From NCBI GenBank assembly GCA_029006155.1, contig JAQXGF010000008.1:60111-124110 (forward strand): a DNA stretch of 64,000 nt. The letters are read 5' to 3'. This stretch comes from Lachnospiraceae bacterium (GTDB lineage Bacteria; Bacillota; Clostridia; Lachnospirales; Lachnospiraceae). The notes beneath the pieces were generated by a model. That model did no database searches and was not told the origin of the DNA. It was given only the letters and a program-made list of their open reading frames with translations. The position numbers were made by a program, and so were the translations under genes. Shown here piece by piece: positions 1-64,000 of this stretch; position 1 is the first letter of the stretch; each line of letters begins with the position of its first letter.

Positions 1-1
1 G

Positions 2-1924
2 GAACAGGAGGAAAAGCGCATTGGAAATGCACAGCAGGAGCTGGAAAAACAGCAGGAGCTGTGGAAAACGCAGACGGAAGCTCTTCAGGATGTGGAAAAG
101 CGTCAGGCGCTCTGGGAGCAGAAGACAGCCGAGGAGCAGGAGCTGACAGCAGACTGGGCAGAGATGGGGGCGTTGCGGGCGCGCATGCAGGAGCTTGGCC
201 GTGCGGGAAAAGAGCTGCAGCAGCGTTATGCGGCAGTTCGGCAGGAATATGAAGAAAAGCATGCATACAGCGAAGCATTGCGCCAGGCATTTCTTGATGC
301 ACAGGCAGGATTTCTGGCACAGCAGCTTGCAGAAGGAGAGCCATGTCCCGTCTGTGGCTCCAGGTCACACCCGTCGCCGTGTCATCTGAGGCAGGATGCA
401 CGCACGCTGTCAAGGGAAGCGGTCGATCAGGCGGAACAGGCGACGGAACAGCTGCGGGCGTTGCAGGAAACTCTTGCAGGTAAAGCAAAAGAAGCCGGTG
501 CGCAGTGGAACGAAAAAAAAGAGACGCTGGCAGAGATGAGCCGTCGACTGTTGCAGCGGATGCAGAAAAATATTTCCGATTTGCCGGAAAAGCCTTCTTT
601 TGCAGAGGCAGAACAGTTGCTTGATGCGTGGCGTCAGGCGATCCGAACAGAGGGGCGGCAGATTGAAAAAGACAGTGCACAGTTATCACGGCTTCGTTTA
701 TTGCTGGAACAGGCGGAGGGGCAGGGAAAACAGCTGCAGGCCGGGCGGGAGCAGGCGCAGGAGCGGCTCCGGATGGCGATAGCTGCGTGTGAGGGAAGCA
801 GATCTGAGCTTGCAAGCCTCCAGACATCGACAGATTTTCCGGATGAGCGGGCTGCGGCAGCTGCGCTTGCACAGGCGAAGCGGCAGAAGGAAGAACAGGA
901 GCAGAAATGGCAGGCGGCAAAGCAGGAGGCAGATACGGCGACACAGCAGAAAAGCGATGTGGAGGCACTGCTCCGTCGTTATAAGGAGGAACTGCCGGAG
1001 CAGCAGAAGCTGTTTGCAGAACGGCAGGCATTGTATCAGCAGGAGCTTTTGAGGCAGCAGATTCCGGAGGCGGAATGGAAGGCGCTGGCCGGCCGGTATC
1101 ACCGGGAGCAGGAGCAGCAGTTCCGGGAACGGGTCGAGGTGCATCGCCTAAGGATGGAGACAGCCAGAGAACTTGCAGCAGCTGCGCAGAAGGGGATCGG
1201 CGGAAAGGCACAGCCGGAGATGGAGACGATCCGGGCACAGATCCTAAGGGCAGAACAGCAGTTTCAGAAAGCGCAGGAACGACAGGAGGCGGCACAGCAG
1301 CAATACCGGGAAAACAGTGCAGTACTTTCGGAGCTTTGGCCAAAGCTTGCAAAGCGGCAACAGCTGGTCGAAGAGCATGCACGCCTGGATACCCTGTACC
1401 GGATGGCTTCCGGTAATGTCAGTGGTGCGCGGATGGATCTGGAGACCTACGTGCAGCGCTATTATCTGGAACATATTCTGCGTGCGGCAAACCGGCGGTT
1501 TTACGAGATGTCTGCCGGACAGTTTGAACTGCGGATGTATGAGCTGGAAAAGGCCGGAGAGGGAAAGAACCGGGGGCTGGATCTGATGGTATATTCCAAT
1601 GTGACGGGGAAGGAGCGGGAGGTACGGACACTCTCCGGAGGCGAGTCCTTTATGGCAGCTTTGTCACTTGCACTGGGACTGGCGGATCAGATTCAGGAAA
1701 GCTCATCGGCCATCCAGCTGGATATGATGTTTATCGATGAGGGATTTGGATCACTGGATGAACATTCCCGGAATCAGGCTGTGCGTGTGCTGCAGGAGAT
1801 GGCAGGAGGCTCCCGGCTGATCGGAATCATTTCCCATGTGACCGAGCTGAAGCAGGAGATCGAGGACCAGCTGCTCGTCCAAAAAGATGAGACCGGCAGC
1901 CATGTCCGCTGGCAGATCAGTTGA
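2..1924 (+). CDS. sbcC: Exonuclease SbcC, C-terminal part (5' truncated by window start)
   Basis: Frame 2 open from the window start; zinc-hook CPVCGSRSHP, long coiled coils, C-terminal ABC signature LSGGESFMAALSLALGLAD and Walker B MFIDEGFGSLD. Confidence 0.9.
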   Translation, partial: EQEEKRIGNAQQELEKQQELWKTQTEALQDVEKRQALWEQKTAEEQELTADWAEMGALRARMQELGRAGKELQQRYAAVRQEYEEKHAYSEALRQAFLDAQAGFLAQQLAEGEPCPVCGSRSHPSPCHLRQDARTLSREAVDQAEQATEQLRALQETLAGKAKEAGAQWNEKKETLAEMSRRLLQRMQKNISDLPEKPSFAEAEQLLDAWRQAIRTEGRQIEKDSAQLSRLRLLLEQAEGQGKQLQAGREQAQERLRMAIAACEGSRSELASLQTSTDFPDERAAAAALAQAKRQKEEQEQKWQAAKQEADTATQQKSDVEALLRRYKEELPEQQKLFAERQALYQQELLRQQIPEAEWKALAGRYHREQEQQFRERVEVHRLRMETARELAAAAQKGIGGKAQPEMETIRAQILRAEQQFQKAQERQEAAQQQYRENSAVLSELWPKLAKRQQLVEEHARLDTLYRMASGNVSGARMDLETYVQRYYLEHILRAANRRFYEMSAGQFELRMYELEKAGEGKNRGLDLMVYSNVTGKEREVRTLSGGESFMAALSLALGLADQIQESSSAIQLDMMFIDEGFGSLDEHSRNQAVRVLQEMAGGSRLIGIISHVTELKQEIEDQLLVQKDETGSHVRWQIS

Positions 1925-1977
1925 GAAAACGGACATATTTTCATAAAAATTTCGTAATAATTGGTGGAAACTGCTAC

Positions 1978-2006
1978 TTGACGAATATCGTGATGATTGT
2001 TATAGT
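1978..2006 (+). promoter_or_regulatory. Sigma-A type promoter of the dnaJ-like gene
   Basis: TTGACG (1978-1983), 17-nt spacer, TATAGT (2001-2006). Confidence 0.6.
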
Positions 2007-2137
2007 ATACATAGAACAAATGGAATGTTCGGATGCTCAGTGATTGATTTTAGTGAGCAGGCAATCAGGCAAGGCCCAAAGCGGATTGCGAATGTCCGCT
2101 TTACATATAACAGCTGTGCGATTGGAAGGTGACAGAT

Positions 2138-3259
2138 ATGGCAGCAAAGAGAGATTATTACGAAGTGCTCGGTGTCAGGAAGGATGCCGATGAAAATACA
2201 ATTAAAAAAGCATACCGCAAACTGGCGAAGAAGTATCATCCGGATTCCAATGCCGGGGATGCCAGTGCAGAGCAGAAGTTCAAGGAAGTCACAGAGGCTT
2301 ACAATGTGCTCAGCGATAAAGAAAAACGGAAACTTTACGATCAGTTCGGACATGCGGCATTTGACGGAAGTGCACCGGAGGGCGGCTATGCAGGCGCCGG
2401 GAACGGTGCAGGTTTTGGCGGCGGCTTCCATGGTTTCGGCGGTGGAAACAATGGCGGCTATCAGGAGTACCATTTTGAAGGCGGCGACATGGACGACATT
2501 TTGAAGCAGATGTTCGGCGGCGCGGGCGGATTTGGCAGCAGAAAAGGCTCCAGGCGCAGCTCCGGCGGTTTTCATGGCTTCGGCGGTGGCGATGGCGGCT
2601 TCTATCAGTACGGAAACGGTGCAGATTCTGGCAGCTACAGCGGTTTCTCGGATGATGGATTTGGTGGGTTCCATGGCTTTGGCGGAGGTTATGATGAGAA
2701 TGGGCAGGATCTGCATGCAGATGTGTCGATCAGCTTTGACGAGGCGGCCTTTGGGTGTGACAAGCGCATCACGCTCACGGATGGTCAGGGTGGCCCTGCG
2801 AAAACGCTGCAGGTACACATCCCGGCAGGTATCGATACCGGCAAGAGTGTCCGCCTGCGTGGCAAAGGCATGCCGGGTATCGGAAAAGGAGCACCGGGCG
2901 ATCTGCTGCTGCGTGTGACCGTCGGTGAGAAGCCGGGCTTTGAGCGGAAAGGATCCGATGTATACACGACCGTCCAGATTCCGTTTACGACTGCCGTGTT
3001 CGGCGGCGAGGCCGTCGTGCCGACTTTGTATGGCAATGTCGTCTGCAAGATCCGCGAAGGTACACAGTCCGGTACGAAGATCCGCTTGAGAGGCAAGGGC
3101 ATCGTATCGATGAAGGACGCATCTGTTCACGGCGACCAGTATGCAGTCGTTCAGATCGAAGTACCGAAGCACCTAAGCGAGGAGGCAAAGCGGAAGCTGC
3201 ATGAATTCGAGGACGCAGTCGATGGGACGACCCGGACGAGACAGAGAGGGGCAGCATAA
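2138..3259 (+). CDS. DnaJ-class co-chaperone (J domain, Gly/Phe-rich linker, DnaJ C-terminal domains, no zinc finger; CbpA-like)
   Basis: [38 protein letters not shown] with HPD motif, G/F-rich region, C-terminal substrate-binding domains. Confidence 0.9.
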
Positions 3260-3384
3260 TTTTGCTGTGCGTAACTGAGGATTGAGGGGGCCGGCAGCCT
3301 AGGTATCAAAGTGGCAGAGCTGGATTGGGAATATCTGATTTTCCTCAAATGGCCGCGAAGCAGTCAATGAAAATGAAAAATTGT

Positions 3385-3450
3385 AAATAAAAGAGGTCAT
3401 AACCGGAAAATGGTGGTAAAATACCAGAGAAGGGTTATGGCCTTTTTACT
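3385..3450 (+). terminator. Rho-independent terminator
   Basis: AGGTCATAACC ... GGTTATGGCCTTTTT. Confidence 0.6.
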
Positions 3451-3664
3451 TTTTATCCAAACAGGGTGATATTGGAAAACATCAGAATTGTGGTATCGAT
3501 AGATGACACTTACTAAGACAAATGCCAGAAGAGTGTCTGCATATAGCAGAAAATAATGGATTTTACAGTTTGCCTTCTGGAAAATACTGTGTATGATCGT
3601 TTACTAATAATACAGAAATGAAGATATGAATTATAATAAAAATGATAGAAAAGAGGAAAATACT

Positions 3665-4483
3665 ATGCAGTATCAGGTACTAAACGTAACGACAGGAACC
3701 GCCCCCGCACCGGCGAAACTCTACACCTATTTTCTGGACAATTCTCCGGAGATTGATCCGGACCGAGTCCGTCCGGTGATCGTGCTCTGTCCGGGCGGCG
3801 GCTATCGTATGACTTCCGACCGGGAGGCAGAAGGGGTGGCGATGCAGTTTCTGGCAGCCGGTATCCATGTCGCGATCCTGCGCTATACGGTAGCGCCGCA
3901 GGGCGAGTATCCGCAGGCACTCCGCGAGGTGGCGTGGTCTGTGGCACATATCCGGGCGCATGCCGCGCAGTATCATGTGGATCCGGATAAAATTCTCGTG
4001 ATGGGATTTTCCGCAGGTGGACATCTGGCAGCGTCCTATGGCATGTTCTGGAAGAATCATACCTTTTTAGCAGAAGAGCTCAGTGTATCGTCTGAGCAGC
4101 TTCGCCCGAACGGAATGATCCTCGGCTACCCGGTCATCACATCCGGAGAAAAGGCGCATCGGGATTCTTTTGTTGCCCTGCTTGGTGACCGCTACGATGC
4201 GCTCGTAGAAGAGATGTCTTTAGAGCATCAGGTCAGCGTTGATACGCCACCGACCTTCCTCTGGCACACCGAGACCGACGAGCTCGTTCCGGTCGAGAAT
4301 TCCATGTATCTGTTCGGAGCACTGCACACCCACCACATCCCGGTCGAAATGCACATCTACCCGACCGGGGAACACGGCTTAAGCCTCGCAAACGAAGAGA
4401 CCCGTCGCAACGACGGCAGCGGCATCGTCCCGGCCTGCCAGAGCTGGATAAAGATGGCAGTGGATTGGGTGAAGCGGCTGTAG
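3665..4483 (+). CDS. Alpha/beta hydrolase (acetyl-xylan-esterase/lipase-like)
   Basis: VIVLCPGGGY oxyanion region, GFSAGG nucleophile elbow, C-terminal GEHG. Confidence 0.85.
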   Translation: MQYQVLNVTTGTAPAPAKLYTYFLDNSPEIDPDRVRPVIVLCPGGGYRMTSDREAEGVAMQFLAAGIHVAILRYTVAPQGEYPQALREVAWSVAHIRAHAAQYHVDPDKILVMGFSAGGHLAASYGMFWKNHTFLAEELSVSSEQLRPNGMILGYPVITSGEKAHRDSFVALLGDRYDALVEEMSLEHQVSVDTPPTFLWHTETDELVPVENSMYLFGALHTHHIPVEMHIYPTGEHGLSLANEETRRNDGSGIVPACQSWIKMAVDWVKRL

Positions 4484-4788
4484 GAGCTTTGGCAAAGGGA
4501 CAGATATTTGCGTACAATGAAATATAGATCAATATAAAAGAAACAGCGATAAAAGAGGATCAGAGATGGTCCTCTTTTTATATGGAAAAGTTTTAGAAAT
4601 TCTAATTTTGATTGCTCAGTAAAACAGTTTGCTTTTTATCGCGTAGCAGGTCACAGCCGTGAAAATATACAAAAAACGTGAGAATTTTCTACAAGTCCAT
4701 CAATTGTCACAGAAAATGATATAGTTTATAATTCTGTCAAGAGACAAATTCAGGCATTGAATTTGTGGTAAAAAAAGGAGGAAAGGGT

Positions 4789-7700
4789 ATGAGGAAGAAA
4801 CTGGCATTTGCCCTGGCGCTGGCTATGGCAGTCACATCCGTTCCGGTAAACGGGCTTGTGGGGTACGCGGAGGAAATGACAGAAGATGTGGAAGCAGGAG
4901 AGGCTCTGGATGAGATTATTTCCGAGGATGATTTCGAGGGTGGTGTTACCAAAGATATTCTGGGGCGTGTGGATACGGAAGAAGCAGGAGAGCCGGTGGA
5001 GCAGCAGGCGGAGACCGGAGAGCCAGCGTTTATTGAGTCTGTGGAAGTGATGGCAGAGAAAGCTGATGATCCGGAAGATTATGAGAATACACGGGTGGAA
5101 CTTAAGGTGGAGCCGAATGAAGAGGTCACTCTGGATTCCGGGAAACAGGCGGAAGAGGGAGAAAACCTGAGCTATATATGGTATGACTTTAACGATTCGG
5201 ATCAGCCTGAGGAAATCACTGAAGCGACAGGTCAACCGACTTATAAACTGATAGCAGATCATAATAAAAAAATCCGCTGTGAAGTAACAAAAGATGGTCA
5301 GACAATCTTTGCAAAAGAGTTTACAGTTACAGTAAATACTGGGTTGGAGATTGAAAGCGATGATGATTATGAAAACTATGATACTGAGCAGATAGTGCAG
5401 CTGAATGGGTCAGTTATCTTGAAACCGGTGGTAACGGTAGCAGACGGAATTGGTCTGCATTATCAGTGGTATGAGAAGAATGACGGAGAAGAGTACGCAC
5501 TCATCAATGGAGCAGATCAAGCCGAATATCAGGTAAATGCATGTATGACTACTGCAGATTATTTCCGTTGCGTGGTGACAGATGATTATGGAAATTCAGA
5601 GGACTGGGTCTGCAGAGTGATCGTTCGGACGTTGAATATCAACGAACGTACTAAGACGGTCATTGGATTAAAGCCGGAGGACAGTACAGTTTTGCAGGTG
5701 TTTGCAAGTTCATTGATACCTGATGCAGCGCTTCGCTATCAGTGGTTCAAATATAACGATACAGCAGGAAATTGGGATCTGTTGGAAAATGAGAATGCTG
5801 CCACGCTGGAAGTTGGCGCTTTAGACTGTGGGTATGCAGAGTATGAGTGCAAAGTCAGTGACGGATTTGACGAAACCGCTGTAGAGTTTGATATTTGGGT
5901 AAGTGCCGGAATGTGGGCAGATGCAGAAGAGGAGGAAGTTTTTGTAAAGGCAGGCGAAGCAGTTACATTGCGTGTGATTGCTTCATCAGATTATCCGGAT
6001 AAATATCCAATTAGATATCAGTGGTACAATGAAATGGATGAAGAAATTGCAGGAGCTACAGAGGCAAGTTATACCGTACCACCAGTTGCAAATCCGGACA
6101 GGGCGTCTTATGGATACTATTGCAGAGTATCAGATGGTTATAATTCTGAGACGCTGCGGTATACTGTTTATATTGATACAGGGTTGTCTGTGTCAGCAAA
6201 TAATGTATGGGTATCAGCCGGAGCTGCAGCAGAATTGAAGGTAGAGGCAAGTACAGAAGATGCCTATGGTCCGTTGAAGTATGAGTGGCGGGCATTGACA
6301 TGGGATGAAGAAGGAGAATACTGGCGCTGGAAGCGAATTGCAAATGATGGATCTGCGTATGTAGTGGCAAACGTACAGAAGCTGCAGAGATATTGTTGCA
6401 CCGTATCCGATAAACTGACTTCAAAGGATGTATACATGAGTGTTGGTTTATTAAAAGAACGCGAGGAATATGGTCTGGACTTTGAGGGTGCAAAATTATT
6501 AAAGTCAGGAGAAGAGAATACGGCAACCATTACAATGCCTGGAACATCCGTGTATTTTAAATTTGTACCGGAAAGATCCGGAGAATGGAAGCTGTATTCC
6601 CAGTCTGATGAGGACGCGAGAGCATATCTGTACGATGGTGAAAGAAATGAACTGGCAGAGAATGACGATGATCCATATGGAAAGAATAACAATTTTGGCA
6701 TAACTTGCAGACTTATACAGGGCAGGACATACTATTTACGATGTGAGTACTATAGCGAAAGTGCTGTTGGTACCTACAAAATAATGGCAAAATTCATTGA
6801 GGATGGCAAGTCTGAGCATAAATGGGAAGAAGTTAAAGTCATAAAAAAGCCAGACTGTGAGACAGAAGGTAAAAAGCTTTGGAGATGCAAAGATTGCTAT
6901 GAAGAATTTACGGAAGAAGTACCGGCTCTCGGTCACGCATATCCGGAAACATGGACTGTCCGCAAGACGGCTACCTGTCTGGAAGATGGCATGGAATACC
7001 GTACCTGCAGCCGTTGCGGCAAAGAAGAGACCAGAACGATCAAGGCGGTCGGATCTCACCAGTTCGGCGCTTATGCAGTAACAAAGCAACCGACCGTTCT
7101 TGAGACGGGCATTCAGACCAGAACCTGTACGGTATGCCATACAACAGAGAATGCAGAGATCGCAAGACTGAATGGAGTCATCCATCTGACGACCAAGAAG
7201 CTTCCGCTTCAGGTGAAGAAAAATGTACAGCTGAGCCGTATTCTGAAGGATCTGACGGCTGGTGATTCGATCGCTTCCTGCGTGAGCAGCAAGCCGAAAG
7301 TAGCGACGGTCGACAATAGTGGAAAAGTAGTCGCAAAATCTGCCGGAACGACCGTTGTGACGATCACACTTGCAAGTGGTGTTTCGGATAAAGTGACGAT
7401 CGTGGTACAGAAGAAGAAGGTAGCAGCTTCAGCGATCACGAATGTCTCGAAAACACTGAAACTGAAGCTGGGAGAAAAATATACTCTGGCCCCGGTCATC
7501 AATCCGATTACGACGGCAGATAAGGCAAACTACAGCTCTTCCAATAAGAAGATTGCGACGGTCAGCAAGAAAGGCGTCATTACCGCAAAGAAATCCGGAA
7601 CCGCAAAGATCACGGTCAAAGCCGGAAAGAAAAAGGTCACAGTCAAAGTGACAGTAGAAAAAGTGGCGCCGACCGGAATGAATGGTGTACCGGTCAGCAA

Positions 7701-7905
7701 GACGCTGAAAAAAGGAAAATCCTTCACGATCAAGCCGAAGCTGACCCCGTCCGGAGCAGAGGCAAAGATTACCTACAGCAGCTCTGATAAAAAGGTAGTA
7801 ACAGTGAATGCAAAGGGTAAGGTAACAGCAAAAAAGGCCGGGACAGCGACCATCACGGTGAAAGCCGGAGGTGTTACAAAGACCTGCGTGGTTACGGTAA
7901 AATAA
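4789..7905 (+). CDS. Secreted surface protein: Ig-like repeats, CxxC repeats, C-terminal Big_2 repeats
   Basis: Signal peptide MRKKLAFALALAMAVTSVPVNGLVGYAEE after AAAGGAGGAAAG RBS; repeated YQWY/YxCxVSD Ig-like motifs; CxxC repeats; VSKxxTITAKKSGTAKITVKA Big_2 repeats. Confidence 0.8.
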   Translation: MRKKLAFALALAMAVTSVPVNGLVGYAEEMTEDVEAGEALDEIISEDDFEGGVTKDILGRVDTEEAGEPVEQQAETGEPAFIESVEVMAEKADDPEDYENTRVELKVEPNEEVTLDSGKQAEEGENLSYIWYDFNDSDQPEEITEATGQPTYKLIADHNKKIRCEVTKDGQTIFAKEFTVTVNTGLEIESDDDYENYDTEQIVQLNGSVILKPVVTVADGIGLHYQWYEKNDGEEYALINGADQAEYQVNACMTTADYFRCVVTDDYGNSEDWVCRVIVRTLNINERTKTVIGLKPEDSTVLQVFASSLIPDAALRYQWFKYNDTAGNWDLLENENAATLEVGALDCGYAEYECKVSDGFDETAVEFDIWVSAGMWADAEEEEVFVKAGEAVTLRVIASSDYPDKYPIRYQWYNEMDEEIAGATEASYTVPPVANPDRASYGYYCRVSDGYNSETLRYTVYIDTGLSVSANNVWVSAGAAAELKVEASTEDAYGPLKYEWRALTWDEEGEYWRWKRIANDGSAYVVANVQKLQRYCCTVSDKLTSKDVYMSVGLLKEREEYGLDFEGAKLLKSGEENTATITMPGTSVYFKFVPERSGEWKLYSQSDEDARAYLYDGERNELAENDDDPYGKNNNFGITCRLIQGRTYYLRCEYYSESAVGTYKIMAKFIEDGKSEHKWEEVKVIKKPDCETEGKKLWRCKDCYEEFTEEVPALGHAYPETWTVRKTATCLEDGMEYRTCSRCGKEETRTIKAVGSHQFGAYAVTKQPTVLETGIQTRTCTVCHTTENAEIARLNGVIHLTTKKLPLQVKKNVQLSRILKDLTAGDSIASCVSSKPKVATVDNSGKVVAKSAGTTVVTITLASGVSDKVTIVVQKKKVAASAITNVSKTLKLKLGEKYTLAPVINPITTADKANYSSSNKKIATVSKKGVITAKKSGTAKITVKAGKKKVTVKVTVEKVAPTGMNGVPVSKTLKKGKSFTIKPKLTPSGAEAKITYSSSDKKVVTVNAKGKVTAKKAGTATITVKAGGVTKTCVVTVK

Positions 7906-7945
7906 ACCACTTGCAAAATCTGCATTTCGTGCTACAATAGAACAA

Positions 7946-7982
7946 TAAAAAGGCGAATTTATACAGTTCGCCCTTTTATTTA
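7946..7982 (+). terminator. Rho-independent terminator
   Basis: AAAAGGCGAATTTATACAGTTCGCCCTTTTATTT. Confidence 0.7.
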
Positions 7983-7990
7983 AATATAGA

Positions 7991-8017
7991 TTAGCACTCG
8001 ATAAAGACGAGTGCTGA
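7991..8017 (+). promoter_or_regulatory. CIRCE element (HrcA operator) upstream of lon
   Basis: TTAGCACTC-N9-GAGTGCTGA; consensus TTAGCACTC-N9-GAGTGCTAA, one mismatch. Confidence 0.85.
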
Positions 8018-8037
8018 CAAATGAGGAGGGGACATAC

Positions 8038-10311
8038 ATGATTACAATACCGGTACATGATTTATTATTACTTCCAGGTGTGATGTTCTATTTTAAAAAG
8101 GATATGTTTCCCGACAGACGGATTACGACAGAGGATGTCGGAGAAGATATATTGTTCATGATGCTGAAGGAAGAGAAAAAAGCTTCCGAGCTGCAGCCGG
8201 AGGATTTTTATCCGATCGGCATATCTGGAAAGATCGAAGCAATCGATGATGAGGGAAATGTGCGCGTACAGGCAAAGGAGCGCGTCGAGCTCTCAGATAT
8301 CGAGGTGACGCCGAATGGACTGTCGGCGGATGCCAGCATCTGCGCGGATGTGGATGACCTGCCGGAGCAGGAAGAAAAAGAGCACTTTAGTAAAGTAAAA
8401 GAAGATCTGCTGAATTTTTCAAAGGAGTTCAGCTGGGGCATGTGGGCGCGGGGCATGATCCTGCGCTGGAAGAGCATGTCCGAGGTGGCGTGCGCCCTGT
8501 CGAGCTACCTGAATATCCCGTGGGAGGAGAAGTATGCGCTGCTGGAGACAAATTCCAGAAAAGCGCGGATGGAGCAGATCGAAAAAGCAGTTTATGAGCT
8601 GATCGCAGTCTACCACGTCAGCGAAGAGGCAGAAAGCGCCCAGAAGGATTCGAATGAGCAGCTCTATCGGGAGGCCGCTTTAAAGAAGCAGATTGATTTT
8701 CTGCAGAAGCAGCTCGATGAGATGCATCCGGAAAACATTTCGGATGTACGCCGCTTTGAGACGAAAATTCAGGAGTCCGGCATGAACGACGAGGCGAAAA
8801 AGGAAGCCGAGAAGGTGCTGAACCGGATGAAGCAGGAGGGCAAGGACGGACATGAGTACGGTATGCTCTATGATTATCTGGATTTCGTCACGAGCCTTGA
8901 CTGGAAGCCGCAGGAGATGCAGGAGATCGATCTGAAGGAAGCGGAGCAGATTCTGGATGAGGATCATTATGGCCTGAAGAAGGTCAAAGACCGTATTATT
9001 CAGCAGCTTGCGGTGATGGCACTGAATAAAAAGCAGTCCGGATCGATTCTGCTCTTTGTCGGAGCGCCAGGCACCGGCAAGACGAGCATCGGTCAGAGCA
9101 TTGCGCGGGCACTGCACCGCAAGTATGTGCGGATCAGTCTTGGCGGTATCCGGGACGAGGCGGAGATCCGTGGTCACAGAAGGACTTACATCGGGGCCAT
9201 GCCGGGTCGGATCATGGAGGGTATGAAGCGCAGCGGTGCGTCGAATCCGGTCATGGTGCTTGATGAAGTGGACAAGCTGGCAAAGGATTATGGCGGAGAT
9301 CCGGCGAGTGCGCTTCTGGAGGTGCTCGATCCGGAACAGAACAGCAGCTTCACGGACCACTATATGAATGTACCGTATGACCTGTCGAACGTTCTGTTTG
9401 TCTGCACGGCGAACTCCGTTGATACGATTCCGGAGCCGCTTCTGAACCGGATGGAAGTCATCCAGTTCCCGGGCTACACGGCGGTGGAGAAAGCACAGAT
9501 CGCCAAGAAGCATCTGCTGCCGCGGGCTATGAAGACGATGGGAATTCCGGCGCAAAGCCTGAAGGTATCCGATAAGGCGATTGCCCGGATCATATCCGAG
9601 TATACGGCGGAGGCCGGGGTGCGCGGGCTGAAAAAGCAGCTGGATGCGCTCTGCCGGTATGCGGCGGTGCAGCTTGTAAAAGGTGAGAAAAAGAGTATTT
9701 CGGTCAGTGCAAAGCGGGTACCGGAGTTCCTCGGACGCTGTATGCTGCAGCACGACCGGATTCTGGAGCATCCACAGCCGGGTATCGTGACCGGACTTGC
9801 ATGGACGCAGGCAGGAGGAGAGATTCTTTTTATCGAGACGGCGTTCACAAAAGGAAACGGCAAGGTGGCGATCACCGGACAGCTCGGAGATGTGATGAAG
9901 GAATCGGCGGCGATCGCAGTGACACTTGTGAAGGAGCTTTATCCGGAAAAGGCGGAGCTGTTTACAGGCAACGATCTGCATATCCATGTTCCGGCGGGGG
10001 CAGTGCCAAAGGATGGCCCGTCTGCGGGTATCACGCTTGTGACAGCTCTGTCTTCTCTCGTATCCGGAAGACCGGTCAATCCGGAGATCGCGATGACCGG
10101 TGAAGTATCGCTGCGGGGTGGTGTCATGCCGATCGGTGGACTGCCGGAGAAGCTGATGGCAGCACAGCGTGCAGGCGTGAAGAAAGTCTACATCCCGAAG
10201 GACAATGTGCCGGATCTGGAGGATGTCGCTGCGGAAGTAAAGGAGAAGCTGACCATCGTTCCGGTGAAGAAGGTCACGGATGTCCTGAAAGCAGAAAAAG
10301 TGTTATCGTAA
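8038..10311 (+). CDS. lon: ATP-dependent endopeptidase La
   Basis: LON substrate-binding domain, Walker A GAPGTGKTS, catalytic PKDGPSAG; ATG at 8038 after GAGGAGGGG. Confidence 0.95.
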   Translation: MITIPVHDLLLLPGVMFYFKKDMFPDRRITTEDVGEDILFMMLKEEKKASELQPEDFYPIGISGKIEAIDDEGNVRVQAKERVELSDIEVTPNGLSADASICADVDDLPEQEEKEHFSKVKEDLLNFSKEFSWGMWARGMILRWKSMSEVACALSSYLNIPWEEKYALLETNSRKARMEQIEKAVYELIAVYHVSEEAESAQKDSNEQLYREAALKKQIDFLQKQLDEMHPENISDVRRFETKIQESGMNDEAKKEAEKVLNRMKQEGKDGHEYGMLYDYLDFVTSLDWKPQEMQEIDLKEAEQILDEDHYGLKKVKDRIIQQLAVMALNKKQSGSILLFVGAPGTGKTSIGQSIARALHRKYVRISLGGIRDEAEIRGHRRTYIGAMPGRIMEGMKRSGASNPVMVLDEVDKLAKDYGGDPASALLEVLDPEQNSSFTDHYMNVPYDLSNVLFVCTANSVDTIPEPLLNRMEVIQFPGYTAVEKAQIAKKHLLPRAMKTMGIPAQSLKVSDKAIARIISEYTAEAGVRGLKKQLDALCRYAAVQLVKGEKKSISVSAKRVPEFLGRCMLQHDRILEHPQPGIVTGLAWTQAGGEILFIETAFTKGNGKVAITGQLGDVMKESAAIAVTLVKELYPEKAELFTGNDLHIHVPAGAVPKDGPSAGITLVTALSSLVSGRPVNPEIAMTGEVSLRGGVMPIGGLPEKLMAAQRAGVKKVYIPKDNVPDLEDVAAEVKEKLTIVPVKKVTDVLKAEKVLS

Positions 10312-10369
10312 ACGGAGCGATGAGGCATTTGCTGTTTGGTTGGTAAGCAGGTGATCTGCGAAAAAGGCA

Positions 10370-10398
10370 TTGACACCGGTTGGAATTGAACCTATAAT
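10370..10398 (+). promoter_or_regulatory. Sigma-A type promoter of the eut cluster
   Basis: TTGACA (10370-10375), 17-nt spacer, TATAAT (10393-10398). Confidence 0.75.
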
Positions 10399-10405
10399 AG
10401 ATTCA

Positions 10406-10424
10406 GACAAGCAGGGTTGCTGTC
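10406..10424 (+). promoter_or_regulatory. Putative ANTAR-binding hairpin in eutV leader
   Basis: GAC(A)AGC-[AGGGTT]-GCTGTC: hexaloop with A1 and G4, bulged A three bp below the loop. Confidence 0.6.
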
Positions 10425-10442
10425 AAAGATATGGAGCGTAGA

Positions 10443-10486
10443 AGCACATAGGGAAACAGGAGAGATGGTTCCTTATGTGCTTTTTT
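10443..10486 (+). terminator. Leader terminator/attenuator upstream of eutV
   Basis: AGCACATAGGGAA ... TTCCTTATGTGCTTTTTT. Confidence 0.75.
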
Positions 10487-10576
10487 AACCGAATCAAGCT
10501 GCGAAGCAGCTATTTGGTTAATGAGCAAGTAGCGAAGCGAGCCCCGAAGCAGGCTCCGCAGCAGACCCCGCAGCAA

Positions 10577-10628
10577 AGCTGCAGGGATGAGCTGCAGGGA
10601 TGAGCTGCAGGGATGAGCTGCGGGGATG
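10577..10628 (+). repeat. Tandem repeat, 4 x 13 bp (AGCTGCAGGGATG)
   Basis: Three exact copies and one with a single A-to-G change. Confidence 0.9.
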
Positions 10629-10690
10629 GATTGCGAATATCCGCTTTGACCAGAACCGGGTGATCGTGAACAGAAAGGGCGGGTGAGCGT

Positions 10691-11275
10691 GTGAAGCAGG
10701 AACGAACCGTAATACTGGCAGATGATGATGTGGAGATCCGCGGCGCACTCCGCCGTGCACTGAAGGGATCGGTGTATACCGTTGTGGCGGAATCGTCCAA
10801 TGGCCTTGAACTGGTAAAGCAGTGTAAAGAATTAAAGCCGGATGTCGTGATCGCGGATATTCAGATGCCGACGATGAATGGCATGGAGGCAGCGAGACAG
10901 ATCGTGGAGGAGGAGCTTGGCCGGTGCGTGGTGATGCTCACTTCCTATGCGGATCGCTTTTTTGTGCAGGAGTGTGCGGATGCCGGAGTGACGGAGTATC
11001 TGACGAAGCCGCTGGATCCTGGGATGCTGATTCTGACACTGGACTGTGCGATGGAGAAGAGCCGGGAACTCTACCTGAAGCGCAAGGAGATGAACAAGCT
11101 TGCGCGCCGCAAACAGTCGCAGAACATTCTGGATGCTGCAAAGCTTCTGCTCATGGAGAACCGCGGGATGTCAGAAGATGAGGCCTATCTGTTTTTGAAA
11201 AATATGGCGAAGCGAAGACAGATCACACTGGAAGAAGTGGCGAGGATTGTCATTGCAAAAATGAGGACGCTGTGA
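10691..11275 (+). CDS. eutV: ANTAR-domain response regulator
   Basis: Receiver domain (DDD, ADIQMP, TKP) plus ANTAR helices; GTG start; next to eutW and eutA/B/C. Confidence 0.88.
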   Translation: MKQERTVILADDDVEIRGALRRALKGSVYTVVAESSNGLELVKQCKELKPDVVIADIQMPTMNGMEAARQIVEEELGRCVVMLTSYADRFFVQECADAGVTEYLTKPLDPGMLILTLDCAMEKSRELYLKRKEMNKLARRKQSQNILDAAKLLLMENRGMSEDEAYLFLKNMAKRRQITLEEVARIVIAKMRTL

Positions 11276-12618
11276 TGGAGAACATCAGTCGAGAGCTGTG
11301 TGAAAAATATACCGCGCTGGACCAGGATCAGATTGAGGAGATTATGACCTGGCTGGGAGAGCTTCAGAAGATCGCAGATTCGGAGGATTGCAATGTCTAC
11401 ATTGACTGTCTTTCTTTTTATGGAAAATCCTTTGTGGTCGTAGCAGAGGCGAAGCCGAACAAGCCGCAGTCCTTATATGAACGGCCGATCATCGGCTCGA
11501 TCATCAAATCATACCGGGAACCGGCGGTAGAGCGGGCCTTTTCTTCCGGACAGCCGACGGTGGGAGTGCTGGGACTGGAGATGCCGACGACGAAGCAGGT
11601 CGTACAGTCTGCGTATCCGATTTTTTATAAAGATCAGGTCATTGCGACGCTGATTTATGAAAAAGTCATCACCTCCTATCTTCCGGCAGAGCGGGAAGAG
11701 CCGGAAGAGATTTTCCTGGAGCCGGAAGTACTGAGCTTCCTGGAGGTATTTACCGATGCGGTACTTTTGATTGACCGGAAAGGGCTGATTGCCTATTCCA
11801 ATACGACGGCGCGCAGAGTGTTTCAGGAGCTTGGCTATATCGATTCTCTGAAAGGGATGGATATCCACAATATTGTTTCTTTTGAAAATGGTTTGATTCA
11901 GCAGTTTCAGATGAGCGGACATTATTTTGAAGCGCGCAAGGTGCTCATCGATGCGCGGCAGGGAGTGGAGGGTGTCATTATCCGCGACCGGACCGAGCAG
12001 GAGCGCTGCAAAGCAGAGCTGGAAAAGGCAAAGCTGGCAGGCACGGAGCTGCGGCATTCTTTGAAAAATGGCCTGCGTCTGCTGGAATTTGCAGATCATG
12101 AATGCGCGGAGGCGGTCGAGACCGAGGATGCCAAGGCGGCTTACCGCAAGGCACAGGGGCGTGTCCGGGCGCTTCGGACGATCACAGAGATCAAGCTGAA
12201 CAACGAGGAGATCGGAATGAAGCAGATGCTCGGGCAGATCGGAAAAGAGCTGCTGGTCATGCTGAGCAGTCCGAATTCCAATATCCGGATTCAGGTGGAA
12301 GGCGATGATCTCCATCTTCCGGGAGACAGCTCCAATGCGGTGATTCTGGTCATCTATGAGCTGATCTGCAATGCACTGAAATATGCATTCCCGGGACGGA
12401 CGGAAGGAAACATTTACGTTCGTCTGAAAGATGAGGATATCGTGTATACTTTTGAGGTAGAGGACGACGGCTGCGGATTTGATGTTTCGGATGGCGGGGA
12501 TCGATCCTCTGTCGGTCTTGGAATGATACAGGTCATGGTGCGTGACTGGCTGAACGGCGAGCTCCGGATTGCATCGGATGCACATGGGACAAAAGCGACA
12601 TTTGAAGTGATCGTGTAG
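11275..12618 (+). CDS. eutW: Ethanolamine sensor histidine kinase
   Basis: PAS-like region, His box ELRHSLKNGLRLL, HATPase motifs (YELICNALKYAFP, DDGCGFD); overlaps eutV. Confidence 0.87.
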   Translation: MENISRELCEKYTALDQDQIEEIMTWLGELQKIADSEDCNVYIDCLSFYGKSFVVVAEAKPNKPQSLYERPIIGSIIKSYREPAVERAFSSGQPTVGVLGLEMPTTKQVVQSAYPIFYKDQVIATLIYEKVITSYLPAEREEPEEIFLEPEVLSFLEVFTDAVLLIDRKGLIAYSNTTARRVFQELGYIDSLKGMDIHNIVSFENGLIQQFQMSGHYFEARKVLIDARQGVEGVIIRDRTEQERCKAELEKAKLAGTELRHSLKNGLRLLEFADHECAEAVETEDAKAAYRKAQGRVRALRTITEIKLNNEEIGMKQMLGQIGKELLVMLSSPNSNIRIQVEGDDLHLPGDSSNAVILVIYELICNALKYAFPGRTEGNIYVRLKDEDIVYTFEVEDDGCGFDVSDGGDRSSVGLGMIQVMVRDWLNGELRIASDAHGTKATFEVIV

Positions 12619-12713
12619 TAGCAGTCTGCGGTCCGGTGTTTTGCGCATGGAGGCTGCCAGGTAAAACAGAATAACATGCAGACGGACAGAGAATGTTCGC
12701 CTGAGAAAGGAAG

Positions 12714-12756
12714 CTGATAATTAAGGATAATATCAGTAACTGAGTAGTGAGACTCA
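12714..12756 (+). promoter_or_regulatory. Dual-hairpin ANTAR target upstream of eutA
   Basis: P1 CTGAT(A)ATT-[AAGGAT]-AATATCAG (12714-12736); P2 TGAGT-[AGTGAG]-ACTCA (12741-12756); both hexaloops have A1 and G4; P2 overlaps the terminator 5' arm. Confidence 0.72.
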
Positions 12757-12792
12757 AAATTTTCCAACCAAGGGGAAATTTTGGGTCTTTTT
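12750..12792 (+). terminator. Intrinsic terminator in eutA leader (target of antitermination)
   Basis: AGACTCAAAATTTTCC-AACCAA-GGGGAAATTTTGGGTCTTTTT. Confidence 0.85.
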
Positions 12793-12891
12793 GCATGTAC
12801 CGTTCAGAAAGCAGCATTCCGGAAAGACGTGCGGGTCTGCGGCCTGCAGTCTGAACGTCCGGAAGTCAGAAAATCAGGAAAGGAGGAATTT

Positions 12892-14319
12892 ATGAAACAG
12901 GAAATATACAGCGCGGGAATCGACATCGGGACATCCACGACGCAGCTGATTTTCAGCAGGATTACGATTGAAAACATGGCAAATGCGTATTCCGTGCCGC
13001 GTATCAGCATCGTGGACAAGGAAGTCATTTACCGCAGCAATATTTATAATACACCACTGATCGGATCGACAGAAATCGACGCAAAGAAGATCCGGGAGAT
13101 TGTGTTGGGGGAATATCAGAAGTCCGGGTTCCGGCCGGAGGATCTCTCGACCGGAGCGGTCATCATCACCGGTGAGACAGCCCGGAAGAAAAATGCATCG
13201 GAAGTTTTGCGTGTCCTCAGCAATATGGCAGGTGATTTTGTTGTCGCGACGGCCGGGCCGGATCTGGAATCGGTACTGGCGGCAAAGGGAGCCGGGACAG
13301 ATACGTTGTCGAAGGAGCAGAACGTTACGGTGGCAAATGTGGATATCGGCGGAGGTACGAGCAATATCGCTGTTTATCGAAATGGCACGCTTGTCGCGAC
13401 CTCCTGTCTGGATATCGGAGGACGGCTGATTCGAATTGAGCATGGAAAGATCAGCTATATCTATGACCGGCTGCAAAAGCTTTTACAGCAGCAGGGGATT
13501 CAGATACAGGTGGGAGAGGTGGCAGATGAACAGAAGCTTCGTAAGATATGTGGTTATATGGTTTCCCAGCTGGCAGAAGCCCTGAATCTGAAGGCGCGCA
13601 GCCCGGAGCACGCAGCATTTTATACGAATCAGGGTGCTGCGGTGCCGGAGCAGGTGATGGTTCAGGCACTCACCTTTTCCGGAGGCGTCGCAGACTGCAT
13701 TGAGACGAACGCGGGAGACGCTTACCGGTACGGGGATATCGGTCCGCTGCTCGGCAGTGCAGTAGCGCGCCATCCGGCTTTTCAGAAGGTACGCATTTAC
13801 CGGGCAAAGGAGACGATCCGCGCGACGGTTGTCGGTGCAGGTACACATACGACGACCGTGAGCGGAAGCACGATCTCCTACAGCACGAAGTGCCTGCCGG
13901 TGAAAAATATTCCGGTATTAAAGGTGTCACGAGAGGCCGAACGGGATCCGAAGCAGCTGCAGGAGGAGATCCTTGCCAGACTTCCGATCTATTATTCAGA
14001 AGGAAAGGCAGAGCCGGCAGCGATCGCCCTCACAGCGGAGGATTATCACAGCTTCCGGGAAGTGCAGCAGCTGGCGGAGGCATTGCTGACCGGTACGAAG
14101 GATCTGTATACAAATGGATTTCCTTTGATTGTTGTCATTGAGTGTGATATCGCAAAGGCGCTCGGCAATATGCTGCGCGCTGCGCTTGGAAAAGAACGGC
14201 CGGTGATCTGCCTTGACAGTGTGTATGTCGGGGATGGCGACTATATCGATATCGGCGAGCCGCTCATCGAGGGCAGCGTCGTGCCGGTCGTCACAAAGAC
14301 GCTGATTTTTAATAACTAG
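12892..14319 (+). CDS. eutA: Ethanolamine ammonia-lyase reactivating factor
   Basis: AGIDIGTSTTQLIFSR, VDIGGGTSNIAVY; start after AGGAGG. Confidence 0.93.
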   Translation: MKQEIYSAGIDIGTSTTQLIFSRITIENMANAYSVPRISIVDKEVIYRSNIYNTPLIGSTEIDAKKIREIVLGEYQKSGFRPEDLSTGAVIITGETARKKNASEVLRVLSNMAGDFVVATAGPDLESVLAAKGAGTDTLSKEQNVTVANVDIGGGTSNIAVYRNGTLVATSCLDIGGRLIRIEHGKISYIYDRLQKLLQQQGIQIQVGEVADEQKLRKICGYMVSQLAEALNLKARSPEHAAFYTNQGAAVPEQVMVQALTFSGGVADCIETNAGDAYRYGDIGPLLGSAVARHPAFQKVRIYRAKETIRATVVGAGTHTTTVSGSTISYSTKCLPVKNIPVLKVSREAERDPKQLQEEILARLPIYYSEGKAEPAAIALTAEDYHSFREVQQLAEALLTGTKDLYTNGFPLIVVIECDIAKALGNMLRAALGKERPVICLDSVYVGDGDYIDIGEPLIEGSVVPVVTKTLIFNN

Positions 14320-14432
14320 CCCATGGCCGGGGAGCTGCCTTTTGGCTGATCAGGATAGCTTTACTGCGGACGGCGTTGCAATAAAGCAGCAGACTTATCT
14401 GCCCCGGTTAAATATAAAGGAGGTATATACTT

Positions 14433-14705
14433 ATGAAGGATGCATTGGGAATGATTGAAACGAAAGGACTGGTCGCTTCCATTGAAGCTGCGGATGCAAT
14501 GGTAAAAGCGGCCAATGTGCGGCTGATCGGAAGGGAGTTTGTCGGCGGAGGCATCGTCACCGTCATGGTGCGGGGCGATGTAGGAGCGGTAAAAGCTTCG
14601 ACGGATGCAGGCGCTGCCGCTGCGGAACGGGTCGGCGAACTGCTGTCCGTGCATGTGATTCCGAGGCCGCACGGAGAAGTGGAGGAAATCCTTCCACAGA
14701 TTTAA
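14433..14705 (+). CDS. eutM: BMC-domain microcompartment shell protein (EutM/PduA type)
   Basis: [30 protein letters not shown] ... [37 protein letters not shown]. Confidence 0.9.
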
Positions 14706-14723
14706 CCGAATCAAGCAAGTCCC

Positions 14724-14848
14724 CTGCTTCCATTGCGGGTAGCAATAAGCAGTAGGTTTGGAGTTGCTTGTATCAGGAGTGGTGCAAGCCATCTACTGCC
14801 TCCGTTGCGGGTAGTAATAAGCAGTAGGTTTGGAGTTGCCTGGATCAG
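14724..14848 (+). repeat. Imperfect 53-bp direct repeat, period 72 bp
   Basis: 14724-14776 and 14796-14848 share CTGCyTCCrTTGCGGGTAGyAATAAGCAGTAGGTTTGGAGTTGCyTGkATCAG; each can fold. Confidence 0.85.
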
Positions 14849-14963
14849 AAAAACAGGCCGCAGGCATTTACTGTATTGTCGGGTCTGTGAGGAAAACGGA
14901 AAGATATAGAGCACAGAAAACGGATGTGTTATCATAATCAGAAAAAACTGTGGAGGGAAAGAC

Positions 14964-15563
14964 ATGGCATATCGCACGGCACTGGCCTTAAATAAAAAAG
15001 AAGATTTGAACCGGGCAGCGGAGGCATTTCAGGAGGCGGGATTTACCGACCTGATCCGCGTGTCCAATACGCTGGAGCTGATTTTGGCCTGTACGTCTTC
15101 ACAGGTGGATATTCTGGTAATTGATATGGACCTTCCGTTTATGGACTGCATGAGTGCAGTCAGCTACCTTGTGGAGAAAAAGCGCGCAGGGCTGGTCGTG
15201 GCAGTGGCAGATGACTGGGAACCGTACCAGAGAAAGGAACATCTGCAGGCAATTGATCTTTTTGTGACACGGCCTGTCACGGCAGCAAAACTGATCCCGG
15301 GGCTGATGGTCAATCTGGCTCGCAAAGAAAGACTCCGTGCACTGGAGGAAGAGTTTGCAAAAGAAGAGGAAGCGTTTCGCCGGGAAAAAGTGCGGAATTA
15401 TACGTTGCATCTTCTCATGGACAAGCTTGGCTGTTCCGAAGCGGAAGGAATGGCATATCTGCAGAAGCATGCGACTGCGTATGGGAAGGACGTCGATGAG
15501 GTAGCCGAAATTTTTTATGAGATGCTTTGTATGGAGAAAAAGTCGAAGGACAGGAAGGAATAG
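14964..15563 (+). CDS. Second ANTAR-like regulator with a degenerate receiver domain
   Basis: Receiver-like region (VIDMDLPFMD; VTRP instead of TKP) and C-terminal three-helix segment aligning to the EutV ANTAR domain. Confidence 0.65.
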   Translation: MAYRTALALNKKEDLNRAAEAFQEAGFTDLIRVSNTLELILACTSSQVDILVIDMDLPFMDCMSAVSYLVEKKRAGLVVAVADDWEPYQRKEHLQAIDLFVTRPVTAAKLIPGLMVNLARKERLRALEEEFAKEEEAFRREKVRNYTLHLLMDKLGCSEAEGMAYLQKHATAYGKDVDEVAEIFYEMLCMEKKSKDRKE

Positions 15564-15566
15564 ATT

Positions 15567-16931
15567 ATGAAATTAAAGACAACACTGAATGGACATGTAT
15601 ATCAGTTCAAGGATATCAAAGATGTGCTGGCAAAGGCAAATGAGCCGAAGGCAGCGGACCGTCTGCAGGGAATTGCAGCGGAGGATGAGTCAGAGCGTGT
15701 GGCGGCGAAAGTCGTACTCTCTGAGATGACGATCGGGGACATTGTGGAAAATCCGACGGTGCCGTATGAGAAGGATGAGGTGACACGTGTCAATATCGAC
15801 GGCATGAATAAGAAGACGTACAGCCAGATGAAGAATACGACGCTGGGCGAGTTCCGTGAGCAGATCCTCCGTTATGAGACGACCGAAGATGACCTGAAGC
15901 GGATGTCCCGCGGGATCAACGGCGAGGTCGCAGCGGCAGTGGCGAAGCTGATGGGGGCGATGGATCTTGTATATGCAGGCAGCAAAATGCACGTGACGAC
16001 ACGCTGTAACACGGAGATCGGCCAGCCGGGCACGCTTTCCTACCGCCTGCAGGCAAACAGCACGACGGATAATCCGGAGACGATCCTTCTCGGCGTTATG
16101 GAGGGAATTACATACGGCGCAGGGGATGCCTGCCTTGGTATCAACCCGGTAGAGGATAACTACGAGAGTACGAACCGAATCGCGCAGAAGCTCTACGAGT
16201 TTATGATGAAAAATGAGATCCCGACGCAGCTGACCGTGCTTTCCCACATTACGACACAGATGGATGCCTTAAAGCGTGGCACGCCGCTCTCTATGGTATT
16301 CCAGTCGATCGCAGGAACTCAGAAGGCGAATGACAACTTTGGCGTGAGCAAGAGCCTGCTGCACGAGGCATATCAGATCGCATTTGAGCACGGCATCAGT
16401 TCCGGCCCGAATCTTCTGTACTTCGAGACCGGCCAGGGCTCTGAGGTGACGATCAACTGTGACGAGGGCGTGGATGAATTGACACTGGAAGGCAGAAAAT
16501 ATGGCTTTGCGCGTTATTTCCGTCCGTTTATGCTGAACAATGTATCCGGATTTATCGGGCCGGAGACGATTTACGATGGAAAAGAAATGCTCCGTGCAAA
16601 TCTGGAAGATCACTTTATGGGGAAACTGCTTGGCCTTCCGATGGGCATGGCTCCGTGCTTTACGAACCATACGCCGATCAATATAGACGATCAGCAGATG
16701 GCGACCATGCTGCTGGCACTGTCCGGGGCAAACTACTACATGGGCGTTCCGATGGGGGACGATGTCATGCTGGCTTATCAGGATACGAGCTTCCACGATG
16801 ACGCGGTACTGCGTGATTTGACACATCGGACACCGGCACCGGAGTTCCATAAATGGATGATGAAAAAAGGGCTGATGGATGAGACTGGAAAACTGACCCC
16901 GCTGGCGGGCGATGCATCTATCTTTTTATAA
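15567..16931 (+). CDS. eutB: Ethanolamine ammonia-lyase large subunit
   Basis: MKLKTTLNGHVYQFKDIKDVLAKANEPKAADRLQGIAA...; full-length EutB, 454 aa. Confidence 0.97.
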   Translation: MKLKTTLNGHVYQFKDIKDVLAKANEPKAADRLQGIAAEDESERVAAKVVLSEMTIGDIVENPTVPYEKDEVTRVNIDGMNKKTYSQMKNTTLGEFREQILRYETTEDDLKRMSRGINGEVAAAVAKLMGAMDLVYAGSKMHVTTRCNTEIGQPGTLSYRLQANSTTDNPETILLGVMEGITYGAGDACLGINPVEDNYESTNRIAQKLYEFMMKNEIPTQLTVLSHITTQMDALKRGTPLSMVFQSIAGTQKANDNFGVSKSLLHEAYQIAFEHGISSGPNLLYFETGQGSEVTINCDEGVDELTLEGRKYGFARYFRPFMLNNVSGFIGPETIYDGKEMLRANLEDHFMGKLLGLPMGMAPCFTNHTPINIDDQQMATMLLALSGANYYMGVPMGDDVMLAYQDTSFHDDAVLRDLTHRTPAPEFHKWMMKKGLMDETGKLTPLAGDASIFL

Positions 16932-16948
16932 ATCGGAGGAGGAACATC

Positions 16949-17824
16949 ATGAACGAAGAACAGATCAGACAGTTAGTGGCAGAAGTGATAAAAAGTATTC
17001 ATGAGCAGAGCGAAGCAGCACCGGAGGAGATGAAGAAATCCGGTCCGGTGATCGATGATGGCATGATTCCCGATGTCCGGGAGGATGACTACAGAAGCTA
17101 TATCGATATTCCGGATGCGGCAAATCCGGAGGAGTTCCTGCGTATTAAAAAACAGACCGATGCGCGGATCGGTCTCGGACGGTGCGGCAACCGCTATACG
17201 ACGAAAGCATATTTGCGCCTGCTGGCAGACCATGCGGGTGCACTGGATGCAGTCATGAGTGAGGCGCCGGAGCATCTCGTGGAGGAGAACCACCTGCTTC
17301 CGGTACAGACACTCTGCAGAGATAAAAACGAGTACATGTCCCGCCCGGACCTTGGACGGCAGTTCTCTGATGAGATGAAGCAGAAAATGAAAGATGCCTG
17401 CATCAAAGATGCGGATGTACAGATCATCCTCTCCGAGGGACTTTCCAGTACTGCAATGGAGCGGAACACGAACGATCTGCTGGCTTCTTTGCAGCAGGGG
17501 TTAAAGCTCGAGGAACTTTCCGTCGGTACACCGATCTATGTAAAATATTCCCGCGTACCGGCGATGGATGTGATCACAGAGATTACACATGCAAAAGTAA
17601 CGATCATGCTGATCGGTGAGCGTCCTGGTATGTCTACCTATGCATCGTTAAGTGCTTACATGACCTACAATGGCTATGTCGGCATCCCGGAGGCCGCACG
17701 CAATGTAGTTTCCAACATTCATGCAGGCGGTATCAATCCGATAGAAGCAGGCGCGCACATCGCATCTGTCGCACGAAAGATGATGGAGCAGAAAGCATCC
17801 GGAACGGATCTGCAGCTGTTCTGA
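16949..17824 (+). CDS. eutC: Ethanolamine ammonia-lyase small subunit
   Basis: RIGLGRCGNRYTTKAYLRLLADHAGALDAV..., MLIGERPGMSTYASLSAYMTY. Confidence 0.97.
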   Translation: MNEEQIRQLVAEVIKSIHEQSEAAPEEMKKSGPVIDDGMIPDVREDDYRSYIDIPDAANPEEFLRIKKQTDARIGLGRCGNRYTTKAYLRLLADHAGALDAVMSEAPEHLVEENHLLPVQTLCRDKNEYMSRPDLGRQFSDEMKQKMKDACIKDADVQIILSEGLSSTAMERNTNDLLASLQQGLKLEELSVGTPIYVKYSRVPAMDVITEITHAKVTIMLIGERPGMSTYASLSAYMTYNGYVGIPEAARNVVSNIHAGGINPIEAGAHIASVARKMMEQKASGTDLQLF

Positions 17825-17910
17825 TAAAATAAAAATACTTTACAGTAGTGGGAAAATGTGATAAAATAGTTCCCGCAATTGAACAGCGAACTTTGGTATA
17901 ATTGGAAACG

Positions 17911-17961
17911 ACACATGTGTGCTTTGCTCACTGATAACGAACAACACACATGTGTTTTTTT
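17911..17961 (+). promoter_or_regulatory. Twin palindromes ACACATGTGT (17911-17920, 17946-17955) ending in T7: terminator/attenuator or twin operator
   Basis: Two identical 10-bp palindromes 35 bp apart; second runs into TTTTTTT; TATAAT-like hexamer just upstream. Confidence 0.6.
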
Positions 17962-17992
17962 GCGCTCATTTATCAAAAAGGAGAGTACAATT

Positions 17993-18457
17993 ATGCAAAA
18001 GTCAAAGTTACAGAACATTCTTTTTACCATCGTGATGGCGTTTGTCATGGTGTATGCCATGGTATGCTACAACATCGCGCTCGACAAAGGCCAGATGTCG
18101 AATCAGATTTTTCTCATTGCCTTTCATGAGATGCCGATCATGTGGCCGATTGCCTGCATTCTGGAGTATTTTGTGATTGAAAAGTTGGCCGCAAAGCTGG
18201 CGTTCCGGATCGTTACCCCGCAGGAACGACCGGTTTTTATCACGCTTGCGATCTCTACCATGATCGTCTGCCTGATGTGTCCGATCATGAGTTTTATCGC
18301 GACCCTGCTCTTTATGAATCCGGGCAAAGAGATCATCGCGCTCTGGCTGCAGAAAACCACGATGAACTTTCCGATGGCACTTTGCTGGCAGATCTTCTTC
18401 GCCGGCCCGGGCGTGCGGAATTTCTTCCGTCTGTTTGAGGGAAAAAAGCAGGCATAA
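17993..18457 (+). CDS. DUF2798-type small membrane protein
   Basis: Four hydrophobic segments, two repeats of the DUF2798 pattern; AAAAGGAG RBS. Confidence 0.7.
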   Translation: MQKSKLQNILFTIVMAFVMVYAMVCYNIALDKGQMSNQIFLIAFHEMPIMWPIACILEYFVIEKLAAKLAFRIVTPQERPVFITLAISTMIVCLMCPIMSFIATLLFMNPGKEIIALWLQKTTMNFPMALCWQIFFAGPGVRNFFRLFEGKKQA

Positions 18458-18521
18458 AAAACAGAAATCCGGGCAGACTGAGCAGGAAAGAACATGATCT
18501 GAGTCTGTACGGAGGTGTGAC

Positions 18522-18959
18522 ATGATCGAAAACGATACGATCCGCCTGCTCCGGGTCTGCGATTCCGGAGTGAAGATGGGCATTCTCTCCATCAACGATG
18601 TAGTGAATCAGGTGGAGGATGACAAACTGGCAAAGACGCTCAAAAAGAGCCGGGAAAAGCATGAAAAGCTGGACGGTGAGATCAACAAGATCCTTGCTGA
18701 ATACCATGACGACGGGAAAGAGCCCGGCACGATGGCGCGCGGTATGTCGTGGATCAAGACCGGCGTCAAGATGGCGGTCGATCCATCCGATGCCACGATC
18801 GCAGACCTGATGACAGACGGTTGTCACATGGGCTGCAAATCCCTTCAGAAATACCTCAACGAATACCCCGCCGCCGAGAATCGTGTAAAGCACATCGCGG
18901 AGGAACTGATCGAGGTGGAAGAAGAGATGGTGGAGGAGATGAAGGAGTATCTGAGATAG
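18522..18959 (+). CDS. Conserved hypothetical helical protein
   Basis: MIENDTIRLLRVCDSGVKMGILSINDVVNQVEDDKLAKTLKKSREKHEKLDGEI...; GGAGGTG RBS. Confidence 0.6.
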   Translation: MIENDTIRLLRVCDSGVKMGILSINDVVNQVEDDKLAKTLKKSREKHEKLDGEINKILAEYHDDGKEPGTMARGMSWIKTGVKMAVDPSDATIADLMTDGCHMGCKSLQKYLNEYPAAENRVKHIAEELIEVEEEMVEEMKEYLR

Positions 18960-18974
18960 AATCAAAAACGACGC

Positions 18975-19008
18975 AGAAGGCAGGTCTGAGAGGATCTGCC
19001 TTTTTGCG
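18975..19008 (+). terminator. Rho-independent terminator
   Basis: AAGGCAGGTCTGAGAGGATCTGCCTTTTT. Confidence 0.7.
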
Positions 19009-19069
19009 TATTCTGAAATTATTAATTAAGAAACAGTACAATGCAAACCAGACAAAAAAATTTTCGTTG

Positions 19070-19909
19070 TCAGCCTGCCCTGTTCGCATCCGTATTTGCA
19101 AGGTACGCCATCGTCCCGTCGAACACCGCCTGCACGACCTGATCCTGATACATATCCTGCTGTAGCTTTTCTTCTTCCTGCGGATTAGACAGGAATCCGC
19201 ACTCCACGATGACCGTCGTCCCCTCTGAACGCTTCAGGATGTAATAGCTTCCATTGCCTTTGTGGACTCTTGGACGGGCGATGGAAAGCTCGGTGTTCAG
19301 GCTGTCCTGAATGCATTTGGCGAGTGCTTCTCCGTCAGCGGAGTGCTCATAAAAGAATACCTGTGGGCCACAGATGGCCGGATCCTGATAGCTGTTCTGG
19401 TGGATGCTGAGTGTCAGAATCGGCTGCTCTTTGGCAATGATGGCGACACGGCGTTGCATATCCTGCGCTTTTTTGTGGGAGGAGTCTGCATCGTAAAGTC
19501 CGTCCTCTGTCTCGCGGGTCAGGACGACACGGTAGCCGGCATCGGTGAAAAGCCCGGCCAGTTTCTTTGCATAGACAAGGTTCAGCACCTTTTCCGTAAT
19601 TCCGCTGCTTCCGGTCATGCCCGGGTCGTCTCCGCCATGTCCCGGATCGAGGACGATCGTTCCTTTTCCGGAATCGCCGGAGTTCGAAGTGCGGGAAGTC
19701 TGATCCTGCGCAGACACGGGAGTCAGTGCTGGATCGTCGGACGCATCCTGCCGGGCAGAGAATCTTGGAAGAAAAAAGGCGCCAAGGAGCAGGACGGCCA
19801 GCATCCCATACTGCATAATTTTTTCGATAAAAGCTCTTTGATGGTTACGCAACTCGTATCCTGCCTTTGTTTGAAAGTCAGTATCATGTATATGAAGTGG
19901 GTATTCCAT
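19070..19909 (-). CDS. N-acetylmuramoyl-L-alanine amidase (Amidase_3)
   Basis: IVLDPGHGGDDPGMTGSSGITEK..., SIHQNS, VIVECGFLSNPQEEEKL; N-terminal membrane anchor. Confidence 0.9.
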   Translation of the reverse strand: MEYPLHIHDTDFQTKAGYELRNHQRAFIEKIMQYGMLAVLLLGAFFLPRFSARQDASDDPALTPVSAQDQTSRTSNSGDSGKGTIVLDPGHGGDDPGMTGSSGITEKVLNLVYAKKLAGLFTDAGYRVVLTRETEDGLYDADSSHKKAQDMQRRVAIIAKEQPILTLSIHQNSYQDPAICGPQVFFYEHSADGEALAKCIQDSLNTELSIARPRVHKGNGSYYILKRSEGTTVIVECGFLSNPQEEEKLQQDMYQDQVVQAVFDGTMAYLANTDANRAG

Positions 19910-20036
19910 TCAGAACAGAAGTGCATATGTGTCAGGAAAACCACGTGTTTTTCTGTAAAAGCTATGTTATAATAGTTGTGTATGCCTGCACAGGTAAAAT
20001 TAGGGTGTAACGAAATTATGGAGAAGGAGATACGAG

Positions 20037-22214
20037 ATGGCAGACAGAAAACGAGGACGGGTAACGATCCCGACGGATATTGATGTAGTACCGCAGACAC
20101 TGGAACTCTTAGACCGCTGGGGGGCGGATGCGATCCGGGACTGCGACGGAACGGAATTTCCGGAGACATTAAAGCAGACGGATGCGAAGGTGTATGCGAC
20201 TTACTATACGACGCGCAAAGACAATGCCTGGGCGAAGGCGAATCCGGATGAGGTGCAGCAGTGCTATATCATGACTGCATTTTACACGGCGGAACACGAC
20301 ACGCTTGCGATTCCGCTGATGAAGGGGATCAGCCCGGAGCTTTTGATGGTAAATACGCGGGATGATATCAAGCGCTGGTGGGAGGTCATGGACCGCACGG
20401 CGGGGGTACCGCTGCCGCCCAAGGCGTGGCACTATGAGGAATCAGATGGCTGTGTCCATATTTTGGAGCCGGTGGCATATCACGAGTACACGGTGAGCTT
20501 TCTGGCTTATCTGATCTGGGATCCGGTACACATGTACAATGCCGTAGTCAATGAGTGGAAAAATTTTGAGCATCAGATCACATTTGACGTGCGTCAGCCG
20601 AAAACGCATGAGTACACGATCCGACGGCTGCGAAAGTTTATCGAAGAACATCCATATGTGGATGTCATCCGCTTTACGACCTTTTTCCATCAGTTTACCC
20701 TTGTGTTTGATGAACTGAAACGGGAAAAATATGTGGACTGGTATGGATATTCGGCGTCGGTTTCCCCGTACATTCTGGAAAAATTTGAGCGGGAAGCAGG
20801 CTACCGTTTTCGACCGGAATTTATCATCGATCAGGGTTACTACAACAATCAGTATCGCGTGCCGAGTAAGGAATATCTGGACTTTGTGGCATTTCAGCGC
20901 CGGGAGGTTGCGTCTCTGGTGAAAGAGCTCGTCGAGGTGACGCATGAGATGGGGAAAGAAGCGATGATGTTCCTTGGCGACCACTGGATCGGCACGGAAC
21001 CATTTATGGATGAATTTCGATCGACCGGAGTGGATGCGGTCGTCGGAAGTGTCGGCAATGGCTCGACCCTGCGGCTGATCTCAGATATTCCGGGCGTGAA
21101 ATACACGGAAGGGCGGCTTCTGCCGTATTTCTTCCCGGATACCTTCCACGAAGGCGGAGATCCGGTAAAGGAGGCAAAGGAGAACTGGGTGACAGCCCGC
21201 CGGGCGATCCTGCGCAAACCAATCGATCGAATTGGATATGGTGGCTATCTGAAGCTGGCCTGCGACTTCCCGGAGTTTCTGGATTATGTGGAGAGCGTCT
21301 GCAACGAATTCCGTGAACTGTATGAAAACATCCGTGGGACGGAGGCATTCTGCTTTAAAAAGGTGGCAGTCTTGAACAGCTGGGGAAAAATGCGCGCATG
21401 GGGCTGCCATATGGTGCACCATGCCCTGTACCAGAAGCAGAATTACAGCTACGCCGGCGTGATTGAGGCGTTGTCCGGAGCACCGTTTGATGTCTCCTTC
21501 CTGTCTTTTGATGAAATTCGAAGGGATCCGTCTGTGCTGGATGCGGTCGATGTGCTGATCAATGTCGGGGACGGCGATACCGCGCATACCGGGGGCGCAG
21601 TGTGGGAGGATCCGGCGATTACCGCTGCGATCCGGGGATTTATTTGCCAGGGCGGAGGCTTCATCGGGATCGGAGAGCCGTCCGGGCATCAGTATCAGGG
21701 ACATTATCTGCAGCTGGCATCGGCACTTGGCGTGGAGAAGGAGACCGGATTTACACTTGGATATGACAAGTACAACTGGGAGGAGCATCGGGATCATTTC
21801 ATTCTCGCGGACTGTGCAGGCGAGGTCGATTTTGGCGAAGGAAAGAAAAATATGTATGCACTGGAAGGCACAGAAATCCTGATACAGCGGGAGAAAGAGG
21901 TGCAGATGGCGGTACATCCGTTTGGAGAGGGACGCACGGTCTATATTTCCGGGCTTCCGTACAGCTTTGAAAACAGCCGGATTCTGCACCGGGCGATCCT
22001 GTTCGCCGCGCACGGGGAAGAGGAGCTGCATCAGTGGTTTTCTGCGAACTGCCATGTAGATGTGCATGCATACGTGAAAAATGGAAAGTACTGTGTGGTC
22101 AATAATACGTATGAACCGCAGACAACGACGGTATATACGGGGGATGGCAGCAGCTTTGCGTTGACGCTTGCCGCAAATGAGATCCGATGGTACGAGATCC
22201 GAGAAGGAGAATAA
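20037..22214 (+). CDS. 1,3-beta-galactosyl-N-acetylhexosamine phosphorylase (GH112)
   Basis: MADRKRGRVTIPTDIDVVPQTLELLDRWGADAIRDCDGTEFPETL; 725 aa GH112 architecture. Confidence 0.9.
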   Translation: MADRKRGRVTIPTDIDVVPQTLELLDRWGADAIRDCDGTEFPETLKQTDAKVYATYYTTRKDNAWAKANPDEVQQCYIMTAFYTAEHDTLAIPLMKGISPELLMVNTRDDIKRWWEVMDRTAGVPLPPKAWHYEESDGCVHILEPVAYHEYTVSFLAYLIWDPVHMYNAVVNEWKNFEHQITFDVRQPKTHEYTIRRLRKFIEEHPYVDVIRFTTFFHQFTLVFDELKREKYVDWYGYSASVSPYILEKFEREAGYRFRPEFIIDQGYYNNQYRVPSKEYLDFVAFQRREVASLVKELVEVTHEMGKEAMMFLGDHWIGTEPFMDEFRSTGVDAVVGSVGNGSTLRLISDIPGVKYTEGRLLPYFFPDTFHEGGDPVKEAKENWVTARRAILRKPIDRIGYGGYLKLACDFPEFLDYVESVCNEFRELYENIRGTEAFCFKKVAVLNSWGKMRAWGCHMVHHALYQKQNYSYAGVIEALSGAPFDVSFLSFDEIRRDPSVLDAVDVLINVGDGDTAHTGGAVWEDPAITAAIRGFICQGGGFIGIGEPSGHQYQGHYLQLASALGVEKETGFTLGYDKYNWEEHRDHFILADCAGEVDFGEGKKNMYALEGTEILIQREKEVQMAVHPFGEGRTVYISGLPYSFENSRILHRAILFAAHGEEELHQWFSANCHVDVHAYVKNGKYCVVNNTYEPQTTTVYTGDGSSFALTLAANEIRWYEIREGE

Positions 22215-22220
22215 AGGAAC

Positions 22221-23150
22221 ATGGAGGAACGATATTTTGCTCTGTTGATTGACGCGGACAATGTGTCTGCAAAATATATCACGCCCATTCTGACAGAGCT
22301 TTCCAAATATGGCGTGATTACCTACAAGCGCATTTACGGGGACTGGACGAGTACCCTGCACTCTTCCTGGAAAGAAGAGCTGCTGACGAATTCCATTACG
22401 CCGATTCAGCAGTTCAGCTATACGACCGGGAAGAACGCGACCGATTCAGCGATGATTATCGATGCGATGGATATTCTGTATACGAATGATGTCAATGGAT
22501 TCTGCATTGTTTCGAGCGACAGCGATTTTACCCGCCTTGTGAGCCGTCTGCGCGAGAGCGGAAAGATGGTCATCGGAATGGGGGAGAACAAGACACCGGA
22601 GCCATTCCGCAAGGCATGTGACAAATTTACGATACTGGAGAACCTGATGCAGGAGCAGAATCCGGGGACGACGGACGCAGGTGTAACGCATGAGGGCTTA
22701 AGCCGGGAGAAAATCGAGGATGAGATCATCAAGATCGTGCTGGAAAATCAGGACAGTAACAAGGCGACCGGACTTGGTGAAGTCGGCAACCGCCTAGTCA
22801 GCCTGTATCCGGATTTTGATGTCCGAAGCTATGGCTACAATATGCTGTCCAAATTTCTGGAGCAGTTCTCCCGGATCCAGCTCGTGAAGCACGGTCATAT
22901 CATCAATGTGGCACTGCGGAAAAACGCAGGGCAGAAGGAAGTGATCGATGCCTATGTGCTGAATCTGGTGCGCAGTGCCGGAAAGGACGGTATGGAACTG
23001 AGCATGATCGGAAATAAAGTCTACGAGAAATACAAAGACTTCAAGATCCGCGACTACGGCTATGCGCAGTTCAACAAATATGTAAAAAGTCTGGACAAAA
23101 TCTGTGTGACGCAGGAGGGAGCCCAGATGATCGCGAGGTATGTAAAGTAA
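22221..23150 (+). CDS. NYN-domain protein with C-terminal OST-HTH/LOTUS-like repeats
   Basis: ALLIDADNVSAKYI, GKNATDSAMIIDAMDILY, FCIVSSDSDFTRLVSRLRESGKMVIGMGE; two C-terminal repeats (LVSLYPDFDVRSYGYNMLSKFLEQF / VYEKYKDFKIRDYGYAQFNKYVKSL). Confidence 0.88.
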   Translation: MEERYFALLIDADNVSAKYITPILTELSKYGVITYKRIYGDWTSTLHSSWKEELLTNSITPIQQFSYTTGKNATDSAMIIDAMDILYTNDVNGFCIVSSDSDFTRLVSRLRESGKMVIGMGENKTPEPFRKACDKFTILENLMQEQNPGTTDAGVTHEGLSREKIEDEIIKIVLENQDSNKATGLGEVGNRLVSLYPDFDVRSYGYNMLSKFLEQFSRIQLVKHGHIINVALRKNAGQKEVIDAYVLNLVRSAGKDGMELSMIGNKVYEKYKDFKIRDYGYAQFNKYVKSLDKICVTQEGAQMIARYVK

Positions 23151-24484
23151 TGGAAAATGAACTGTTTGAAAAAGCGCCGGTGCCGAAGGCATATGTTACG
23201 ATGGCACTTCCAGTCGTGCTGAGTATGGTCGTCAGTCTGATCTACAATATGGTCGATACCTTCTTCATCGCACGGACGCAGAATACGAATCTGGTGGCAG
23301 GTGTCTCCTTATGCGCGCCGATTTTTACTTTAATGATTGCACTGGGAGATATCTTTGGACTTGGTGGAAGCTCCGTGATCTCGCGACTGTTCGGGGAAAA
23401 GCGCGAAGAAGAAGGAAAACGGGTCAGCGGCTTTTGCTTTTACGCCGCAATCGTATGTGGCATAGTTGTGACGGTGCTGATGTTGGTATTTCAGGCACCG
23501 ATCCTGCGGCTGCTTGGCGCATCGGAAGACACGATGGAGTATGCGGCGCAGTATTATCGATATATGGCATATGGAGCGCCGTTTATCATCGTCTCGCTGA
23601 CGCCGAGCAATCTGATCCGGACAGAAGGACTCGCGGTACAGTCCATGGTGGCGACGGTCACCGGCTCGGTTGTGAATATCATTCTGGATCCGGTGTTTAT
23701 CTTTGGGCTTGGGATGGGAGCCGGAGGCGCAGCGATCGCCACAGTGCTTGGCAATGTGGCTACGGATGTTTTGCTCATCTATTTTGTGAAGACAAAGAGC
23801 CGCAAGCTGACGGTTTCACCGAAGCAGATCCGGATCGAGGCGGTGACGCTTAGCGGTATTCTGGCGATTGGCATTCCGGCGTCGATTACAAATATCATGC
23901 AGAGCTTCGGCATTACCCTGACGAACCGCTATCTCATACCGTATGGTACGGATAAGGTCGCATCGATGGGAATCGCTATGAAAGTCAATATGATTGTGGC
24001 CCTCGTCATGGTCGGTTTTGCGTTCGGCGCGCAGCCGCTGCTCGGCTATAATTATGGTGCGAAAAATACAAGGCGCCTGAAAGAGATTCTGCGGTTTGAC
24101 CTGATGGTGGAGATCGGCTTTTCGGTTATCGTGGCAACGATCCTTGCGCTGCTCGCTCCACAGATGGTCAATCTGTTCATGCACGATACCGCGATCATCG
24201 CATCCGGCAGCCTGATGCTGCGCTGCATGCTGATCTCGACGCCTCTGATCGGTGTCGTGCTCGTCTTTACGACGCTGTTTCAGGCAGAGGGCAAGGCCAT
24301 ACCGGCGCTCCTGCTCTCCATCAGCCGGCAGGGTGTGATCTTTGCCATCTGCATGGTTCTTCTTTCTTCCGTGCTGGGCTATCACGGTGTCATCTGTGCG
24401 CAGGCCGCTGCCGATGTGCTGACAGCGCTGCTGGCGATCGGGCTGTATGTGGGGACAGGGAAAAAGAAAAGTGCTGGTGATTGA
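23150..24484 (+). CDS. MATE family efflux transporter
   Basis: 12-TM protein, MATE N-terminal LPVVLSMVVSLIYNMVDTFFIAR. Confidence 0.93.
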   Translation: MENELFEKAPVPKAYVTMALPVVLSMVVSLIYNMVDTFFIARTQNTNLVAGVSLCAPIFTLMIALGDIFGLGGSSVISRLFGEKREEEGKRVSGFCFYAAIVCGIVVTVLMLVFQAPILRLLGASEDTMEYAAQYYRYMAYGAPFIIVSLTPSNLIRTEGLAVQSMVATVTGSVVNIILDPVFIFGLGMGAGGAAIATVLGNVATDVLLIYFVKTKSRKLTVSPKQIRIEAVTLSGILAIGIPASITNIMQSFGITLTNRYLIPYGTDKVASMGIAMKVNMIVALVMVGFAFGAQPLLGYNYGAKNTRRLKEILRFDLMVEIGFSVIVATILALLAPQMVNLFMHDTAIIASGSLMLRCMLISTPLIGVVLVFTTLFQAEGKAIPALLLSISRQGVIFAICMVLLSSVLGYHGVICAQAAADVLTALLAIGLYVGTGKKKSAGD

Positions 24485-24533
24485 TGAGGCGATGTTCTTT
24501 GGCTGACAGAGATTGTTTGCTATGAAAAAGAAG

Positions 24534-24588
24534 ATCCGCTCAGGGCAGAACAGGAAAATCTGTAAGCCTTGGGCGGATCTTTGTGACT
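24534..24588. terminator. Putative terminator between convergent genes
   Basis: GATCCGCTCAGGGC ... GCCTTGGGCGGATC. Confidence 0.55.
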
Positions 24589-24637
24589 CGAAAAACAATA
24601 AACAAATGATGATATAAAAATCAGGTGCGTGTTATGT

Positions 24638-25843
24638 TTAGAACACATACTCCTTCAGTCTCCGGAACGCCTCCTGTACTCTTGCGAGCGGTAGCGCGAG
24701 ATTCATGCGGATGCTGTAAGCGCCGTGGAAAGGACGGCCGTCCTGCCAGGCGACGCCGACATCCCAGCCGGATTTCAGAAGCTCGTCCATGGTCTTGCCG
24801 TGTGCCCTGCACCAGCCTTCACAGTCGAGGAAGAGCATGTAGGTGCCCTGCGGCTGTGCTACCTCGACGCCGGTAAATTCGGTGCGGATCGTCTCACAGG
24901 CGAAGTGGACGTTTTCACTTAAGACCTGACAGAGCTCGTCCACCCACTGGTATCCTTCGGCGCGGTAGGCACCGATCAGGGCATGGACGGAGAGGACGTT
25001 TGCTTCGTTGTAGACGGCCTTGCTGCTCTTGGCCAGCAGACGGTCCCGCAGATAGGTATCATAGACGATGTGGTAGCTGCCGACCAGGCCGGCGAGGTTG
25101 AATGTCTTGCTCGGTGCATAAAAGGCGAGCGTGCGGTGTCTGGCATCTTCACTGACGGACTGCGTCGGGATATGCTGATGTCCGTCGAGAATCAGGTCCG
25201 ACCAGATCTCATCGGAGATGACGATGCAGTCGTTTGCCTTATAAATTTCCATCGCTTTTTCGATCTCCCAGCGCTCCCAGACACGGCCGCATGGGTTGTG
25301 CGGGCTGCAAAAGACTGCCACGTGGATGTGGTTTGCCTTGAGCTTTGCATCCATATCCGCATAGTCCATCCGCCAGATGCCGTTTTCGTCCTTCACGAGC
25401 GGGCTGTGGACGATACGGAACCCATTGTTGGAAAGGCATTTGGTGAATCCAATATAAGTCGGACTGTGCAGCAGCACGGCATCACCCGGTGCGGCAAACG
25501 AAGAGATGGCAGCGATCACGCCGCCCAGCACACCATTTTCATAGCCGATGCATTCTTTCGTGAGGCCGGTGACGTGGTTCCGCGTCTCCTGCCAGCGGAT
25601 GATGGAAGAAAAATAAGCATCCGGCAGAGAAAAATAGCCGAAAGCCGGGTGCTGTACGCGCTCGATGATCGCCTCCTGTACGGTCGGGACGGTTGGAAAA
25701 TTCATATCTGCGACCCACATCGGAATCGCATCAAATCCCTCCTTTGGTGCTCCCGGAGCCATGCCCTCGCCGGAGCCGATCGCGTCTACTGCAATCGCAT
25801 CCTTCCCATGGCGGTCAAGGATGCTGGTAAAATCGTATTTCAT
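24638..25843 (-). CDS. MalY/PatB-family PLP-dependent aminotransferase
   Basis: PMWVADMNFPTVPTVQEA, CSPHNPCGRVW, YAPSKTFNLAGL. Confidence 0.9.
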   Translation of the reverse strand: MKYDFTSILDRHGKDAIAVDAIGSGEGMAPGAPKEGFDAIPMWVADMNFPTVPTVQEAIIERVQHPAFGYFSLPDAYFSSIIRWQETRNHVTGLTKECIGYENGVLGGVIAAISSFAAPGDAVLLHSPTYIGFTKCLSNNGFRIVHSPLVKDENGIWRMDYADMDAKLKANHIHVAVFCSPHNPCGRVWERWEIEKAMEIYKANDCIVISDEIWSDLILDGHQHIPTQSVSEDARHRTLAFYAPSKTFNLAGLVGSYHIVYDTYLRDRLLAKSSKAVYNEANVLSVHALIGAYRAEGYQWVDELCQVLSENVHFACETIRTEFTGVEVAQPQGTYMLFLDCEGWCRAHGKTMDELLKSGWDVGVAWQDGRPFHGAYSIRMNLALPLARVQEAFRRLKEYVF

Positions 25844-26088
25844 CTTTCTGGTCCTCCTGTGTAAACACTGCGGTGGTCATTCTGCCTGCAGAATAATGGT
25901 ACGGTACTTGGATCCGTACACTGGAATAAATAAGATTATACGATAAATGTGAAAAAATAGCCAGAGGCACCGCAGCAAAATCAAATCCGGGCTGCCAAGA
26001 AAAGGAGTTGTTTTTGATTGACAGGATACGCAACAGAAGCTACAATAAAAAAAGATAAGAAGAGAGTGACGCAGGAGAAAGCGGAGGG

Positions 26089-28170
26089 ATGCATATGGAA
26101 TATTTAAACCGTGATGATATGCAGCAGATCTTGCGATCTACCAGCATTGGAGTCTGGAGAGTAGAATTTGAAGAAGGAGGGGCGCCCCGGTTTTATGCGG
26201 ATCAGGTGATGGATGAGCTGATCGGGGTGTCCGGAGCTATCACACCGGAGGAACGTTTTCTGTTTCACCGGGCGCATATTCACGAGGAAGACCTGGCATT
26301 ATTTGAAGAATATTCGGCCAAGCTTGCAGAAGATCCGACCGAGATCGTGTACCGCTATATCCACCCTGTGTCCGGTGAGATGTACGTCCGCTGCGGCGGA
26401 AAGCGGGAGCACAGCGACACGGATACGGTCCGCATTGTCGGTATCCATCAGGATATTTCGGATACCATTCGCCTTGAAAAGGACAAGCAGGCAGAGCAGC
26501 GGCTGGCGGAGCTGAACCACATGCTGAAAAAGGAGCATTTACTGCAGCAGGACTATTACCGGGAGTTGCTGGATATCCAGAATTGCGGACTGATGGCTTA
26601 CACGTTACCGGGGCATAAAATCATTCATATGAATGCGGAAGCGCTCCGGATGTATGGGGTAAAAGATATCGAGACAATGCAACAGGAACTCGGGCGGGTT
26701 CTTGCAGGTATTTATTACCCGGATCCGGAGACACCCCACAAACTTATGCGGCTGCGGGAGGTCGATGACTCGGTGGACTATGACTGCGTCATCAACAAAG
26801 GGACAAAGCAGGAGTGCCATGCGATGGCAAAGACAAAGGTCTTTATCACACCGGCCGGGGAGCGCGCAGTGGCAACGACATTTATCGATGTATCGGATAT
26901 GATTCTTCTGGAAAAAGCACTGCAGCAGGCCAAGGAGGGAAGCCGTGCGAAGACGGCCTTTCTGTTCAATATGTCCCACGATCTGCGGACACCGATGAAT
27001 GCGATCATTGGCTATGGGATCCTGATGGAGCAGCACTGGGGAGAAAAGGAAACGACCTGGGAGTATCTGCATAAGCAGAAGGAGGCCAGCCGCTATCTGC
27101 TTTCACTGATCAATAACGTGCTGGAGATGGCGCGGATTGAGAGTGGAAAGGAAGTATTAAACGAGACACCATGGAGCGTGCAGGAACTTAATAAGGCTGT
27201 GGATGCCATTATGGAGGGCGTGGTCCATGAAAAGCAATTGCAGTTTACGCGCAGACTGCAGATCCGGCATGAGCGGGTGCTGTGCGATCCACTGAAGGTA
27301 CGCGAGATTTTCATGAATCTTCTGAGCAATGCGATCAAATATACGCCGGAAGGCGGAAAGATATCGATGGAGATCGAAGAACTTACCTGCGAACAGGAAG
27401 GGTATGCGAGGTTTCGGACGGTCATTTCAGATACGGGAATCGGGATCAGCGAAGAGTACCTTCCCCATCTGTTTGAGATGTTTACGAGGGAACGGACTTC
27501 GGTGGAGAGTGGGATTGTCGGCACCGGCCTTGGGCTGCCAATTGTAAAATCGCTGGTTGACCTGATGGGTGGAAGTATTTCTGTGGATAGCCGGCTGCAA
27601 AAAGGGACGACTTTTACGGTTATCCTCACCCATCGGATTGCGGATGATACACATACGGAACCGGCGGATGCGAAAGAAAAAACGGAATTAGATGCATCGA
27701 TGCTGACTGGAAGACGGATTCTGCTGGCAGAGGATAATACACTGAATGCCGAGATCGCAGAGACGATCCTGAAGGATGCGGGGATCGTGGTCGCGCATGC
27801 AGTGGATGGAGCACAGGCGCTTTCCATGGTGGAGCAGGCACCGGAAGGGTATTATGACCTCATTCTTATGGACATCCAGATGCCACGCATGGATGGCTAT
27901 GAAAGTGCCAGACGGATCCGCGCATTGCCGGATGGGCGCGGCCGGACGCCGATTGTGGCGATGACGGCAAATGCATTTGAGGAGGATCGACGGGCGGCGT
28001 TTGCAGCCGGTATGAATGGGTATGTGGCAAAGCCGATCGAGATTCCGGCGCTGATGGAGGCGATGGCAGATATCCTGAACAAACAGGGCAAATGCCATGC
28101 GCGAAGGAAAAGGGCAATCGACGGTGCGTGCGAAACGGAGGCGCAGAAGGCTGGCCATCAGAAAAAATGA
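26089..28170 (+). CDS. PAS-domain hybrid sensor histidine kinase/response regulator
   Basis: PAS regions; HisKA FLFNMSHDLRTPMNAIIGY; HATPase NLLSNAIKYTPEGG; REC LLAEDNTLNAEIA, LMDIQMPRMDGYE, KPI. Confidence 0.92.
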   Translation: MHMEYLNRDDMQQILRSTSIGVWRVEFEEGGAPRFYADQVMDELIGVSGAITPEERFLFHRAHIHEEDLALFEEYSAKLAEDPTEIVYRYIHPVSGEMYVRCGGKREHSDTDTVRIVGIHQDISDTIRLEKDKQAEQRLAELNHMLKKEHLLQQDYYRELLDIQNCGLMAYTLPGHKIIHMNAEALRMYGVKDIETMQQELGRVLAGIYYPDPETPHKLMRLREVDDSVDYDCVINKGTKQECHAMAKTKVFITPAGERAVATTFIDVSDMILLEKALQQAKEGSRAKTAFLFNMSHDLRTPMNAIIGYGILMEQHWGEKETTWEYLHKQKEASRYLLSLINNVLEMARIESGKEVLNETPWSVQELNKAVDAIMEGVVHEKQLQFTRRLQIRHERVLCDPLKVREIFMNLLSNAIKYTPEGGKISMEIEELTCEQEGYARFRTVISDTGIGISEEYLPHLFEMFTRERTSVESGIVGTGLGLPIVKSLVDLMGGSISVDSRLQKGTTFTVILTHRIADDTHTEPADAKEKTELDASMLTGRRILLAEDNTLNAEIAETILKDAGIVVAHAVDGAQALSMVEQAPEGYYDLILMDIQMPRMDGYESARRIRALPDGRGRTPIVAMTANAFEEDRRAAFAAGMNGYVAKPIEIPALMEAMADILNKQGKCHARRKRAIDGACETEAQKAGHQKK

Positions 28171-28181
28171 TAATAAGATGC

Positions 28182-28210
28182 TTGACAATGGGAAAAAATT
28201 GTGGTAATTT
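28182..28210 (+). promoter_or_regulatory. Promoter of trp operon T-box leader
   Basis: TTGACA (28182-28187), 17-nt spacer, TAATTT. Confidence 0.65.
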
Positions 28211-28229
28211 TATAAAAAATTTAATCCAC

Positions 28230-28535
28230 TAAACCGATGAAGCGGAGATAAAAGTAATCATGCGCGCACAGAGAGTCCGGGAAGGTGAGAGCCGGATCGA
28301 GAAGCAGTTTACTAAATGGACCGCAGAGGGCGCAGTCAAAGGATGGAGCAGCCATCCGAGTATTCTGCGACGTAGGGCATACGTCAGTTGCCGGGAATAT
28401 AATAGTATTCCGATAAGCGCACGATTCCGATCGTGAAGCAGGGTGGCACCGCGGGTGATCCGTACATGGTCAAGTATATGATTTCGTACATTCTCGTCCC
28501 TGACAGAACCAAAATTCTGTCAGGGACTTTTTTTA
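28230..28535 (+). ncRNA. T-box leader upstream of trpE
   Basis: AGAGAGTCCGGG/GGTGAGAGCCGG stem I features; T-box AGCAGGGTGGCACCGCGGGTG (28437-28455); candidate Trp specifier TGG in ACTAAATGGACC (28317-28319); terminator GTCCCTGACAGAACCAAAATTCTGTCAGGGACTTTTTTT (28496-28535). Confidence 0.92.
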
Positions 28536-28687
28536 CCGACACAGGCAAGTAGCGAAGCGGATTGCGAATACCTGCTTTGACCTTCAATTCCTGACAGCAA
28601 ATGGGAAGTGGAAGATCTGCCAGAATGAAAACGGCTGCGTGAGTGGTTGCGCATGCCGGTCAGAGAAGAATGCAGGAGGTATGACAG

Positions 28688-30211
28688 ATGTATCATCCAT
28701 CTTTAGAAGAAATTCAGGCGCTTGCAGAGCGTGGGACCTATCGGAGAATTCCGATTTGCCGGGAACTGTATGCAGATTGCTATACGCCGGTAGAAGTTAT
28801 GCGCAGGCTGCGAAATGCGAGCCGTCACTGTTTTATGCTGGAGAGTGCCAGCCAGACGGAGGTATGGGGACGCTATACGTTTCTCGGATATCAGCCGACC
28901 ATGGAAATTACCTGTACGGATGGACAGATGAGAATCCGAAAAACGACACCGGATGGCGGGACGGAGCAGCAGGAGTTTTCTGTGAAGCATCCGGGCGACA
29001 CGCTCCGTGGTATTCTGGCGCAGTACCGGAGTCCGATCCTGGAAAAGATGCCGCCGTTTACCGGTGGACTGGTCGGATATTTTTCTTACGACTATATCAA
29101 ATACAGTGAGCCGAAGCTGAAGCTGCTGGATCACGAGCAGCAGGACTTCCGGGATATGGATCTGATGCTGTTTGATTCTATCATTGCATTTGACCATTAC
29201 CGCCAGAAGGTGTTGCTGATCACAGGCGTGCTGCTGCCGGAAGCGACAGAGGGTGGAAAGCTGCCAGAGGAACCGCTGAAAGAGGCGTATGACCGTGCGG
29301 TACAGAAGCTCTCTGAGATGGCGGAGCTTTTGAAAAATGGAGCGCCGAAGCAGTTTAAAAAACTGAAACTGACATCTGAGATTCAGCCGCAGTTCCCGAA
29401 AGAGCGCTACTGCGAGATGGTCGAGCAGGCGAAGCATTACATCCATGAGGGCGACATCTTTCAGGTGGTGCTGTCGAATCCGATGCGGGCAAAGGCGGAG
29501 GGAAGCCTGTTTGACACCTACCGTGCATTGCGGGCGACGAACCCGTCTCCGTATATGTTCTATTTCTCCAGCGATGATATTGAGCTGGCAGGCGCTTCGC
29601 CGGAGACGCTGGCAAAGCTCGACCGGGGACAGCTCAGCACCTTCCCGCTGGCAGGGACAAGGCCGCGCGGAAAGAGCCGACAGGAAGATGAGGAGCTGGA
29701 ACGCGGGCTGCTCGCCGATGAGAAGGAGCGGGCAGAGCACAACATGCTCGTCGATCTCGGTCGGAACGACATCGGAAAAATCAGTAAAATCGGAACCGTG
29801 CAGGTAGAAAAATATATGGAGATCGAGCGGTTTTCTCACGTCATGCACATCGGCTCGACCGTCACTGGCGTGATCCGGGAAGATAAGGATGCAGTCGATG
29901 CCATCGACGCGATCCTGCCGGCAGGAACCTTATCCGGAGCGCCGAAGTTCCGGGCGTGCCAGATCATTGAGGAGCTGGAGCAGAGCAAACGGGGCATTTA
30001 CGGAGGTGCCATCGGATACCTGGATTTTGCGGGCAATCTGGACACCTGCATCGCGATCCGGCTGGTCTATAAAAAGAACGGAGAGATCTGTATCCGATCC
30101 GGAGCCGGGATCGTGGCGGACAGCGTACCGGAAAAAGAATTCGAAGAGTGCTGCAACAAGGCACGGGCCGTGCGGGCGGCGATCGAGCAGGCAGAGGAGG
30201 GACTGGAATGA
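28688..30211 (+). CDS. trpE: Anthranilate synthase component I
   Basis: IELAGASPETL, FPLAGTRPRGKS, LPAGTLSGAPKFRA. Confidence 0.96.
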   Translation: MYHPSLEEIQALAERGTYRRIPICRELYADCYTPVEVMRRLRNASRHCFMLESASQTEVWGRYTFLGYQPTMEITCTDGQMRIRKTTPDGGTEQQEFSVKHPGDTLRGILAQYRSPILEKMPPFTGGLVGYFSYDYIKYSEPKLKLLDHEQQDFRDMDLMLFDSIIAFDHYRQKVLLITGVLLPEATEGGKLPEEPLKEAYDRAVQKLSEMAELLKNGAPKQFKKLKLTSEIQPQFPKERYCEMVEQAKHYIHEGDIFQVVLSNPMRAKAEGSLFDTYRALRATNPSPYMFYFSSDDIELAGASPETLAKLDRGQLSTFPLAGTRPRGKSRQEDEELERGLLADEKERAEHNMLVDLGRNDIGKISKIGTVQVEKYMEIERFSHVMHIGSTVTGVIREDKDAVDAIDAILPAGTLSGAPKFRACQIIEELEQSKRGIYGGAIGYLDFAGNLDTCIAIRLVYKKNGEICIRSGAGIVADSVPEKEFEECCNKARAVRAAIEQAEEGLE

Positions 30212-30795
30212 TTCTTTTGATTGATAATTATGACAGCTTTTCTTATAACTTATATCAGCTCATCGGTTCGGTATATCCGGATATCCGGGTGATTCGAAAC
30301 GATGATTGTATCGTAGAGGAGATCGAGGCGATGCAGCCGTCGGCACTGATCTTATCGCCGGGGCCGGGGCGGCCGGAAGACGCGGGGATCTGCATTCCGG
30401 CGATCCGGTATTTCGCAGGAAAGCTGCCGATCCTCGGTGTCTGCCTCGGACATCAGGCGATCTGTGAGGCGTTTGGCGGGACTGTCACCTATGCAAAGCA
30501 GTTGATGCATGGGAAGCAGAAGCAGATCCATCAGACGATGGAAAACCGGATGTTTGCCGGACTGCCGGAGACATTCCCGGCAGCACGATATCATTCTCTT
30601 GCGGCAAAGAAGGAGACACTTCCACCGGAGCTGGCCGTCACGGCAGAGTCGGAGGACGGAGAAGTGATGGCAGTCGAGCATCGTACCTACCCGATATTTG
30701 GACTTCAGTTTCATCCGGAATCGGTGATGACACCGGATGGGAAAATGATGGTAGAAAACTTTATGAAGCAGGTAACAAAACAGATCTCAGATTGA
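30208..30795 (+). CDS. trpG: Anthranilate synthase component II (glutamine amidotransferase)
   Basis: MILLIDNYDSFSYNL, LSPGPGRPEDAG, GVCLGHQAI, FHPES. Confidence 0.96.
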   Translation: MILLIDNYDSFSYNLYQLIGSVYPDIRVIRNDDCIVEEIEAMQPSALILSPGPGRPEDAGICIPAIRYFAGKLPILGVCLGHQAICEAFGGTVTYAKQLMHGKQKQIHQTMENRMFAGLPETFPAARYHSLAAKKETLPPELAVTAESEDGEVMAVEHRTYPIFGLQFHPESVMTPDGKMMVENFMKQVTKQISD

Positions 30796-30810
30796 AGAAC
30801 AGGAGGTTCC

Positions 30811-31830
30811 ATGATGATAAAAGAAGCGATTTTAAAACTGGCAAAGAAACAGGATCTGACCTATGCGGAGGCAGAGGCAGTCATGAATGAGATCATGGGG
30901 GGAGAGGCGACGCCGGTACAGATGTCTTCGTATCTGACTGTGCTTGCCATGAAAGGCGAGACGATCGATGAGATCACCGCATCGGCAGCCGGGATGCGTG
31001 CGCACTGCGTGAAGCTCCTCCACAATCTGGATGTACTGGAGATCGTAGGAACTGGCGGAGATGGATCGAATTCCTTCAATATATCGACAACCTCCTCTCT
31101 GGTGATTGCGGCGGCAGGTGTTCCGGTCGCAAAGCATGGCAACCGGGCAGCCTCCTCAAAGTCGGGAGCAGCGGATGTGCTGGAAGCGCTCGGCGTGAAG
31201 ATCACGGTATCTCCGGAAAAGAGTGCCGAGCTGCTGCATAAGATCCATATCTGCTTCCTGTTTGCACAGAACTACCATGTGGCAATGAAATATGTCGCTC
31301 CGATCCGAAAGGAACTCGGTATCCGCACGGTATTTAACATCCTCGGGCCGCTGAGCAATCCGGCCGGCGCAAACATGGAGCTGATGGGCGTATTTGACCA
31401 GTCACTGGTCGAGCCGCTGGCACAGGTCATGGCGAATCTCGGTGTGACGCGGGGTATGGTTGTATACGGGCAGGATCGGTTGGACGAGATCTCGATGAGC
31501 GCGCCGACCTCTGTGTGCGAGATCAAGGACGGGACATTTACGAGCTATGAGCTGACGCCGGAGCAGTTCGGCTATGCGCGCTGTGAGAAGGATGCCTTGC
31601 AGGGCGGTACACCGGAAGAGAACGCACAGATCACCAAGGATATTCTCACAGGAGCGGAGCAGGGCGCAAAGCGTCAGGCAGTCTGCTTAAATGCGGGCGC
31701 GGCACTCTATATCGCAGGAAAAGCCCAGACGATAGAGGCAGGTGTGCGTCAGGCGGAGCAGTTGATCGACAGCGGGGCGGCACTTGCAAAGCTGGAGGAA
31801 TTTATCCGGGAATCCAATGCGGAGGAATAG
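30811..31830 (+). CDS. trpD: Anthranilate phosphoribosyltransferase
   Basis: [43 protein letters not shown]. Confidence 0.96.
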
Positions 31831-31832
31831 AG

Positions 31833-33290
31833 ATGAACATTCTGGATCAAATCGCAGCACAGACGAGAGAACGGATCGAGGCAGAAAAGCGGCAGACGCC
31901 GACGGAAGTACTGATTCGCCGGATCGAAGAGGCGGCGCACAAAAAATCGAAGCAGAGTTTTTATGAGGCATTGAAAAAGCCTGGGATGTCCTATATCTGT
32001 GAGGTAAAAAAAGCGTCGCCCTCGAAGGGGCTGATCGCACCGGACTTTCCGTACCTGGATATCGCGCGGGACTATGAGGCAGCCGGAGCCTCAGCGATTT
32101 CCTGCCTGACGGAGCCGTTCCGGTTTCTTGGAAAGGATACCTATCTGCAGGAGATCGCGGCACAGGTGGAGATTCCGGTGCTGCGTAAAGACTTTACGGT
32201 CGATGAATATATGATTTATCAGGCGCGGGCACTTGGTGCATCGGCAGTGCTTCTGATCTGTGCGATTCTGGATGATGCACAGCTGCGATCTTATCGGGAA
32301 CTGGCAGGATCCCTTGGGCTGGATGCGCTGGTCGAAGCGCACGATGAGACAGAAGTATGCCGGGCAGTCAAAAGCGGTGCGCGGATCATCGGTGTGAATA
32401 ACCGGGATCTGAAGACCTTTCAGGTCGATGTGACGAACAGCGTCCGGCTGCGGAGCCTGATTCCGGAGGGAACCGTCTATGTCTCTGAGAGTGGAATCCG
32501 GAGTGCACAGGACATTCAGATACTTCGGGAGAACCGTGTGGATGCGGTGCTGATCGGAGAGACGCTGATGCGCAGCCCCCAAAAGCGGGAGGCGCTTGAG
32601 GAGCTCAATGGTGGGAAGCTCGGAGTCTCACGGCAAACCAAAATCAAAATCTGCGGCCTGAGCCGTCCGGAGGACATCGCAGCCGTCAATGAGGCAAAGC
32701 CGGACTATGCAGGCTTTGTCGTGGAAGTGCCAAAGAGTCGCAGAAATGTGTCCGTTGCCAAACTGCGGGAGCTGATGGCACTGCTCGACCCGGACATTAC
32801 TTCGGTCGGCGTCTTTGTCAATGCACCGGTCGATCTGGTCGCAGGATTGCTGCAGGACGGCGTGCTTGCAATGGCACAGTTGCACGGGCAGGAAGATGCG
32901 ACATATGTGGAGGCATTGAAAAAGCAGACGGGCCGGCCGGTGATACAGGCATTTTCGATTCGGACGCAGGAAGATGTGCAGCGGGCGTTTGCCAGCCCGG
33001 CAGATTATATTTTGCTGGATCAGGGCAGCGGGGGAAGCGGTCAGACGTTTGACTGGTCACTGCTGGAAGACGCAGATGTGCTGGAAGAAGCTGACCACAC
33101 AACGGAAAGCGGAAGGCGGCAGCCAAAGCCGTTCTTTCTCGCCGGCGGGCTAGGAGCCGAAAACCTCGCAGAGGCGATCCGGAAGGTACATCCCTTTGCG
33201 GTTGATCTCTCCAGCAGCCTGGAGACGGATGGGAAAAAGGATGCCGGGAAGATCCGGGAAGCAGTACAGATCGTGAATAAAACCAAGTAA
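31833..33290 (+). CDS. trpCF: Bifunctional indole-3-glycerol phosphate synthase / phosphoribosylanthranilate isomerase
   Basis: TrpC part (CEVKKASPSKG, VLRKDF, GVNNRDL, SESGI) then TrpF part (KICGLSRPEDI, LDQGSGGSGQTFDW, LAGGLGAENL) in one ORF. Confidence 0.95.
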   Translation: MNILDQIAAQTRERIEAEKRQTPTEVLIRRIEEAAHKKSKQSFYEALKKPGMSYICEVKKASPSKGLIAPDFPYLDIARDYEAAGASAISCLTEPFRFLGKDTYLQEIAAQVEIPVLRKDFTVDEYMIYQARALGASAVLLICAILDDAQLRSYRELAGSLGLDALVEAHDETEVCRAVKSGARIIGVNNRDLKTFQVDVTNSVRLRSLIPEGTVYVSESGIRSAQDIQILRENRVDAVLIGETLMRSPQKREALEELNGGKLGVSRQTKIKICGLSRPEDIAAVNEAKPDYAGFVVEVPKSRRNVSVAKLRELMALLDPDITSVGVFVNAPVDLVAGLLQDGVLAMAQLHGQEDATYVEALKKQTGRPVIQAFSIRTQEDVQRAFASPADYILLDQGSGGSGQTFDWSLLEDADVLEEADHTTESGRRQPKPFFLAGGLGAENLAEAIRKVHPFAVDLSSSLETDGKKDAGKIREAVQIVNKTK

Positions 33291-33310
33291 AGTAGAAAGG
33301 AAGAACTGAT

Positions 33311-34495
33311 ATGTCGAAAGGAAGATTTGGAATCCACGGTGGCCAGTATATTCCAGAGACACTGATGAATGCAGTGATTGAGCTGGAAGAGGCGTACCTT
33401 CATTATAAAGATGACCCGGAGTTTAATCGGGAGCTGACGGAGCTGTTCAATGAGTATGCAGGCCGTCCGTCCCGCCTGTATTACGCGGCACATATGACGG
33501 AGGATCTCGGCGGCGCGAAGGTCTATCTGAAGCGGGAAGACCTGAACCACACCGGTGCGCACAAGATCAACAACGTGCTCGGTCAGGTGCTGCTGGCGAA
33601 GAAAATGGGAAAGACCCGTGTCATCGCAGAGACCGGTGCCGGCCAGCACGGTGTGGCGACGGCGACAGCAGCCGCACTGATGGGCATGGAATGCGAAGTA
33701 TTTATGGGTGAGGAGGATACGAAGCGTCAGGCGCTGAACGTCTATAAGATGCGTCTGCTCGGTGCCAAGGTGCATCCGGTAACTTCCGGGACGGCGACCC
33801 TGAAAGATGCCGTATCGGAGACGATGCGTGAGTGGACGAACCGGATCGCGGATACGCATTATGTGCTCGGATCGGTCATGGGGCCGCACCCGTTCCCGAC
33901 GATCGTGCGCGATTTTCAGGCAGTCATTTCAAAGGAGATTAAGCAGCAGATGCTGGAAAAGGAGGGGAAGCTGCCGGATGCGGTGCTGGCGTGTGTCGGC
34001 GGCGGTTCCAATGCGATCGGCACGTTTTATCATTTTATTGAGGATGAGAGCGTGCGTCTGATCGGCTGTGAGGCGGCGGGCCGCGGGGTCAATACGGCGG
34101 AGACGGCAGCGACGATCGCGACCGGAAAGCTCGGCATTTTTCATGGTATGAAGTCGTACTTCTGTCAGGACGAATACGGGCAGATCGCCCCGGTGTACTC
34201 GATTTCAGCCGGGCTGGATTATCCGGGCATCGGGCCGGAGCATGCGCACCTGTATGACATTGGACGTGCCCAATATGTGCCGGTGACGGATGAGGAGGCT
34301 GTGGATGCATTTGAATATCTCTCCCGGATCGAGGGCATCATTCCGGCGATCGAGAGTGCGCATGCCGTTGCCTATGCGAAGAAGCTCGTTCCGACGATGC
34401 GCAAAGATCAGTGCGTGGTCATTACGATTTCCGGACGCGGCGACAAGGACTGTGCAGCGATTGCACGTTACAGAGGGGAGGATATTCATGAATAA
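33311..34495 (+). CDS. trpB: Tryptophan synthase beta chain
   Basis: [40 protein letters not shown]. Confidence 0.97.
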
Positions 34496-35264
34496 GAGAA
34501 TTGCAAAAGCATTTGCAAATGGAAAGGCATTTATCCCGTTTCTGACCTGTGGGGATCCGTCACTTGCAGTGACGGAGCAGCTCGTCTACGCGATGGAAGA
34601 GGCAGGAGCGGACCTGATCGAGCTTGGGATCCCATTTTCCGACCCGACGGCAGAAGGGCCGGTCATTCAGGCCGCGAATGTGCGCGCGTTAAGTGGCGGT
34701 GTCACCACGGATAAAATTTTTGACATGGTAAAACGGCTGCGGCAGAACACGAAGATTCCGATGGTGTTCATGACGTATGCGAACGTCGTTTTTTCCTATG
34801 GTACGGAGCGCTTTATCCAGAAGGCGGCAGAGCTTGGCATGGACGGTCTGATCCTTCCGGATGTGCCGTTCGAAGAAAAAGAAGAATTTGATTCGGTGTG
34901 TAAAAAATATGGACTGGACCTCATTTCTCTGATCGCACCGACCTCACACGAGCGGATCACGCAGATCGCGAAAGAAGCGGAAGGATTCGTATACTGTGTC
35001 TCCTCCCTTGGTGTGACCGGTATGCGCTCTGCGATCACGACGGACATCGGCGCAATGGTACAGCTCGTAAAGGCGGCAAAGGACATCCCGTGTGCGGTCG
35101 GCTTTGGCATCTCTACCCCGGAACAGGCAGCTGCGATGGCAGCAAAATCAGACGGAGCGATCGTCGGCTCCGCGATCGTGAAGCTCTGCGGGCAGTATAA
35201 AGAGGCATGCGTACCGTATGTGAAGGAATACGTGAAGTCCATGAAGGATGCGGTGAGAGGATAA
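34488..35264 (+). CDS. trpA: Tryptophan synthase alpha chain
   Basis: [44 protein letters not shown]. Confidence 0.97.
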
Positions 35265-35265
35265 T

Positions 35266-35326
35266 AAAATACCCTGACGTTCGGATCTTATAGTAATGAT
35301 ATAAGAGGAACCGTCGGGGTATTTTT
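35266..35326. terminator. trp operon terminator
   Basis: AAATACCCTGACGTTC ... GAACCGTCGGGGTATTTTTA. Confidence 0.75.
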
Positions 35327-35471
35327 ATATTTCATCGAATAATTTGCAAGAATGATCTCCAATTTGCAGATTCGCGCGTTCTCCATATCATATCAATCAG
35401 AAAAAATGAATGATGGGATTACCAGCGACAAATTGGAGGTCATCAAATGAGTCAATTAACTGACTCGTATA

Positions 35472-36437
35472 TTAAGACAGCTTAATATTCTTAAACAGAG
35501 AAGCAAGGGAGGTCGTCGCTGCCTCGGTCTCCGGCATCTCATAGGTCTCTTCCTCGACCTCGACGGCTGCGACATCTTCGAGTGCCTTCATGCTCAGGCT
35601 GATCTTGCCATCTTTGATGCCGATGACTTTGACCTTGACGGTCTGTCCTTCTTTGAGCACGACACCCGGATGCTTGATCCGCTGCTGGCAGATCTGGGAG
35701 ACGTGTACGAGGCCGGTCAGGCCGTTGGAGAGACGGACAAATGCGCCGTATGGCATCAGTGACTCAACGGTTCCCTCTGTCACGAGGCCGACTTCGACAT
35801 TGGATACGCGCTGCTTGCGCTCCTCGGCTTCTTTTTCACGCAGGATCTCTTTTGCAGAGAGCACGAGCTTTTTCTCTTCCGGGTCAGCGGTGATGACGCG
35901 GACCTCGATCTCTTTTCCGACCCAGTCCTCCGGGGTTTCTACATATTCCAGAGCCAGCTTGGAAGCCGGGATAAAGCCGCGGATGCCTTCGACATAAGCG
36001 ACTACGCCGCTCTTGACGGCTTCGCTGATTTTTACCGTGATATTGGACTGATCCTTTAAGAGCTGCTCCAGGCGCTCCCAACCAAGTACCGCTGCGGCTT
36101 CCTTCATAGAGAGAAGGATGTGTCCCTCGCCATCGTCGCGGCGGATGACGGTCGCGGAGATGGTCTGGCCGACCTGAATCTCATTGAAGGTGAAGTTCGG
36201 ATCATCACTGGCATCTTCTAGGCGGATGATTCCGTCTGTGAAAGAGCCAAGATCGAGTGTCACAGTATCCTCGGATACGCCGATGACCTCACCGGTCAGG
36301 ATATCGCCCTCATGGATTGGCTTTAAAGAAGCGTTGATCGCATCCTCATAATCAGCCATCGTCTCTACCGGAGCCTCTGCCTCTTTTGCAGCGGTTTCTG
36401 TCTCAGTTTCCTTTAAGTTTTTTACTTCTTCGCTCAT
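35472..36437 (-). CDS. S1 RNA-binding domain protein (ribosomal protein S1-like)
   Basis: Repeated S1 folds: GDILTGEVIGVSEDTVTLDLGSFTDGIIRL; GTVESLMPYGAFVRLSNGLTGLVHVSQI. Confidence 0.9.
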   Translation of the reverse strand: MSEEVKNLKETETETAAKEAEAPVETMADYEDAINASLKPIHEGDILTGEVIGVSEDTVTLDLGSFTDGIIRLEDASDDPNFTFNEIQVGQTISATVIRRDDGEGHILLSMKEAAAVLGWERLEQLLKDQSNITVKISEAVKSGVVAYVEGIRGFIPASKLALEYVETPEDWVGKEIEVRVITADPEEKKLVLSAKEILREKEAEERKQRVSNVEVGLVTEGTVESLMPYGAFVRLSNGLTGLVHVSQICQQRIKHPGVVLKEGQTVKVKVIGIKDGKISLSMKALEDVAAVEVEEETYEMPETEAATTSLASLFKNIKLS

Positions 36438-36573
36438 AATAGCCTCCGTTTTCTTAAAAAGTTAGTGATATTTTACCACAAAGTGGAGGGTTTGAACACC
36501 GGAAATCAGAAAAGTGTTTCAAAATGCGGTGCAAAGTGGTATACTATACAGGATTGGAAAGGCAGGAATAAAA

Positions 36574-37620
36574 ATGCAGACGATTCTGGAAGATATGCGA
36601 AGCGGGATTTCAGAAGAAGGGATCCGGCTTGGCGGAGAGATACTGAAAAAGGGAGGACTCGTGGCATTTCCGACTGAGACGGTGTATGGACTCGGCGGGA
36701 ATGCGCTGGATGCGGAGGCTTCCGCGAAAATTTATGCGGCAAAGGGCAGGCCGTCGGACAATCCTCTGATTGTCCATATCGCGGACTGGGAGGCGATCGA
36801 GGCGATCGTATCGGAGATCCCGGAGGCGGCAAAAAAGCTCGCGGATGCATTCTGGCCTGGTCCGCTTACGATGATATTGAATAAATCCGATCTGGTACCG
36901 TATGCGACGACCGGCGGGCTGGAGACGGTTGCGGTGCGGATGCCGGTGAATCCGATCGCTCGGGCGCTGATCCGGGCAGGCGGTGGCTACGTGGCGGCAC
37001 CGAGTGCGAATACCTCCGGACGTCCGAGCCCGACGAGGGCAGAACACGTGGCAGAGGATTTGAATGGAAAAATTGACATGATCATTGATGGCGGCACGGT
37101 AGATATCGGACTGGAGTCTACGATCGTAGATCTGACAGACGGCGCACCGACGATTTTGCGTCCGGGCTATATCAATCAGGAGATGCTGGAACAGGTGCTC
37201 GGTGAGGTCGAGATGGACCGCGGGCTGATCGCACCGGGATCCGGTGTGCATCCGAAGGCACCGGGGATGAAGTACCGCCACTATGCACCGAAGGCAGATC
37301 TGATTATCGTAGAAGGGGAAGCAGAAAAGGTGCGCAGGAAGATCAATGAGCTGGTACAGCAGCAGATGTCGGAAGGGAAAAAAGTAGGCGTGATCGGGAC
37401 GGATGAGTCTCTTTCCTATTATAAAGGAGGGGATGTGCGTTCGATCGGAAGCAGAAAAGATGAGATTACGATCGCGCAGCATCTGTTCGGCCTGCTCCGC
37501 GAGTTTGACGAATCCGATATTTCTGTGATATATTCAGAGGCGTTTGAGACGCCGCAGATCGGGCAGGCGATCATGAACCGCCTGATTAAGGCAGCCGGAC
37601 ATCAGATTATCCGGGTATGA
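36574..37620 (+). CDS. L-threonylcarbamoyladenylate synthase (Sua5/YwlC)
   Basis: GGLVAFPTETVYGLGGNALD, KGRPSDNPLIVHI, APSANTSGRPSPT, C-terminal Sua5 domain. Confidence 0.93.
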   Translation: MQTILEDMRSGISEEGIRLGGEILKKGGLVAFPTETVYGLGGNALDAEASAKIYAAKGRPSDNPLIVHIADWEAIEAIVSEIPEAAKKLADAFWPGPLTMILNKSDLVPYATTGGLETVAVRMPVNPIARALIRAGGGYVAAPSANTSGRPSPTRAEHVAEDLNGKIDMIIDGGTVDIGLESTIVDLTDGAPTILRPGYINQEMLEQVLGEVEMDRGLIAPGSGVHPKAPGMKYRHYAPKADLIIVEGEAEKVRRKINELVQQQMSEGKKVGVIGTDESLSYYKGGDVRSIGSRKDEITIAQHLFGLLREFDESDISVIYSEAFETPQIGQAIMNRLIKAAGHQIIRV

Positions 37621-37639
37621 GGCGATAAGGAGCGAAAAG

Positions 37640-38107
37640 GTGAAGAAATACGACAGACTTATCTTTGTGAGCAGCAGTGATACGGCGGTCGGTCCGATGG
37701 CGGAAGCCATCCTGCAGAGTAAATTTCTGCTGGAGGATCTGGAGATCACCTCGAAGGGTGTGGTTGTCCTGTTTCCGGAGCCGATCAATCCAAAAGCGGA
37801 GGCGATTCTGGTCAGCAATGGACTGACGATGAAAGATCATATGAGCGATCCGCTAGTCCGGGAAGATTTTGAGGACCGGACGCTGGTAATCGCACTTGGT
37901 GAGAGTGTGAAGCAGAAGATTCAGGTGGAGTTTGGCGAGGAATATTCGCTGCTGATTCCGGTGCTGAATGAGTACGTCGGAGTGCGGGAGGAGATCTCGA
38001 ACCCATACGGCGGCTCGCTGGCGGATTATGGGAAGTGCTTTACAGAGCTGGAGGCTCTGATAGCGAAGCTTGTAGTACAATTAAATGAGGAGGAGCTGTT
38101 ATGTTAG
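37640..38107 (+). CDS. Low molecular weight protein-tyrosine-phosphatase-like protein
   Basis: Position between sua5 and rpiB; LMW-PTP-like fold pattern, but the P-loop region reads FVSSSDTAVGPMAEAIL without the C(X)5R cysteine. Confidence 0.6.
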   Translation: MKKYDRLIFVSSSDTAVGPMAEAILQSKFLLEDLEITSKGVVVLFPEPINPKAEAILVSNGLTMKDHMSDPLVREDFEDRTLVIALGESVKQKIQVEFGEEYSLLIPVLNEYVGVREEISNPYGGSLADYGKCFTELEALIAKLVVQLNEEELLC

Positions 38108-38532
38108 CATTGGGTTGTGATCAGGCCGGCTATGGTCTGATGCAGGAAGTCAAAAAGCATCTGGAGGAGCGTGGCCTGGAATATACCGACTGTGGTACGT
38201 ATTCGGAGGATGCAGTAGACTATCCGGTCTATGCAAAGAAAGTAGTAAAAGAGATTCAGGAAGGACGATGTGACCGCGGGATTCTGATCTGTGGTACCGG
38301 CATCGGCATTTCCATCACAGCTAACCGTTATAAAGGGATCCGTGCGGCAGTCTGCGGAGACTGCTTCAGCGCTGAGGCGACCCGCCTGCACAACGATGCC
38401 AACATTCTGGCAATGGGTGCGCGCGTGACCGGAGCCGGGCTGGCGATGAAGATCGTGGATACCTTCCTTGACACCGAATTTTCCGGTGCAGAGCGCCATG
38501 CACGCCGGATCCGCATGATCGATGAGGACTGA
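38101..38532 (+). CDS. rpiB: Ribose-5-phosphate isomerase B
   Basis: LGCDQAGYGLMQEVKKHL, RGILICGTGIGISITANRYKGIRAA. Confidence 0.94.
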   Translation: MLALGCDQAGYGLMQEVKKHLEERGLEYTDCGTYSEDAVDYPVYAKKVVKEIQEGRCDRGILICGTGIGISITANRYKGIRAAVCGDCFSAEATRLHNDANILAMGARVTGAGLAMKIVDTFLDTEFSGAERHARRIRMIDED

Positions 38533-38668
38533 TGGGGATGCGAAGCGGTATACAGGGCGGCTCAGTCTGATGGATGAGATGGGACGCCATGGATGTTGCG
38601 CAGGACATCAGGCACAGACGAGAACAGAGTAGGATATACAATACATGCTTATATAATAGGAGGGAATT

Positions 38669-39298
38669 ATGCAGAAAGTAGTAGTTATGGATCACCCGCT
38701 GATCCAGCACAAGGTAGGACTGATTCGGAAAAAGGAGACCGGCTCTAAAGAGTTCCGTGAGCTGATCGGAGAGATCGCCATGTATATGTGCTATGAGGCG
38801 ACAAGAGATCTGAAGCTTCGGGACATCGAGATCGAGACACCGATCTGCAAGACGACCGTCAAGGAGCTGAGCGGCAAGAAGCTCGCAGTCGTTCCGATCC
38901 TGCGCGCAGGACTTGGAATGGTAGAGGGAATGCTCGCGATGATTCCGGCAGCAAAAGTCGGCCACATCGGACTGTACCGTGATCCGGAGACCTTAAAGCC
39001 GGTAGAGTATTACTGCAAGCTTCCGGCTGACTCCAACGAGCGTGAAGTATTTGTCGTAGACCCGATGCTCGCGACCGGTGGATCAGCAGTAGCGGCGATC
39101 CAGATGCTCAAGGATAAGGGCGTAAAGAATATCCGCTTCCTCTGCATCATCGCAGCGCCGGAAGGCGTAGAGGCAATGAAGAAGGCACATCCGGATGTCG
39201 ACATTTATATCGGAGCACTGGATGAGCACCTCAATGAGCACGGATACATCGTTCCGGGTCTTGGCGACGCCGGAGACCGTATTTTCGGAACCAAATAG
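38669..39298 (+). CDS. upp: Uracil phosphoribosyltransferase
   Basis: [54 protein letters not shown]. Confidence 0.97.
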
Positions 39299-39315
39299 GA
39301 GCGCAGGACATACGA

Positions 39316-39356
39316 AGGGGGCTGCCGCACGTAAGTGCGACAGCCCCCTTTTCAGG
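39316..39356 (+). terminator. Rho-independent terminator
   Basis: GGGGGCTGCCGCACGTAAGTGCGACAGCCCCCTTTT. Confidence 0.8.
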
Positions 39357-39378
39357 GTATTACGGGAGAAAGTTGATG

Positions 39379-40722
39379 TTATTCTGCCGGGCGTACCAGT
39401 ACTTCTTCGGTCTCGCCAAGGAGAATGGAGTACTCCGACGGACGGAGCTGTCCGTGGTTCTCATCTCTTCCTTGCAGGACAAAGCGTGCATCTGCATTTC
39501 CGATGGACTCGGCTGCCTCTGTGGAGCCCTGCCAGATCGGGTCGCTCGTCTTGCGGTAGCGGTTGAAGATCACGCCGAGCTGGGTATCGCCGCTTTCCAT
39601 CCAGTCTGTCATCATATTCCAGTCGCCTGCGCTGTCGCCAAATACGATGAGCGGGCCTGCGCCGTCATAGTTCGGAGCGATGAAATTGGTGATCGTCGTG
39701 CTCTTGCCTGCGGCCTGCGTCTGCGCACATTTGCCTTCGCCGCCCCAGTTGTAATCATATTCGTTCGTGTACTTGCCGTCCTTGAGCACGTTGCGCATTG
39801 CAAAGACATGATCTTCCGGGATGTTGTAGCCGAAGTTGTCGTTTGCGGCGCGGATCACGTCGATAAAGGAAGCGGAGATAATATAGACATCAATATTGTT
39901 TGTCATCAGGGTCTGATAGAGATCCTGCAGCTCGTCGGTAAAAGTAAGTCCTGTGATAAAGCTTGTGGTGACTACGCCACACTCACCCTCCAGCTCGACC
40001 GGAGAAGTCCAGACTTCTTTGCTGTAGCGTCCGTAGTTGGACCAGTACGTATGGGAAGCCAGCGCCAGGTCATACACCTCATCCGGAGTCATGCCGGTGA
40101 AGAGGTAGGTCACCCACGGATAGGAGACAGATGCGTCAAAGGTATCTCCGACTGCGGTGTACATATAGCGAAGCTTTGCTGCGAAATCTTCGTACTGGTT
40201 GGTCGCATGAATATACGTGAGATCGTGTGTCCCGCCGGCATCAAATCCCTCATAATTTTCATACAGCCACTGATAGTCAGACGTAATGTCGGCCACCAGA
40301 TTGGCTACGGTCACATCGCCGTCTGCGAGATTCTTTCCGACCGGCTCGTCCACAGACGGGATCTGTGTCTCGAGAATGCCGCCTAAGTCTGCCGGATCGA
40401 TTTTGAACTGCAGATTCTCGATCTGGTAAGCGAGCAGTGCTTCTTCGACATCGAAGATAACAGAAGTATTATCAAAGTCAAAGACGACATAGCGTCCGCT
40501 GTCTGCATTTGCATCGATCACGGCCTGAATGCGCTCACGGGTAGCCGGAGCCCAGTTGCCGGTCATCATCGTTTTGGTATCCGATTTTTTCGCAGCTTCC
40601 GTTATAACTTCTGCCGGAGCCTCTGTGGTTTCCTCCGCAAATGCGGAAACCGGATAAAGGCTGGTCGTAGCGAGCATGAGCACGGATAATAAGAGTCCGG
40701 TCTGTCTGGTTTTCTTTTTCAT
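39379..40722 (-). CDS. Secreted HAD-superfamily hydrolase
   Basis: Signal peptide MKKKTRQTGLLLSVLMLATTSLYPVSAFAEE after AAGGAGGG; HAD motif YVVFDFDNTSVIFD; VFGDSAGDWNM. Confidence 0.8.
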   Translation of the reverse strand: MKKKTRQTGLLLSVLMLATTSLYPVSAFAEETTEAPAEVITEAAKKSDTKTMMTGNWAPATRERIQAVIDANADSGRYVVFDFDNTSVIFDVEEALLAYQIENLQFKIDPADLGGILETQIPSVDEPVGKNLADGDVTVANLVADITSDYQWLYENYEGFDAGGTHDLTYIHATNQYEDFAAKLRYMYTAVGDTFDASVSYPWVTYLFTGMTPDEVYDLALASHTYWSNYGRYSKEVWTSPVELEGECGVVTTSFITGLTFTDELQDLYQTLMTNNIDVYIISASFIDVIRAANDNFGYNIPEDHVFAMRNVLKDGKYTNEYDYNWGGEGKCAQTQAAGKSTTITNFIAPNYDGAGPLIVFGDSAGDWNMMTDWMESGDTQLGVIFNRYRKTSDPIWQGSTEAAESIGNADARFVLQGRDENHGQLRPSEYSILLGETEEVLVRPAE

Positions 40723-41241
40723 AGAGTCCCTCCTTGAATGAAATTGTTTACAGGTTTCTTTTCTCCCGTTTTCTGTGCGCTGATTGTAACATGAGCACCT
40801 GGTGAATGCAATCTGGAAAGACTGAGCATCAGTAAAATCGGCCTTTTTACTAAGAACGAAGGGGTGAAAATTATGCATTATGCATAGAAAATAAAGACGG
40901 ATTTTGCAAAAAATTCCGAGCATGCTCATTTGTAATATGAATTTTCTGACAACAGTGGACAAACATGAAAAACAAGTGGGAATTCTCGTGCACATTTGTC
41001 CACGACAAAAAGACATCAGGAATTGAGCAGACGCAAGAACTTCTTAAGAATCTTTGGGTTTACGGGTTCGGGAGAATGTATTATACTAACTAAGGAAAAA
41101 AGAATCGCCGGGGGAGAACCCCGGCATATCATCCGAAAACATTGCTTCTATAAATAAGAATGTCATACCTTTGGCGGTATATTTTTCAGACACGTTCCGG
41201 AAAGAGGGAATGGCAGACGGAAGTAGAAAGGGGAGGACAGG

Positions 41242-44200
41242 ATGAAAAGCAGATTCAGAAAAATAGCTGCCTCCGTTCTGACAGCAGCAATGCTGTTGCA
41301 GCAGTGTGGTGTGACCACGCTGGCAGAGGAAGGACAGACACAGGCAGAGACGCAGGTGCAGACACAGGCAGAGACACCTGCGCCGGAGACACAGGCTCCA
41401 CAGACGGAGACATCGGCACCGGAGACACAGGCACCGCAGGCGGAGACATCGGCACCGGAGACACAGGCTCCACAGACCGAGACACAGTCAGAGACGTCCA
41501 AAGAGACCGAGACGGAGAAGGCTACGGACAAAGAGACGGAGAAGAAAAAAGACAAGGAGACTGAGGCTTCCGACCGGGTCAATGACGGGAAGAAGATCGA
41601 GGAGTCGACGGTGACTTCCGGACTTGGCAGCGTGCGGACGAAGCTGTTCGCAGCCGGCAGTGTGACGCTTCCGGATGCGCTGGCGGAGCAGGTCGACGCA
41701 GACTGGATTCTGGACGGATCCGAAGGTGGAGCAGCAGTCGATGGATTGGTCGGACTTTCAAAGACACTGGCCAATGGACAGTCGACCTCGAAAGTAGAAG
41801 TCATCAATCTCTACGCAGATAAGGATGGCAAGCTGGATACGAAGCAGCTGGAGAAGCTCTACAAGAATAAGGTGATCGATGTCACCGACCAGTATTTTGT
41901 CGTGAATATCATTGCAGCGAAGAAGGATCAGACCTTAAGCTTTTCCGGATATGCGATGACGAATAAGGGACAGAACGTTTCCTATACAAAGGCGACGCAG
42001 GCAGGCGACATCCTTTACAATTTTGCCACACTGGAAAAGGGCAAATACCAGTCCTTTGAGGGTACGGTAAATCTGTCTTCCGGCAGCGGGCTGCAGGGCA
42101 CATTCCTTGCACCGAAGGCTACGGTGACGGTCGGGTCTGACTTAAGCGGTGCGGTATATGCGAAAAAAGTGACCGTTGCAGATGGCGTACAGAAGCTTTT
42201 GCGCGTCGCATATATCAAGGGAGCAAAAGACGAGACAAAGGAGACCGGGGAGGATCAGACTGAGGCAGTGACCGAGACTGCGGCCGAGACCGAGACGGAG
42301 CAGGTCACGGATGCACCGGCGACGGAAGAGACGGAGACATCTGCTGCAGAAGAGACGACCGAGACCAGCACAACAGCTGCGACGGAGACGGAGCCGGCTA
42401 CGGAGGCGCAGACGCCGGCAACGGAGACAGAAGTGCAGACTGAGGCTGAGACGGACGGTCTGACGATTGAGACAGAAGTCGTCACGGAAGTTCCGGCGCA
42501 GTCTGAGACAGCAGCGGAGGCCGAGAGCGAACCGGCCGAGACCGAGACATCCGGAGATGAGACGCTGGTGGATCTGGATGGCGGTATTGCGCTGATGTCA
42601 CTTGGACGTGATCTGATGTGGTATTCAGAGGCCGGTGTGAAGCTGGCTGTGAAATTTGCAGATGCAAAGGATACAGCGGCGACACTCACAGGTAGAGAGG
42701 CCGAGCTTCATGCGGCAGATACGATCCTGAAGCCGGATGGAAGTGTGGCCTATGCCGCAGATGCAAAGATCGGCGATACGCTGACGGATCTTGGCAGCAC
42801 AGAGCAGACGGTTACGCTGAACTATGGCGGCAGCTATTATCTGGCGATCACGAAAGCGCCGGGCGGAGATACCTATCTGACACCGGCACGGATTTACTTT
42901 GAAGTAGATAAGACCGGCACGATTCAGATGGCAGTCGGACAGAATCTGACCGACTGGACCAATGGGGTGCTGACGGTTCAGGCAGAGAAGCAGGCGCAGG
43001 CGACGATTGTGCTGGCAGATGAAACTGGTAATGTACTTGCGGATGCAAAAGGTACTTCGATCTTCGTTCTGAAGGATGCAAAAGGGGCTGTGATTTACAA
43101 CAGCAGCACGGAAGCAAAGTATCCGCTGTATTATATTTCAGGTACCGGGAATCAGCTGAGTCTGTCCGGCATCCCTTCCGGCACGTACTGTTTGTCCGAA
43201 GTAAAAGCGCCGGATGGATACGGGCTGGCAGACGATCAGGAATTTACGCTGGCGGATGGAGAGACAACGAAGACGCTGACTATGAAGCACAAAGCAGGCG
43301 GTACCGCGAAGGTAGAAGTGACGGCACAGGCCACCTTCACCCGGACGCTGCTCACCGCAGAAAATGATGTGGTGAACTATGTCGCACTGTATTCGGACAG
43401 CGAGCTTACGAAGCGTGTGACGGAGCCGAAGGCGGTGACCTTTACAGCGGGAAATACAACGAGCACGGCAGCGGAATTTACTGCACTTACGGATGGCAGC
43501 ACCTATTATATCGGCCTGACGGATGCGTTTGGAGAGAAGGCAGGTACGGATTATCAGCTGGCAGACAATGCGGTTACAGCAAGGGCCGCAGAAAATGCGC
43601 AGGCCGTTCTGGATATCGATTATACGACATATCCGGAGGGCGACTACAGCTATCAGGCGGATGTCTCCGTGACGATCAATGTAAAGGATGTGCAGGGGGC
43701 AGCGTATGCATCTTCTGATACGTTCTATGCAATGCTCTATCAGGATGCAGATAAGACACAGAAGGTGCTGGATGCGCCGCTGACGTTTGCCATGAATGGA
43801 GCTGCGACTCTGACACAGAGCACACAGGTGAAAGCAACCAAAGCATCTGAGACGTTCTATCTGGCACAGACCGATGCGAGTGGCACAGAGATCACAAATG
43901 CGGATCCGAATTTCCTCTATGGAATCACATATCCGGATCTGACAAATCAGGCACTTACTGTCGTATGTGGACAGAAGGCATTTGCGACGATCCAGGATCA
44001 GCTGGGCAATTCCATCGTAATGCTCCGGCTGCTGGATGCATCTTCGGATAAGCAGCTTTCCGGCGCGAAGATGGTCATCAAGGATGCAACGACCAGCAAG
44101 AATGTCTATTCCTTTACGACCGGAAACGAAGTGCAAATACTGACGAACAAGCTGGCGGCAGGCAGTTATGTCCTGACAGAGCTGACCGCACCGAGCGGCT

Positions 44201-45585
44201 ACAGCAATACCGCGGATGTCGCGTTTGAGGTGAAGGACGGCCAGACGACGGAAGTCGTGATGCGCAATGCGTCGCATGGAAAAGCTTCGCACAAGCTGAC
44301 CGTCTCCATGCAGATCTATGTCGGAGACGCGCAGGTCTATGCAAAAGATACGACGAGCGGCACTTATGCAAAAGAAAAACGTTACACATATTATGCGGCA
44401 CTGTTTGCAGATAAGGCACGGACACAGAAGGTGAGCGATGTCAAGGAGATCACAGTCAGCGGACTGAACGGATCCGTAACGTTCTCGAATCTGGAGAAGG
44501 GTACCTATTATCTGGCTGAGACGGATGAGTACGGAAATGTGCTGACGGCTTCGGATATTCATGGAACAGAGTGTAAGGTAGAATATTCGGATGGCGGAAA
44601 GATTTCGGTTTCTGCTTCTTCGGAGCAGGCGGTGATCAAAAATGTTTACAGCAGCCTTCCGACCGGGTATCGTCATACGGCGACCCTGACGATCACGAAG
44701 AAGCTGCAGACAGCATCCGGTGAGGCACAGACGGATACGAAGACGTTTTATGCAGGCATTTACCGGAAGAAAGATTTCTCCGATACACCGACGGTCGTTA
44801 CTCTGGATCTGAAAAATGCATCGGAAGTATCTGCAAAGCGCAGAATCCTGCTCTCCAGCTCCAATGAGGTAAGCTATTATATCGCAGAGGTGGATAAAAA
44901 TGGCAAGCGCATCACCGATGAGGCATCCTTTGGCTATACGATCCAGGTGGATCAGCCGGAAGTGACCCTGAAGGGTGGAGATGATAAGCATGTCACGATT
45001 ACCAATAAGACGAGAGTCTCCAAGGTAACCTTATACCTGACGAAGAAGGTCTATGAGGGAACATCCAAGAAGGCAGTCAACGAGACGTTCTATGCGGGAC
45101 TGTTCAAGGATCCGGAGTTCACACAGCTCTATGCAAAGCCGATCGCACTGCAGCTCAAGAACAAGAGTGAGATCACGTTGAAGCTTTCGCTGAATCTCGG
45201 CGCAGCAGCCGGGGCGAAGATCTATGTGGCAGAGGTCGATGAGAATGGCAAGGTCGTACAGGCCGGAGCAAAGTTTGGCTATGACATCCGCGTCGTCAAT
45301 GCGACCGCAGAGTTCACCCAGGAGCAGACCGAGGTACAGTCGATCCTCCTGAACTCGGTATACAGCTCTTCTTCCGATGATAACTGGAACAAGATCATCC
45401 ACCGCGATGGCAACGACATCGGCGGAGGCGGAAGCGGTTCGAACGGAGGCGGCGGGGCAAGTGCCAACGGTTCCGTACAGACCGGGGATGAGACACCGAT
45501 CCTTCCGTATGTCGGCGGACTGGTAGCAGCCGCACTGGTAATTGCGGCACTGCTCGTGGCAGGAAGACGGAAAAGACAGAGATAA
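41242..45585 (+). CDS. Large surface protein: choice-of-anchor-A-like domain, E/T-rich linkers, multiple SpaA/Cna_B-like domains, sortase-type C-terminus
   Basis: Signal peptide; LAAGSYVLTELTAPSGYSNTADVAFEVKDGQTTEVVM Cna_B signature; C-terminal SVQTGDETP + TM + RRKRQR. Confidence 0.8.
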   Translation: MKSRFRKIAASVLTAAMLLQQCGVTTLAEEGQTQAETQVQTQAETPAPETQAPQTETSAPETQAPQAETSAPETQAPQTETQSETSKETETEKATDKETEKKKDKETEASDRVNDGKKIEESTVTSGLGSVRTKLFAAGSVTLPDALAEQVDADWILDGSEGGAAVDGLVGLSKTLANGQSTSKVEVINLYADKDGKLDTKQLEKLYKNKVIDVTDQYFVVNIIAAKKDQTLSFSGYAMTNKGQNVSYTKATQAGDILYNFATLEKGKYQSFEGTVNLSSGSGLQGTFLAPKATVTVGSDLSGAVYAKKVTVADGVQKLLRVAYIKGAKDETKETGEDQTEAVTETAAETETEQVTDAPATEETETSAAEETTETSTTAATETEPATEAQTPATETEVQTEAETDGLTIETEVVTEVPAQSETAAEAESEPAETETSGDETLVDLDGGIALMSLGRDLMWYSEAGVKLAVKFADAKDTAATLTGREAELHAADTILKPDGSVAYAADAKIGDTLTDLGSTEQTVTLNYGGSYYLAITKAPGGDTYLTPARIYFEVDKTGTIQMAVGQNLTDWTNGVLTVQAEKQAQATIVLADETGNVLADAKGTSIFVLKDAKGAVIYNSSTEAKYPLYYISGTGNQLSLSGIPSGTYCLSEVKAPDGYGLADDQEFTLADGETTKTLTMKHKAGGTAKVEVTAQATFTRTLLTAENDVVNYVALYSDSELTKRVTEPKAVTFTAGNTTSTAAEFTALTDGSTYYIGLTDAFGEKAGTDYQLADNAVTARAAENAQAVLDIDYTTYPEGDYSYQADVSVTINVKDVQGAAYASSDTFYAMLYQDADKTQKVLDAPLTFAMNGAATLTQSTQVKATKASETFYLAQTDASGTEITNADPNFLYGITYPDLTNQALTVVCGQKAFATIQDQLGNSIVMLRLLDASSDKQLSGAKMVIKDATTSKNVYSFTTGNEVQILTNKLAAGSYVLTELTAPSGYSNTADVAFEVKDGQTTEVVMRNASHGKASHKLTVSMQIYVGDAQVYAKDTTSGTYAKEKRYTYYAALFADKARTQKVSDVKEITVSGLNGSVTFSNLEKGTYYLAETDEYGNVLTASDIHGTECKVEYSDGGKISVSASSEQAVIKNVYSSLPTGYRHTATLTITKKLQTASGEAQTDTKTFYAGIYRKKDFSDTPTVVTLDLKNASEVSAKRRILLSSSNEVSYYIAEVDKNGKRITDEASFGYTIQVDQPEVTLKGGDDKHVTITNKTRVSKVTLYLTKKVYEGTSKKAVNETFYAGLFKDPEFTQLYAKPIALQLKNKSEITLKLSLNLGAAAGAKIYVAEVDENGKVVQAGAKFGYDIRVVNATAEFTQEQTEVQSILLNSVYSSSSDDNWNKIIHRDGNDIGGGGSGSNGGGGASANGSVQTGDETPILPYVGGLVAAALVIAALLVAGRRKRQR
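41381..41488 (+). repeat. In-frame tandem repeat, 3 x 36 bp (PETQAPQTETSA)
   Basis: Units begin at 41381, 41417 and 41453. Confidence 0.85.
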
Positions 45586-45612
45586 ATGAAATGATGCGAT
45601 AAATGCATAAAG

Positions 45613-45657
45613 GAAAGGCGCTGACCTGGGAAGTATCGGGGCAGCGCCTTTTCTAAG
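45613..45657 (+). terminator. Rho-independent terminator
   Basis: AAAGGCGCTGACC ... GGGCAGCGCCTTTT. Confidence 0.7.
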
Positions 45658-45750
45658 TGAAAAAATAAAAAAGATGGCTGAGCAGAACCATCTTTTTCTG
45701 ATATTTGTTAATGATTAGAGATTACCATGTTTTTAGAACAAGATAAAAAA

Positions 45751-46092
45751 TCAGGAGTTCGAGCTTCCTTTTTGGGACTCATCCGCCTTCTCATTCTTGA
45801 TCTCCCAGTGGATGAGCACGGTGAGCACGGCGCGCAGGGCGATGATGCTGCCGACGATGGCGATCTCGCTTAAGCTGCGGACGACAACGGTACGGAGGAT
45901 CTCACTTCCGAGCTTGAACTCCAGCCCCATGGCAAGTCCCTGTGCCAGTGTGAGGCGCGTATCCGGAGCACGCCGGATGTAGTTGACCAGCCCCTGAATG
46001 CCTGCAAAGGTGATGACACCCACGCCGATGTACTCGAACAGCAGCATCGCCAGATTGACAAAGGAGTGGAGGATCGTTTCCAGTATTTCCAT
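45751..46092 (-). CDS. DUF1622-type membrane protein
   Basis: 113 aa, three hydrophobic helices, LTLAQGLAMGLEFKLGSEILRTVVVRS. Confidence 0.8.
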   Translation of the reverse strand: MEILETILHSFVNLAMLLFEYIGVGVITFAGIQGLVNYIRRAPDTRLTLAQGLAMGLEFKLGSEILRTVVVRSLSEIAIVGSIIALRAVLTVLIHWEIKNEKADESQKGSSNS

Positions 46093-46258
46093 AAAATTGT
46101 TTCCTTTCTTTTGTCTGTGTATGATATCACCAGTATATCGTCAAAAAAAGGGAAAAGCAAGAATCAATTGCGGCGCAGGAAAATTTATGCTATAGTAAGG
46201 AGAACGAAATAAAAGCGGGAGCGCAAAGGAACGCTTTCAGATAATACGAGGAGGCACT

Positions 46259-47137
46259 ATGAGTAAAGTTGCGATAGTAACGGACAGCAACAGCGGAATC
46301 ACACAGGCAGAAGGACAGGAGCTTGGTGTTTTTGTCATCCCGATGCCGTTTTATATTAATGGAAAGCTGTATTATGAGGAAAAGACGCTTTCACAGGAAG
46401 AGTTCTATCAGCATTTGAGCGAGAAGGCAGAGATTTCCACTTCCATGCCGGCGATGACGGATGTGACGGAGCTGTGGGATGAGCTTCTGCAGACATATGA
46501 AGAGATCGTATATATTCCGATGTCGAGCGGACTGAGCAGTTCCTGCCAGACGGCGATGATGCTGGCGCAGGACTACGATGGCAAGGTACAGGTCGTGGAC
46601 AATAAACGCATTTCTGTCACACAGCGCCAGGCCGCGATTGATGCCAGGACACTGGCTGATGCAGGCTGGAATGCAGAGGCGATCCGGGACTATCTGGTAA
46701 AGACAGCGGCGGATTCGAGCATTTATATTACACTGACCACCCTGTATTATCTGAAAAAAGGCGGACGGATCACACCGGCAGCTGCAGCACTTGGCACACT
46801 GCTCCGTCTGAAGCCGGTTCTGCAGATCCAGGGCGAGAAGCTCGACGCCTATGCGAAGAGCCGTACCTTAAAGGCAGCGAAGGCGACGATGCTTGAGGCA
46901 GTGCGGAATGACTGCGTGCAGCGGTATGGATCCAATGCGGCTGCGGATAAGGTTCACATTCATCTTGCCTATTCCGGCACGGATCTCACAGAAGCGAATC
47001 TCTGGAAGCAGGAAGTACAGGAAGCGTTCCCGGATCATGAGATCATCATGCGGCCGCTTTCCTTAAGCGTATCCTGCCACATCGGACCGGGTGCACTCGC
47101 GATCACAGCGACAAAGATGCTGGATGCGCTACAGTAA
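46259..47137 (+). CDS. DegV family (fatty-acid-binding) protein
   Basis: VAIVTDSNSGI, PMSSGLSSSCQTA, YLKKGGRITPAAAALGTLLRLKPVLQI. Confidence 0.93.
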   Translation: MSKVAIVTDSNSGITQAEGQELGVFVIPMPFYINGKLYYEEKTLSQEEFYQHLSEKAEISTSMPAMTDVTELWDELLQTYEEIVYIPMSSGLSSSCQTAMMLAQDYDGKVQVVDNKRISVTQRQAAIDARTLADAGWNAEAIRDYLVKTAADSSIYITLTTLYYLKKGGRITPAAAALGTLLRLKPVLQIQGEKLDAYAKSRTLKAAKATMLEAVRNDCVQRYGSNAAADKVHIHLAYSGTDLTEANLWKQEVQEAFPDHEIIMRPLSLSVSCHIGPGALAITATKMLDALQ

Positions 47138-47203
47138 GGAAACGGACAAATGATTATTCGCTCTGATATCAGCAAAAAAAATAGCATCATAGCAAAAGGA
47201 AGC

Positions 47204-47304
47204 TTGACAAAATCACGACTCCGTGGTAGTGTAGTTGCATAAATTTTATATATGATTATTGACAAAGGCGTCCATATCTGTTAAGGATACGGACGCCTCT
47301 TTTT
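47204..47304 (+). ncRNA. Possible short terminated transcript (own promoter + terminator, no ORF)
   Basis: TTGACA-N17-TAGTGT at 47204-47232; hairpin AGGCGTCC ... GGACGCCTCTTTTTTT ending at ~47304. Confidence 0.35.
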
Positions 47305-47474
47305 TTACCAAATGGTTTCTTTCACTCATTTCTTACGGTTTCCAATTCCGGTCTTCTGGCCGGGATTAGAAATAAATATCACACACACTTTTTGGGGCAG
47401 TGTTTTCACCAGACACTGCCCGCCCCCTCTAAGACGAGTAACGAAAACAGTTCGCATCTGTACGTGCGACAACA

Positions 47475-49244
47475 CTATGACAGCGCCACGCCTAACTTCT
47501 GTGCCACCAATTTTTCCACGATCGAAAACGGTGCGGGACCGGCTTCGAGTACCGCCGCATGAAAATCCCGGAGTACAAAGCGCTCCTGCAACGCCTGCTC
47601 CATCGTACTGCGCAGACGCTGGAAATTCAGGTAGCCGACGTAATATTGCAGATAATTGGCCGGAGCCTGCAGGATCGCCTGATATAGCGAAGAAGCGCTG
47701 GAAGCGTCGAATCCAAGCTTTGTCAGAAAAGCCGAGACATCTGCGGGTGAATAGCCGTGATAGTGAATGCCGATATCGAGCAGAGCGGCGAGCCCGAGGG
47801 AGAAAGCACGGTTCTTCTGCTGAATGACGGAGGCATCACTTCCGCCATCCCAGAGGGAATAGGCATACATTTCCACATAAGTAGCCCAGCCTTCCGTATA
47901 GCCACCGGGCGCGAGCAGGAAGCGGAGTGGCGCAGGTGACTGTGCATGGAAGCTGACTGTCTGAAACAGATGACCAGGATATCCCTCATGCGCCAGCGTT
48001 GTATACAGGGAGAGACCGCTGCAGTTTTCCGCAGGATTCAGGTAAATGACATTTTCCGTATACTGATCGATCGGCGGAGTCAGATAAAAGGCCGGGCTCA
48101 GATAATCTTTCAGAGAGTCATCGACATATTTTACTTCACAGGAGACGGCCGGAATGCCGGGAAAATCCTGTGAAATTTTTTTGCGCAGATCCTTGAGCAT
48201 GGCGACCGCATCGGTGCTGTCGTCGGCAAAGGCCGAAGGCATGCCCTCATTCGCTGAAATACCGGACGAGGACGACATCCGGTTCTGGATCGCCTGATAG
48301 TCTGCGACGAGCTGCTGCTTGATCTCCTCTTCGATCTGCGCGATGCTGCGCGCATCTCCGACTTCGCGCTTTACGAGGTATTCATAAAAGGACTGGCCTT
48401 TGGGAAAATAGAAGAGCCCCTGTTCATTTCGCCCTTTACCGAGGAGATCCGTGAGTCCTTTGCTCAATGTCTCATAGGCTGGAAGGACGTAGCCGGTGAC
48501 CGCGGCCTCATTTCGTTTCTGGTAGGCGATCTTTTCATCGGCAGTGAGATTGGAGAAGGCATCGATTTTTTTCTGGAAGAGGGTGATCAGGTAGTGCTCG
48601 GAAGGAGACTGGATAAAATCCTGGCATTGCTTTATGACCTCCTGCGCACAGGCATCACTCATAAAGAGTCCGGCAGTCGCTTTTTCCCGCTCAAAAGAGA
48701 GCAGGGAGAGAAAATAATCCGGCACCTGTGTCAGCAGCGTGAGATAATGTTCGACATCGCCTTTGGTACGAAATGAGTATTCGGCGAGCAGGATCGGGAG
48801 CTGTGCCTGAACGCCAAGCGTGGGCCCGAGCGGCTCCTCATATAGGAGAAAATCAGCACCGGAGAGTTCCGTGTCGAGCCAGTCCTTAAAAATGGCGTAA
48901 GTGACCTGCTGGGAAGCATTCAGCTCTTCAAAAGAAAACGAATCCAGTGTTTTCTGGTAGTTTTCACAGGCAGCCAGGGCGCGCCGCTGTGCCATGGTAC
49001 TTCCATCCCCCAGTGATACCGGGAGATTTTTCAGACCAAAGTCAGACGGATCGGCCACCGTGTAGTGCAGGCTTAACGTATTTCCGGACAGTTCCTCGCA
49101 AAATACTTGTCTGGTGAAGCGGTCAAATTTTTTTTCCGAAGTAAAGGGAAATCCGATCAGGAAAAGAATGGCGCATACAGCTGCCGCAAGTGAGAGCAGG
49201 AGCAGCAGTATGCGCTTTCGCCAAGTGAAATGGAATGCAGACAT
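47475..49244 (-). CDS. DUF885 family membrane-anchored protein
   Basis: N-terminal TM; TLAHEGYPGHLFQTV and GYTEGWATYVE (HExxH-like pattern of DUF885). Confidence 0.85.
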   Translation of the reverse strand: MSAFHFTWRKRILLLLLSLAAAVCAILFLIGFPFTSEKKFDRFTRQVFCEELSGNTLSLHYTVADPSDFGLKNLPVSLGDGSTMAQRRALAACENYQKTLDSFSFEELNASQQVTYAIFKDWLDTELSGADFLLYEEPLGPTLGVQAQLPILLAEYSFRTKGDVEHYLTLLTQVPDYFLSLLSFEREKATAGLFMSDACAQEVIKQCQDFIQSPSEHYLITLFQKKIDAFSNLTADEKIAYQKRNEAAVTGYVLPAYETLSKGLTDLLGKGRNEQGLFYFPKGQSFYEYLVKREVGDARSIAQIEEEIKQQLVADYQAIQNRMSSSSGISANEGMPSAFADDSTDAVAMLKDLRKKISQDFPGIPAVSCEVKYVDDSLKDYLSPAFYLTPPIDQYTENVIYLNPAENCSGLSLYTTLAHEGYPGHLFQTVSFHAQSPAPLRFLLAPGGYTEGWATYVEMYAYSLWDGGSDASVIQQKNRAFSLGLAALLDIGIHYHGYSPADVSAFLTKLGFDASSASSLYQAILQAPANYLQYYVGYLNFQRLRSTMEQALQERFVLRDFHAAVLEAGPAPFSIVEKLVAQKLGVALS

Positions 49245-49342
49245 AAGAATTCTCCGTGTGTGCTCTTATGTCATCCTATGAGAAGAAACGAAAAATCAGA
49301 AGTAAAACCCATCACATTACACTACTCGGCCGGCCAAAGAGG

Positions 49343-50467
49343 TTACTTTGATGAATCAGAACCGTTCAGCAGCCCGAGCAGAATACGGGAAACCTGCGCG
49401 ATCTCAGGGATGCTGCAGTATTCCTGGCAGGTATGTACGCGGTTCATGGAGGTCGCGATCACGAGTCCCTCAATGCCGTGCTGGGCAAAGACATTCTGGT
49501 CACTGCCGCCGAAGGTCTTATACAGAGATACGGTCAGCCCTTCCTGCTCGACGGCCTGACGGTAGGCAGCTACCGCGCTTCCCTCAAGCGGCGTCTCATA
49601 GGCAATGATATTGACGGTATCGGACCAGACAAGCGATGCACCGAGCGCAGATGTCTCTTTTTCAAAGGTCGATTTGTACTGCTTAAGAAGCGCGAGTGCG
49701 CGTTCATGCTTCAGGCTGCGGATCTCACCCTTTATCGTGCAGGACTCTGAGACAATATTCGTCCCGGCGCCGCCGTGAATCATGCCGATATTTCCGGTCG
49801 TCTCCGCATCGATATGCCCCTGCGGAAGCTGTGCGATCGCTTTTGACGCAGCTAAGATGGCATTGATACCGTCCTCCGGACGGAAGCCGGCATGAGACGC
49901 CCGGCCCTGTATGCGGGCTTCAAAAGAAAGGAGTGTCGGTGCGGCATAGGCAGCGCTGCCGATCTCCCCGCTTAAGTCGAGCACATAGGCATTGCGGGAG
50001 CGGATGCGGGAAAAGTCAAACGCATTGGCTCCCTTGCAGTACAGTTCCTCACCGGTCGTAAAGAGCAGCTCGACCGGACGGTGAGAACAGCCCTGTTCCC
50101 GGATCTCGCGGAGCGCCTCATAGATGGCCGTCACACCGGCGAGGTCATCCGCGCCGAGCACTGTCGTACCGTCGCTCGTTACCTGCCCATCCTCGTGGAA
50201 GATGGCCTGCTTCCCACAGGCAGGCGCGACCGTGTCCATATGTGCTGCGAGCAGGATCGGCGCGAGCGTCGGATTCCCCTCCACATAGGCATACAGATTT
50301 CCGGCTGTCGACCCGGTCGCAGTACCGCTTTCATCCTCCTGCAGCACAATCCCGATTCCGGCAAACAGTGTCTTAATATAATCAGCCATCTCCCGCTCTG
50401 AAAGAGACGGGGAGTCAATCGCCACAAGCGAAGCGAACGTGGATTTGATATGTTCGTGAGTAATCAT
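49343..50467 (-). CDS. M20 family peptidase (PepT-like)
   Basis: LLAAHMDTVAPA, VLGADDLAGVTAI, FTTGEE, GGSDQNVF; likely start MITHEHIKSTF. Confidence 0.88.
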   Translation of the reverse strand: MITHEHIKSTFASLVAIDSPSLSEREMADYIKTLFAGIGIVLQEDESGTATGSTAGNLYAYVEGNPTLAPILLAAHMDTVAPACGKQAIFHEDGQVTSDGTTVLGADDLAGVTAIYEALREIREQGCSHRPVELLFTTGEELYCKGANAFDFSRIRSRNAYVLDLSGEIGSAAYAAPTLLSFEARIQGRASHAGFRPEDGINAILAASKAIAQLPQGHIDAETTGNIGMIHGGAGTNIVSESCTIKGEIRSLKHERALALLKQYKSTFEKETSALGASLVWSDTVNIIAYETPLEGSAVAAYRQAVEQEGLTVSLYKTFGGSDQNVFAQHGIEGLVIATSMNRVHTCQEYCSIPEIAQVSRILLGLLNGSDSSK

Positions 50468-50504
50468 GAGAATCATCCTTTCTGTTTTGGTATTCTGGGG
50501 CTTA

Positions 50505-51346
50505 TCAATCCCAATACTCCACCTTAAATCCATTCTCCTGGCAATATTGGTCGACTTTCGATCCGCGGTAGCAGCGGATGGTCGTGGCGCGGTTGATGAT
50601 CCATGGGCCGATGAAGTCCGGGTCGTGGCGGAATTCGACGTACTGCAGGCGGTTGCAGCCGTGGAACGCCCATTTGCCGATATAGCGGACGCTCTCCGGG
50701 ATGCGGACGGTCGTCAGCCGTGTACATTTAAAGAAAGCACTGTCCTCAAGCACCTGCAGGGAACCCGGCAGTTCGATCGAGTCGAAGCCACAGAAATAAA
50801 AAGCCTGTGATCCGATGCGGCGCAGATGCTCCGGAAAATGAATGTTTTCGAGTGATTTACAGCGGTAAAAGGCCAGATCACTGATCTCAGAAATACTGTC
50901 CGGGAGCCACAGCGCGGTCAGGGATTTGCATTCAGAGAAAGCATATTTCTGAATTTTCCGGATACGGTTGGTATTGACGGGGGAGTGAAGGTGACGGTCT
51001 GCAGACGACGGCTCTCCTGAAACAGGCTCTGCGTGAGTGTATCAAGGGAACCGGGAATCTGAGCCTTTTGCAGCGCGTCGCATCTGGAAAAGGCGGCGGA
51101 GGCAAGTTCAGAGACCTGAGACGGCAGCGCGACGGCTTCCAGAGAGACACACCCGCAGAATGCACGCGCTCCCACGCTGGTAAGTCTGGCCGGAAACTGT
51201 ACGCTGCGGATGACTCCACGATTCTGAAAGGCTTCCGGTGCGATTCCGCGGATATGGCTGGGAAGACACATATCCTCCCGCAGATACTGTCGGGCATTGC
51301 TGCGGGTGATGATTTTACTTCCCTGAGAATATGAACTGTAGTACAT
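50505..51346 (-). pseudogene. BspA-like leucine-rich repeat protein, frameshifted
   Basis: N-terminal part MYYSSYSQGSKIITRSNARQYLRED... in one frame; LRR homology (YAFSECKSLTALWLPDSISEISDLAFYRCKSL...) continues in another frame to the 50505 stop; break near the G5 tract at 50979-50983. Confidence 0.75.
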
Positions 51347-51435
51347 TTTGACAAGCTCCTTTGGTATAGTGAAACACACAATTGTTACTATCATACATTC
51401 GTAGGAAGAAAAAAACAATAAGAAATACAAAAAAA

Positions 51436-51464
51436 TTGACAGATGGCACAAAGCTATGTATAAT
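51436..51464 (+). promoter_or_regulatory. Promoter of leader RNA B
   Basis: TTGACA (51436-51441), 17-nt spacer, TATAAT (51459-51464). Confidence 0.8.
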
Positions 51465-51470
51465 GTGTTC

Positions 51471-51717
51471 AGATGGAGCCGTGCGGTCTGGGGCGATGAA
51501 CGGATAAATACTGCGAATCGCGATAGGGCGACGGACAGAAAAATAAGGCGGGAGCCTTCATATGGAAAGACAGAGCGGCGACTGGATGAAATTTCCAGAC
51601 AGAATGCACTGCCGTACAGTCGGCACGCAGCGGTCTTTCCGGAAGAGTAAGCAATGATTTGCAGACGCATTTACTAAGCGACAGAGATCTTTAAAAAGAG
51701 ATTTCTGTTGCTTTTTT
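51471..51717 (+). ncRNA. Structured leader B: putative divergent cobalamin-type riboswitch with terminator
   Basis: CTGGATGAAATTTCCAGACAGAATGCACTGCCGTACAGTCGGCACGCAGCGGTCTTTCCGG shared in pattern with leader A; terminator GCGACAGAGATCTTTAAAAAGAGATTTCTGTTGCTTTTTT. Confidence 0.6.
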
Positions 51718-51826
51718 ATTTTTCTGGAAGTCTGACCGGCAGGCACTCTGGAATGCTGCAACATTCCGGAGCATCCGGCACTGGCTCGCATCAGGGGAAA
51801 ACAGGAAAAAGAAAGGAAGTAGGAAC

Positions 51827-54800
51827 ATGCAGAAAAAGAATGCAAGAAGGTTTCTCAGTATGCTGCTGGCCTGCCTGATGATTCTGACTACGCCGATGAG
51901 CGTGCTGGCAGAAGAGAGCGGGTTCTTAGCGACTGAGGACGCGGAAATTCTGGATGCAGATGCAAATGGCAGTGATGCGATCCAGGGTGCAGACACAGAT
52001 GGAACAGAGCAATCCGGACTGGAGATTACCGGAATAGAGACGGTAGCTTCATCAGAAGAAACATTGCGCTTCACGGAGGATCTGGCGGAGACCGAAGTAG
52101 CGTATGTACAGGGTGAGGAAGCGCAGCCTCTGAAGGTGATGGTACAGGGCGATGAGATCACTTATCAGTGGCTTCGCAGCGAGGACGGAGCGCAGTTCAC
52201 CGCGATCGAAGACGCGACTGAGCCGGAATACTTCCCGTCGACGGATGAGGTCGGGACAGTCTGGTATCAGGCAGAGGCCACCAGTGCGGATGGTGAGTTA
52301 GTCACGAGCCATGTGATCAGGATTACGGTGGCAGAGGTGCCGGGCGAAGCGGCAGAGACAGAGGAGATGTCCGAGGCCGAAGAGACCGAACCGATGTCTG
52401 AACTGGAAGAGATCGCAGAGACAGAAGCCCAGAGCGAGACTGAGGCCGCGACGGAGACCGAAGCTGCAGCAGAAGAGACCGAGACAGAAAGCCTCATCGC
52501 AGAGCTGAATGCGGAAGAAAATGATGCGATGCTTCTGGCGGATGATACCGTGACCAGACCGGAGCCGATCACGAAGGAGCAGATTCAGATTTCGGACGAT
52601 CTGGATCCAAGCGGAACGTATAAGGCGCTGACCGAGACAGGGTTGACGGTGAATCGCGGGGAAAATGAATGTTTTCCACAGCAGCTGACAATATATAAAA
52701 CGGAAATTGATAAAAGTGCCAGAAATCTTACACTGGCAGTGACAGGAAGAACAAATATTAAGTTGGCTGATGTAACATATGCCTCAGTAGATGCTTTGAA
52801 AACATATGATCCGGACCATGATACAGCATTTAAAAACAATTATGTTGTCAGTGACGGATCAGAAGCCGGACAGCAGCAACTTGCCAACCTGTTTGGAGAG
52901 GCAGTTTTTACACAGTTAAAGGCACGGAACAATCGTGTATTTTATATCGAATATGTTGAACGTAATAGTGTTTCAAAGAAGAATTATGGTGTCGGAAGTG
53001 GCGTATTGATTGAAGAAGTACCGCATATATCTGATGCAGATGAAGTCGCACAGCAGCCGGATATCAAATCAGATACGGTAGGAAATACGCATAAAACATT
53101 TGAACTTCCGCAAACGGGAACAGTCACCTTTACCGTTGCGTTGAAGGACGATAAGGTAGCCCAGAACAAACAGGCCATGGGTACGCTGACCTATGAATGG
53201 TATCGAAACACAGAAAACAGTTATGATGGTGCCGAAAAACTGCAGGACGGAATTGATGGAACATTTGCGATTACCAGCCAGATTGCTGCAAATGGAAGAA
53301 TTAAGAACTTCAACAGTAAATGGACAACAAAGGCGACCAGTAAACTTGGCACGACATGGTACTTCTGTAAGGTGACGAATACACTGTCAAATGGAAGCAG
53401 TGTCTCTTATTATTCTAAAATTGGTTCTGTGACAGTAACAGGTCCAGAGGAACCAGTATTTGGAATTATTACCGGAGAAGATCCAGTAGGAAGCATTTCT
53501 ATAAGCGCTGAGGATATGGTTCCGGAACGGTCGGATCTGAAAGACGGAGCTGGAAATGTATTTCAGGATCCTGGACCAGTCGGAAGCATTTTAAATACTT
53601 CCTTACTGGTTTATCCGTCAGATACGATGACAACGGTGATTAAGCGTGCCTGCCTGTTGAATGATGTTCAGATTGGCATTCGCGGTACGGGTGGAATGGG
53701 CAGTTATATTTATCAGATTGGTGCTCGGGAAGAGTTCGACCGTGGTCGTGACAGCGGCTGGATGGGCAGTTTAAATGGCTGGTATACGAATACCGGATTT
53801 GACAATTATAAAGTCGCAGATGGCACATTACAGCCGGGGGATATCATAGCGCTGAAGTATACGACAGATCTTGGCAGCGACATTGGGGCGGCTTTTGATG
53901 ATACTCAGAAAAGTAAGAAACTGAAGTCACTGAGTATTTTGCCGGTATCAGTAAAAGGGAAGGTGAGTTCGGAACTGGATTGCCTTGGCGGAGAATTTGA
54001 TCCGGATGTGCAGAAGTATGAAATAGCTTTCCGGGCACAACAAGAAGGAATGATATCAGATCCATGGATGGGTGTAAGTTTATTGCCGATGGCGGAAAAC
54101 CAACAGAATCGGGTTCGTGTATTTGTCGGGGAAAAAGAATATCGTGGCAAGTATAATATTCCGATTACAGAAAAAGAAACGACGATTACGATAAAGGTCG
54201 AGGCAGTGCAGGATGGCGTGGAGGATCTGGCACCAATGATCTACACGATTGTGGTTCATAAGGATCCGTCTTTGCTTGGTGACGGGGATGTGATAGTCAC
54301 AGAGACCGCATCGGATGGGCATCCGAATACACCCAAGGTATACTTTTATGAATATGGATATGAACCAAGTGGAGGAGCTGGGACGGGAGAACTGAGTGCT
54401 TCTTATACAGCAGATCTGCAGGTGGAGAGTGGTATAGAGGCGTATGAGGCCAGAGATCTGACGGTATCTCTGAAAAAGGTTCCAGAAGATGTTTTAGCAG
54501 TACTGAAATATCATGATCAAGAATGGAACTTTGAAAATGGAACAGTGACGGTAAAAGATGGAGCATTGTTTACCGGGACTCGGATGTATACAATATATCT
54601 GGAAAATCGTGCAACGGGTGAGAAAGAAAGCTATTATCTGAAGCTTCAGAAAAAGCCAACGCGGTTGACCAAGTATAGTTTTCTTCCAGTTGGGACTGGA
54701 AATGTAGAATATACAGAAATATTTCAGGGGCAACTGGAAGGGACATTTTTTCAATTGGATGCAGGAGGGAAAGAAACCGGGGAAATTGGTTTTACACCAT

Positions 54801-56992
54801 TGATTACAGATTATAATGTATATCTTAGCGGGGCAATTGAAGCTGTTACTTTTGATAAATATAGTGTGGCTACAGCAGCATCAAGCTATGCTATGCGTTT
54901 AAAGGTGAATGGAGAAATTCTTTACGAAAGTGAATACAGTACAAACTGGGCCGGTTTTGTTGCGCAGGCAGAAGAGGAACTTCCGATCAGTTTGAAGGAA
55001 GGAATCAATAATATCTCTTTGGAAATTTTTGATTTAACAAATCAGAAGTGTACTCGCACCTATACGCTTCATATCATAAAAAAAGGGATGACAGCTGCAG
55101 AACTGCAGGAGAAAATTCTGGCATTGCCAAAAACAGAAGATCTGAGCTACAGCAGGGATCGAAAGACGGTAAACCGCCTGAAAGAGACTTATGACAAACT
55201 GAGCGATGCAGACCAGAAGGAGATTTCGCAGGAAGCAACGGAAAAGCTGGAAGCTGCAGTGCGTCGGATCGAGGAGCTGTATCAGGATGGAATCACAGCG
55301 ATCGAGACGCTCAAAAATCTGATCGATAGCTACAGCGGAAAGGTAACAGAAGCAAATTATAAAGAATATGAAGAAGTTGTAACAGAATCAAAGCGGCAGT
55401 ATGATGCATTGACTGACTGGATTTATGAAAAATTTATGTCAGAATGCATAGTGCAGTATAATGCAATGAATAGTGCAGTGAAAGCTGTTCAGCGCGGAAA
55501 GATTGCAGCGAATGAGACCATTGGTCAGGCGACGGACTATATTGATGACTTTATGGTTTCGGCCAATGCCTTTAATCTGACATTGGGTGCTGCGGAAGAT
55601 GCATATCCGGTGAATTTTAAGGACTATGTTGCTTCAAACTTGAGAAGCGGTGAGGCCTGCCTTCCTTTTAATACACCTGGAAGAATAAAAATCAGCATTG
55701 AAGATCCGTCCATCTTTACGATTAAGTCGGTAATGTCTACTTATATTGATAAAGGTCTGGGTGGCGGAAACAAGCCATATGAGAATGAACTGTACTACAT
55801 GATCCCGCTGAAAGAAGGGACGACGACCTTCACCGTCACACTGACCGATGAGACGGGAACTTATTATGGGCAGACACCGCGGATGATCGTGCATGTCAAC
55901 AGCGACGGAGAAGCCTCCATCGAGAAGCTTGCGGAGAAGTTGACGAATATCAACACGCTTCCGTATACGACCAAATACGATACATGGTATTACTGGCAGG
56001 GAACAGAAGGGGCGGAGTTCTCCTTCAAGGTAAACGGCACAGGCGCGACGGTCGCGGTATGGAGCACAGACGGAAAGCAGAAGACCGAGTATCCGGTCGA
56101 TGCAAACGGAAATGTAACGGTGCTGCTAAAGGATGGCTATAATCCGATCGAAGTCAGCGCAGTGTATGAGGGATCTCGTGTAACGCAGGTGTATGGTATG
56201 CGCGGAAAAGCACTGACTTACACACTGACAAATGAGACAAGGCCGGGACAGCCTTTTAAACAGGGAGACCAGGCGATTCTCCAATTTACAGGGATAAGTA
56301 CACCAGTGCGGAAGATTTTGAGAATTTATAATCCGTCGACGATGCAGATTTGGTTTGATACGGATATGCCATATCAGGCACAGATTATTTCCGGCGGTAC
56401 ACAATATACTGCTGGAGCGATTACTTTTACCATAACGGGCTCAGGAACGATTAATCTGAGCAGTGGTCGGTTGTTTGAACGCTGGTGGGGAGAGCCACTG
56501 TATTCGGAGACGGCACAGGGAAATACGGGAGAGATTGCAGGACAGTCTGAGGGATTTTTCTCCCACATCCCGGATCTGACCTTTACGGCAGAAGTAAATC
56601 CGGACTATAAAGCAGACATTAAGGTGACACCGACATTGAATGGTGGAAATACGGTAAAGCCGGGGCAGACGGTGACGATGTCGCTGGATGAACTGGATCT
56701 TGATGAGATCACAAAGGTATATCCGATTGATACCACGAACACATTTACAAAACTGCAGACAGCACAGACGCAGTTTACGACCAATATTCCGGGACTTTCC
56801 AAGGTCGTATCGGAGGAATATACGCGGAAAGCAGCGACACTGAAGATGTTGAAGACAGTTACATTTACCGTGCCGGAGGATACACCGGACGGTGATTATA
56901 TGATCCGGGGTGGACTGGTTTACGTCATGCATGGAGATGCAAATTATGGCATTTCACCGGATTATTGTTTAGATTGCAGATTGCCGATGTGA
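51827..56992 (+). pseudogene. Giant secreted surface protein with DUF4430-like and cadherin/Ig-like domains; N-terminal ORF of a frameshift-split gene
   Basis: Signal peptide MQKKNARRFLSMLLACLMILTTPMSVLAEE; DUF4430 signature SGWMGSLNGWYTNTG...LQPGDIIALKYTTDLGSDIG; frame ends 28 nt into the ORF at 56965. Confidence 0.7.
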
Positions 56993-58098
56993 AGATCACC
57001 GTCCAGCACGACCACGTCTACGGCGACTGGACGATCACGAAGGAAGCGACCTGTACAGAGGCAGGCGAGCGTCAGATGGTGTGCAGCATCTGCGGTGATG
57101 TGAAGTCAGAAGCGATTGCGGCGAAGGGACATCAGTATGATGCAGGCCAGGTGACAAAGGCATCGACCTGTAAGGAAGCAGGCATCCGGACCTATACGTG
57201 TACCGTTTGCCATGCGACACTGACGGAGGCACTCCCGCTCTCCGGACACAGCTATGGTTCCTGGACGACCACTTCTGAGGCGACGGTATTTGCACCGGAG
57301 CGTCAGGGACGCACCTGTTCCGTATGCGGAACCAGAGAGACTCGCACGTATGGAAGCGCATTGACACCGACGATCAAGACGAATGCAGAGAAGCTTCCGC
57401 TGAAAGTAAAGCAGAAGACGACCGCATTTAAAGTGATCGGACTGGCGAACGGAGATTCCGTTGCGGCTTATACGTCCAGTAATACGAAAGTATTTACGGT
57501 ATCGAAGAACGGTACGCTGACGGCAGGCAAGAAGGCCGGCAAGGCGACCCTGACGATCCGGCTGGCGAGCGGACTGGAGAAGAAGATTCCGGTCACAGTA
57601 CAGAAGAGTACCGTGACGACGACAAAGATTACCGGATTAAAGTCAAAGGTGACACTGGAGAAGGGCAAGAAGCTGGCATTGAAGCCGATACTGACCCCGA
57701 TCACCTCGCAGCAGAAGTTTACCTACACCTCTTCGAATAAGAAGGTAGCGACGGTCAATAAGAGCGGCGTCATCACGGCAAAGAAGGCAGGAACTGCGAA
57801 GATCACTGTGAAGTCCGGTAAGAAGAAATTTACCGTGACTGTAACGGTACCGAAGACGAAGACGACCGCGATCAACGGCGTACCATCGACGGTCAGTGTG
57901 AAGAAGGGTAAGACCTACACTCTGAAGGCAAAGCTTTCGCCGAAGGGCAGCGAGGAGAAGATCACCTACACTTCTTCAAATAAAAAGATCGCAACCGTCA
58001 GCAAGACCGGAAAGATCAAAGGCGTGAAGAAAGGCACGGCGACGATCACTGTGAAGTCCGGAAAGGCATCGGTGAAGGTACAGGTAACTGTCAGATAA
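56965..58098 (+). pseudogene. C-terminal part of the split surface protein: CxxC repeats plus Big_2 repeats
   Basis: No signal peptide, TTG start without RBS; HVYGDWTITKEATCTEAGERQMVCSICGD..., Big_2 repeats like those at the end of the 4789-7905 protein. Confidence 0.7.
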
Positions 58099-58226
58099 CT
58101 ATTGTTCCCCGTTTTGTCGGAAATTCATCTGGTGAAGCGGGGGATTTCCTTTCTGAAAGTGTTGCGTTTTTCAAAATTATTGAGTATACTATAAATAAGC
58201 CAACAGGCTTGTCGGTCATCACGGCT

Positions 58227-58337
58227 AGAATATGATGAACGTGTATGTTTCACTTCCGAGAACGACGGGGTGTTGCAAAGCGTAGAATATCGTTCACGTG
58301 TACGAAGGGCTTACCGAAAGGCAGGCCCTTTTTAGAA
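58227..58337 (+). ncRNA. Structured non-coding segment ending in a terminator, upstream of a decayed small ORF
   Basis: Two near-repeats TAGAATATnnTnnACGTGTAnG (58227, 58284); terminator AAGGGCTTACCGAAAGGCAGGCCCTTTTT. Confidence 0.45.
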
Positions 58338-58351
58338 AGGAAATACTGACG

Positions 58352-58442
58352 ATGAAACTTGTCGCAATAAATAATTCGTTATTACTTAAATAATAATGGC
58401 GATAAAGAAATACTTCAGAAGTCTACAAGACCATATGTATAA
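58352..58442 (+). pseudogene. Remnant of a small gene, possibly toxin-like
   Basis: AGAAAGGAAATACTGACG-ATG gives MKLVAINNSLLLK*; one-base shift continues NNGDKEILQKSTRPYV*. Confidence 0.4.
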
Positions 58443-58458
58443 GTGAGTTTTTTATAAC

Positions 58459-58614
58459 ATGGATGTTAAAATGATTAAAGCAAGCGAGAAAGATGTTCAG
58501 AAATGGATTATGGAAGATAAGGCTAATTATGAGTGGTTAATGGAATCGAAAAAGCAATTAGAGAGAGGCCTGCTTACAAGGCATGAACTAGTAGAGGTTT
58601 CAGAGGATGAATAA
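58459..58614 (+). CDS. Small acidic hypothetical protein (51 aa)
   Basis: MDVKMIKASEKDVQKWIMEDKANYEWLMESKKQLERGLLTRHELVEVSEDE*; no strong RBS seen. Confidence 0.4.
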   Translation: MDVKMIKASEKDVQKWIMEDKANYEWLMESKKQLERGLLTRHELVEVSEDE

Positions 58615-58644
58615 GCGATTCGTTACAGAAACATAGGGCAAAAC

Positions 58645-58673
58645 TTGACAGTACCCGTCAGGCTACGTATAAT
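58645..58673 (+). promoter_or_regulatory. Promoter of leader RNA A
   Basis: TTGACA (58645-58650), 17-nt spacer, TATAAT (58668-58673). Confidence 0.8.
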
Positions 58674-58679
58674 AAGACG

Positions 58680-58889
58680 GAGATGCCGGAAGGAAATGTT
58701 CCGGCAATATTTGACAAATCAAAATGCGGAGAGCAGTGCCGTGAACAGGTTAGATTCCTGTACATAAAAGTGCGGTGCCGTAAAGTCGGCGAGCGGCGGT
58801 TTTCCGGTGATTAGGATAGAGGATATTGTTCGCGCATAGAGAACACCTATTAAGAGTAACGCCCCTCAAAAGGGGGTGTTGCTTTTTTT
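58680..58889 (+). ncRNA. Structured leader A: putative divergent cobalamin-type riboswitch with terminator
   Basis: ATGCCGGAAGGAAATGTTCCGGCA hairpin; GCAGTGCCGTGAACAGGTTAGATTCCTGTACATAAAAGTGCGGTGCCGTAAAGTCGGCGAGCGG; terminator AACGCCCCTCAAAAGGGGGTGTTGCTTTTTTT with competing AACACC upstream. Confidence 0.65.
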
Positions 58890-58999
58890 GTTTAAAACAG
58901 TTTCGGGCAGCAGCAAAACGTACAGGAAGTCCGTGCAGATTTATCTGCTAAGGGCTGAAGGTACATTTTGGGGTATATTAAAACACAAGGAGGATATTT

Positions 59000-60355
59000 A
59001 TGGAAACAAAGCGGAAAAAACGTCTTATGAACGCAGTCATGGTCATCCTGATCCTGGTCATCGCGGCATGCGGAGTGCTCGCGGCAGGCAGTATCCGTGG
59101 CTGGTTCGATACTGGGACGGAAAGCTGGATCACAAGTGGACACGTAAGTGGTGTAGTCAGTATCGAGCGGAACGGGATTGGCTACAGCCTGCAGGATGGA
59201 CAGGGGATCAAAGATGGCGATGTCATCGAGACGAAGCAGGGATCGACGGCGGCTCTGCAGCTCGGTGAGTCTAATACGATCGTATTAAATGAAAATACGG
59301 AACTGACGGTCACATCATCCGCGGCGGATGCCGTGGAGCTTTCGGTCGGCAAAGGGGAACTGTTTGCGGACATTCCAAAGGCAGGGAAAGCGTTTACGCT
59401 GAAGCTGGATGGGCATGAGGCAACGGTCAGCGACAGCGTATTTTCAGCGAGTGTCCAGACGGGCAGCATGACGTTTGATGTCCTCATGGGCGAGGATGAC
59501 GTGACGGCTTCGGATGGTACGGCAGAGACGGTCGCATCCGGTGAGCGGCTGCAGGTGAGCGAGGGCGGGGATGGCAAGGTATCTGCGTCGGTACAGAAGC
59601 TCTCTGCCGGGTCGATGAACGAGTTCGCGATCGTGCAGGCCCAGAAGTGCGACCGTAAAAACGAGCTGTGCTTTTCCGTCGCAGAGCTGCAGAAGGTGCT
59701 CGATGACCGTGCGGCAGAGAAGCAGGCAGCGCTGGAAGCGAGCCTGAACGCGGAAAAGATCACGCTGGATGCGACAAAGAAAGCAGGGGAGTCCGAGTCT
59801 GAGACCGGTGCGGCTGGCACTGGGGAGACCCAGAAGGATGGGCAGGCAGATGCTTCCGGCAGCGGTTCAGCGGACGGCAGTTCGGTGGAGGAGTACACGC
59901 CACAGGACAATGCCGCATCACAGGGCGGAGGGGACGCATCTTCCGATATACTGGAATGTACGATCGAGATCCGCTGTGACACGATCCTTGACAACATGGG
60001 GAACCTGACCGCAGGCAAGGAAACCTACGTGCCGGCCAACGGCTGCATCCTGAGCACGAGCACCGTAGAATTTGAAAAGGGCGAGACGGTCTATGACGTC
60101 TTATCCCGCGTCTGCTCTTATGCGGGCATCCAGATGGAAGCCTCGTGGACGCCGCTTTACAACAGCTACTACGTCGAGGGCATCAACAACTTATATGAAT
60201 TTGACTGTGGCAACCAGTCCGGCTGGATGTATAAGGTAAATGGCTGGTTCCCGAACTATGGCTGCTCTTCCTATTATCTGGAGGACGGCGATACGATCGT
60301 CTGGACGTATACATGCAATGGCCTCGGCGCAGACGTCGGTGGCGGTATGGGCTGA
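59000..60355 (+). CDS. Membrane-anchored FecR-like + DUF4430 (transcobalamin C-terminal-like) protein
   Basis: N-terminal TM; FecR-like region (GIKDGDVIETKQGSTAALQLGESNTIVLNENTELTV); C-terminal SGWMYKVNGWFPNYGCSSYYLEDGDTIVWTYTCNGLGADVG. Confidence 0.8.
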   Translation: METKRKKRLMNAVMVILILVIAACGVLAAGSIRGWFDTGTESWITSGHVSGVVSIERNGIGYSLQDGQGIKDGDVIETKQGSTAALQLGESNTIVLNENTELTVTSSAADAVELSVGKGELFADIPKAGKAFTLKLDGHEATVSDSVFSASVQTGSMTFDVLMGEDDVTASDGTAETVASGERLQVSEGGDGKVSASVQKLSAGSMNEFAIVQAQKCDRKNELCFSVAELQKVLDDRAAEKQAALEASLNAEKITLDATKKAGESESETGAAGTGETQKDGQADASGSGSADGSSVEEYTPQDNAASQGGGDASSDILECTIEIRCDTILDNMGNLTAGKETYVPANGCILSTSTVEFEKGETVYDVLSRVCSYAGIQMEASWTPLYNSYYVEGINNLYEFDCGNQSGWMYKVNGWFPNYGCSSYYLEDGDTIVWTYTCNGLGADVGGGMG

Positions 60356-60377
60356 TGGAAAGCAGGTGGAGGACAGT

Positions 60378-63300
60378 ATGAAGAACTATAAAGGACTATA
60401 TCGGCTTTTGAATGTGACGATGGCATGCTCGCTGGCGGCCAGCCTGTCGCTGTACCCGGCACAGGCCGAAGAAACAGCGACACAGGCACAGGAAAAGGCG
60501 GCAGCAAAGGATACGGAAGTTTCCGCACAAAGCGCACCGGAGGAGACGCAGGCCCCGGTGCAGACAGAGACAACGGCGGCAGAAGAGAAGCAGACATCCG
60601 GGACTGAGGCGGGCACGGAAAAAGAATCCGAGGTGGCATCTGAGGCCGGGACAGAGGCTTCCGGCCAGGATGTGACGGATAAGAAGGACACAGAAGCCGG
60701 GACTGCCGAAACGGAGTCTGATGCAGAAAAAAGCTCGGAAGCGGATGATAAAAAGAAGGATGAAAATACAAAGAAGGACCAGGCCGGTGAGACAGACCCG
60801 GCACTGGCGCAAGCGCTCTCCTTTACGGTAAGTACAAAGGATGGCACCACGCTTCCGGTCTCTGCCATCCAGACACCGGCACAGGTGACCTGCCAGGGGA
60901 CGACGCACCCGGTGGACTATGCGGATGGTATGTTTCAGGTGACAGTACCAAAAGGGACGGATGCCCTGCAGCTTTCCGTGCAGAAGGCGGGAAAGGACTG
61001 CGGGACGGGCCTTGCGGATCTCTTATACATTGCGCGTTGGGGCGGATATTTTACCGAATCCGGGGACAAGTGGCAGCTCTGCCCGTACCTCTTAGACGGC
61101 GATACGGCGCTGTACAGTGCGGCACAATTATCCGGTGTCAATGTATATCCACTGCAGCTGCAGGACGGCACCTGCACCCTCCCGCTCGAAAAGTTTACCT
61201 TCAAAGGCTCCGGGATGAGCGTCGAGCAGCGGACGGTCTACGGTATCACCGATGAGGACGGGACGTATGCGGAGCTTGCACTCGGTGTGCTCGGTGAGAA
61301 CGGGACGATGGGCGTGCGTGCGGTGCTGCTCGTGAAGTTTGCGGATGATGAAAAGGATTCGCAGGAGACAAACGGACGTACTGGTGGTGCTGACAATGAA
61401 AAAGATTCAGAAGAGATAGAAGAATCTGAGCTGGAAAGCGAGACTGCATCCGAGGCAGAGACCGAAACGGAGCTCTCTATGGAAACATCCTTGGAACTTA
61501 CCTCCGGGATCGCCCTCTATGCATCCCCGGCTCAGATCTCGGATGCCTACACCGCGACCGGGCAGGAGCTTGCCGGGTCGGCGAAGCAGTCGATCCCGTC
61601 GATCGGCTCGATCAATGGCGAGTGGCAGATTTTAGGGCTTGCGCGGAGCGGGCAGGAAGTCGATGCTTCGGTCTACAGCCAGTACAAGGCAAATGTCATC
61701 CAGGCGGTAAAGGAATGCAAGGGCGTCCTGCATGAGAAGAAGTACACGGAATACTCCCGTGTCGTCCTGGCGCTTACAGCGCTTGGCGAGGATGTCACGA
61801 ACGTCGGCGGGTATAACCTGTTAGAGCCGCTATCGGACTTTGACCAGACGGTATGGCAGGGCGTAAACGGTGCGATGTTTGCACTGATCGCATTTGATTC
61901 CCATAAGTATGAGATCCCGACGGCGGCAGCCGGGAAGACGCAGACGACGCGGCAGAAACTGATCCAGTATATTTTAGATCATCGTACCCCGGATGGCGGC
62001 TGGGCGATGTCCGGCTCGGTGGCAGACCCGGACCTGACCGGCATGGGGATCCAGGCACTGGCCCCGTATTATGACAGCAACGCACAGGTAAAGGCAGCGG
62101 TCGATACGGCGCTGCAGCGCCTCTCGGAGCTTCAGCTCTCCGATGGTTCGTATGCGTCCGGCGGGTCGAGCACTTCGGAGAGCTGCTCGCAGGTCATCGT
62201 GGCACTTACCTCCCTTGGGATCGACCCGAACACGGACAGCCGGTTTATCAAAAACGGGAAATCCGTGATGGATGGCCTGCTTTCGTTTTCCGTCGCAGGT
62301 GGCGGATTCAAGCATTTATCCTCCGGCACGATGAACCAGATGGCGACCGAGCAGGGCTACTATGCACTGACGGCCTATGAGCGGTACAAAAACGGGCAGA
62401 ACCGGCTCTACGACATGACGGATGTGGCAGTGAAGTCCGACTATGATAAAACGGCAGAAGTACAGAGGCTGATCAAAGCACTCCCGGCGGTCTCAAAGAT
62501 GACGTATGAACAGGTCTCCTCCGTGCGGGCTGTGGTTTCCCTTTATAACTCCCTGAATGAGACACAAAAAGCTCTGATTCCATCAGAAGAAAAGGCAGCC
62601 CTGCAGCAGGCATCCGAAAAAGCGGACGAGCTGGAAGTATCGCATGTAAAGGGGATCATTTCCGCGATCGGGAAGGTGACCTTGGATAAGGACAAACAGA
62701 TCACCGAGGCGAACACGGCCTACAATTCTTTAAGTGAGACGCAGAAAGCGAAGGTTGGCAATTACAGCGTGCTGGAAAAGGCATTAAAGGAGCTGCAGAA
62801 GCTCAAAGCAGGAGCATCCTCCGGCAGCGGCTCTGGCGCTGGATCCGGCAAGGAAAATACGACGAAAAAGCCGTCCGGTTCCACGAAATCCATCAACCTC
62901 TCTTCCGGGAAGCGCGGCGGCACGGCGGGTGGCAGCACATCCACGAAAGCGGGCGGCACGTCCACGAACAAAGAGGGGGAGAGTGAGACGGATGCAAATG
63001 GAAAGGTCATCAAACGGGAATCCGGAAACCGCACCGGTGGCACGGCCGCAGTCCATGCGGAGACGTCCACGGCGGGCACGGTATGGACGGTGGCTGCAAG
63101 GAAGGTGACATCTGAGATCGCGGATGTCCTGTCCGGGACGAAGGAACGGAAAAGGCTCCCGGCTTCCGCAGATGACTATTCGCAGGACCAGATCGCGGCG
63201 CTGACGGACACGTATCAGGCGTATGCGGCGCTGAGTGAGGATGAGCAGAAGGCGGTGCAGGAGTCCCCGCGCTACCAGAAGTTTGAAAAAGCCTTAGAAA

Positions 63301-63842
63301 GTCTTGGCACCCGTTACCATTATGATGAGACGACCGGGACAGACCTGCGGGACAATGCGGATGATGCGCTCCCGTGGTACGTACAGCTCTCGGTACGCCC
63401 GCAGCTGCTCACAGAAGAGCAGGAGCAGAAGATCAAAGACGTGCTCGGAGAAAAGAGTGAGATTTTCTCGATGAGTGAGATCGATTTTGTCAATACCTTA
63501 GACGGCGAGGGCTGGGAGCCGGAGCAGCTCGTGAAGGTGAAGCTGCCGATGGTGGACCTTGGCGACTATGAGACGGCGGTGATCGTCCACCAGAAGCAGG
63601 ATGGCTCCTTAGAGTTCTTAGATGGGAAAATTTCCGGGAGCGACATCGTATTCCAGGCATCGGAGTTTTCTGAGTACGGCATTGCGGGCATGATGGGCGA
63701 TACGGCCAACCTGCTGGATGCGGCCGGAAATGACAGCCGGAAGGTTCCGGTATGGCCGTTTGCAGCGGGCGGCGGTGCGGCAGCTTTCTGTCTGCTGGTT
63801 CTGGTGCTCGTGCGGCGCGCGGGGAAGAGACATGAAGCGTGA
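60378..63842 (+). CDS. Secreted, C-terminally anchored protein with prenyltransferase/squalene-cyclase-like alpha barrel
   Basis: Signal peptide MKNYKGLYRLLNVTMACSLAASLSLYPAQAEE; repeats TPDGGWAMSGSVADPDLTGMGIQALAPYY and LSDGSYASGGSSTSESCSQVIVALTSLGID; C-terminal TM + RRAGKRHEA. Confidence 0.75.
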   Translation: MKNYKGLYRLLNVTMACSLAASLSLYPAQAEETATQAQEKAAAKDTEVSAQSAPEETQAPVQTETTAAEEKQTSGTEAGTEKESEVASEAGTEASGQDVTDKKDTEAGTAETESDAEKSSEADDKKKDENTKKDQAGETDPALAQALSFTVSTKDGTTLPVSAIQTPAQVTCQGTTHPVDYADGMFQVTVPKGTDALQLSVQKAGKDCGTGLADLLYIARWGGYFTESGDKWQLCPYLLDGDTALYSAAQLSGVNVYPLQLQDGTCTLPLEKFTFKGSGMSVEQRTVYGITDEDGTYAELALGVLGENGTMGVRAVLLVKFADDEKDSQETNGRTGGADNEKDSEEIEESELESETASEAETETELSMETSLELTSGIALYASPAQISDAYTATGQELAGSAKQSIPSIGSINGEWQILGLARSGQEVDASVYSQYKANVIQAVKECKGVLHEKKYTEYSRVVLALTALGEDVTNVGGYNLLEPLSDFDQTVWQGVNGAMFALIAFDSHKYEIPTAAAGKTQTTRQKLIQYILDHRTPDGGWAMSGSVADPDLTGMGIQALAPYYDSNAQVKAAVDTALQRLSELQLSDGSYASGGSSTSESCSQVIVALTSLGIDPNTDSRFIKNGKSVMDGLLSFSVAGGGFKHLSSGTMNQMATEQGYYALTAYERYKNGQNRLYDMTDVAVKSDYDKTAEVQRLIKALPAVSKMTYEQVSSVRAVVSLYNSLNETQKALIPSEEKAALQQASEKADELEVSHVKGIISAIGKVTLDKDKQITEANTAYNSLSETQKAKVGNYSVLEKALKELQKLKAGASSGSGSGAGSGKENTTKKPSGSTKSINLSSGKRGGTAGGSTSTKAGGTSTNKEGESETDANGKVIKRESGNRTGGTAAVHAETSTAGTVWTVAARKVTSEIADVLSGTKERKRLPASADDYSQDQIAALTDTYQAYAALSEDEQKAVQESPRYQKFEKALESLGTRYHYDETTGTDLRDNADDALPWYVQLSVRPQLLTEEQEQKIKDVLGEKSEIFSMSEIDFVNTLDGEGWEPEQLVKVKLPMVDLGDYETAVIVHQKQDGSLEFLDGKISGSDIVFQASEFSEYGIAGMMGDTANLLDAAGNDSRKVPVWPFAAGGGAAAFCLLVLVLVRRAGKRHEA

Positions 63843-64000
63843 TGTGTTCGCGGACTGCCATCCGCTAATTAATTTTCTGTTTTACATCGGGGCGCTCGTC
63901 GGTGGGATGTTCTTCCTGCATCCGGCGTTCGTCCTGTGCGCCGTGTTTTTTGCGGCGCTGCATTACCGGATCGTGAAGGGGCGTGCGGCATGGCGTTTTT
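63832..64000 (+). CDS. ECF transporter transmembrane (T) component, N-terminal part
   Basis: MKRDVFADCHPLINFLFYIGALVGGMFFLHPAFVLCAVFFAALHYRIVKGRAAWRF; overlaps the preceding stop by 11 nt; continues past the window. Confidence 0.7.
   Translation, partial: MKRDVFADCHPLINFLFYIGALVGGMFFLHPAFVLCAVFFAALHYRIVKGRAAWRF

Follow-up and report, generated by a model that had tools for sequence, protein, structure and literature searches.

Organization of two similar leaders

In the stretch of DNA analyzed here (64,000 nucleotides from a Lachnospiraceae bacterium, hereafter the window), two similar leaders were found on the forward strand, each located between a promoter and a gene. In leader B, the promoter (51436..51464) is followed by an aptamer-like core (51564..51640), a hairpin designated P13 (51646..51675), an intrinsic terminator that directly abuts P13 (51676..51717) and a gene (51827..56992) encoding a 1721-aa surface protein with cadherin-like and DUF4430 domains (Pfam). 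The divergent gene upstream of this leader (50932..51345, reverse strand) resembles the LRR_5 genes that flank other copies, as judged by sequence similarity and by Pfam matches of homologues. Leader A has the same order of promoter (58645..58673), core (58728..58805), P13 hairpin (58815..58851) and terminator (58852..58889), and it precedes a gene (59000..60355) for a membrane-anchored protein with FecR-like and DUF4430 domains (Pfam DUF4430, E 2.6e-18). The next gene in this operon (60375..63842) encodes a surface protein with an alpha/alpha-barrel domain (61590-62426) of squalene-cyclase/transcobalamin-like fold. A previous sequence-only reading had described perfect TTGACA-N17-TATAAT promoters and intrinsic terminators for both leaders, and this description was accurate: both sigma-70 promoters have 12/12 consensus positions and a 17-nt spacer, and both terminators have 15-17 bp stems plus a T run, located ~110 bp upstream of the gene.

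The window contains exactly two occurrences of the sequence TGCCGTAMAGTCGGCNNGC (51610 and 58776), and shuffled sequences gave a mean of 0.19 matches even with 3 mismatches allowed. The proposal that the two leaders share a core above chance level was borne out by six copies in the genome and by a covarying structure. Two other proposals had to be modified. The GGTnAGATTCC block, which had been compared with the cobalamin riboswitch core, is present but corresponds to the P4/L4 hairpin of the element. Likewise, the leader sequences are as had been described, but the element reaches further, to the 3' P13 hairpin (51646-51675 in leader B) that pairs back to the core.

Distribution of the leaders

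We identified 13 copies in total, six in the window's own genome and seven elsewhere. Besides leaders A and B, the copies of the own genome are located on contigs C27, C138 and C118 (at 13562 and 19697 of the latter). The seven outside copies belong to four other Lachnospiraceae genomes (three Blautia and one of the window's genus) and one Eubacteriales MAG, and no further source of the subfamily is known so far. Among 249 genomes of the family, the exact motif was found in the own genome alone. A genome-wide pattern scan returned four real homologues and five chance matches (L032, L034, L037, L038 and L039), and one other candidate (L013) was rejected as a motif within a coding gene. The similar intergenic settings of the copies, next to LRR genes, mark some of them as paralogous duplicates.

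A covarying four-way-junction core

The fold was derived by hand from an alignment of the five own-genome copies first found. From 5' to 3', P1 and a short bulge are followed by P2 (the counterpart of P3 in cobalamin riboswitches), the P4 hairpin, P5, P6, P2' and P1'. Together these form a four-way-junction core (P1/P3, P4, P5 and P6), after which come P13, the terminator and the gene. P5 is CAG/CUG and P6 is CCG-UANAGU-CGG. In leader B, these elements correspond to P1 (51564-71/51633-40), P2 (51575-80/51626-31), P4 (51582-98), P5 with a TGCA loop L5 (51600-11) and P6 (51611-24); in leader A, P4, P5 (L5, TGCG) and P6 are located at 58745-61, 58763-77 and 58777-90, respectively. This helix plan, with a short P6 within ~80 nt, is that of AdoCbl-II riboswitches.

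In the five own-genome leaders, 95% of cells are paired and two-sided changes occur in 13/25 pairs; with eleven leaders from five genomes, the latter number increases to 20/25. The covariation score of the eleven leaders was 0.655 versus 0.281±0.027 for shuffled alignments, and did not exceed 0.135 (<=0.135) when the partner strand was slid. We also built a joint alignment of 32 sequences in which the leaders and a group of leaders preceding cbiD (see below) keep the same helices, with compensatory changes in P5 (AU:17/GC:11) and P6 (UA:18/CG:12) across the groups, although this alignment was fitted to the model and its counts lean towards the structure.

The 7-nt L4 loop, a feature typical of the class, is lost in two own-genome copies (L011 and L012, on C27 and C138), which may have decayed or become respecialised.

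P13, kissing loop and terminator

The P13 hairpin (GRTAG...CTAYC) is standard in 64/65 cells over the 13 copies, and its loop contains a tetramer that can pair with the 3' end of L5. Such an L5-L13 kissing loop has been described for cobalamin riboswitches (PMC9600662). In leader B the TGCA of the P13 loop (51660-51663) pairs with the TGCA of L5, and in leader A the CGCA (58833-58836) pairs with TGCG. Over all copies, the L5:L13 pairs are TGCG:CGCA (seven copies), TGCA:TGCA (four), AGCA:TGCT (one) and a single mismatch (one), which amounts to 51/52 Watson-Crick cells with changes at two positions (shuffle mean 43.1, about 1e-4). The loop tetramers were chosen by eye, and an exact complement was found in 12/13 P13 loops. 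Thus, the kissing loop characteristic of the cobalamin riboswitch clan is present and covaries across the 13 copies. As a separate observation, the P13 loop of one own-genome copy (L031, C118:19697) carries ~60 additional nt, inserted between the kissing tetramer and the 3' arm.

The distance between the start of the 5-nt P13 3' arm and that of the terminator is 4-6 nt in 13/13 copies, so that the terminator stem begins <=1 base from the end of this arm in every copy; the two structures abut without overlap in 12/13 copies and overlap by one base in the remaining one. A search for a conserved antiterminator or another partner of the terminator 5' arm found none (z-scores of alternative duplexes from -2.0 to +2.0), which is why the switching step described below is put forward as a proposal. 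One candidate, a 7-bp CGUUGCC:GGUAACG pairing, was rejected, being present in two copies only (SUG67b and SUG700).

Relationship to known riboswitch families

Rfam searches of leaders A and B, both at gathering thresholds and at E<=10, gave nothing relevant, and no cobalamin model reached E=10. At its gathering threshold (36.5 bits), RF01689 had no match in the window, and a genome-wide search with this model up to E=10 found none of the six copies; its matches in the own genome are mainly weak and fall on canonical cobalamin riboswitches. The B12 box of RF00174 is absent from the leaders, which have AGTC and then GGC only and lack AGGA-ACCTGCC, in agreement with the earlier remark that no clear canonical box was visible. 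That reading had suggested cobalamin covariance models as a check and the lack of a significant match as the first part of a refutation. The check itself was negative, with neither RF00174 nor RF01689 matching at gathering or, in leaders A and B, up to E=10. The refutation was nevertheless overturned because the reciprocal search retrieved cobalamin-type leaders.

For this reciprocal search, we used two models. The first (R1), built from five own-genome leaders only and searched over 396 genomes of the family, found the six own copies and four foreign matches. Of these, L026 is a canonical RF00174 riboswitch (112.9 bits), L023 belongs to RF01689 (41.9 bits), L024 is a cbiD leader (RF00174 27.7 bits, under the cut-off) and L025 was attributed to chance. 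Three further candidates (L078, L082 and L083) were, like L025, dismissed as chance or weak. The second model (R2), built from 11 leaders and searched over 64 Blautia, 47 own-genus and 392 order genomes, scored the cores of leaders B and A at 84.6 and 81.8 bits, respectively, and found two further true copies (L062 and L077). Its 21 distinct foreign matches at E≤1e-4 were all of the cobalamin type. Among them, 18 precede cbiD, as indicated by the CbiD signature GYTTGSCA 250-425 bp downstream and confirmed by TIGR00312 in three cases, and one of the 18 passes the AdoCbl-II threshold of Rfam; the others are L088, which precedes a BtuF-like protein, L081 (RF00174, 114 bits) and L092, which looks canonical by sequence. 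The leaders are therefore homologous to accepted RF01689 members, as their model retrieves L023 and L065 (both above gathering) together with cbiD leaders. The idea of a divergent cobalamin riboswitch subtype is supported, since almost everything that the leader-built model finds elsewhere is an AdoCbl-II or cobalamin leader.

A group of 14 AdoCbl-II-like leaders before Blautia cbiD (L063-L076) was also observed, of which only L065 passes the RF01689 gathering threshold (1/14). The Rfam model thus under-detects this clade at its curated threshold.

Genes downstream and neighbouring features

DUF4430 proteins are encoded behind most copies, including the two in the window and L046, L047, L050, L051, L052 and L053; in G438, the downstream protein is DUF4430+FecR-like on the basis of its sequence. 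Single polypeptides of L046 and L050 contain an alpha/alpha-barrel segment followed by DUF4430, which is the domain order of transcobalamin. Vertebrate transcobalamins carry DUF4430 at their C-terminus (PMC4350170). In the window protein, the barrel has a profile match to squalene-cyclase-type proteins (3e-5), and its predicted fold (pLDDT 77.9) resembles prenyltransferases, cyclases and also transcobalamin. However, the barrel alone is not specific, because a PDB sequence search returned terpene cyclases and prenyltransferases and no transcobalamin, and transcobalamin 8ixt appeared only at rank 46 (E 2.6e-3) in the fold search. An ECF transporter ATPase gene follows in L051 and L053 (two genomes), and B12 ECF transporters are known (PMC5997447). 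The C138 copy precedes a sugar-type solute-binding protein. We infer the function of DUF4430 in bacteria; with this function, the DUF4430, alpha/alpha-barrel and ECF ATPase context fits predicted control of corrinoid biosynthesis or transport genes.

The own genome has 12 canonical cobalamin riboswitches. For 4/13 copies, a canonical RF00174 riboswitch is located 150-350 bp away in divergent orientation on the opposite strand. In addition, a BspA-type LRR_5 gene is found divergently upstream of most copies (window 50932-51345, reverse strand; L046 4188-5228; L047 1519-2340; L050 1417-2301; L051 10505-11383; L093 305-1123). At four loci, the space between the LRR_5 gene and the leader contains a canonical cobalamin riboswitch on the strand of the LRR_5 gene, which suggests that this gene is corrinoid-regulated.

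Two other neighbours were noted. A Clostridiales-1 RNA (RF01699, 96 bits; L051:11810-11968), a member of an sRNA family of unknown function (Rfam), is located 75 bp upstream of a leader copy on the same strand in Blautia sp. SUG67, and may share a transcript with it. A xylose-isomerase-like TIM-barrel gene (PF01261) adjoins corrinoid loci in two genera (L046 3232-4161 and L051 2230-3228).

Interpretation and alternative explanations

Based on the element layout, the covarying helices and kissing loop, and the homology to cbiD leaders and Rfam AdoCbl-II members, we consider it highly probable that leaders A and B represent a small, unannotated and divergent AdoCbl-II-type cobalamin (corrinoid) riboswitch subfamily, predicted to act as an OFF switch. 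It is most likely that they shut off genes for surface proteins capturing B12-type compounds when the cell has enough. In the proposed mechanism, a corrinoid (AdoCbl or a relative) would bind the junction, the L5-L13 kissing loop would lock and P13 would form. The terminator, which starts where P13 ends, would then fold and turn off the putative surface corrinoid-capture genes (DUF4430 and alpha/alpha-barrel, elsewhere with an ECF transporter), while without ligand P13 would be absent and the polymerase would read through. In repressing corrinoid riboswitches P13 is separate from the terminator, whereas in the one known activating corrinoid riboswitch P13 itself is the antiterminator (PMC10653944). 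We infer the OFF sign from this published rule together with the essentially non-overlapping P13 and terminator observed here. Several features speak against the AdoCbl-II-type assignment: the lack of any Rfam cobalamin match to leaders A and B up to E=10, the absence of the canonical B12 box and the GGGAA strand, J6/3 being CRN in the leaders versus AUA in the cbiD group, and the lost L4 loop of the C27 and C138 copies, along with the sugar-type gene of the latter.

With the B12 box lost, J6/3 altered and L4 missing from two copies, a changed ligand specificity is conceivable. The leaders could be descendants of cobalamin riboswitches that kept the fold and now respond to cobinamide, a base-off cobamide or one with a different lower ligand, a different upper ligand or a related metabolite. 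Variation in corrinoid selectivity is known among cobalamin riboswitches (PMC9600662), J3/4 (with GGGAA reduced to a purine pair) differs from AdoCbl-II as does J6/3, and next to the standard cobalamin riboswitches that adjoin four copies, another sensor for the same ligand would seem superfluous. On the other hand, Cbl-II-type sites tolerate sequence change and the neighbouring genes fit ordinary corrinoid capture. Such a change appears rather unlikely. We give a comparably low chance to the arrangement in which a descendant with changed specificity, for instance for cobinamide and other incomplete corrinoids or for one particular cobamide, would share its intergenic region with a classical B12 riboswitch and sort corrinoids together with it at the surface-capture step.

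An activating corrinoid switch, in which ligand-stabilised P13 would block termination, is improbable. An activating example exists (PMC10653944) and the leaders yielded no antiterminator; however, the known example uses P13 as antiterminator, an arrangement at odds with the abutting P13 and terminator described above, and corrinoids normally repress uptake genes. Still less probable is a structured leader unrelated to cobalamin (binding a protein or another metabolite) with a convergent likeness, which would agree with the lack of an Rfam match. This reading is disfavoured: the corrinoid gene context, the 21/21 cobalamin-type foreign matches and the helix order, P6 loop and kissing loop shared with cobalamin riboswitches argue against it. 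Finally, chance similarity or a duplicated promoter-terminator cassette lacking a functional RNA fold, suggested by the similar intergenic regions beside LRR genes, is refuted by covariation (compensatory changes in 20/25 pairs from five genomes) and may practically be dismissed.

If the AdoCbl-II-type assignment is correct, the leaders would add a minimal branch of corrinoid riboswitches that Rfam misses and mark a regulon in Gram-positive gut bacteria (Lachnospiraceae) that comprises transcobalamin-like surface proteins. To our knowledge, B12 capture in Lachnospiraceae is less studied than that by Bacteroides lipoproteins. The latter has been investigated (PMC6143338). The leaders make it possible to ask directly whether surface proteins of the DUF4430/alpha-barrel kind serve in corrinoid-regulated capture, and to ask how much divergence a cobalamin aptamer tolerates without losing ligand binding. 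No published description of this group was found among the open papers searched, which is not proof of absence.

Comparison with known systems

The corrinoid riboswitches of P. megaterium metE and A. halodurans cobT (PMC10653944) resemble the leaders in the kissing loop, P13 and terminator logic; they fall outside the divergent subfamily, and the leaders differ in that no antiterminator was found. With the cobalamin riboswitch (RF00174), the leaders share the P3-P4-P5-P6 four-way junction, a GGTGAAATTCC-like P4/L4, the L5-L13 kissing loop to a P13 expression-platform hairpin and a transcription terminator, but they are without the B12 box AGTCAGGA-ACCTGCC, the long P6 extension and the GGGAA strand. 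AdoCbl-II (RF01689, clan CL00101) has in common with them the outer helix, P3, P4 with a TGAAAT-type loop, P5 and a short P6 with a UA(n)AGU loop in ~80 nt, and its Rfam-scoring members L065 and L023 are retrieved by the leader model. In contrast, the leaders score under any reported threshold of RF01689, have TGCR in L5 where AdoCbl-II has CCGTTAC, differ in J3/4 and J6/3, and precede predicted surface corrinoid-capture genes, whereas AdoCbl-II riboswitches precede cbiD.
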